The notes below the pieces were generated by a model. That model was given only the letters and a program-made list of their open reading frames with translations. It did not search any database and had not been told where the DNA came from. A program made the position numbers and the translations under genes. DNA of 33,839 bases from Fibrobacter sp. GTDB lineage: Bacteria > Fibrobacterota > Fibrobacteria > Fibrobacterales > Fibrobacteraceae. The DNA lies in assembly GCA_012511955.1 (NCBI GenBank), contig JAAZFC010000057.1:1-33839 (forward strand). Direction: 5' to 3'. Below, in pieces: positions 1 through 33,839 of this stretch. How positions within the stretch are numbered: position 1 is the first letter of the stretch; every line of letters starts with the position of its first letter.

Positions 1-104
1 ATAAATCGCTTTAACTTTCCCGCATCAATGCGATCCACAGGGGAAAGCATATAGTGCATATCCGCCATGCAAGGCCCGGTAGTGTTAAAACTCTTTTTGC
101 GCAT
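1..104 (-). CDS. Partial AAA-ATPase-like protein (N-terminus only)
   Basis: An open frame starts at an ATG (102-104) and runs off the left edge, giving 34 residues that begin MRKKSFNTTGPC and contain DMHYMLSPVDRID. This resembles the N-terminus of the AAA-ATPase-like/PD-(D/E)XK family, where a short 'FNTTGPC..HYM' stretch precedes the Walker A loop. In that family the ATPase is followed by a nuclease-like domain and copies are often numerous and of unknown role. The P-loop lies outside the window, so the assignment rests on a short match from memory. There is no Shine-Dalgarno sequence before the ATG. The gene is divergent from the dUTPase-like gene. Confidence 0.6.
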   Translation of the reverse strand, partial: MRKKSFNTTGPCMADMHYMLSPVDRIDAGKLKRF

Positions 105-164
105 AAGGGAAATGTACTAAATTAATGGTTAATGATAAATGGTTAGAAATTCCTGTTTAAATCC

Positions 165-170
165 TATATT
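165..170 (+). promoter_or_regulatory. Possible -10 element for the dUTPase-like gene
   Basis: TATATT lies 22 bases before the ATG at 193. The matching -35 region (TTAGAA at 143-148) is poor. A ribosome site, GAGG at 184-187, sits between it and the start. Weak support because the whole intergenic stretch is AT-rich. Confidence 0.3.
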
Positions 171-192
171 TACAATTTTCCCCGAGGTTTAT

Positions 193-654
193 ATGTCTGC
201 TAAGCAACCCGATATGCTCGCTGAAATTTTCCGCATGCAAAGCCTGCTCAACGATTATGTTTTTGCCAAAAGAGATATTCGCGATGGCGAAGGTAACACG
301 CTCACCATGCAAAAACTGGTGGAATTAGGCGAAAGCGAAGCCGCTAAAGGTCCCAATACCGAAACCAACCAATGGTTGGCTAACTATTTGAGCGCCTTGG
401 ACGATGAATCCCGGGAATTGCGTGAAGAATTATTGTGGAAATGGTGGAGCAAAGACTCCTTGGATATGCAAAATATTCGCGTGGAAATTGTGGATCAGCT
501 CCACTTTTGGGTGAGCTTGGCTTTAACTTCCGGCATGGATGCAGAAAAAGTCTATGACTTGTATTTGCAAAAAAACCAAGTGAACTTGGAACGCCAAGAC
601 CAAGATTACAGCAAAGCCACCAAAGACGAAAGCGATAACTTGAATATTAAATAG
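193..654 (+). CDS. Dimeric dUTPase-type all-alpha NTP pyrophosphatase
   Basis: A protein of 153 residues that resembles the dimeric dUTPase (dUTPase_2) branch of the MazG-like all-alpha pyrophosphatases. These cleave dUTP (or dCTP) to the monophosphate and keep uracil out of DNA. The family pattern is visible: an acidic helix with ELREELLWKWW, then EIVDQLHFWVSLAL with the metal-binding E..D, then a tail YLQKNQVNLERQ that fits the conserved 'Kn..N..RQ' end. The ATG at 193 is chosen over an in-frame ATG at 139 because GAGG at 184-187 is well placed and the extra 18 residues look non-family. Its stop is four bases from the end of the convergent glycosyltransferase gene. Substrate preference cannot be told from sequence. 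Confidence 0.75.
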   Translation: MSAKQPDMLAEIFRMQSLLNDYVFAKRDIRDGEGNTLTMQKLVELGESEAAKGPNTETNQWLANYLSALDDESRELREELLWKWWSKDSLDMQNIRVEIVDQLHFWVSLALTSGMDAEKVYDLYLQKNQVNLERQDQDYSKATKDESDNLNIK

Positions 655-658
655 TCTT

Positions 659-1438
659 TTAAACTATTGTTTGTTGGCTTATTTGCCCTTTAATATTCAC
701 GCTAACTGGCATGGGCCCACGCTGTTGTGGTATGCTTATGCCAGGTACGCTAAGGGGGAGTTTATGCCCCCATTTTTCCAAAAACAGCTCGGCTTCTTGC
801 TCCCAAACAGGGCCAAAACTCCCTTGGGAAAGATGTTTTACCAAAATTTCGGAGCTAACCACCACTTGATACTGGGGGTACATTTGCATACACAAATCCA
901 AGTCGTAAAAGTGAAAGTTTTTAAAAGTTTCTTCGTCAAAGGGATGTTTTTCCCAAGCTTGGCGACGCACCGCTAACCATAAACCATCTGCTACGAGCAC
1001 TCTTTTATCATTGTTATCGGCGCCATAGGGCATGATAAAAAAATCTTTACCATCGTTTATTTCATGCACTATTCTTCCAGCCAAATAAGGATCGCCAAAC
1101 CATGGCCAAAAAGGGGGGGTAGCATTTAATATTTGGCTCCCCGCTAAGCCTAAAACCCCCAATTCCGGATTATTTGCAAATTTTTCTTCGAGGATATTGC
1201 CCCAATTAAAATCCATAAAAAACACATCTTCGTGCATAAAAAGCAAAATATCCCCTTGGGCCCGCCGCGCCCCTTCGTTATAAACCGCGCATATTCCTCG
1301 GGGATCTTGATTGTTATCAATAATGATAAACTCCATATCTGTAAAAGGCTTTGCCAAAGTTCCTGCGGTACGCATGGCATTGCGACGCACTAAATCCGCC
1401 GCACTGCTTTCCACACTACATATCACCACACTAATCAT
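659..1438 (-). CDS. StrF-type glycosyltransferase, likely flagellin/protein glycosylation
   Basis: A 259-residue GT-A glycosyltransferase of the group that includes the StrF domain. It begins with a beta strand MISVVICS, has IIIDNN (about 38-43) for nucleotide-sugar binding, then YNEGARRAQGDILLFMHEDVFF, where HED replaces the usual DxD metal site. FHFYDLDLCMQM later matches the 'fh.YDlD.clr' acceptor-side motif of this group. There is no membrane segment, so it is cytoplasmic. Its ATG overlaps the TGA of the upstream small gene (ATGA), implying translational coupling. Such enzymes commonly sit in flagellin glycosylation islands. With fliA, flhA and a CgeB-like glycosyltransferase in the window, that role is likely but inferred. 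Confidence 0.7.
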   Translation of the reverse strand: MISVVICSVESSAADLVRRNAMRTAGTLAKPFTDMEFIIIDNNQDPRGICAVYNEGARRAQGDILLFMHEDVFFMDFNWGNILEEKFANNPELGVLGLAGSQILNATPPFWPWFGDPYLAGRIVHEINDGKDFFIMPYGADNNDKRVLVADGLWLAVRRQAWEKHPFDEETFKNFHFYDLDLCMQMYPQYQVVVSSEILVKHLSQGSFGPVWEQEAELFLEKWGHKLPLSVPGISIPQQRGPMPVSVNIKGQISQQTIV

Positions 1439-1692
1439 GAGCTTTCCAAAAAAGGCAATAATTCATAGTTCAAAGCATCGGACATGGCTACCCAATCTTG
1501 AGTTTGTTGTTGATTTAAAATATTTTTGAGCACTACCAATGCTTTTTGTTGGCTAGTTTCGTCTAATCCACGCATAAAGCCTGCCAAATTTCCCAGCAAA
1601 TTATTCCAGCGGGAATTAGCTTCGCCAATGCGCCCTTGTAGCAAAAAATCCGCAATTCGTCTGATTTCCAATTTATTTTCCCTAAAATCCAT
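1435..1692 (-). CDS. Small helical protein of unknown function, coupled to glycosyltransferase
   Basis: A predicted 85-residue, mainly alpha-helical, soluble protein starting MDFRENKLEIRR. The C-terminal part reads as 'L..IL..QQTQDWVAMSDALNYELLPFL', a pattern I recall from small proteins near flagellin-modification genes, though no function is established there. It has no signal peptide, membrane segment or cysteine. It overlaps the downstream glycosyltransferase by four bases (ATGA), so the two are almost certainly made together. It faces the CgeB-like gene across 23 bases. It could be a chaperone or adaptor for the glycosyltransferase or its flagellar target, but this is inference. Confidence 0.6.
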   Translation of the reverse strand: MDFRENKLEIRRIADFLLQGRIGEANSRWNNLLGNLAGFMRGLDETSQQKALVVLKNILNQQQTQDWVAMSDALNYELLPFLESS

Positions 1693-1715
1693 ATCTTAAA
1701 CTTATCTTGAAATGA

Positions 1716-3416
1716 ATGGAATATCAAGGTCAAGAATGTATTTTGTTCAAAAGCTCATCGGGGCAGCAATCTGCTCTGCTGCGTGACGCTACAGGTAAAA
1801 CCCAACTTTTGCACAGTGCGGTGAATCCCCAATTAGAAGCTGAGCTTTTAGCTCCCACCGAAATCTGGGGCGATGTTATACTGTGTTTGGGCACAGGTTT
1901 GGGCTATCATTTACAAGAATTAGCACAAGTAAAGGGGAAAATCATTGTTTTGTGCGAATCTTTCCCCAATTTGCTAGCAGCAGCGCAAAAAGTGGTAGAA
2001 AGCTCTGAAAACACGGTTATTAGCGCCTTGCTCACCGATCCTGAACAAAATTACCAAGCTTTGACGATTTTGCGCGATCAACTTCATCTACTAGAAGTTC
2101 CCACTTTGCAAATTATCCGCCACCCAGCCAGCTACAGATTTAGCAGAATTTTGTGTGAAGATTTCACTTCCGTGGTTTTTCAAGATCTCAGCAGTTTACG
2201 CTATGGCAGCTCGGAACCCAGCGCCTATATTCGCAACGAACAGCAACGCATAGTCCCTCAATCTAGCCCCAAATCCCAGCGGGTATTGCTGCTTTTTGGC
2301 CATCATTTTTTGCAACAAGAAGTGCTTAACGCTCTACAAAACCAAGAAAATGTGGTGAAATGCTTAGATTATCAGCATAATGACAATCCTGGGGTTTGGG
2401 AATCCACGGTAATGCGGGAATTGCAAGATTTTTTGCCTCATATTATTATCAGTATAAATATGAAAGGCATCGATCACGAAGGTATTTTGGTAGATGCCGC
2501 CATGCGTTTAGGAATCCCCATCAATTGCTGGTTTGTGGATGATCCGCGCCCCATTGCTCTAGGCTATTCATCTCGTTTATACCCCCATATCAAAGCTTTT
2601 TGTTGGGAAAAAGCCTATTTATCTTGGTTAATGGAGGTGGGATTCTCCACCCCCCAATGGTTGCCCTTGGCTGGCGATCCGCAAATATTTTCTTTGCCCA
2701 AATCCGCAGTTAGCCCCCAATATCCCTTGGCTTTTACAGGTTCCGCCATGGCTAGCAGCTTTTTGGACTCCATTCGCCAAGCTTTTTTATGGAATCCCCA
2801 ACTAGAAACCGAGGTGCAAATACGGGCCCAGCAACTTTTAGAGGAAATTTTATCTGCTCCTAAGCAAAAACATTGTCAAGTTTTCGATGTGCTCAATAAT
2901 TGGGACTTGCCTTTTGACGATGAACGCAACCGCACTTGGTTAAGCTCATTGGTGCAACATAGCGCCAGTCATTTAAAACGTCGTCATTTTTTAGCAGAAT
3001 TATTGGAGCAAGACTTGCTTTTAGCAGGGGATCCCGAAGGTTGGCGTGAAACTTTTGGCCCAAATGTGAACACTGTACCAGACATAAATTATCGGCAAAA
3101 TTTATGCGCTCACTACCAAAACATCGATTTACACATCAACATTAGCAGTTGCCAAATGCCCAATGCGGTAAATCAGCGGGTTTTTGATATTCCCCTGGCT
3201 GGTGCTTTGGTGCTTAGCGATGCCCAAAGTGATTTAGCAGAATTATTTGGCAAAAACACCTTCTCCACTTTTAACTCCAAAGAAGAACTGCAAGATTTAA
3301 TAAGATATTATCAACTTCATGAAAGTGAAAAAAGAAATGTCATTCTAAAACAGCGACGCAAAATTTTAAACGAACACACTTATGAACACCGGTTACAAAA
3401 GCTCTTAATTCCTTAA
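1716..3416 (+). CDS. CgeB/Maf-like glycosyltransferase, likely flagellin glycosylation
   Basis: A 566-residue protein with a two-part build. The N-terminal third has the GTGLGYHL motif (residues 59-66) that resembles the Rossmann-like region of Maf (DUF115) motility accessory proteins. The remainder resembles CgeB/DUF3880 glycosyltransferases: VLLLFGHHF at about 190, NCWFVDDPRP at 270-279, and a C-terminal GT-B half with NLCAHYQNIDLHINISS and RVFDIPLAGALVLSD, the usual nucleotide-sugar region. Family members act on flagellin or spore surface proteins. Upstream there is no Shine-Dalgarno sequence, and TATCTT lies seven bases before the ATG. NfeD follows after 20 bases. Sugar and target are not predictable. 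Confidence 0.7.
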   Translation: MEYQGQECILFKSSSGQQSALLRDATGKTQLLHSAVNPQLEAELLAPTEIWGDVILCLGTGLGYHLQELAQVKGKIIVLCESFPNLLAAAQKVVESSENTVISALLTDPEQNYQALTILRDQLHLLEVPTLQIIRHPASYRFSRILCEDFTSVVFQDLSSLRYGSSEPSAYIRNEQQRIVPQSSPKSQRVLLLFGHHFLQQEVLNALQNQENVVKCLDYQHNDNPGVWESTVMRELQDFLPHIIISINMKGIDHEGILVDAAMRLGIPINCWFVDDPRPIALGYSSRLYPHIKAFCWEKAYLSWLMEVGFSTPQWLPLAGDPQIFSLPKSAVSPQYPLAFTGSAMASSFLDSIRQAFLWNPQLETEVQIRAQQLLEEILSAPKQKHCQVFDVLNNWDLPFDDERNRTWLSSLVQHSASHLKRRHFLAELLEQDLLLAGDPEGWRETFGPNVNTVPDINYRQNLCAHYQNIDLHINISSCQMPNAVNQRVFDIPLAGALVLSDAQSDLAELFGKNTFSTFNSKEELQDLIRYYQLHESEKRNVILKQRRKILNEHTYEHRLQKLLIP

Positions 3417-3436
3417 AGCTTTACTAATTTTTAAGT

Positions 3437-4882
3437 ATGAAAAACTTTATAAACAAAATTATTTTTATTGCTTTGCTGAGCATGGTAACTGTTTGGGGGC
3501 AAAAAAGCACCCACGCCGTGCATATTGAATTAGAAGGCACCGTAGATAAATCCATGGTGGCTTATGCGCAAAGGGCTATAAAACACGCTTTGGAGCAAAA
3601 GCCTGACCATATAATTTTTGAAATCAATTCTTTTGGGGGCGAACTTAATGCCGCTTACGATATTGTGGATGCCATCACCGAATTAAAAATCCCCACCACG
3701 GCCTTAGTTAGGCAAAAAGCTATTTCGGCGGGGTCCTTAATTGCCTTGGCTTGTAATAAACTTTATATGTTGCCTTCAACCACCATTGGCGATTGCGCAC
3801 CTATTATTCAAGGCAGCGATGGTCCCAATATCGTGGGTGAAAAAATCCAATCTCCCCTGCGGGCCAAGTTTCGCAATTTAGCCCAGCGCAATGGCTACCC
3901 CGAATTACTGAGCGAATCTATGGTTTCCCCCGAGCTAGAAATCTTGGAATTGCGGCGTGGAGACTCTGTGATTATTGAAAAAAGCGCGGTTTTTGATGCC
4001 ATGCCCCCGGAAGAACAGGCGTTATGGACTAAAAAGATCTTAGTTCATGCTGGAGAATTATTAACCATGACGGATATAGAAGCGGTGGAATTAGGTTTTT
4101 CCCAAGCCACGGTGGAAAGCCTTGAACAATTGCAGCAAAAACTGGAAATTAAGAGCATTGCTAAAATAGAAACCACTTGGTCCGAGAAATTAGCGGGATT
4201 TTTGGCCGCCATATCCCCCCTGTTAATGATGCTGGCTTTCGGTGCTATTTACATGGAGTTTCAAACCCCAGGCTTCGGTATTTTTGGCATAACTGGTGTG
4301 GTTTTGCTCGCCATTGTCTTCGGTGGACAATATGTGAGCGGATTAGCCGACAAATTGCCTTTGGTGCTCTTGCTTTTAGGGGCGATTTTAATTTTTGTGG
4401 AGATATTAATCTTACCTGGTACATGGATTAGTGGTCTCAGCGGTTTGGCAGTGATAATTATAGCCCTAATTATGGTACTTAAGGAATCCACTGTGGCCTG
4501 GAAGCTCCCCGCATGGACAGGATTAGATATCAGCGCTTTAAATTATGCTTTATTTTTAGTTTTTGGCAGTGCCATTACAGCTTTAACCATTCCATTCTTC
4601 TTTTCTAAATATGTCTTGACTAAATTACCCCCAGGGTTTTCCCCTATGCACCAAAGTGCTTTGGAAGGATTGTCACCCGTGGTGAGTGAAACTTTAAATG
4701 TACAAGTGGGCGATGTGGGAGTGGCTGTTTCGGTATTACGCCCTGGAGGCAAGGTGCAAATTGGGAATTTGGTGGTGGAAGCGGAGTCCCCCTATAAAAT
4801 GCTCACACCAGGGGTCCAAGTAAAAGTGATAGAAGTGGAAGCCAACCACATAAAAGTGGTGGAAGTTAAGGATAATGACTAA
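3437..4882 (+). CDS. NfeD-family membrane serine protease
   Basis: Full-length (481 residues) NfeD long form. A signal-like segment occupies residues 1-21. The ClpP/crotonase-fold protease domain follows, with SFGGEL at 65-70 and KAISAGS at 94-100, where Ser97 is the likely nucleophile. Lys136 in EKIQSPLRAKF aligns with the catalytic lysine of the archaeal homologue 1510-N. About four or five hydrophobic spans fill 250-390. The C-terminal soluble OB-fold domain has the family pattern GDVGVAVSVLRPGGKVQIG and ends in IKVVEV. These proteases act with flotillin or stomatin partners in membrane quality control. The partner floA follows after 33 bases. Homologue numbering is from memory. Confidence 0.9.
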   Translation: MKNFINKIIFIALLSMVTVWGQKSTHAVHIELEGTVDKSMVAYAQRAIKHALEQKPDHIIFEINSFGGELNAAYDIVDAITELKIPTTALVRQKAISAGSLIALACNKLYMLPSTTIGDCAPIIQGSDGPNIVGEKIQSPLRAKFRNLAQRNGYPELLSESMVSPELEILELRRGDSVIIEKSAVFDAMPPEEQALWTKKILVHAGELLTMTDIEAVELGFSQATVESLEQLQQKLEIKSIAKIETTWSEKLAGFLAAISPLLMMLAFGAIYMEFQTPGFGIFGITGVVLLAIVFGGQYVSGLADKLPLVLLLLGAILIFVEILILPGTWISGLSGLAVIIIALIMVLKESTVAWKLPAWTGLDISALNYALFLVFGSAITALTIPFFFSKYVLTKLPPGFSPMHQSALEGLSPVVSETLNVQVGDVGVAVSVLRPGGKVQIGNLVVEAESPYKMLTPGVQVKVIEVEANHIKVVEVKDND

Positions 4883-4915
4883 ATTGTATATGAGTTTTTC
4901 ACAAGGAGTTAGCTT

Positions 4916-5890
4916 ATGATGCCTTTTATTTTAATTGTGGTAGGAATTGCCGCACTGGTTTTAGCTGTATTTTTGTTCCAGTTTATAGGTTTGTGGTTAC
5001 AAGCCATGTTTTCGGGAGCAGGGGTAAGTATTTTCAGCTTAGTTGGAATGCGTATTCGTAAAGTTCCTGCCAAAACCATAGTATCCGCCCGCATATTAAG
5101 TTGCAAAGCTGGTATGCCCATAAACACCGATGCCATCGAAGCTCACTATATGTCCGGTGGTAATGTGTTGCGCGTGGTGCAAGCCTTAATTGCCGCTAAA
5201 ATGGCTAATATCAAATTAGATTTTAAAGATGCCACCGCCATTGACTTGGCCGGCCGTAATGTGCTCGAAGCGGTGCAAATGTCTGTGAACCCCAAGGTCA
5301 TAGAGACACCAAAAGTGAGTGCTGTGGCTTTGGATGGTATTGAATTGTTGGCTGTAACTCGCATTACTGTGCGCGCATCCATTCAAAAATTAGTGGGTGG
5401 TGCTGGCGAAGAAACCGTCATCGCTCGCGTGGGTGAAGGCATTGTTTCGTCCATTGGTAGCGCCAAATCTCACAAAGAAGTGCTAGAAAACCCCAATATG
5501 ATCTCTAAAAAAGTCTTGGAGGCTGGTTTGGACTCGGGAACAGCCTATGAAATTCGCTCCATCGATATTTCTGATATTGATGTAGGTCGCAACATTGGTG
5601 CTATGCTAGAAACTGATCGCGCCGAAGCCGACAAAAAGATTGCCCAAGCCAAAGCCGAAGAAAGACGTGCCATGGCCATGGCCGCTGAACAAGAGATGAA
5701 AGCCCGGGTTATGGAAATGAATGCCAAAGTGGTGGAAGCGGAATCCCAGATTCCCATGGCGATTTCCGAGTCGCTTAAAGCTGGTAAAATGGGTTTTATG
5801 GATTACTATAATCTCAAAAACTTACAAGCTGATACGCAAATGCGCACTTCGCTCGGTGGCGAACCGCAATCTAAGTCCGAAGAAGAGTAA
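4916..5890 (+). CDS. floA: Flotillin-like protein FloA
   Basis: A 324-residue match to bacterial FloA (YqfA family), a scaffold of membrane microdomains. One N-terminal hydrophobic hairpin (residues 3-27) is followed by the SPFH/PHB-like domain with the family segments [32 protein letters not shown] and [23 protein letters not shown]. The C-terminal part is a charged coiled coil rich in A/E/K ([26 protein letters not shown], split by the family's EA repeats). A strong AAGGAG site lies before a double ATG (4916 or 4919). Its position after NfeD and before a membrane-anchored protein supports one functional unit. Confidence 0.92.
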
Positions 5891-5901
5891 AAGAGTCTTT
5901 T

Positions 5902-6531
5902 ATGGATGGCTTAATAGTTGATATATTGCATAGACTGCTAAGTTCTGACTTAGGCACCATTATAATGGTGTTGATAATTGTAGGTATATCTGTGGTTAGT
6001 AAGTATTTTGAAGAAAAGGCAGCCCGCAAAAAAGCCACAACTAAACCCGTGGCTTCTAAAACTACTCCCCCGGTGCTGCCTACAGAAGTCGAGGATTACG
6101 ATACCGTAGAAGATTTCGGTGCCGAAAATAACACCGAAGGCTATGAAAACAGCTCCAGCCAAGAAGTCTATGATGAAGAAATTTATGCAGAAGATGACTT
6201 TCATGGCGAAGTTGTTATGGAATCATATTCTCAGGAACACCAGGCTCCGCCTCCTATACCAGAGGAAAAGCCTGCGAGCGCTCCAGCCACCCTCGCTGAT
6301 CAATACGAAGAGTTTATGCAAGAACAAGAAGCTTTGCTACAAGCCATAGTATCGCCTCCAAAAATCAGCATTCCTACTCCAGCTCCTCAAAAAGTTGCTG
6401 CTGTGAAAGCTGTTGAAAAGACAAGTTCTCCGCGAAAAGTTGCAAAAAGTTCAAATAAAAGAAGACAACTAGCAGAAGGTATTGCTTGGCAAGCTATACT
6501 GGGGCCCCCTCGTTGTAAACAACCTTGGTAA
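5902..6531 (+). CDS. Membrane-anchored acidic protein of unknown function, third gene of NfeD-FloA operon
   Basis: A 209-residue protein that I cannot name. One N-terminal transmembrane helix (about residues 18-34, TIIMVLIIVGISVVSKYF) precedes a basic stop-transfer patch (EEKAARKKATTK). A long low-complexity region rich in E, D, P and A (45-170) follows. The end is a compact basic motif, RRQLAEGIAWQAILGPPRCKQPW, whose 'ILGPPR' core I recall at the extreme C-terminus of other small anchored proteins beside flotillin genes. The gene starts 11 bases after floA and ends just before a terminator, so it is the last member of that operon. The tail probably binds a partner on the cytoplasmic side, with the acidic linker acting as a tether; this is inference. 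Confidence 0.75.
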   Translation: MDGLIVDILHRLLSSDLGTIIMVLIIVGISVVSKYFEEKAARKKATTKPVASKTTPPVLPTEVEDYDTVEDFGAENNTEGYENSSSQEVYDEEIYAEDDFHGEVVMESYSQEHQAPPPIPEEKPASAPATLADQYEEFMQEQEALLQAIVSPPKISIPTPAPQKVAAVKAVEKTSSPRKVAKSSNKRRQLAEGIAWQAILGPPRCKQPW

Positions 6532-6551
6532 AAGATTTATACAAACAATAA

Positions 6552-6578
6552 AAAAAGAGTAGCTAAGCTACTCTTTTT
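6552..6578. terminator. Bidirectional rho-independent terminator
   Basis: AAAAAGAGTAGC pairs with GCTACTCTTTTT around a three-base loop, and there is a T-run on the 3' side on either strand. It closes the nfeD-floA operon on plus and the YjfB-like gene on minus. Confidence 0.88.
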
Positions 6579-6613
6579 GTTTTTTAAACTTTATTTAACT
6601 TAATGTTCTTAAT

Positions 6614-6799
6614 TTAACCCACGACATCTACTTTGGTACCAACTCCGGGGGCACTTGCACTGGTGGGAGGAGGTGGTAAAGAATCCACTAATTGAGCGGC
6701 TGCAGAAGCTTCTGCGTCTTGAGCTTTTTTAAGCATGGCAATGCCGATTTCACCCATGGCATCGCCCCCAGCTGCACTTAATACATTTGCAATATTCAT
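6614..6799 (-). CDS. YjfB-like putative motility protein
   Basis: A 61-residue protein, MNIANVLSAAGGDAMGEIGIAMLKKAQDAE at the start (broken here by family positions), resembling the small YjfB family, whose members share 'MdIa.....', a helix with 'iaMLKKA.D' and a loose tail. Their function is unknown, but they are found with motility genes. The gene stands alone: a GGAGG site precedes the ATG, a consensus sigma-28 promoter lies upstream (6833-6859) and a terminator follows. That promoter makes it a class-3 (late) flagellar gene by inference, expressed once FliA is free. The tail is rich in proline and small residues. Confidence 0.7.
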   Translation of the reverse strand: MNIANVLSAAGGDAMGEIGIAMLKKAQDAEASAAAQLVDSLPPPPTSASAPGVGTKVDVVG

Positions 6800-6832
6800 A
6801 TTTCCTCCGAAATAAAACTAGTTCATATTATA

Positions 6833-6859
6833 TTATCGGCAGTTTAATACTTGACTTTA
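6833..6859 (-). promoter_or_regulatory. Sigma-28 (FliA) promoter for the YjfB-like gene
   Basis: Read on minus, TAAA (6856-6859), exactly 15 bases, then GCCGATAA (6833-6840). This is the textbook FliA consensus TAAA-N15-GCCGATAA without a mismatch. The start codon lies 33 bases downstream behind GGAGG. The TAAA box shares bases with the stop codon of the upstream lipM-like gene. The cognate sigma gene fliA is at 28487-29245. Confidence 0.92.
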
Positions 6860-7657
6860 GCTTTTACTTGAAGTTTTTATTCTTTTTTCCACTTCTGCTA
6901 AAATATCTGCCGGAATTTTCCAGGAACTTAATTTTAAATGAGCTGAAAAAGCTTGTACTAAAGCCTCTGTGATGCTGTTGGAATCCGTGTCGCAACCAGG
7001 AATTTGCCCCAAACTTACGGAATGCGCTTCTAAATCAGCTTTTATGGCGGGTTTTTGCTCTGGGGGAAATTCTAGGAGATCGACCAAGCCTAAATGCGCA
7101 TCGCCCCAGACAATAGAGCCATGTTGCAAAAATGCTTGCTTGGTGCGGCGTTGGGCCGACCCCACCAATTTGCGCCCTTGCCACACGATTTCCGCCCGAG
7201 ATGCGCTGGAAAAGCAGGGTGGCTTTACCAAATGCCGCTGGGAGTTGCTATCTACAGGCCCCGTGGCGCCGCGGGCTAAATCACCTTGAAAGCCTATGCC
7301 CTGCAAGCCTGCAAGCAAGCGTTCCGACACCCAATCGTAAGTTTGCCCCAAAGTTTTCCCCCAAGGGGCCACATTTTTGGGAGCGCATATTGTATAAGTA
7401 AGTTCTTCGGCATGGAATACCGCGCGACCACCAGTGATGCGTTGCACCACATCTACCCCCGCTCTTTTGGCCGCAGCTAAATCCACTTGTTCCACGGCAT
7501 TTTGAAAGTTCCCCAAAGTAATGCACCAGGGCTTCCAAGTGTAAAAACGCAAAATAGGATTTATGCTCCCCACTTCCATGCGTTCTAGTAAAACCTGATC
7601 CAAAGCCATTTGCCAAGCCCCAGGTTTAGCGGAAGAAAGCAATAAATTCCACTGCAT
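6857..7657 (-). CDS. lipM: LipM-type octanoyltransferase / lipoate-protein ligase family
   Basis: A 266-residue member of the BPL/LplA fold that moves octanoyl from ACP onto lipoyl-domain or GcvH lysines. QRITGGRAVFH (72-82) is the RRxxGGG-like substrate loop. PCFSSASRAEI (147-157) carries Cys148 at the place of the LipM catalytic cysteine, followed by GRKLVGSAQRR with Lys163 and QHGSI. The cysteine favours an acyl-ACP transferase over an ATP-dependent LplA, though the family cannot be split with certainty by eye. Its ATG directly follows the TAA of the lipoprotein gene, with GAGGG as ribosome site. The fab/acpP operon lies just upstream and could supply octanoyl-ACP. Confidence 0.8.
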   Translation of the reverse strand: MQWNLLLSSAKPGAWQMALDQVLLERMEVGSINPILRFYTWKPWCITLGNFQNAVEQVDLAAAKRAGVDVVQRITGGRAVFHAEELTYTICAPKNVAPWGKTLGQTYDWVSERLLAGLQGIGFQGDLARGATGPVDSNSQRHLVKPPCFSSASRAEIVWQGRKLVGSAQRRTKQAFLQHGSIVWGDAHLGLVDLLEFPPEQKPAIKADLEAHSVSLGQIPGCDTDSNSITEALVQAFSAHLKLSSWKIPADILAEVEKRIKTSSKS

Positions 7658-10339
7658 TTACCAGCCCTCACGCAATACAGAATCTACTCGGGTAGTAATC
7701 CATTGTGATCCCTCAATATTTACATGATCCATATCGAAAAAACCTTCTACAGGCATCTTATGGGCACCATTTTGATGCAAATCCAAGACTTTGAATGTTT
7801 CTTGATTATGTGCTTGTAATTCTAAAATTCGTTTCTTTATATCTTCGGCATCAGCTATGCTTAGTCCATAACGGCCATAATATCTTGCTTCAAAGTTATT
7901 TTGAGGCGTAGCAACACCTAAAACTTGCATCTTTTTTTCTTTAGCCTGGGATATTATTTCTGCTAATAACTGCATATTATAATCCAAATTGGGATTGTTT
8001 ATAGTGTAACTAGGCTCTGGGGAGTATTCATAGCTATCAATTCCAGTTATAGTAGCTCCTCCCCAATTAGAACTAGTTTCGTGAATAGTGGGGGATTGTT
8101 TATAAACAACCTCCTCTAAAAACCCTTCGGGTAAACCTTCGGCCCAAAAATTATTCAATGAATCGTATAAGTAGCCTATGGATTTACCAAAGCGATCTTC
8201 CCAATTTTGTTCAGTACTAAAAAACATTAGATCTAAATCTAAGCTTAAAACCATGGTATTAACCTTAGTTGCATGATTAAATAAATATGGTAATAGTTTT
8301 TTTACCGTGGGAAGCACTCCGCCCTGTAAGCAGAGATTCTGGTATATGCCAGTGCTGAGATCTTCGGGTATAATTCCGTGATAACAGCGGGACGACCCCA
8401 TAACTATCCCATCTATTTCTGATGCTTTTAACCAAAACCTTTCCAATTGATTGGCTAGGGATAAGGTAAATGGGGTGTAAGGGAAAGCATATAGTGCCAA
8501 AGAATCAGAAAAATCTGCAGTATTTTCACCTTGGGGGCGTATCCACAACATCGGGGTTTGTAGATCATAGCTGTGAGCTAAATGCAATTTTTTGTGGGTG
8601 CGCACATTTATAGCATATAAGTCTTTGCGGTAGCCATCTTTGTCGGTGGCGGTGGCAATAATAAAGTCGGGATGATTAGACCATTCAGGATCGTCCCAAG
8701 CTACTGCTCCCGTTGGTGCAGCAATGGTGTCTGTAACTTCGCCAGTGGCAGGATCCATTATAAAGATAAATTCATGGACTCCATAAGCTCTTCCCACTAA
8801 GGAAGATTTTTTTGTGTAACCAAAATCCAAAAAAGCTATGCGAGGGTTTGCTCCAGGGCTAATGCTAGCATTGCAAACCTGAGTGGATCCAGTGCTATCT
8901 TTTCCATTTTGCGGAAATTGAAAGAGGGTTTTTAACTCTCCAGTCTCCATATTTAGCACCCGTAGCTGGGTGGAGGCTGTAACTAGCCACTTTTGCGCAC
9001 TATCCATGCCACTATGATATGCTCCCTGGACCAAAATATCTTCTTTTTCTTGGGCAAAACCATCTTTTAGCTGTCGCTTAGAAGTTTTTCCACGGAGCCA
9101 AGCCAAAGAATCATTGTTTGAAGCAGCACTGCTTACATAATATAAGACCGTATCTGCATCATTTTCCCACCAACGGGGTATGGCCCCAAAGCCGTAGGGC
9201 ATGGGATCTTTATAAGAATCTCCAAAAGCAATTCCCCACAAAGTTGACTCCCCAGCCTGACCTTCACCACGGGTGCCAAAAGCTATATAGCGACCATCAG
9301 GAGAAATACTAGGATGCCTAGGATTTAGCTCCCCCGCAGGACGAGCTGTCCATTTGGGCGACGGTGCAGAATAATTTAAAGTATAAATTGTTTGTTGCGG
9401 GGAATTTACCAAAACTAAACGCAAATGCGCAGTGCCAAAAAAACTTTTTATTTTCTCTTTAGTAGCTAAAATATCAATTTGACTGGAAGCTATGTCTGTA
9501 ATTGCATCTGCTACTGCATAAAGCGGTTTATCTATGCTACCTCGAGCCACCCTAAAGCCTATATATTCTTGAGCACTCAACAAATTCGCACTATAAACAT
9601 CACGCCTATTAAAGCCATGTGCTGCACTTACTTCATGTAAAACACTCCCTCCTTTTACCATGCGTTCTTCCATATCATTGGGATTTAAAGCACCCACATA
9701 GTCTAAATGAGTGCCTGCTGGCGGTTCCTGATACCAACCCTCCACCATTTCCATGGCATTGCCAATTAAATCGCAAACTTCAGTGGGATTTTCGTAACTG
9801 CAAGGCAAATGCAAAATGCCCTGGGAGTTTTCTGCCACCCAGCCATTTTGCGGTCTTAGCTCCAAATCTTGGGCCGCAAAAATCCATTCTGCTTCGGTGG
9901 GTAATCTGTAGCCTTGGACACTTAAATCGCTTTTTAAAGCTAGCACACTTTTTATTTTATCGCCCTCCTTTTCTATGTGTGCATAGCTATAAACTGTATC
10001 TAAATTATCGATTTTACTGAGAGCATTACAAAACAACATGGCTTCCACAGCTGAAATATTAACTACAGGCAAGGAATCTCCGCGCAAAGCCGAGCGAATT
10101 GCAGGCAAATAACCCATTATTTCCGCAAATTGCCCTTGGCTAACTTCCTGAGGTGCAAGCCAAAAATCTTGACTAAGTTGCACAACGCTATGCTCGCTGA
10201 GATTGACCTTTTGCTTAGCAGATTTCAAATGTATTAATGGATAAGATGTTTCCACAACTTCTTCAATTGTAAGTTCAGTGGGTGCTTTATCTTTACAAGC
10301 ACAAATTATAAAAAAAACTAATAGGATGATTTTTTTCAT
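7658..10339 (-). CDS. TIGR02171-like lipoprotein: FGE-like domain, beta-propeller and SGNH-like domain
   Basis: An 893-residue surface or periplasmic lipoprotein. The start MKKIILLVFFIICAC gives a lipobox with Cys15 as likely lipid anchor. Residues about 48-268 form a formylglycine-generating-enzyme (SUMF1) fold: YRLPTEAEW, LIGNAMEMVEGWY, MVKGGS and YIGFRVARG. The catalytic cysteine pair of true enzymes is not evident, so it is probably a binding domain. Residues 335-600 look like a TolB/WD40-type propeller (HPSISPDGRYIAFGT). From 625 to the end, GIVMGSSR (644-651) and FFDMDHVNIEG (867-877, Asp869/His872) fit SGNH-hydrolase blocks I and V. The first two parts match the Fibrobacter paralogous family TIGR02171 as I recall it; function unknown. 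It lies between rnc and lipM. Confidence 0.75.
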   Translation of the reverse strand: MKKIILLVFFIICACKDKAPTELTIEEVVETSYPLIHLKSAKQKVNLSEHSVVQLSQDFWLAPQEVSQGQFAEIMGYLPAIRSALRGDSLPVVNISAVEAMLFCNALSKIDNLDTVYSYAHIEKEGDKIKSVLALKSDLSVQGYRLPTEAEWIFAAQDLELRPQNGWVAENSQGILHLPCSYENPTEVCDLIGNAMEMVEGWYQEPPAGTHLDYVGALNPNDMEERMVKGGSVLHEVSAAHGFNRRDVYSANLLSAQEYIGFRVARGSIDKPLYAVADAITDIASSQIDILATKEKIKSFFGTAHLRLVLVNSPQQTIYTLNYSAPSPKWTARPAGELNPRHPSISPDGRYIAFGTRGEGQAGESTLWGIAFGDSYKDPMPYGFGAIPRWWENDADTVLYYVSSAASNNDSLAWLRGKTSKRQLKDGFAQEKEDILVQGAYHSGMDSAQKWLVTASTQLRVLNMETGELKTLFQFPQNGKDSTGSTQVCNASISPGANPRIAFLDFGYTKKSSLVGRAYGVHEFIFIMDPATGEVTDTIAAPTGAVAWDDPEWSNHPDFIIATATDKDGYRKDLYAINVRTHKKLHLAHSYDLQTPMLWIRPQGENTADFSDSLALYAFPYTPFTLSLANQLERFWLKASEIDGIVMGSSRCYHGIIPEDLSTGIYQNLCLQGGVLPTVKKLLPYLFNHATKVNTMVLSLDLDLMFFSTEQNWEDRFGKSIGYLYDSLNNFWAEGLPEGFLEEVVYKQSPTIHETSSNWGGATITGIDSYEYSPEPSYTINNPNLDYNMQLLAEIISQAKEKKMQVLGVATPQNNFEARYYGRYGLSIADAEDIKKRILELQAHNQETFKVLDLHQNGAHKMPVEGFFDMDHVNIEGSQWITTRVDSVLREGW

Positions 10340-10341
10340 AT

Positions 10342-11130
10342 TTATAACTTATGGTCTAAGGCTAAAACAGCCACTCGGGCCGCATCTTGTTCGGCTCGTT
10401 TCTTGGAAACTCCACACCCCTCACCCAAACACTCATTGTCCACCAAAACTTCTACAAAAAACTCTTTTTTGTGTTCAGGTCCAAGTTCTTTAACCACTTG
10501 GTAAATAGGAGCTTCTTTACCTTGGGCGTGCATCATTTCTAACAATTTACTCTTGTAATTTTTTAATTCTCCATCATTTAGAATATTATCTATACGCGGA
10601 AAATGACTACATTCAAGTACTTTTCGACAAGAATCCAAACCGCCATCTATATATACTGCACCAATTACTGACTCAAAAGCATCGGCTAAAATACTTTCTT
10701 TGTTGCGTCCCCCTGCTTTGGCTTCACCCCTACCAATACGCAGATATTTTCCCAAATTCCATTGCCTTGCTGTATCAGCCAAAGCTCTACCACTCACAAT
10801 AATGCTCTTTTTTTTAGAAAGTTCTCCCTCAGATTGAGTGGGGTTTTTATCGTACAAATACTCTGTGACTAGCATATTAAGCACAGAATCACCTAAAAAT
10901 TCTAGGCGTTCATTGGTTTGCCAAGTTTCTAATTCTCTACCAGGCACCCAAGAACGGTGAATCATTGCCTGAGCTAACAGTTCCGGATTTTTAAACTGAT
11001 AAGACAAGGAGTTTTCTAGCCCTTCGCCAGACTTTCTACGCAATAACCTCAAAACAGCTTGGGCTAAGCGTACCGGAATGCCCACTATGGCCTTTTTGCG
11101 TGGATGATCTTTTGTGATATTTGCAACCAT
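10342..11130 (-). CDS. rnc: Ribonuclease III
   Basis: Cuts double-stranded RNA in rRNA and mRNA processing. From the ATG at 11130 it has 262 residues. The catalytic signature NERLEFLGDSVL (73-84) carries Glu74, Glu77 and Asp81, and LADAFESVIGA carries the second Asp/Glu pair. The C-terminal dsRNA-binding domain starts at NYKSKLLEMM and ends KKRAEQDAARVAV. A TTG at 11169 would add 13 residues but falls within the stem of the acpP terminator-like hairpin, so the ATG is preferred; neither has a good ribosome site. The basic N-terminal extension of about 40 residues is longer than in E. coli. Its stop is two bases before the lipoprotein ATG. Confidence 0.93.
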   Translation of the reverse strand: MVANITKDHPRKKAIVGIPVRLAQAVLRLLRRKSGEGLENSLSYQFKNPELLAQAMIHRSWVPGRELETWQTNERLEFLGDSVLNMLVTEYLYDKNPTQSEGELSKKKSIIVSGRALADTARQWNLGKYLRIGRGEAKAGGRNKESILADAFESVIGAVYIDGGLDSCRKVLECSHFPRIDNILNDGELKNYKSKLLEMMHAQGKEAPIYQVVKELGPEHKKEFFVEVLVDNECLGEGCGVSKKRAEQDAARVAVLALDHKL

Positions 11131-11140
11131 AATTTTTGCA

Positions 11141-11177
11141 CAAAAAATGGCAACTGGAAAGCTATCCAATTGCCATT
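11141..11177 (-). terminator. Terminator-like hairpin between acpP and rnc
   Basis: On minus, AATGGCAATTGG (11166-11177) pairs with CCAGTTGCCATT (11146-11157), a 12-pair stem with one G-U pair and an eight-base loop, followed by T's. It probably ends most acpP transcripts or attenuates transcription into rnc. As a duplex in the rnc leader it might also be a target of RNase III. Confidence 0.75.
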
Positions 11178-11195
11178 AGAAATTTCTTTAACTAA

Positions 11196-11435
11196 TTAAA
11201 TTTTAGTTTTTACATATTCCACAGCATCAGACACTTTATTTAAAGTTTCAGCGTCTTCTTCAGGGATTTCAATATCAAACTCGTCTTCCAATGCCATAAC
11301 GAGTTCTACGCGATCTAAAGAATCGGCGCCTAAATCGTCCACAAAAGAAGCTTCAGCTGTTACTTTATCGGCTTCTACACCGAGTTTTTCAGTAACAACT
11401 TCTGTAATTTTTTCCATGAGTTCTTGTTCAGTCAT
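11196..11435 (-). CDS. acpP: Acyl carrier protein
   Basis: The carrier of growing fatty acyl chains, 79 residues, very acidic. The phosphopantetheine site is Ser39 in [11 protein letters not shown]. Start and length are normal; AAGGAG lies just before the ATG. It is the last gene of the fab operon before the hairpin at 11141-11177, and the highly expressed product fits a terminator at this point. No other ACP copy is in the window. Confidence 0.97.
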
Positions 11436-11474
11436 TTTTACTCCTTGAATATATGTAATGATGAATTTCTAAAA

Positions 11475-12218
11475 TTAAGCGCCCAAGCCACCATCAATAC
11501 CTAATACTTGTCCGGTAATATAAGATGCAGCATCAGATGCTAAAAACGCTACGGCATTGGCAATATCTTCAGGTTGTCCCATGCGACGCAAAGGGATAGA
11601 TGCCACATATTTATCAGTGGTCTCTTCGTCCATTTTAGCAGTCATAGCAGTTTCGATAAATCCTGGTGCCACAGCATTTACAGTAATATTTCTGGATGCA
11701 AATTCCACAGCATTGGATTTTGTTAAACCAATTAATCCAGCCTTTGAAGCAGCATAGTTGGCCTGTCCAGCTTGACAACGGATTCCGTTAATGGAAGCCA
11801 TATTAATAATACGACCAGTGCGTTGTCCCATAAAATGACGCACTAAAGCTTTAGTGCATAAAAATGCCGAGCGCAAGTTCACCGCAATTACACTATCAAA
11901 GTCTTCAACTTTCATGCGCATTAATAAACCATCACGAGTAATTCCGGCATTATTAACTAAAATTTGCACGGATTCAAAATCTGCAATGATGGTTTTCATG
12001 GTGCTTTCTACTGCATCGGCATCAGCCACATTGGCAGCATAGCCTTTACACTTTACACCGTAATCTTTCTCAATAGCAGCAATGGAAGCACCATCACCTA
12101 GTTCAATATCTATAATGGCAATATTTGCTCCGCAGGCCGCTAATTTGCGTGCTACTTCCAAACCTATGCCACGAGTAGCTCCAGTTACTATAGCAGTTTT
12201 ATTTTTTAAGTTTATCAT
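11475..12218 (-). CDS. fabG: 3-oxoacyl-ACP reductase
   Basis: Reduces beta-ketoacyl-ACP with NADPH in the elongation cycle of fatty acid synthesis. It is a 247-residue short-chain dehydrogenase with the cofactor loop TGATRGIG (12-19), NNAG (89-92), and the catalytic set Asn114, Ser142, Tyr155 and Lys159 (in YAASK). The C-terminal end QVLGIDGGLGA is typical of FabG. AAGGAG precedes the ATG. It sits 14 bases after fabD and 39 before acpP, within the single minus-strand operon. A general SDR role is unlikely given this context. Confidence 0.96.
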   Translation of the reverse strand: MINLKNKTAIVTGATRGIGLEVARKLAACGANIAIIDIELGDGASIAAIEKDYGVKCKGYAANVADADAVESTMKTIIADFESVQILVNNAGITRDGLLMRMKVEDFDSVIAVNLRSAFLCTKALVRHFMGQRTGRIINMASINGIRCQAGQANYAASKAGLIGLTKSNAVEFASRNITVNAVAPGFIETAMTAKMDEETTDKYVASIPLRRMGQPEDIANAVAFLASDAASYITGQVLGIDGGLGA

Positions 12219-12232
12219 AATTTCTCCTTGCT

Positions 12233-13153
12233 TTATTGCAACTTAGCTAATTGTTCAATGTTTTCCACAGGATTAACCTTGATTTCACGACTAATGTTTC
12301 TCATTAGCCCCATAAGCACTCTTCCTGCACCAACTTCTATGGCTTTACTTACCCCTTCACTAACAGCTAATTCCATGCTTTGCTGCCAACGCACAGGGCT
12401 AACTAATTGTTTTACTAATAAATCGGCTACTTCTGCACCAGAACTCACCAAACTCGCAGTAACATTAGCCACTAAAGGTTTTGACAAGTCATTAAATTTA
12501 GTTTTTGCCACAGCTTCAGCTAAACCTTCTTGGGCATATTCCATTAAAGGACTATGAAAAGCGCCGCTAACAGGCAAAGGCACAACTTTTCTTGCACCTT
12601 TTTCTGCAGCTAATTCCCCAGCCTTGGCCACGCCTTCTTGGGATCCAGATATCACAATTTGCCCAGCACTATTAAAGTTTGCAGCTACCTCCACTCCAGC
12701 ACTTTGGGCTTCATTCAAAGCTTCTGCGAGTTTATCAGCATCTAAACCGAGTATCGCCGCCATGGCTCCAGGCTTTAATTCGCCAGCTTTAGCCATTAGT
12801 TCTCCGCGAACACGTACCAAGCGTAAACCGTCTTCAAAGGAAAAACCACCGGCTGCGGCCACGGCAGAATATTCCCCGAGGGAATGCCCAGCCACCATAT
12901 CAAACTGCACGCCTTGGTCTTTGAGTAATCCCATAACCATCAGCGATGTAACAAACAGCGCTGGTTGAGTATTATCAGTGCTTTTTAATACCTCATCAGG
13001 ACCTTCGGCCATGATTTTGGACAACGAAAACCCTAAAATCTCGTCTGCACGGGCCAATAAATCAGCTGCTGGAGCAAATTCCTTAGCTAATTGGCCACCC
13101 ATGCCAACATATTGTGAACCTTGACCTGGAAAAAGCAAAATCGTTTTAGACAT
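12233..13153 (-). CDS. fabD: Malonyl-CoA:ACP transacylase
   Basis: Loads malonate onto ACP. It has 306 residues from the ATG at 13153: LFPGQGSQYVGMG (7-19), the nucleophile elbow GHSLGEYSA with Ser91, and His200 in SGAFHSPLM. The ATG at 13153 is favoured by AAGGTGG eight bases upstream; a GTG at 13162 would overlap the fabH stop. It is two bases from fabH, so expression is probably coupled. No unusual residues were seen. Confidence 0.96.
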   Translation of the reverse strand: MSKTILLFPGQGSQYVGMGGQLAKEFAPAADLLARADEILGFSLSKIMAEGPDEVLKSTDNTQPALFVTSLMVMGLLKDQGVQFDMVAGHSLGEYSAVAAAGGFSFEDGLRLVRVRGELMAKAGELKPGAMAAILGLDADKLAEALNEAQSAGVEVAANFNSAGQIVISGSQEGVAKAGELAAEKGARKVVPLPVSGAFHSPLMEYAQEGLAEAVAKTKFNDLSKPLVANVTASLVSSGAEVADLLVKQLVSPVRWQQSMELAVSEGVSKAIEVGAGRVLMGLMRNISREIKVNPVENIEQLAKLQ

Positions 13154-13155
13154 AT

Positions 13156-14106
13156 TTACCACCTTACTAAACTAGCACCCCAAACCATACCTGAACCTAT
13201 GGCAACCATGGACACTAATTGCCCTGGTTTTAACTTGCCTTCTTGTTCAGCTTCATAGAGAGCTATGGGAATAGTCGCCGATGAAGTATTACCATATTTA
13301 TGCAAATTCATCAAGACCTTTTCACGGGGAATTTTTAATCTATCTGCAGTGGCTTCCATAATACGCAAATTAGCTTGATGAGGGCATAAAACATCCACAT
13401 CATCCACTGTAAGATTAGCCATTTCTAAGGTTTTGCGCACAGAAGTAGTCATTTCTTTCACCGCCATTTTAAAAACCGCTTGTCCATCCATCTGGATGTA
13501 AGGATTTTCATGGTTGGGTTGATTTACATACAAGATATGATCTGTGGTGCCATCGGACTTTAAATAGGTATTAATGTAGCCGCGATCGGGATCATCAGTT
13601 TCGCTAATAAGCATAGCTCCAGCGCCATCGCCAAACAACACACAAGTATTGCGATCTTTCCAATCTATAATTCGCGACATAATTTCAGTGCCAATAATCA
13701 AAATATTTTTAGCTTGCCCTGAGCGAATCATCAAAGCAGCATTATTCAGCGCAATGGGAACAAAACTACAAGCAGCAGTAATATCATAAGCCCAAGCATT
13801 TTTACAGCCAAGCTTTTTTTGAACTATGCATGCTGTTGCAGGCATAACTTTATCTGCTACTATAGTCCCCAATATAATACCGTCAACATCTTCGGGCTTG
13901 AGACCTGCTTTTTCAAGTGCTTCTTGAGCAGCAGCAGTTGCCAAGTCTGAAGACATTATATTTGGGTCTTTTACTATGCGTCTTTCTTTAATACCCGTGC
14001 GAGTAGTAATCCACTCGTCGTTAGTATCTACAATTTTTTCTAAATCAGCGTTAGTCAACACATCTTTAGGACGACAAACTCCTATCGCCCTGATATATGC
14101 ATTCAT
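13156..14106 (-). CDS. fabH: 3-oxoacyl-ACP synthase III
   Basis: Starts fatty acid synthesis by condensing acetyl-CoA (or a branched acyl-CoA) with malonyl-ACP. It has 316 residues with the triad Cys113 (DITAACS), His243 (CPHQANLRI) and Asn273 (YGNTSSATIP), and the FGDGAGA loop. The residues after the active Cys-Ser read FVPIAL rather than the usual GF-type sequence, a small departure near the primer pocket. The C-terminal GSGMVWGASLVRW is canonical. It overlaps plsX by ATGA and sits directly before fabD. Confidence 0.95.
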   Translation of the reverse strand: MNAYIRAIGVCRPKDVLTNADLEKIVDTNDEWITTRTGIKERRIVKDPNIMSSDLATAAAQEALEKAGLKPEDVDGIILGTIVADKVMPATACIVQKKLGCKNAWAYDITAACSFVPIALNNAALMIRSGQAKNILIIGTEIMSRIIDWKDRNTCVLFGDGAGAMLISETDDPDRGYINTYLKSDGTTDHILYVNQPNHENPYIQMDGQAVFKMAVKEMTTSVRKTLEMANLTVDDVDVLCPHQANLRIMEATADRLKIPREKVLMNLHKYGNTSSATIPIALYEAEQEGKLKPGQLVSMVAIGSGMVWGASLVRW

Positions 14107-15065
14107 GCTTGTTCTCCTGTGTAGCGTTCTGCTATGCTCTCGGCAATTTTGTTTTTAGCAAAACCATGAGCATAACTAATGGCGGTGGAAATAGCTTTGG
14201 CATCAGAACAACCATGAGCAATAACCCCAGTACCTTTTAATCCTAATAAAAGCGCTCCCCCGTGATTGCGATAATCCCATTTTTCTTGGAAATCACGCCC
14301 ACTTTCGGAGTCTATAACTCCAAAAGTCTCAAAATGAAGTTCATAAAATCCTTCAATTAACTTAAGCACTACATTCCCAGTATATCCAGAAGTTACAATA
14401 ACATCGGCATTACCAGAAAAAATATCTCTAGCTTCAATATTACCCACAAAGTTCAAAGGAGAATTTTTAAGAAGCTGATAAGTCTCCTGAATCACATCGG
14501 GACCTTTATTTTCTTCCTCTCCCATATTCAATAATCCTACTCGGGGATTTTCTAGCTGAAATGATTTTTCTGCGTAAATGCTTCCACAAGTAGCAAAATC
14601 CACCAACACCTGCGGTTTTTCATCTACATTAGCCCCCATATCTAACATAACTAAAGGCTTCTTAGCTGGAATATTACAAGCTATAGCAGGACGAGAAATA
14701 TTGCCCACCCGACCTAAGAGCATAAGGCAAGCTGCCATCATAGCACCAGAATTACCTGCACTGACACTAGCTTGAACTACGCCCTTCTTTTGTAATGCCA
14801 CACATGCAACCAAGCTAGAATTAGGCTTGGTTTTTAAAACTGCAGCTGGAGATTCGTCCATTCCCACTATATCAGGGGCATGGAAAACCTCTATATCAGA
14901 AGCTGTATAATTTAACCTTTTTAGCTCCGCAGCAATAATGTCTTGAGGGCCGCACAAAAACAGTTTAAACAAACCAGGATTTTCTTTTTGCGCTAAAACC
15001 GCACCTTCAACAATCTGTTTAGGCGCATGGTCTCCCCCCATGGCATCGATGGCGATACTAATCAT
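14103..15065 (-). CDS. plsX: Phosphate acyltransferase PlsX
   Basis: Makes acyl-phosphate from acyl-ACP for phospholipid synthesis, bridging the fab pathway to PlsY. It has 320 residues and starts with the family hallmark IAIDAMGGDHAPK. Further family stretches are VSAGNSGAMMA, MLDMGAN and VTSGYTGNVVLKL. It is a peripheral membrane protein without a signal peptide. A GGAG site precedes the ATG. It follows rpmF by 17 bases and overlaps fabH by four, the common rpmF-plsX-fabH order. Confidence 0.96.
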   Translation of the reverse strand: MISIAIDAMGGDHAPKQIVEGAVLAQKENPGLFKLFLCGPQDIIAAELKRLNYTASDIEVFHAPDIVGMDESPAAVLKTKPNSSLVACVALQKKGVVQASVSAGNSGAMMAACLMLLGRVGNISRPAIACNIPAKKPLVMLDMGANVDEKPQVLVDFATCGSIYAEKSFQLENPRVGLLNMGEEENKGPDVIQETYQLLKNSPLNFVGNIEARDIFSGNADVIVTSGYTGNVVLKLIEGFYELHFETFGVIDSESGRDFQEKWDYRNHGGALLLGLKGTGVIAHGCSDAKAISTAISYAHGFAKNKIAESIAERYTGEQA

Positions 15066-15082
15066 GGATTCAACTCCGATTT

Positions 15083-15265
15083 TTAACCGTGATCAGGGCG
15101 TACTACTTCTACACCACCGTAATAACCACACACTTCACAAACGCGATGGGGTCTTTTTATAGAACCACAATGGTCACAATTAGCCATAGCTGGCATCGCT
15201 AATTTCCAATGAGTGCGTCTTTTATCGCGACGAGTTGTCGATGTTTTTCTTTTTGGAACTGCCAC
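15083..15265 (-). CDS. rpmF: Ribosomal protein L32
   Basis: A 60-residue protein with the classic start [16 protein letters not shown] and a zinc ribbon C-x2-C (NCDHCGS) and C-x2-C (VCEVCGYY). It starts at GTG with AGGAG upstream. It stands between yceD and plsX, the usual arrangement that ties ribosome supply to lipid synthesis. The four-cysteine (C+) form suggests no zinc-free paralogue is needed here, though one could exist elsewhere. Confidence 0.97.
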
Positions 15266-15291
15266 TTTTGACTCCTATTTGTCTAAGAAAC

Positions 15292-15798
15292 CTAAACTTT
15301 AGGCTTCCATTCTTTTAATTTTTCCCATCTGGGATCCACTGCTTCAGAATCTTTTTCCTGTTCAGGATCTTCCCAGTTAAAACTAGCTTCAGGATCTTTT
15401 AACGGATTTATAGGCTCGTTTAAAATAACCATCTGCCTTACGCATTCCGAAAAATCTACAAAATTTTGAGCTTGAGGAATATCGATTTCAAAAAACTCAT
15501 CTTCCTCATCGTTAAATTGCTGTTCCTTTATTCCAGCAACTTTATTTGCAACCACGGTAAAACTCAAATCTATAGGATGCATTACTGGCTCTAAAGTGCG
15601 TGCACACTCTAGCTCCTGCATTCCAATTATTTGAGTTTCCACAGTCCAAACATCGCGCTCAGAGGGAAATACCGAGAATTTAATTTTTAATGATTCTTTT
15701 AAATTCAAATCATCAAATATTTCAGCAACTGAATTTTGATTAAAATCCAACTCTTTTTCCCACGGTTCGTAACCTTTATTTTCTAACTCTAGTTTCAA
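15292..15798 (-). CDS. yceD: YceD/DUF177 family 23S rRNA accumulation protein
   Basis: A 168-residue DUF177 protein; the family is required for normal 23S rRNA levels and is nearly always beside rpmF. Visible family parts are ELECARTLEPV (the usual CxRCLEP-like stretch, with one cysteine only), FVDFSECVRQMVILNEPINPL and the end DPRWEKLKEW. An acidic insert (DEEDEFFE) lies in the middle. It begins with TTG; no ATG fits the family start. A strong promoter ends only nine bases upstream of that codon, so the mRNA would have almost no leader. First gene of the lipid operon. Confidence 0.88.
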   Translation of the reverse strand: MKLELENKGYEPWEKELDFNQNSVAEIFDDLNLKESLKIKFSVFPSERDVWTVETQIIGMQELECARTLEPVMHPIDLSFTVVANKVAGIKEQQFNDEEDEFFEIDIPQAQNFVDFSECVRQMVILNEPINPLKDPEASFNWEDPEQEKDSEAVDPRWEKLKEWKPKV

Positions 15799-15807
15799 AG
15801 TTAACCA

Positions 15808-15836
15808 AATATACTTGGCTTAATAATACTCGTCAA
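15808..15836 (-). promoter_or_regulatory. Sigma-70 type promoter of the yceD-rpmF-fab operon
   Basis: On minus, TTGACG (15831-15836), 17 bases, TATATT (15808-15813). Expected transcription start about 15801-15802, only some three to four bases before the TTG start codon of yceD. Confidence 0.8.
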
Positions 15837-15853
15837 GCATCTATACTAATAAG

Positions 15854-17083
15854 ATGCAATTATATTACATTGATTTCATGGAAACATATACTAGTTATAC
15901 TGCTGTTTTCTTCTGGATCTTGCTGTTTTTTTGCTTTTTCTACGCAATTATCGACATATTGCTTATGGTCGGTTTGTGGGTTTCCAAATATAAAAATCAA
16001 CGCAGCATAAGAAATTTTTATCGCACAGCAAACCATGTCCCCCCTTATTTTAGTGTATTAATCAGCGCTCGCAACGAAGAAGAAAACCTTGCACAATGCT
16101 TAGACAGCATTTTAAAACAAGACTACGAAGGCAAATGGGATATATGGGTAGCCGACGATCGTTCCACGGACTCCACCGTTAAAATATTAAAAGATTATTG
16201 CGATAAATATCCAGACAAAATCAACTTCATCGCTATTACTGAAACACCAGCGGGCCGCACGCCTAAAAAACACGCCCTCAGCGAACTTGCTGATAAAGCC
16301 TTAGGTAATATTTTTGTACTCACCGATGCCGATTGCATAGTCCCCCCCACTTGGCTGAGTTCATACATCCCCCATTTTCGCAAAGGGGTAGAATGGGTTT
16401 CAGGTTATTCTTATCTAATAAGCCCAGAAGCTAGCCCTGCTTTAGCTGGCATCCAAGCCTTAGATTTTATGTCCCATCGCACCATTGATGCTGCCGCAGT
16501 GGGTTTAATACACCCTATCACCGCCTGTGGTCAGAATTTAGCCTATCGCAAAAGAACCTTCAAAGATATTGGCGGTTTTGAAGGCATTTTTCACATTGTT
16601 AGCGGCGATGACGACTTATTGTTAAATAAATTAGTGAAAGTCCGTCCCTATGCTGTGGCTTACTGCACAGACCCCCAAAACCATGTGCAATCTCTAGGTA
16701 AATCCACTTGGCGCGAAGCTTGGGAACAACGCAAACGATGGGCATCCAAAACTCCTAACTACACCCTTTCCACCACAGTATTTTTATCCTTTATATTTTT
16801 ATTTTATCTATTAATATTCTTGAGTCTGCCCACGGCAGCTATTTTTAGTGTATTTTTAAAATCTCCACTACCTATTTTAGCAGCTGCTTTTGCTTTTTTA
16901 TGGAAAAGTTTATTTGACTTCTTAGTAATGCTAAATGGTTGGTGGATTTTTGGTTCACAAAATTTAAAAAAATGGTATATTCCTACGGCTTTAATACATA
17001 TCCCTCTAATAGTTTTAGCTGTTATTAGTGGTATAATGGGAAAATTCCATTGGAAAGACCAAAAAGTTAAACGAAAACAATAA
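15854..17083 (+). CDS. Membrane-anchored family 2 glycosyltransferase
   Basis: A 409-residue GT2 enzyme with an N-terminal membrane helix (about 15-42), a cytoplasmic GT-A domain and two or three C-terminal helices (about 305-395). Motifs follow the processive-type order: ADDRSTDST (100-108), TDADC (157-161), SGDDDLL (250-256) and QRKRW (292-296). It probably adds a sugar to a lipid or nascent polysaccharide; the product cannot be inferred. An alternative start is ATG at 15878 (residue 9). TATACT ends six bases before the first ATG and neither start has a ribosome site. topB follows after 20 bases. Confidence 0.8.
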   Translation: MQLYYIDFMETYTSYTAVFFWILLFFCFFYAIIDILLMVGLWVSKYKNQRSIRNFYRTANHVPPYFSVLISARNEEENLAQCLDSILKQDYEGKWDIWVADDRSTDSTVKILKDYCDKYPDKINFIAITETPAGRTPKKHALSELADKALGNIFVLTDADCIVPPTWLSSYIPHFRKGVEWVSGYSYLISPEASPALAGIQALDFMSHRTIDAAAVGLIHPITACGQNLAYRKRTFKDIGGFEGIFHIVSGDDDLLLNKLVKVRPYAVAYCTDPQNHVQSLGKSTWREAWEQRKRWASKTPNYTLSTTVFLSFIFLFYLLIFLSLPTAAIFSVFLKSPLPILAAAFAFLWKSLFDFLVMLNGWWIFGSQNLKKWYIPTALIHIPLIVLAVISGIMGKFHWKDQKVKRKQ

Positions 17084-17103
17084 TATTTTTATACTTAGTG
17101 CAA

Positions 17104-19608
17104 ATGTCAAAAACAAAAAATGTTAAAAACGAAAAAGAAATAGGCTACACTCTAGTCGTAGCAGAAAAACCTAGTGTTGCTAATGATTTAGCAAGAGTCT
17201 TAGGTGGTAAATTCACCAAAGAAAGAACCCATCTTATTAGCGATGAATACATTATTTCTTGGGCTATTGGGCATTTGGTTACCATTATGGAACCAGGCGA
17301 AATAGATGCAAGCTATAAGTCTTGGAGCATGGATAGCCTGCCTATAATTCCTGAAAACTTTCAGCTTAAGCCCATCACCAACACCAAAAGTCAACTAAAT
17401 GCTTTAGGACGCTTAATTCGCAAAAGAGATGTGCATACCATTATCAATGCCTGTGATGCTGGTCGCGAAGGTGAGCTTATTTTCCATTACATTTTAGAGC
17501 ATGAAAAAAGTAGAAGCATCGGCCAAAAAAAGATTTTGCGCCTATGGATGCAATCTATGACCACCGCAGCTATTAAAGAAGCTTTTGCCAATTTGCGCGA
17601 TCACGAAGAAATGCGCCACTTACGAGATGCGGCTCTAAGCCGTTCCGAAGCAGATTGGTTGGTGGGAATCAATAGTTCTAGGGGTTTTACCGCCTACAAT
17701 TCACGCCATGGCGGCTTTAGATTAACCCCCGCAGGCAGAGTACAAACCCCCACCCTGACCTTAATAGTAAAAAGAGAAGTTGAACGCAATGAATTTGTAC
17801 CCCAAGATTTCTGGGTGGTACACGCTTTATTTGAAGCGGGAGAAAGTCAGTGGGAATCTCGTTGGTTTAACCCTAAATTCAAAAAAGACCCCGATAATCC
17901 CCACGCCAATGCCTACAGAATTTGGGACGAAAAAACTGCCTCTGAAATAGCGGAAAAATGCCGCTTGCAAGATGCCACCGTGGAAGAAACTTCAAAGCCT
18001 TCCCAACAGCGGTGCCCGCCACTATACGATTTAACCAGCTTGCAGAGAGAAGCCAACAATAGATTTGGTTTTTCTGCCCGCACCACTCTGCAAATTGCCC
18101 AAAGTTTATACGAAAGACACAAACTTACTACATACCCTCGCACAGACTCAAAATTTTTGCCCGAAGATTATGTGGGGCGAGTATATAAGTTGTTGGGGAG
18201 CATTAGCGATGTCGGTTTAAGGCCTTTTGCTAAAAAAGTATTGGATCAAAAATGGGTAATTCCCCACAAAGGAATTTTCAATAATGCTAGAGTAACTGAT
18301 CACCATGCTATTATACCCACAGGAAACACTGCAAAAGCTTCTCTGAGCGAGGCTGAAGCTAAGGTATTCACCTTAATTCAACAACGCTTTATCGCCATAT
18401 TTTTCCCCCCTGCAAAATATCAGAACACCGTGCGTTTAGCCACAATAAAAAATGAAGTTTTCCGGGCTGAAGGAAAGGTATTGGTAGAGCCAGGTTGGCG
18501 AGAGGTTTATGGTAGTATTTCCAACGAAAAAGGCGCTTTAGCTCCTTATATTGAAGGAACTCCCACTCAAAACATTGAAATTAATGTGGAAAAGGACCAA
18601 ACCAAGCCCCCAGCACGCTATAGTGAAGCTTCACTACTATCCGTCATGGAAAGCGCTGGTAAATTAATAGATGATGATGAACTACGCGATGCCATGAAGG
18701 AAAGAGGTTTAGGCACTCCTGCCACTAGAGCTTCCATAATCGAAGGTCTAATCAGCGACAAATATCTATTGCGGGAGGCCAAAGAGCTAATTCCCACAGC
18801 TAAAGCCAATGACCTAGTCAGCATTAGTAGCGCAATGAAAGTTGAAGATTTGACTAGCCCTGAACTCACTGGAGAATGGGAGCACAAGTTGGGTTTAATT
18901 GCTAAAGGTGAATATACTCGCGAACAATTTATGGCTGAAATTGTAAAACTAACCCAAAAAATTGTGGATAGGATTAAAGGTTTTGACGAAAATTCTACTA
19001 AAATAGTAGCCGCTTTCAGCCCAATAAATGGCATAGAAGTTACGGAAACAGTTTCTGCCTATCAAAGTGCCGATGGTATTACCGTGCGCAAAGTTTTAGG
19101 TGGGCGCACTATGAGCCCCGACGAAGTGGCAACTTTGCTTAGAGAAAAAAGAATTGGGCCTCTTACAGGCTTTAGATCCAAACGAGGCAAAGAGTTTTCC
19201 GCAAGCATTATCATTAATGACAAAAGTCGAGTGGAATTTGAATTTGCAGACTCTTCAGGTGTTCCCGACGATTTTGATTTAAGCAAAAGCACGCCTTTGG
19301 GTTTAAGCCCTGTGGATAATAGTCCCGTACATGATATAGGTACAGCTTATGCTTCGGAGTCGTCTATGGAAGGTGATAAAAAAGGCCTACGCATAAATAA
19401 AATCATCCTAAATCAACATATTAGCCCCGAAAACATCAAAGCGATGCTAAATGGTGAAAGCACAGAGCTTTTAAAAGACTTTGTTTCCTCCAAAACTCGT
19501 CGTAAATTTGAAGCTAGGTTAAAATTATCTAAAACCGGAAAAATTTCCTTTGAATTCCCACCCAGAGTGGCTAAAAGGAGATTTAAGGCCAAAACAAAAA
19601 AGAAATAA
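17104..19608 (+). CDS. topB: DNA topoisomerase III
   Basis: A type IA topoisomerase of 834 residues for decatenation of DNA. The TOPRIM part has VVAEKPSVANDLARVL and DAGREGELIFHYI. The active tyrosine is in TTYPRTDS (about residue 344). ALSRSEADWLVG and TPAGRVQTPTL are type IA core motifs. The C-terminal 200 residues hold two repeats of the type found on TopB-like enzymes (ITVRKVLGGRTMSPDEV...GF.SK.G and INKIILNQHISPENIKAML...), ending in a basic tail. No zinc-finger cysteines are present, which separates it from TopA. ATG 17104 is chosen; a GTG six bases upstream is possible. No ribosome site is evident. Confidence 0.92.
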   Translation: MSKTKNVKNEKEIGYTLVVAEKPSVANDLARVLGGKFTKERTHLISDEYIISWAIGHLVTIMEPGEIDASYKSWSMDSLPIIPENFQLKPITNTKSQLNALGRLIRKRDVHTIINACDAGREGELIFHYILEHEKSRSIGQKKILRLWMQSMTTAAIKEAFANLRDHEEMRHLRDAALSRSEADWLVGINSSRGFTAYNSRHGGFRLTPAGRVQTPTLTLIVKREVERNEFVPQDFWVVHALFEAGESQWESRWFNPKFKKDPDNPHANAYRIWDEKTASEIAEKCRLQDATVEETSKPSQQRCPPLYDLTSLQREANNRFGFSARTTLQIAQSLYERHKLTTYPRTDSKFLPEDYVGRVYKLLGSISDVGLRPFAKKVLDQKWVIPHKGIFNNARVTDHHAIIPTGNTAKASLSEAEAKVFTLIQQRFIAIFFPPAKYQNTVRLATIKNEVFRAEGKVLVEPGWREVYGSISNEKGALAPYIEGTPTQNIEINVEKDQTKPPARYSEASLLSVMESAGKLIDDDELRDAMKERGLGTPATRASIIEGLISDKYLLREAKELIPTAKANDLVSISSAMKVEDLTSPELTGEWEHKLGLIAKGEYTREQFMAEIVKLTQKIVDRIKGFDENSTKIVAAFSPINGIEVTETVSAYQSADGITVRKVLGGRTMSPDEVATLLREKRIGPLTGFRSKRGKEFSASIIINDKSRVEFEFADSSGVPDDFDLSKSTPLGLSPVDNSPVHDIGTAYASESSMEGDKKGLRINKIILNQHISPENIKAMLNGESTELLKDFVSSKTRRKFEARLKLSKTGKISFEFPPRVAKRRFKAKTKKK

Positions 19609-19624
19609 AATGCTTATAAAACAA

Positions 19625-19657
19625 AAAGCCCCCTTTTACCAAGCAAAAGGGGGCTTT
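19625..19657. terminator. Bidirectional rho-independent terminator
   Basis: AAAGCCCCCTTTT pairs with AAAAGGGGGCTTT (13 pairs, seven-base loop). It serves topB on plus and rplT on minus; the T-tract is better on minus. Confidence 0.92.
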
Positions 19658-19672
19658 CTATATAAAAAGATA

Positions 19673-20026
19673 TTAAGCAGCTGCTTTAACTTTCTCAACT
19701 ACTGCAGAGAAAGCCACAGGATCACTCACTGCTAAATCAGCTAAAACTTTTCTATTTAAATTAATCTCAGATTTATTCAATAAGTGAATAAAAGTGGAAT
19801 AATTCAAACCATGCTCACGAACAGCGCCATTTAAGCGAGTAATCCAAAGGCGACGGAAATCACCTTTTTTATCGCGACGATGCTCATAAGCATACTGCCC
19901 TGCATGGGCAACCGCTTCGTAAGCTAGCTTTAGGTTGCTTTTACGCCGACCGTAATAACCTTTAGCTTGTTTTAAAACTTTTTTGCGGCGAGCCCGTGAG
20001 GCTACACTATTTTTTACGCGTGCCAT
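19673..20026 (-). CDS. rplT: Ribosomal protein L20
   Basis: A full-length L20 of 117 residues: [18 protein letters not shown] at the start and the [23 protein letters not shown] core. It is essential for early 50S assembly. In other bacteria L20 represses its own operon through a leader; no such structure was recognised in the 12 bases before it or before rpmI. Last gene of the thrS-infC-rpmI-rplT set, followed by a strong terminator. Confidence 0.98.
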
Positions 20027-20038
20027 AATAAACTCCTA

Positions 20039-20236
20039 TTAAGCAACCACAAGCATACGCTTGATTCTATAAGATTCAGTTTTCTTAATTAAACTCATTT
20101 TGCGCAAATTGCGTTTACGCTTTGTACTCTTCTTAGTTAAAATGTGGCGCATTCCCGCCCTTTTACATTTTACCAAGCCAGAAGCTGTAACGCGAAAGCG
20201 CTTTTTAGCACCACTATGGGTTTTCATCTTTGGCAT
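20039..20236 (-). CDS. rpmI: Ribosomal protein L35
   Basis: A 65-residue, very basic protein with the L35 start [19 protein letters not shown] and the [17 protein letters not shown] core. It lies 40 bases after infC and 12 before rplT. The upstream gap holds AAAGGAATGG as ribosome site and a short palindrome TTTGTACAAA, too small to call a regulator. Confidence 0.98.
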
Positions 20237-20276
20237 AATTCCATTCCTTTACAAATTTTGTACAAACTTAGATAAA

Positions 20277-20837
20277 TTATTTGTTTTTGGCACTCTTTTT
20301 GGGTCCAAAAACTAAGGAAAGAATATTTCCTTCTGGACGAGCATCAGATTCTAGCTCTCCAGCTTCTGCCAAATCAATTTTTGCTTGGTCTAACAAATGC
20401 TTACCAAAGTCCTGATGGGCCATTTCTCGACCGCGGAATTGCATAACAATTCGGACTTTTTGGCCTGACTCTAAAAAGCCTATGGCTTGTTTCATGCGAT
20501 AATTATAATCGTTTGATGCGGTTTTAGGGTGTAATTTAATCTCTTTAACTCTTACCACATGTTGTCTTTGGCGAGCTGCTCTTGCTTTTTTAGCTTGTTC
20601 AAACCTGTATTTACCGTAATCCATGATTCGGCAAACTGGCGGTTTTGCATTAGGAGAAACCTCAACTAAATCCAGGCGAACATCCCGTGCCATCTCCAAA
20701 GCCCGGCGTGTTTCTACCACCCCGATTTGAGCACCGTCTTCACCAATTAGGCGAACCTCGGGCACTCGAATCATTTCATTAGTTCTAGTGCCATCTGAGT
20801 TACGGTTGCGTATGGGTCTTCCTCTTCTATTATTCAT
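20277..20837 (-). CDS. infC: Translation initiation factor IF-3
   Basis: A 186-residue IF3 with both domains: the N-domain begins at RTNEMIRVPEVRLIGEDG, and the C-domain has KEIKLHPKTASNDYNYRMKQA and VRIVMQFRGREMAHQDFG. A basic, arginine-rich extension of about 18 residues precedes the N-domain. It starts at ATG with GGAGG upstream, not at the AUU/rare codon used for autoregulation in enterobacteria, so that control loop is unlikely. A lysine-rich tail (KKSAKNK) closes it. Confidence 0.97.
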   Translation of the reverse strand: MNNRRGRPIRNRNSDGTRTNEMIRVPEVRLIGEDGAQIGVVETRRALEMARDVRLDLVEVSPNAKPPVCRIMDYGKYRFEQAKKARAARQRQHVVRVKEIKLHPKTASNDYNYRMKQAIGFLESGQKVRIVMQFRGREMAHQDFGKHLLDQAKIDLAEAGELESDARPEGNILSLVFGPKKSAKNK

Positions 20838-20866
20838 GTATAAGCGAACCTCCGGTTGATTCTTGT

Positions 20867-22792
20867 TTATGGTTTATTTATAAATGTAAGCTTTTTCACA
20901 AATTCTTCCAAGTTTTGTATTCCTAAGTCTCCCTCATGTCTTTTTCTCACGGAAACTGTTGAGCTCTGCAACTCTTTTTCACCTACTACCAATAAGTAAG
21001 GAATTTTTGCATGCTCGCCTTGGCGAATTTTGTAACCTACTTTTTCGTTGGAGTCATCAATTTCTACCCTAATTCCATGGTTTCTAAACTCTTGCGCCAC
21101 TTTTTCAGCGTATTCCACAAACTTTTCAGAAACAGGAATCAATCGAGCCTGCACAGGGGCAAGCCATAAAGGGAAATCTCCAGCATACTGTTCTATCAAT
21201 ATACCTAAAAATCTTTCAATGGAGCCTAAAACCGCACGATGCAGCATAACTGGGTGGTGTCTTTGGTTGTCTTGGCCTACATAAGTAGCTCCCAAGAGCT
21301 CTGGCATACTGAAATCCACTTGGATAGTTCCACATTGCCAATCGCGCCCCAAACAGTCTTTAAGTACAAATTCTAATTTCGGGCCATAAAAAGCCCCTTC
21401 TCCGGGATTAAGTTCTGTTTCAACCCCCGCCGCCGCAGTAGCTTCACGCAGAGCTTCTTCAGCTTTGTCCCATATTTCATCGGATCCCACGCGAACTTCC
21501 GGGCGGGTAGCAAACTTTACCACGGAAATTTCAAAGCCAAAATCGGCGTAAATATCTTTAACTAACTGGCAAAACTCTTTTACTTCGTCGGCGATTTGCT
21601 CTTCGGTGCAAAAAATATGCGCATCATCTTGTACAAATCCCCGCACCCGCATCAATCCATGCATGGTACCCGCCAACTCATTGCGGTGGCATTTCCCAAA
21701 TTCTGCCATGCGCAAGGGCAAATCACGCCAACTTTTGAGTCCCTGATTAAATATTTCCACATGACAAGGACAATTCATGGGTTTTACGGCCATTTCTTTG
21801 CCTTCGGACTTGGAAGTAAACATCATATCTTGATATTTCTCCCAATGTCCAGACTTTTCCCACAAAGTTTTTTCCACCAATTCGGGAGTGATAACTTCTT
21901 GGTAGCCCCGGGCAGAAATCACTTTACGCACATGACTGCGCAGAGCATTGTACAAAAACGCTCCCTTGGGATGCCAAAATATTTGCCCTGGAGAATGGTC
22001 TTCGATATGAAACAAGTCTAAATCTTTGGCCAAACGGCGATGGTCACGTTTTTTAGCCTCTTCTAAGAAGTTCAAATGTGCTTTCAAACCCTTTTTATCG
22101 GCAAAACATGTGCCATAAATGCGGGTTAGTTGGTCGGATTTTTGATCGCCGTGCCAATAGGCCCCCGCCACGCTTAATATCTTAAAAGCTTTTAAATGCC
22201 CAGTGCTGGGAACATGAGGGCCGGCACACAAATCCTCCCAGTTTTCTCCCACCTTACCGGTGGCATAAAACGAAAGCACTGTATCGCCGCGTTCTAAGGC
22301 TCTCTCTGCGTTGTCTTTTTTGTATTTATCGCCTTCAGTGCGTTTTAAGCCTTCTTCGGCATCGGCTTCGTAGCGGGTAAAAGGGCGATCTTCTTTGATG
22401 ATTTCTTTCATGCGCTTTTCAATAGCTGCAAAATCATCATCACTAATAGGCTTAGGCGTGGCTAAATCATAGTAAAAGCCATCTTCGATGGGAGGTCCAT
22501 AAGCCAATCTAGTTCCAGGGAAAAGATCGCAAACCGCTTCTGCCAACAGATGAGCACAAGAATGACGCAACACATAAAGAGCATCGGGGTCCTCATTGCT
22601 AGGCGTAATAATGCGGAAATCTCCACCTTCGGTCAAAGGTGCATTGAGATCCAAAATATCATCATTAAGCTTAACAGCTAATGCGCGACGCGCCAAACCT
22701 TGGGCGATGCCTTGGGCTATTTCTAAACCTGTAATACCAAAATCCACCGACTTGGTGGTACCATCGGGTAAAATCAACTGAATTTGTGACAT
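20867..22792 (-). CDS. thrS: Threonyl-tRNA synthetase
   Basis: Charges tRNA-Thr. It has 641 residues in the usual order: TGS domain (LILPDGTTKSVDFG), editing domain with HSCAHLLAEAV and YYDLATPKPIS, class II core with zinc ligands in MNCPCHVEIF, DDAHIF and MLHRAVLGSIERF, and the anticodon domain from WLAPVQARLIPVSEK. The ATG at 22792 with GAGGTAATA just upstream is the true start; the longer frame reads through the tRNA gene. The 44-base gap to tRNA-Val holds a small hairpin (GTCGC/GCGAC). Probably co-transcribed with that tRNA. Confidence 0.97.
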   Translation of the reverse strand: MSQIQLILPDGTTKSVDFGITGLEIAQGIAQGLARRALAVKLNDDILDLNAPLTEGGDFRIITPSNEDPDALYVLRHSCAHLLAEAVCDLFPGTRLAYGPPIEDGFYYDLATPKPISDDDFAAIEKRMKEIIKEDRPFTRYEADAEEGLKRTEGDKYKKDNAERALERGDTVLSFYATGKVGENWEDLCAGPHVPSTGHLKAFKILSVAGAYWHGDQKSDQLTRIYGTCFADKKGLKAHLNFLEEAKKRDHRRLAKDLDLFHIEDHSPGQIFWHPKGAFLYNALRSHVRKVISARGYQEVITPELVEKTLWEKSGHWEKYQDMMFTSKSEGKEMAVKPMNCPCHVEIFNQGLKSWRDLPLRMAEFGKCHRNELAGTMHGLMRVRGFVQDDAHIFCTEEQIADEVKEFCQLVKDIYADFGFEISVVKFATRPEVRVGSDEIWDKAEEALREATAAAGVETELNPGEGAFYGPKLEFVLKDCLGRDWQCGTIQVDFSMPELLGATYVGQDNQRHHPVMLHRAVLGSIERFLGILIEQYAGDFPLWLAPVQARLIPVSEKFVEYAEKVAQEFRNHGIRVEIDDSNEKVGYKIRQGEHAKIPYLLVVGEKELQSSTVSVRKRHEGDLGIQNLEEFVKKLTFINKP

Positions 22793-22836
22793 TATTACCT
22801 CGGTGTCGCCTACGAATGCGACGGGTTCCAAGAAAA

Positions 22837-22910
22837 TGGACGATACTGGATTCGAACCAGTGACCCCTACCATGTCAAGGTAGTGCTCTAACCAACTGAG
22901 CTAACCGTCC
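22837..22910 (-). tRNA. tRNA-Val (anticodon GAC)
   Basis: A 74-base cloverleaf on minus. The acceptor arm GGACGGT/ATCGTCC pairs fully with one G-U. The D arm is GCTC/GAGC, the anticodon stem CTACC/GGTAG encloses TTGACAT (anticodon GAC), and the T arm ACTGG-TTCGAAT-CCAGT is standard. Discriminator A; the 3' CCA is not encoded. It lies 44 bases before thrS. Confidence 0.97.
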
Positions 22911-22922
22911 GGTTAAAACCCA

Positions 22923-22951
22923 AATATAGAACAGCCAAGCCAACTAGTCAA
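22923..22951 (-). promoter_or_regulatory. Sigma-70 type promoter of tRNA-Val-thrS-infC-rpmI-rplT
   Basis: On minus, TTGACT (22946-22951), 17 bases, TATATT (22923-22928). It ends 12 bases before the mature tRNA 5' end, and no other promoter is evident before thrS. Confidence 0.8.
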
Positions 22952-23022
22952 ATAGAACAGATAAAAGCCCCCCTTTAAACTCAAGCTAAAAAAAGCTATA
23001 TTAGAACACGCATTCCAAAACC

Positions 23023-24042
23023 ATGAATAGAACTATGATAACTAAAACTGCTGACAGAGCTTTAAAAAGCAAGGTCTTTTTGAGAAAAGCCATGAATTTG
23101 CCTGCCAAGTTGCAAAAACAAATGGTGATTTCCTTTCCAATCACCATGTTATTGGGTTTTTTATTTGGCCATTATTTTAACGCCGAAGCCCTAAGTGGCA
23201 TTATTTTGCCCATGACTTTCCTGATGGTTTATCCCAACATGGTGGGCTTAGATTTTAAGAGGCTTTTATCCCCTGGAGACTCCAAACTACAAGTTATAAC
23301 CCAAGCTTTTAACTTTTTAGTTTATCCCCTAATAGCTTATGGTTTGGGATTGATATTTTTTGCCAACTCGCCAATTTTGCGACTTGGTTTATTTATGACT
23401 TCACTCTTCCCCACCAGCGGCATGACCATCGCCTGGGTGAACATGGTAAAAGGAAACCTGCCCAGCGCAGTGAAAATGACGGTGATAGGACTTTTAACAG
23501 GATCTTTGCTCGCCCCTTTTTATATGCAGTTTGCCTTTGGAAAATCCATTGATCTTCCCATGGGAAAAACCATTAGCCAAATAGCTTTGGTGGTCTTTTT
23601 GCCTATGATGGCAGGTTTAGCCACACAAAAAATTCTTATCGCTAAAAATGGAGTGCAAAAGTTTAATCAAAAAATCAAGCCCAAAATAGCCCCCTGGAGT
23701 ACTATGGGGGTTTTAGGGGTGCAATTTGCTGCTATGGCTCTCAAAGCTGATGATTTGACTGCAAAACCTCACCTTTTGCTTTATTTGGGCATTCCCATAT
23801 TGACTTTTTACTTTTTAAACTTCGCTATTTCCACCCTAGTTTCACGGTTTTTCAAAGAGCGCTCCGACGGCATGGCTTTTATATACGGAAGTGCCCTACG
23901 CAATCTGCCCATTGCTCTAGCCATTGCCATGGCTGTCTTAGGATGCGATGGAGCCGAAGTTACCATTTTAATCTCCCTAGGCTTTATAATTCAAGCTCAA
24001 ATGGCCGCTTGGCATGTGAAATGGATGAAAAAGTCACGCTAA
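23023..24042 (+). CDS. BASS/ACR3-type membrane transporter
   Basis: A 339-residue membrane protein with about nine or ten hydrophobic spans after a basic N-terminus of some 30 residues. It resembles the bile acid:sodium symporter (SBF) and arsenite ACR3 group: LPMTFLMVYPNMVGLDF early, FPTSGMTIAWVNMVKGN in the centre, and ALRNLPIALAIAMAV late, a crossover-type helix of the fold. No ars genes are nearby, so arsenite transport is not supported. Substrate unknown. A TATATT at 22997-23002 may be its -10. There is no ribosome site before the ATG; Met5 is an alternative start. Confidence 0.75.
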   Translation: MNRTMITKTADRALKSKVFLRKAMNLPAKLQKQMVISFPITMLLGFLFGHYFNAEALSGIILPMTFLMVYPNMVGLDFKRLLSPGDSKLQVITQAFNFLVYPLIAYGLGLIFFANSPILRLGLFMTSLFPTSGMTIAWVNMVKGNLPSAVKMTVIGLLTGSLLAPFYMQFAFGKSIDLPMGKTISQIALVVFLPMMAGLATQKILIAKNGVQKFNQKIKPKIAPWSTMGVLGVQFAAMALKADDLTAKPHLLLYLGIPILTFYFLNFAISTLVSRFFKERSDGMAFIYGSALRNLPIALAIAMAVLGCDGAEVTILISLGFIIQAQMAAWHVKWMKKSR

Positions 24043-24060
24043 AATTTGTATATTGAAACC

Positions 24061-25317
24061 ATGACTGCACAAGAACTCAACTCCGATTTTTTAAAATTTT
24101 TAGATGAAAGCCATAGTCCATATCATCTGGTGGAACAATGCGAATTTGCCCTACGCATGCGAGAATTTGAAGAATTAAAGGAAGCTGATCTTTGGAATTT
24201 GATCCCAGGACACAGTTATTATGTCAGTCGTAACCAGAGTAGCACTTTTGCGTTTCGCATTCCCCATGGTGTATCAGATAGTAGCAGTTGGAGGCTAATT
24301 GCAGCCCATACCGACTCTCCTACGCTAAAAATCAAAGCAATTCCCACCAACGGAAAGCTAAGTTTAAATGTAGAGCCTTATGGTTCTCCTATTTTAGAAT
24401 CTTGGTTAGATCGCTCTCTACGGGTAGCAGGTATTGTGTATTACCAATTGGAAAACGAAGACGATATTTTATATCAAACCATAGAGCTTCCTTTTACAGT
24501 GCGCATTCCCCGTTTAGCCATTCATTTGACCAAAGACGATGACAGTTTAAATCCTCAAAATCATTTAAAAGCTATGTGGACGGGCGATTCCCAAGCCGAT
24601 TTCATAGCAGAAATATACGCTTTGTTGCCAGATCAGGCGAAGATATTAAACTTCGACTTTGAACTTAGCGTCCAAGAAAACGCTGTGCTCTGGGGATCCC
24701 AACAAGAATACATCGCCGCAGCAAAAATCGATAATCTCGCTATGGTACACGCTGCCTTGCATGCACTCAAACACAGTCCCAACCACCAAGAACATTTTAC
24801 TGGAGCGGTTTTTTTTCATAACGAAGAGATCGGTTCTCTTTCGCAAAATGGGGCAGCATCGCAATTTTTACCCAGCATTTTAAAACGCATTGCAGCTAAT
24901 TTCGAATACACTGAAGACGACTATTTTGCTCAAATCGCCCAATCTTTTTTAATTTCTGCGGATATGGCCCACGGGGTACACCCCAATTACCCTGAACGCC
25001 ATGACGAAGACCATCGCCCCTTACTCAACCAAGGTCCAGTGCTTAAAACCAATGCCAACGGTCGTTATGCCACCACCGCCGCCAGCGCTGCTCAATGGAT
25101 GGCACTATGCGAAAAAGCCCAAGTGAAATCTCAGGTTATAAGCTCCCGCAACGATATGCGCACCGGCTCCACTGTAGGGCCAACTTTAGCAGCGCTAACA
25201 GGTATAAATACCGTAGATGTGGGCAACCCTATGTTGTCTATGCACTCCATCAGTGAATGCGCAGGCATAAAAGACCATCGAAAAATCGTAAAAATCTTTA
25301 AAAGCTATTTCACATAA
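24061..25317 (+). CDS. M18 family aminopeptidase
   Basis: A cytosolic di-metal aminopeptidase of 418 residues (aspartyl aminopeptidase/ApeB group), acting on N-terminal acidic or neutral residues of peptides. Metal and catalytic residues are in place: His83 and Asp85 (AAHTDSP), Asp224 (KIDNLAM), Glu255-Glu256 (FHNEEIGS), Asp301 (SADMAHGVHPNYPE) and His395 (MHSISE). The ATG at 24061 fits the family N-terminus (LNSDFLKFLDESHSPYHLV). A TTG at 24046 would add five residues. TATATT ends six bases before the ATG and no ribosome site is seen. It follows the transporter by 18 bases. Confidence 0.9.
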   Translation: MTAQELNSDFLKFLDESHSPYHLVEQCEFALRMREFEELKEADLWNLIPGHSYYVSRNQSSTFAFRIPHGVSDSSSWRLIAAHTDSPTLKIKAIPTNGKLSLNVEPYGSPILESWLDRSLRVAGIVYYQLENEDDILYQTIELPFTVRIPRLAIHLTKDDDSLNPQNHLKAMWTGDSQADFIAEIYALLPDQAKILNFDFELSVQENAVLWGSQQEYIAAAKIDNLAMVHAALHALKHSPNHQEHFTGAVFFHNEEIGSLSQNGAASQFLPSILKRIAANFEYTEDDYFAQIAQSFLISADMAHGVHPNYPERHDEDHRPLLNQGPVLKTNANGRYATTAASAAQWMALCEKAQVKSQVISSRNDMRTGSTVGPTLAALTGINTVDVGNPMLSMHSISECAGIKDHRKIVKIFKSYFT

Positions 25318-25375
25318 GTAAGCTTTTTTCTATCTTTGTGCGGCAATTTTGCGTTTTTAGCCTTGGAGGTTTAAA

Positions 25376-27271
25376 ATGAGGAAATGGCGTATAGACGATT
25401 CTAAAGAATTGTACAATGTCAAAGGTTGGGGAATTAACTATTTCGATATTAATGAACAAGGGCACGCTACGGTAAACCCTCTCAAGGACAAAGGCTCTAC
25501 TATAGATTTAGTAGAAGTTATGCAAGATCTCAGCTTGCGAGATTTGGCCACTCCTGTGCTATTGCGTTTTTCTGACATTTTAGACCACCGCATCGAACAA
25601 ATCAACAAATGCTTTAATAATGCCAGAGAAGAATATAAGTATCAAGGTACATATTACAATGTCTATCCCATTAAAGTAAATCAAACTAGACCTGTACTAG
25701 AAGAAATTGTCAGCCATGGTAAAAAGTTTAATATTGGTCTAGAGGCTGGCTCAAAACCAGAGCTACATGCGGTCTTAGCTATTATGGATAATCCTGAAGC
25801 CTTGATTATCTGCAATGGCTATAAAGACGAAGATTTTATAGAACTAGCACTTTTAGCACAAAAAATGGGCAAACGCATTTATTTGGTGATAGAAAAGCTA
25901 AATGAATTGCAACTCATATTGGATTTAGCCCAGCGTTTTGATGTGCGCCCCAATTTAGGCATACGCATTAAACTCTCCAGCCATGGGAGTGGGAAATGGG
26001 AAGAAAGCGGCGGTTATCAAAGTAAATTTGGGCTCAATTCTGCGGAAATCATCGAAACCATGAAAATCGTGGAAAAAGAAGGCTACACCGACTGTATCAA
26101 GCTCATACACTTTCATTTGGGAAGCCAAATCACCAATATTCGCAAAATCAAAAATGGCCTACGCGAAGCTTCAAACTTCTATGTACAAATGCATAAAAAC
26201 GGTTTTAAGGTGGAATTTGTGGATATAGGCGGAGGTTTAGGCGTAGATTACGATGGCAGTCGTTCCACCAGTGCTAGCTCTGTGAATTATTCTATCCAAG
26301 AATACGCCAACGATGTAATATCATCCTTTGCCGAAGCTTCTCAAAAACATGAACTTCCCCAGCCTAATATTATCGCAGAATCTGGGCGCGCACTCACCGC
26401 CCATCATTCGGTGCTCATTTTTAATGTGCTCGAAACCACAAAACCAGCTTTTTGGAATGATGCAGAAGATCGACTTAGCGAAAATGCTCCGGATGATTTA
26501 AAAGAGTTGTGGCAAATTCACCAAAGCATTAATACTTCAAACATGATTGAAAGCTGGCACGATGCTTTGCAATATCTCGAAGATGCCTTGGATCACTTTA
26601 GCATGGGCCTTGTGGATTTGCAAACCCGCGCCCAAACTGAACAGCTTTTTTGGTCCATAGCCCAAAAGGTTTATCGCTTATCCCAAGAGCTTCGTCATCC
26701 TCCTTACGAATTGCAAAGTCTCAACAAGCTTTTGGCAGAAAAATATTTTTGCAATTTTTCGCTTTTTCAATCTCTCCCCGATAGCTGGGCCATCGATCAG
26801 GTGTTCCCCATTATGCCCATTCAGCGGCTCAACGAAAAACCTGATATTGATGTTACTATTCAGGACATTACCTGCGATTCCGATGGGATGATTGACTTCT
26901 TTGTCAGGGATAATGAAACTGCTCGTACCCTACCTTTGCACCAAGTAAAAAAAGGCGAAGACTACTATTTAGCGGTGTATTTAGTGGGCGCATACCAAGA
27001 GATTCTAGGGGATTTGCACAACCTATTTGGCGATACCAATGCAGTGCATATTTCTTGCACCAAAGACTCCTACCAAATCGACAAAATCATCGATGGAGAA
27101 TCTGTGGCCGATGTGTTAGAATATGTGCAATTTTGCGATAAAAACTTGGTGCGAATTATGGAAAACTGGGTAACAGCCTCAGTGAAAGAAAACCGCATTA
27201 GTGCCAAAGAGGGCCGGGAATTTTTAAATATTTATAGAAGTGGGCTCTACGGATACACTTATCTAGAATGA
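25376..27271 (+). CDS. speA: Biosynthetic arginine decarboxylase
   Basis: Converts arginine to agmatine, the first step of polyamine synthesis by the agmatine route. It is a 631-residue PLP enzyme of the alanine-racemase fold. Lys100 in YYNVYPIKVNQ is the cofactor lysine, GLEAGSKPEL and HLGSQITNI are barrel motifs, DIGGGLGVDYDGS binds phosphate, and DITCDSDG holds the cysteine of the second active-site half. WSIAQKVYRL lies in the helical insert. TGGAGG precedes the ATG. It ends base-to-base with the convergent HDOD gene. speB or other polyamine genes are not in the window. Confidence 0.96.
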   Translation: MRKWRIDDSKELYNVKGWGINYFDINEQGHATVNPLKDKGSTIDLVEVMQDLSLRDLATPVLLRFSDILDHRIEQINKCFNNAREEYKYQGTYYNVYPIKVNQTRPVLEEIVSHGKKFNIGLEAGSKPELHAVLAIMDNPEALIICNGYKDEDFIELALLAQKMGKRIYLVIEKLNELQLILDLAQRFDVRPNLGIRIKLSSHGSGKWEESGGYQSKFGLNSAEIIETMKIVEKEGYTDCIKLIHFHLGSQITNIRKIKNGLREASNFYVQMHKNGFKVEFVDIGGGLGVDYDGSRSTSASSVNYSIQEYANDVISSFAEASQKHELPQPNIIAESGRALTAHHSVLIFNVLETTKPAFWNDAEDRLSENAPDDLKELWQIHQSINTSNMIESWHDALQYLEDALDHFSMGLVDLQTRAQTEQLFWSIAQKVYRLSQELRHPPYELQSLNKLLAEKYFCNFSLFQSLPDSWAIDQVFPIMPIQRLNEKPDIDVTIQDITCDSDGMIDFFVRDNETARTLPLHQVKKGEDYYLAVYLVGAYQEILGDLHNLFGDTNAVHISCTKDSYQIDKIIDGESVADVLEYVQFCDKNLVRIMENWVTASVKENRISAKEGREFLNIYRSGLYGYTYLE

Positions 27272-28162
27272 TTAGCCCATCATTCCCGAGCGCACTTCGC
27301 CCACTGACTCTAGTTCTTCGGAGAGGTCTTCCAATAGAGGTTTAAAAGCTTCTAATGTGGGCTCAACTCCCCAAGAACGCAGTATGGGATACAAATCCTT
27401 GTCTATTTTGGGAGTGGCAGGATTTCCCCCATCTCCCGCTTTAAGCAAGCGGCACAAAACATCGGCTAAATACACCAGAGCCACCAAGTTTTTGTTTTCT
27501 GCTGGGCAAGCACCTAAATTATGGTGAAAAAGCATAACATCGCGCAAACTTTGGGGTAGTTTCCATTTGCTGGCTAACCAAGCACCAATTTGCCCATGGT
27601 CAGTGCCAAACTCTTCTCTTTCTTCTAAATAAAGTTCGCTATTGTTTTCTTTAGCGCGCTTGACTACTTCCGCAAACTCCTCGGACATGTATTGGATGAG
27701 TATGACTTTACCAATATCGTGTAGTAAACCTGCGGTAAAAGCCTCAGAAGCCAAAGTGGGATGCCATCCCTGGGCTAATTTGCGCGCCACCATGCCTACA
27801 GCCGAGCTATGATCCCAAAATCCAGTGATATCAAAACCCGCAAAGCCCGATTTTGTACGAAAGGCATTAATTACTGATACGCCCAAGCTGATTTCTTTCA
27901 CCATATCGAAGCCTAGTAGAATCACCGCCTGATGCACAGATGTAATTTCTCTGCCCAAACCATAATAGGCAGAATTGCACATTTTAAGCAAACGAGCCGT
28001 AATTACTTGGTCTTGTCGTACAAAGCGAGCCAAAGTGGCAGCATTGGTGTTGGGATGATCCACTAAATCAATTAAACGCGCCGCCAAAGTGGGTAAAGTG
28101 GGTAAATTCAGTAAAGATTCTGAAATTCTTTTTAAATACTGTGCTTTCTTTTCTTGAGTCAT
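27272..28162 (-). CDS. HDOD domain signalling protein
   Basis: A 296-residue cytosolic protein made of one HDOD domain. Family marks are LPTLPTLAARLIDLVDHP, RLLKMCNSAYYG, VHQAVILLGFDMVK and AGLLHDIGKVIL, then FGTDHGQIGAWLASKWKLP. The HD-like pair is partly kept, but HDOD proteins usually lack phosphodiesterase activity and act as regulators, often of motility or the cell cycle. It is one base from the 104-residue gene and is the last member of the flagellar operon. A role in motility signalling is inferred from that place. Confidence 0.88.
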   Translation of the reverse strand: MTQEKKAQYLKRISESLLNLPTLPTLAARLIDLVDHPNTNAATLARFVRQDQVITARLLKMCNSAYYGLGREITSVHQAVILLGFDMVKEISLGVSVINAFRTKSGFAGFDITGFWDHSSAVGMVARKLAQGWHPTLASEAFTAGLLHDIGKVILIQYMSEEFAEVVKRAKENNSELYLEEREEFGTDHGQIGAWLASKWKLPQSLRDVMLFHHNLGACPAENKNLVALVYLADVLCRLLKAGDGGNPATPKIDKDLYPILRSWGVEPTLEAFKPLLEDLSEELESVGEVRSGMMG

Positions 28163-28163
28163 A

Positions 28164-28478
28164 CTAAGCCCTAATATCTATATGACCGCCACTCAAAAAT
28201 CTGCGCGGACGAGAATCATCTTTTTTATCTTTTGAAAGCTTTTTTTTCACAATGCGCCGAGGCAAAACCCCGCGTTTTTCAGGGTTATGTCCATCTGGAT
28301 CTAATTCCGATTCTGGAGTCTCCCCCACTTGTTCTTCTTTGCGTTGTTCATTGGCTTTAACTGATTCTTCGGCATTTTGCCTACTGGCATTTTGCAGAAT
28401 AGCCTCTTGATTACGCAAATCTGAAATTACTTCAGCGCGATGCAGGAAATCAGAGTTTTGAAAAGGAGCCGACAGCAT
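28164..28478 (-). CDS. Charged 104-aa protein of unknown function in flagellar operon
   Basis: No family recognised. The N-terminal 45 residues (SAPFQNSDFLHRAEVISDLRNQ...) look helical. A hydrophilic stretch with many E, K and P follows, then a basic block (RRIVKKKLSKDKKDD) and the short end GGHIDIRA. No signal or membrane segment. A strong GGAGGG site precedes the ATG. It sits eight bases after fliA and one before the HDOD gene, so it is a real coding gene by spacing and codon use. Its place after the sigma factor might suggest an export-linked or regulatory role such as an anti-sigma factor, but it does not look like FlgM and this is a guess. Confidence 0.7.
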   Translation of the reverse strand: MLSAPFQNSDFLHRAEVISDLRNQEAILQNASRQNAEESVKANEQRKEEQVGETPESELDPDGHNPEKRGVLPRRIVKKKLSKDKKDDSRPRRFLSGGHIDIRA

Positions 28479-28486
28479 ACTCCCTC

Positions 28487-29245
28487 CTAACGATTAGACG
28501 CTTTTATAACCTTTGCGCGTAACTTTAGCATAGCTTTGGAGTGTATTTGGGAAACCCGAGATTCCGATATATCTAACACAGAACCAATCTCTTTAAGAGT
28601 TAACTCTTCGTAATGATACAAAGCTATGATCAAACGCTCTCGTTCTGGTAAATTTGCAATGGAATCTTTTAAAATATTCTTAGTTTCTTCAAAGCTTATT
28701 TCTTTTAAAGGATCTGTACCATCGGGATCTTCAATGGTGTCTATTAATCTTATAGATTTAGAGTCACCTCCGCCATCATGAAAGGTCTGATCCAAAGAAA
28801 CCATAGTGGTAGGCGCAACTTCCGCCAACATAGAATCATATTCATCCATGTTTATTCCGAGTTCAGTTGCAACTTCCTCGTCGTAAGGCATACGACCTAA
28901 GCTATGCTCTAAATCTGCCATAGCTTTTTGAATGCGACGGGATTTTTGCCTAATGGAGCGAGGCACCCAATCTCTGGCGCGCAATTCATCTAAAATAGCA
29001 CCTCGCACACGATGGGTAGCAAAGGTTTCAAACTTATAGCCTAAAGAAATATCGAAAGTTTCTAGAGCGCGCATAAGCCCAAAAACCCCAGTGCCAATTA
29101 AATCATCTACATCCACTGATTTCGGTAGATTTACCGCCATTCTATGAGCGGTATATTTCACTAAAGGCAAATATTCAGCCAGTAGTTTATCCCTTGCTAA
29201 ACTATTGCCTTCCTTATACTGGGTCCAAAGTTCTGCCAAATCCAT
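28487..29245 (-). CDS. fliA: Flagellar sigma factor FliA (sigma-28)
   Basis: Directs RNA polymerase to late flagellar genes. It has 252 residues of the FliA/WhiG group with region 2 (LVKYTAHRMAVNLP, DDLIGTGVFGLMRALETFD, YKFETFATHRVRGAILDELRARDWVPRS split as in the family), region 3 (LEHSLGRMPYDEEVATELGI) and region 4 (LPERERLIIALYHYEELTLKEIGSVL, SESRVSQIHSKAM). A normal ATG at 29245. Its target sequence occurs at 6833-6859 before the YjfB-like gene. It is transcribed with flhF and flhG, as in many polar flagellates. Confidence 0.96.
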   Translation of the reverse strand: MDLAELWTQYKEGNSLARDKLLAEYLPLVKYTAHRMAVNLPKSVDVDDLIGTGVFGLMRALETFDISLGYKFETFATHRVRGAILDELRARDWVPRSIRQKSRRIQKAMADLEHSLGRMPYDEEVATELGINMDEYDSMLAEVAPTTMVSLDQTFHDGGGDSKSIRLIDTIEDPDGTDPLKEISFEETKNILKDSIANLPERERLIIALYHYEELTLKEIGSVLDISESRVSQIHSKAMLKLRAKVIKASNR

Positions 29246-29271
29246 AAGCTTTCTAATTCCTTAATCTTAAT

Positions 29272-29610
29272 TTAACTTTTTTTGTCTGCCTTGTTTTTAT
29301 CCGCTAAATTTTCTTCCTCATGTTGTAATTCGTTAATATCTGGTTTGATAAAATGATAACTTAAGCCACCATCTATTCGCTGAGCTTCTTTTTCTTCTGC
29401 GTCGGCTATTATGGTTTTAACTAATGAGTCAAAAATTATCACCACTAAAACCCACAACACAGCGCTAACTAAAAATGATTTTATCAAAGCAAAAATCAAG
29501 GTGTTTACGGTGATTACTGGCATTAATACTAATGAAACGAAAAATACTATCCAAAAAACAACTACCACAAAAGCTTTACTCAAAGTTTTTACCATGCGTA
29601 CGCTATCCAT
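29272..29610 (-). CDS. Two-TM membrane protein of unknown function between flhG and fliA
   Basis: A 112-residue protein with two closely spaced hydrophobic helices (about 12-34 and 38-63) and a charged cytoplasmic-type tail that ends EEENLADKNKADKKS. No family recognised. AAGGAG lies well placed before the ATG, which falls inside the last codons of flhG (eight-base overlap). It ends 26 bases before fliA. The position suggests a part in flagellar placement or signalling at the membrane, but nothing in the sequence shows it. Confidence 0.72.
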   Translation of the reverse strand: MDSVRMVKTLSKAFVVVVFWIVFFVSLVLMPVITVNTLIFALIKSFLVSAVLWVLVVIIFDSLVKTIIADAEEKEAQRIDGGLSYHFIKPDINELQHEEENLADKNKADKKS

Positions 29611-30421
29611 TTTTTGGCTCCTTCTTATGCAAATAGTTATTTAAGCTTTCAATCACATTGCGCAATGCCAACACAAAAGGGCTTTGAGGATAACTAATAG
29701 GTAAAGGTTGCTGTTTACTCAATGCTAAAGGAACTGTATTGTCTTTAGGTATCCAACCTAAAAAAGGAAACTCTACTCCCAAAAACCGATGGGATATTTT
29801 ACTTAAATTATCAAAAACTAAGCGAGCTTGTGCTAGATTATCAGCTTGATTTACAGTTATGCCAAAATTCTGAGCAGCATTTTGCAAGCGCATGGTTTTT
29901 AATGTCCCATAGGCATCAGCTAAAGATGTCAATTCTGAATTTAATACCAACATAACAAAATCACTTCTAGTCAAATACACCAAATTTGCAGGAGCTAAGC
30001 CGGCCCCCACATCCAAAACAATGTAATCGTAGTGCTTTTTCTGTTCTTGTAAAGCATCTAACAATTTATGGGCATTTTCTGCACTTAAAGCGGCACCATC
30101 TTTAAACCCTGAAAAACCATGAACAAAATCCATACCAAAAACATCTGGCATAACAATTTCATGGAATTGTTTTTCGCCCCGGACAAAATCCCCCCAGTGA
30201 AAAGGAGGATTTAAACCTAAAAGAATATTCAAGTCTGCAAGTCCTGGATCGGCATCAATTAACAACACTTTTTGTCCTGATTGCGCTAAAAGTATTGATG
30301 TAGCAAGGCTTAGCGTACTTTTACCCACGCCACCCTTTCCGCTTCCCACAGCAATTATTTGGGGTTTTGGTGCTTGGGAATCTAAACTTTTGCGTAAATT
30401 CTCCATTTGTGACATCATCAT
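29603..30421 (-). CDS. flhG: Flagellar number regulator FlhG (MinD-like ATPase)
   Basis: A MinD/ParA-type ATPase of 272 residues that controls flagellar number with FlhF. It has the deviant Walker A SGKGGVGKST (27-36), LLIDADPGLADLNILLGL and a C-terminal half lacking a clear long MinD membrane helix. The N-terminal MSQMENLRKSL resembles the DQAxxLR activator motif that stimulates FlhF, with Ser in place of Asp. Three ATGs stand in a row at the start; GAGGTGA lies just before. It overlaps flhF by four bases. Confidence 0.93.
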   Translation of the reverse strand: MMMSQMENLRKSLDSQAPKPQIIAVGSGKGGVGKSTLSLATSILLAQSGQKVLLIDADPGLADLNILLGLNPPFHWGDFVRGEKQFHEIVMPDVFGMDFVHGFSGFKDGAALSAENAHKLLDALQEQKKHYDYIVLDVGAGLAPANLVYLTRSDFVMLVLNSELTSLADAYGTLKTMRLQNAAQNFGITVNQADNLAQARLVFDNLSKISHRFLGVEFPFLGWIPKDNTVPLALSKQQPLPISYPQSPFVLALRNVIESLNNYLHKKEPKNG

Positions 30422-31617
30422 ATTTTCACCTCACGCAATACCCACTTTGCCACCATGGTAGGTGATGCATCTTCTATATCATCGGGAATATTTTGCCCAG
30501 TACATATATGGGAAAGGGGAAGTTTTGTCGAATATGGGAGCCAAAATAACGCACCCTGTTCATAAGTTTCATCTTGTTTGGTAAATAAAACTCTATCTAT
30601 ACCCAAAGGCTTGAACATTTCTACAGTTTCTAACATATCTCTATCTCGAGTATTCAAAGATAAAGTCAGATAAGTCAGGTCGGGTTGGACACTTTGGGTT
30701 ATGCTTTTTAACTCAGCTAAATGCTCCGCATTATTTCGCGACCTTCCTGCGGTATCCACAAATATTATGGAGCAGTCTTTTAAATTATCCAAAGCTTTAT
30801 CCATATCTTCGGGGCCGAAAACAGTTTCCAGAGCAACTTCTACAGTCCGCGCAAAAAGCTCCATCTGCTCCAAAGCTCCAATGCGATAACAATCTGTGGT
30901 GATTATGCCAATGGATTTATTGCCTTTTAAAATCTCTTTGGCCACTAGCTTTGCAATAGTGGTGGACTTCCCTACCCCAGTGGGCCCCACAAACATGGTA
31001 ACCATAGCTCTACGAGAATTTAAAGGTATAGATGGGGCCACAGGAATACGAGATGCTATAACTTCCACGGACAGTTCTTGGATTTTTTGCGCTGTTCGTT
31101 CTTCTACGGGGCAACGCACCATAATTTCAGCGAGAATATCTTGGGTTAATTCCCAACTAACGCCAGTTTCTTGAAGACCACTAGCTAAATTATGAAATTC
31201 GGCAGGAATACCCTCAGTGGCAGTGCGCACCGAGCTTTTCAATTCGCTGCGCAAAGTTAAAAAATCATGGCGTAAGCTTTTTATTTCTTCCACCGCTCTG
31301 GTAAAATCTTGACTTTCTTTTTTTGAGGAAGACTCTTTTAAAGGAAAATCTGACTGAGCACTAGAATTTGAATTTTTAAGCCCCTTATTAGTATAAGATT
31401 CCACTGGACTCAGTTCATCTTCAGCAAAAGGCGTAGCAGCAGGGGTAAGCAGAGCTTCATCTAAAGCTGCGGTAACTTCTACTCCTTCAGATTTACCCAG
31501 CATATTTTTGGGTTCTTCTACTTTTAAAATAACTGCATCTGGCCCTAAGTCATCTTTCACTAAAGTCAGAGCCTCTCGCATAGTGCTAGCGCGATATTTT
31601 TTAATCTTCATGGACAT
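30418..31617 (-). CDS. flhF: Flagellar SRP-type GTPase FlhF
   Basis: Places flagella, commonly at the pole. It has 399 residues: a basic start KIKKYRASTMREAL, a low-complexity B-region linker (40-105), then the NG domain. G1 is GPTGVGKSTTIAKL (211-224), G2/G3 are TTDCYRIGALEQ and VDTAGRS (287-293). The G4 loop reads TKQDE (346-350) in place of the usual TKLDE, which keeps the specificity Asp. It overlaps flhA by 17 bases and flhG by four, so the three are translated together. Confidence 0.94.
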   Translation of the reverse strand: MSMKIKKYRASTMREALTLVKDDLGPDAVILKVEEPKNMLGKSEGVEVTAALDEALLTPAATPFAEDELSPVESYTNKGLKNSNSSAQSDFPLKESSSKKESQDFTRAVEEIKSLRHDFLTLRSELKSSVRTATEGIPAEFHNLASGLQETGVSWELTQDILAEIMVRCPVEERTAQKIQELSVEVIASRIPVAPSIPLNSRRAMVTMFVGPTGVGKSTTIAKLVAKEILKGNKSIGIITTDCYRIGALEQMELFARTVEVALETVFGPEDMDKALDNLKDCSIIFVDTAGRSRNNAEHLAELKSITQSVQPDLTYLTLSLNTRDRDMLETVEMFKPLGIDRVLFTKQDETYEQGALFWLPYSTKLPLSHICTGQNIPDDIEDASPTMVAKWVLREVKI

Positions 31618-33685
31618 TCAAACTCGTTAAGGAACTAATATTGACACCGTTTACTATTTCACTATATGATAATACTATTAAATTAGGAAAAGAACTTTCT
31701 AATAATTTTTTAAATGGAAAGCGAATATTAGGGCTACACAGCAAAATAGGGGTTTCTCCTAGAGCCGAAACATCTTCTATAGCTAATTGCGTAGCATCAA
31801 TAATTCTCCCCACTAAATCGGGACGCATAACCAAACGAGGACCTCTTTCAGTATCTTGTAACGAAGCTTCTAAAACTTGCTCTATTTGGGGATCCATGGT
31901 TATAACGGGAATGGTATTTTCTTCATTTACATATTGCTTACATATATGTTTGGCTAAACCCAGACGGCATTGCTCAGTTAAAAAACCCTGCTCTTTAGAA
32001 ATCTTAGTAGCATTGGCTAAAATCTCCAAAATAGTGGCTAAATCGCGGATGGAAACATTTTCGGACAATAAATTCACCAAAACTTGCTGCACATCCCCCA
32101 AGCTTAGCAGTGCGGGAATCACTTCTTCTACCACCGCTGGGCTATGGGTTTTCACATTGTCCACCAAGGTTTTCACATCTTGGCGGGTAAGTATTTCACC
32201 CGCATTTTGGCGTATAATTTCTGTTAAATGCGTGACTAAAACCGAGGGCAATTCCACCACGGTATAACCCGCTAACTCGGCATTTTCTTTTTGGGATTCG
32301 GTTATCCAAAGCGCAGGCAAACCAAATGCGGGCTCTACGGTTTTAATACCCACCACTTGCTGGCTTACATTGCCTGGATTCATAGCTAAATAAGAGCCCA
32401 TCATCAGCTCGCCATCTCCAGCATCTATGCCCTTTATTTTCACTAAATACTCGTTGGGCCCAAGTTGAATATTATCCCTAATACGCACTGGGGGAACTAT
32501 TATACCTATTTCCATAGCCATTTGCCGGCGCAGCATAGTTATACGCTCTAATAAATCTCCTCCTTGGGAAGAATCTACCAGGGGAATAAGCCCATAACCT
32601 ATTTCTAACTCCATTTGCTCCACTTGTAAAAAATCTTCGATTTTTTCTTCGGGTTGGGCTTCCATATCATCTTCGGCGACTTGATCTTCAGTTAATTCTT
32701 GTGCTTGAGTTTTGGTGCTGCGAACTATTCTCCAACCCGCCAAACCAAGCATTAAAGCAATGGCTAAAAAAGCGATGGTGGGCATACCAGGCACCAACCC
32801 CAAAGCTGCCATAACAAAAGCCGCTACAAACAAAGCTTTGGCGCTTTGAGAAAACTGGGAGATAATTTCTTCCCCTAAGTTGCCTGTGGAGGCTGCTCTG
32901 GTGACAATTATACCCGATGCAGTAGAAATCATCAAAGCGGGAATCTGGCTTACCAACCCATCACCGATGGTTAAGGTTGTATAGGTGTTAAGAGAATCCA
33001 TAAACTCCATATCGAGCATCACCACCCCTAAAATTAAACCTCCAATGATATTAATCCCAGTAATTATTAAACCTGCAATGGCATCGCCACGCACAAATTT
33101 ACTGGCACCATCCATAGCTCCATAAAAATCGGCTTCCCGGGAAATATCGCTACGGCGTTGTTTGGCCTCTTCTTCGGTGATAATTCCTGCATTTAAATCT
33201 GCATCCACGGCCATTTGTTTACCGGGCATGGCATCTAAGGTAAAGCGCGCCGCCACTTCTGCTATGCGCCCTGAACCTTTAGTTATCACCATAAACTGGA
33301 TGATAACAATGATTATAAACATGATGGTTCCCACCACAATATTACCTGCGGTAACAAACTCCCCAAAAGCTTGAATCACCTCCCCAGCGTTAGCCTCTGA
33401 TAATATCAAACGGGTAGAAGCAATATTTAAAGTTAGCCTAAATAGAGTTATAACTAGCAATAATCCCGGAAACACACTAAAATCCAGAACATTATCCAAA
33501 TACATACTAATCATGAGTATTAGCAGGGCTAAGCTAATATTAAAAGCTAGTAGCACATCGAGTATAATGGTGGGCAAAGGCACAATCATCATAATGACCA
33601 TGGCCACTATACCCACAATTACCAAAGCATCGCGGTTACGCGCCCATACGGAGCTATTGCCAAATATTTTCTTTAAAAATTCCAT
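31601..33685 (-). CDS. flhA: Flagellar export gate protein FlhA
   Basis: The export-gate subunit of the flagellar type III system, in full length (694 residues). The N-terminal half has about eight membrane helices (20-310), with the FHIPEP signature VAARFTLDAMPGKQMAVDADLNAG at about 155-178. The C-terminal half is the soluble docking ring, with GYGLIPLVD, GPNEYLVKIKG, YTVVELPSVLVTHLTEI and the export-related 'LVDNVKTHSPAVVEEVIP' region. An acidic linker (EDDMEAQPEEKIED) joins them. Start ATG at 33685 lacks a ribosome site and is one base after the preceding partial gene. Confidence 0.97.
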   Translation of the reverse strand: MEFLKKIFGNSSVWARNRDALVIVGIVAMVIMMIVPLPTIILDVLLAFNISLALLILMISMYLDNVLDFSVFPGLLLVITLFRLTLNIASTRLILSEANAGEVIQAFGEFVTAGNIVVGTIMFIIIVIIQFMVITKGSGRIAEVAARFTLDAMPGKQMAVDADLNAGIITEEEAKQRRSDISREADFYGAMDGASKFVRGDAIAGLIITGINIIGGLILGVVMLDMEFMDSLNTYTTLTIGDGLVSQIPALMISTASGIIVTRAASTGNLGEEIISQFSQSAKALFVAAFVMAALGLVPGMPTIAFLAIALMLGLAGWRIVRSTKTQAQELTEDQVAEDDMEAQPEEKIEDFLQVEQMELEIGYGLIPLVDSSQGGDLLERITMLRRQMAMEIGIIVPPVRIRDNIQLGPNEYLVKIKGIDAGDGELMMGSYLAMNPGNVSQQVVGIKTVEPAFGLPALWITESQKENAELAGYTVVELPSVLVTHLTEIIRQNAGEILTRQDVKTLVDNVKTHSPAVVEEVIPALLSLGDVQQVLVNLLSENVSIRDLATILEILANATKISKEQGFLTEQCRLGLAKHICKQYVNEENTIPVITMDPQIEQVLEASLQDTERGPRLVMRPDLVGRIIDATQLAIEDVSALGETPILLCSPNIRFPFKKLLESSFPNLIVLSYSEIVNGVNISSLTSLNVHED

Positions 33686-33686
33686 A

Positions 33687-33839
33687 TTAATCTATAACTT
33701 GATGGGTTTTAATCAAATGAGGCAAACTTAAACCACTACCCCTAGCTATAATCTCTGCTTTATCATTGAGCCTAACAACTTGACCAGCACCTTTGTCCAC
33801 CACCCAAACCCCTTGATCCAAAACAAAAGTAGAAAGACC
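33687..33839 (-). CDS. Partial C-terminus of a propeller-like protein upstream of flhA
   Basis: An open frame enters from the right edge and ends at TAA (33687-33689), giving about 50 residues. STFVLDQGVWVVDKGAGQVVRL looks like one NHL/beta-propeller blade (the 'vwVvDkg.gqVvrl' rhythm); the rest is LPHLIKTHQVID. It is not the end of FlhB, the common neighbour of flhA. The gap to flhA is one base, so it shares its operon. The assignment to a propeller rests on a single blade. Confidence 0.55.
   Translation of the reverse strand, partial: GLSTFVLDQGVWVVDKGAGQVVRLNDKAEIIARGSGLSLPHLIKTHQVID

Follow-up and report, generated by a model that had tools for sequence, protein, structure and literature searches.

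A small gene downstream of a sigma-28-type motif

The window, by which we mean the whole 33,839-nucleotide stretch of DNA analysed, carries at 6614–6799 on the minus strand a yjfB-like gene whose 61-aa product matches PF14070 (YjfB_motility) with 37.4 bits against a cut-off of 27. The gene, yjfB hereafter, is present as a single copy, and flagellar genes are absent from its neighbourhood in this genome. Upstream of it, the minus strand from 6859 to 6833 reads TAAAGTCAAGTATTAAACTGCCGATAA or, written by parts, TAAAGTCAAGTATTAAACT-GCCGATAA, which contains TAAA-N15-GCCGATAA with zero mismatches, exactly as an earlier note on this DNA had claimed. The site has the layout of a sigma-28 promoter, i.e. 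a TAAA(G) −35 element and a GCCGAT(A/T)(A/T) −10 element with ~15 nt between TAAA and GCCGATAA; here the −35 box TAAAG (6859–6855, minus) is followed by a 14-nt spacer (N15 when counted from TAAA) and by the −10 box GCCGATAA (6840–6833, minus). The ATG of yjfB (6799–6797) begins 33 bases downstream of the motif end, and the GGAGG Shine–Dalgarno sequence that the earlier note placed in between was found at 6804–6808 (minus), ~5 nt upstream of the ATG, so that the motif stands a short distance before a gene with a ribosome-binding site, as expected of a sigma-28 promoter. There is one full match to TAAA-N15-GCCGATAA in the window, compared to a chance expectation of 0.02 from dinucleotide shuffles, and the next-best site (12752–12777) has one mismatch and lies within ORF 12233–13162, which bears out the statement that no second full match is present.

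The TAAA (6859–6856) overlaps the TAA stop codon (6859–6857) of the upstream gene (6857–7657, minus), which belongs to the lipoyl/octanoyl transferase-ligase family and is LplA/B-like (PF21948, 99.6 bits). The overlap had been described correctly; the name lipM given to this gene could not be upheld, since it reached none of the NCBIfam cut-offs, including the equivalog-level test for LipM, and only the LplA/B-like assignment in Pfam stands. Directly upstream of the lipoyl-ligase gene, an 893-aa ORF (7658–10339, minus) contains an FGE-sulfatase (formylglycine-generating-like) domain and a weak WD40-like (PD40) stretch. On the other side, a bidirectional intrinsic terminator with a 12-pair hairpin is predicted on both strands at 6552–6578. 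The hairpin is symmetric, its minus-strand fold has a z of −2.5, and of the two strands the plus has the better U-run. It is common to yjfB and the convergent gene at 5902–6531 (plus); thus, the small gene does end in a terminator but not, as had been stated, in one of its own.

The candidate cognate sigma factor is also encoded in the window. The fliA gene (28487–29245, minus) matches TIGR02479 with 277.9 bits (cut-off 189.6), has sigma regions 2, 3, and 4, and lies in the cluster flhA-flhF-flhG-(112-aa ORF)-fliA, in which gene names were assigned from translations. Its product is closest (69%) to that of a lake MAG labelled Fibrobacteres, followed by Fibrobacteria, Chitinispirillales, and Candidatus Fibrimonas MAGs, which puts the window in Fibrobacterota. 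The 112-aa ORF between flhG and fliA (29272–29610, minus) has a hydrophobic N-terminal half and no Pfam match. Among the 56 FliA loci searched, yjfB was found near fliA in a single one (G036).

The motif and yjfB across the genome and its relatives

Pattern searches over the 2.68-Mb draft genome found TAAA-N14..16-GCCGATAA at five sites, all of them with N15, compared to one for the reversed control. The four sites other than that of yjfB precede a flagellin gene (147 bits), a flagellin-like gene (60 bits), a second flagellin gene (114 bits), and flgM (41.3 bits). The looser pattern TAAAG-N14/15-GCCGATA gave eight matches compared to none for the reversed control, with extra sites before fliD (FliD, 85 bits), before an 82-aa FlgM-like ORF, and inside an unrelated gene, so that seven of the eight precede late flagellar or FlgM-like genes and the eighth is intragenic. 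Allowing one mismatch yielded 55 matches compared to 33 in the control, which are mostly noise and were left out of the regulon list. The earlier note had proposed a genome-wide search as a check on the motif and expected it to find the rest of the regulon; the motif came through this comparison and recovered genes of that kind. A sigma-28 promoter calls for FliA and FlgM in the same genome and for a motif with specificity for late flagellar genes, all of which are found here. Two FlgM-like genes with putative sigma-28 promoters are present in this genome (L021, G000:C29 near 22261; L004, G000:C84 near 3377), of which Pfam recognises only the 107-aa one; the 82-aa ORF is too divergent, and none of the Pfam and NCBIfam models matches it.

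In the family to which the window belongs, the motif lies within ~70 bases upstream of yjfB in all 14 genes, each with 10 or more of the 12 motif bases and 11 of them perfect, and in the rest of the phylum at least 10 of 12 bases were found upstream of yjfB in 6 of 13 cases. Shuffled upstream regions, used as a control, almost never reach the observed motif scores. The remaining seven non-family genes, i.e. all six of the GC-rich genus g15 and that of G078, have no recognisable motif, and among 32 genomes, mostly of Bacillota, that were reached by way of other FliA loci, YjfB occurs in 15, with a perfect motif in one. Since g15, G078, and most Bacillota yjfB genes are without the motif, sigma-28 control would belong to yjfB in this lineage and not to the protein family at large. 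In place of a sigma-28-like box, or overlapping one, Bacillota yjfB often has a sigma-A-like promoter, e.g. TTGACT-N17-TATAAT at L245 and both kinds at L253. The genes adjoining yjfB vary between lineages while the motif is kept; therefore, it is the promoter that is conserved and not the neighbourhood. The yjfB spacer is N15 here compared to N16 (TAAA to GCCGATA) in the termite-gut Candidatus Fibrimonas group (L035, L040, L031, L033, L046, and others), and that of fliD is N16 in all five genomes seen (this genome and four relatives); comparing the two genes across relatives, spacer length seems to be gene-specific.

In five family relatives and G010, the motif precedes genes for FlgM, FliD, flagellin, DUF5610 (PF18433), SprA-related proteins (PF12118), and small families unmatched by Pfam, which speaks for using it as a regulon finder. 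The families that recur behind it in relatives are DUF5610 (L204, L224, L231, L234), SprA-related (L205, L221, L236), the 'ISADLMYQFYDNKAITPQIR' family (L218, L220, L227, L239), and a short family whose members end in EVD followed by two further residues (L215, L235); the last two gave no significant Pfam match.

The distribution of yjfB follows that of flagella. Flagellin scores above the cut-off in 15 of the 73 genomes of the family but not in the other 58; 14 of the former and none of the latter carry yjfB; by genus, it occurs in four of four flagellated and none of seven non-flagellated genera. Across the phylum, PF14070 was detected in 27 of 121 relatives (26 above the cut-off), all of them flagellin-positive, which gives 27 of 56 flagellin-positive compared to 0 of 65 flagellin-negative genomes (Fisher p ~1e-11, a value that ignores shared ancestry). 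The gene thus occurs with flagella, as its YjfB_motility label would have it. yjfB went undetected in about half of the phylum's flagellin-positive genomes, and is thus dispensable for flagella. The cultured type genus of the phylum is non-motile, and according to a published inference the ancestor of the phylum had flagella, which Fibrobacter and its relatives later lost (PMC4704652); the flagellin pattern in the family agrees with this.

Probable sigma-28 control and the alternatives

Taken together, these data make it very likely that the site at 6833–6859 (minus) is a sigma-28 (FliA) promoter of a monocistronic yjfB of the late flagellar class. Since the same switch precedes the flagellin, filament-cap, and FlgM genes, production of the small YjfB protein very probably coincides with construction of the flagellar filament. 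The earlier note had called it a late flagellar product in this lineage, a view that membership of the regulon and the motif at every yjfB of the family support at the level of sequence. In the order of events suggested by the established flagellar hierarchy, FlgM would hold FliA until the hook–basal body is complete, and upon FlgM export FliA–RNA polymerase would bind TAAAG/GCCGATAA. Transcription would start ~7–10 nt downstream of the −10 box, producing a leader of ~24–26 nt with GGAGG followed by YjfB, and would end at the shared hairpin, so that YjfB would be produced alongside flagellin, FliD, and FlgM.

The proposal that the motif is a chance match, for which the one exact match of the reversed control might speak, is hardly credible given the genome-wide counts (5 vs 1 and 8 vs 0), the low expectation in the window, the concordance of position, ribosome site, and gene identity, and the conservation at yjfB. 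Somewhat less remote, though still very improbable, is that read-through from the lipoyl-ligase gene is the main source of yjfB transcript and the motif incidental. The two genes do lie on one strand, with no terminator predicted in the interval from the stop codon (6857) to the ATG (6799), but the motif is kept before yjfB even though the upstream gene varies by genome, and exact matches are very scarce in the genome, the other four standing before flagellin-family genes and flgM.

A further alternative concerns a TATAAT hexamer at 6827–6832 (minus), directly after GCCGATAA and where the transcript start would fall. TATAAT lies 0–2 bases after GCCGATAA or GCCGATAT in five of the seven putative sigma-28 sites of this genome (yjfB, L002, L004, L005, and L021) compared to none of 37 sites of relatives, an enrichment that was noticed post hoc on seven sites. 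The hexamer is possibly a second promoter element, in which case the GCCGATAA–TATAAT overlap would let FliA and the housekeeping sigma factor alike initiate transcription and give yjfB and several late genes a basal, FliA-independent level of expression. The Bacillota yjfB genes with sigma-A-like boxes (L245) or with both kinds (L253) fit such a dual promoter. However, a sigma-70 scan of 6300–7100 returned no sites, there is no acceptable −35 hexamer for the TATAAT at yjfB, and sigma-28 promoters normally have an A/T-rich start region. We consider dual control unlikely, although less so than read-through or chance. Equally doubtful is the most far-reaching version, in which YjfB is a genuine late component of the Fibrobacterota flagellum, structural or regulatory, that is sigma-28-controlled and lost with the flagellum, and the TATAAT of this genome marks dual sigma-28/sigma-70 control.

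Under the preferred reading of a sigma-28 promoter, the kind of promoter and the protein family are both known, and yjfB as a new member of the regulon is a solid but ordinary result that leaves the understanding of sigma-28 promoters and flagella unchanged. It does link an uncharacterised family of small proteins to the late flagellar programme, on the evidence of the promoter, the regulon, and joint loss across the phylogeny. It also provides a working motif with which a sigma-28 regulon can be recovered in uncultured Fibrobacterota, small families unmatched by Pfam included.

Comparison of the protein and its promoter with known systems

The B. subtilis YjfB is matched by the same PF14070 model as the 61-aa protein. 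Our literature searches found no paper on YjfB function and no statement of yjfB membership in the B. subtilis SigD regulon, and Pfam labels the role of YjfB_motility in motility as 'putative'. The paper on FlgV places YjfB, which it calls an uncharacterised small protein, in one sub-module with sigma-28 and FapA (PMC11607428). The position of the 112-aa ORF upstream of fliA resembles the one described for FlgV. A search of solved structures with YjfB gave no credible relative, and the AlphaFold model, computed from the single sequence without the first Met, shows one helix at approximately residues 3–38 and a low-confidence tail that includes the conserved G-x-x-(V/I)-D end, with a mean pLDDT of 71. 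YjfB may be a predominantly helical small protein that assists filament assembly, either as an exported component or as a helper in the cytosol; judged by its co-expression class, it is most likely an accessory of assembly or export of the filament. In contrast to FlgM, FliD, and flagellin, which share its promoter motif, YjfB has no known role or solved relative.

The site at yjfB can be compared directly with the E. coli sigma-28 consensus, TAAAGTTT-n11-GCCGATAA (PMC2859248). Both have the same length and spacing and are identical at the TAAAG and GCCGATAA positions, whereas the GTTT that follows TAAA in the consensus is GTCA at the yjfB site, which also differs in having TATAAT directly after the −10 box. 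Like the sigma-28 promoters of E. coli, the sites of this genome precede late flagellar genes.
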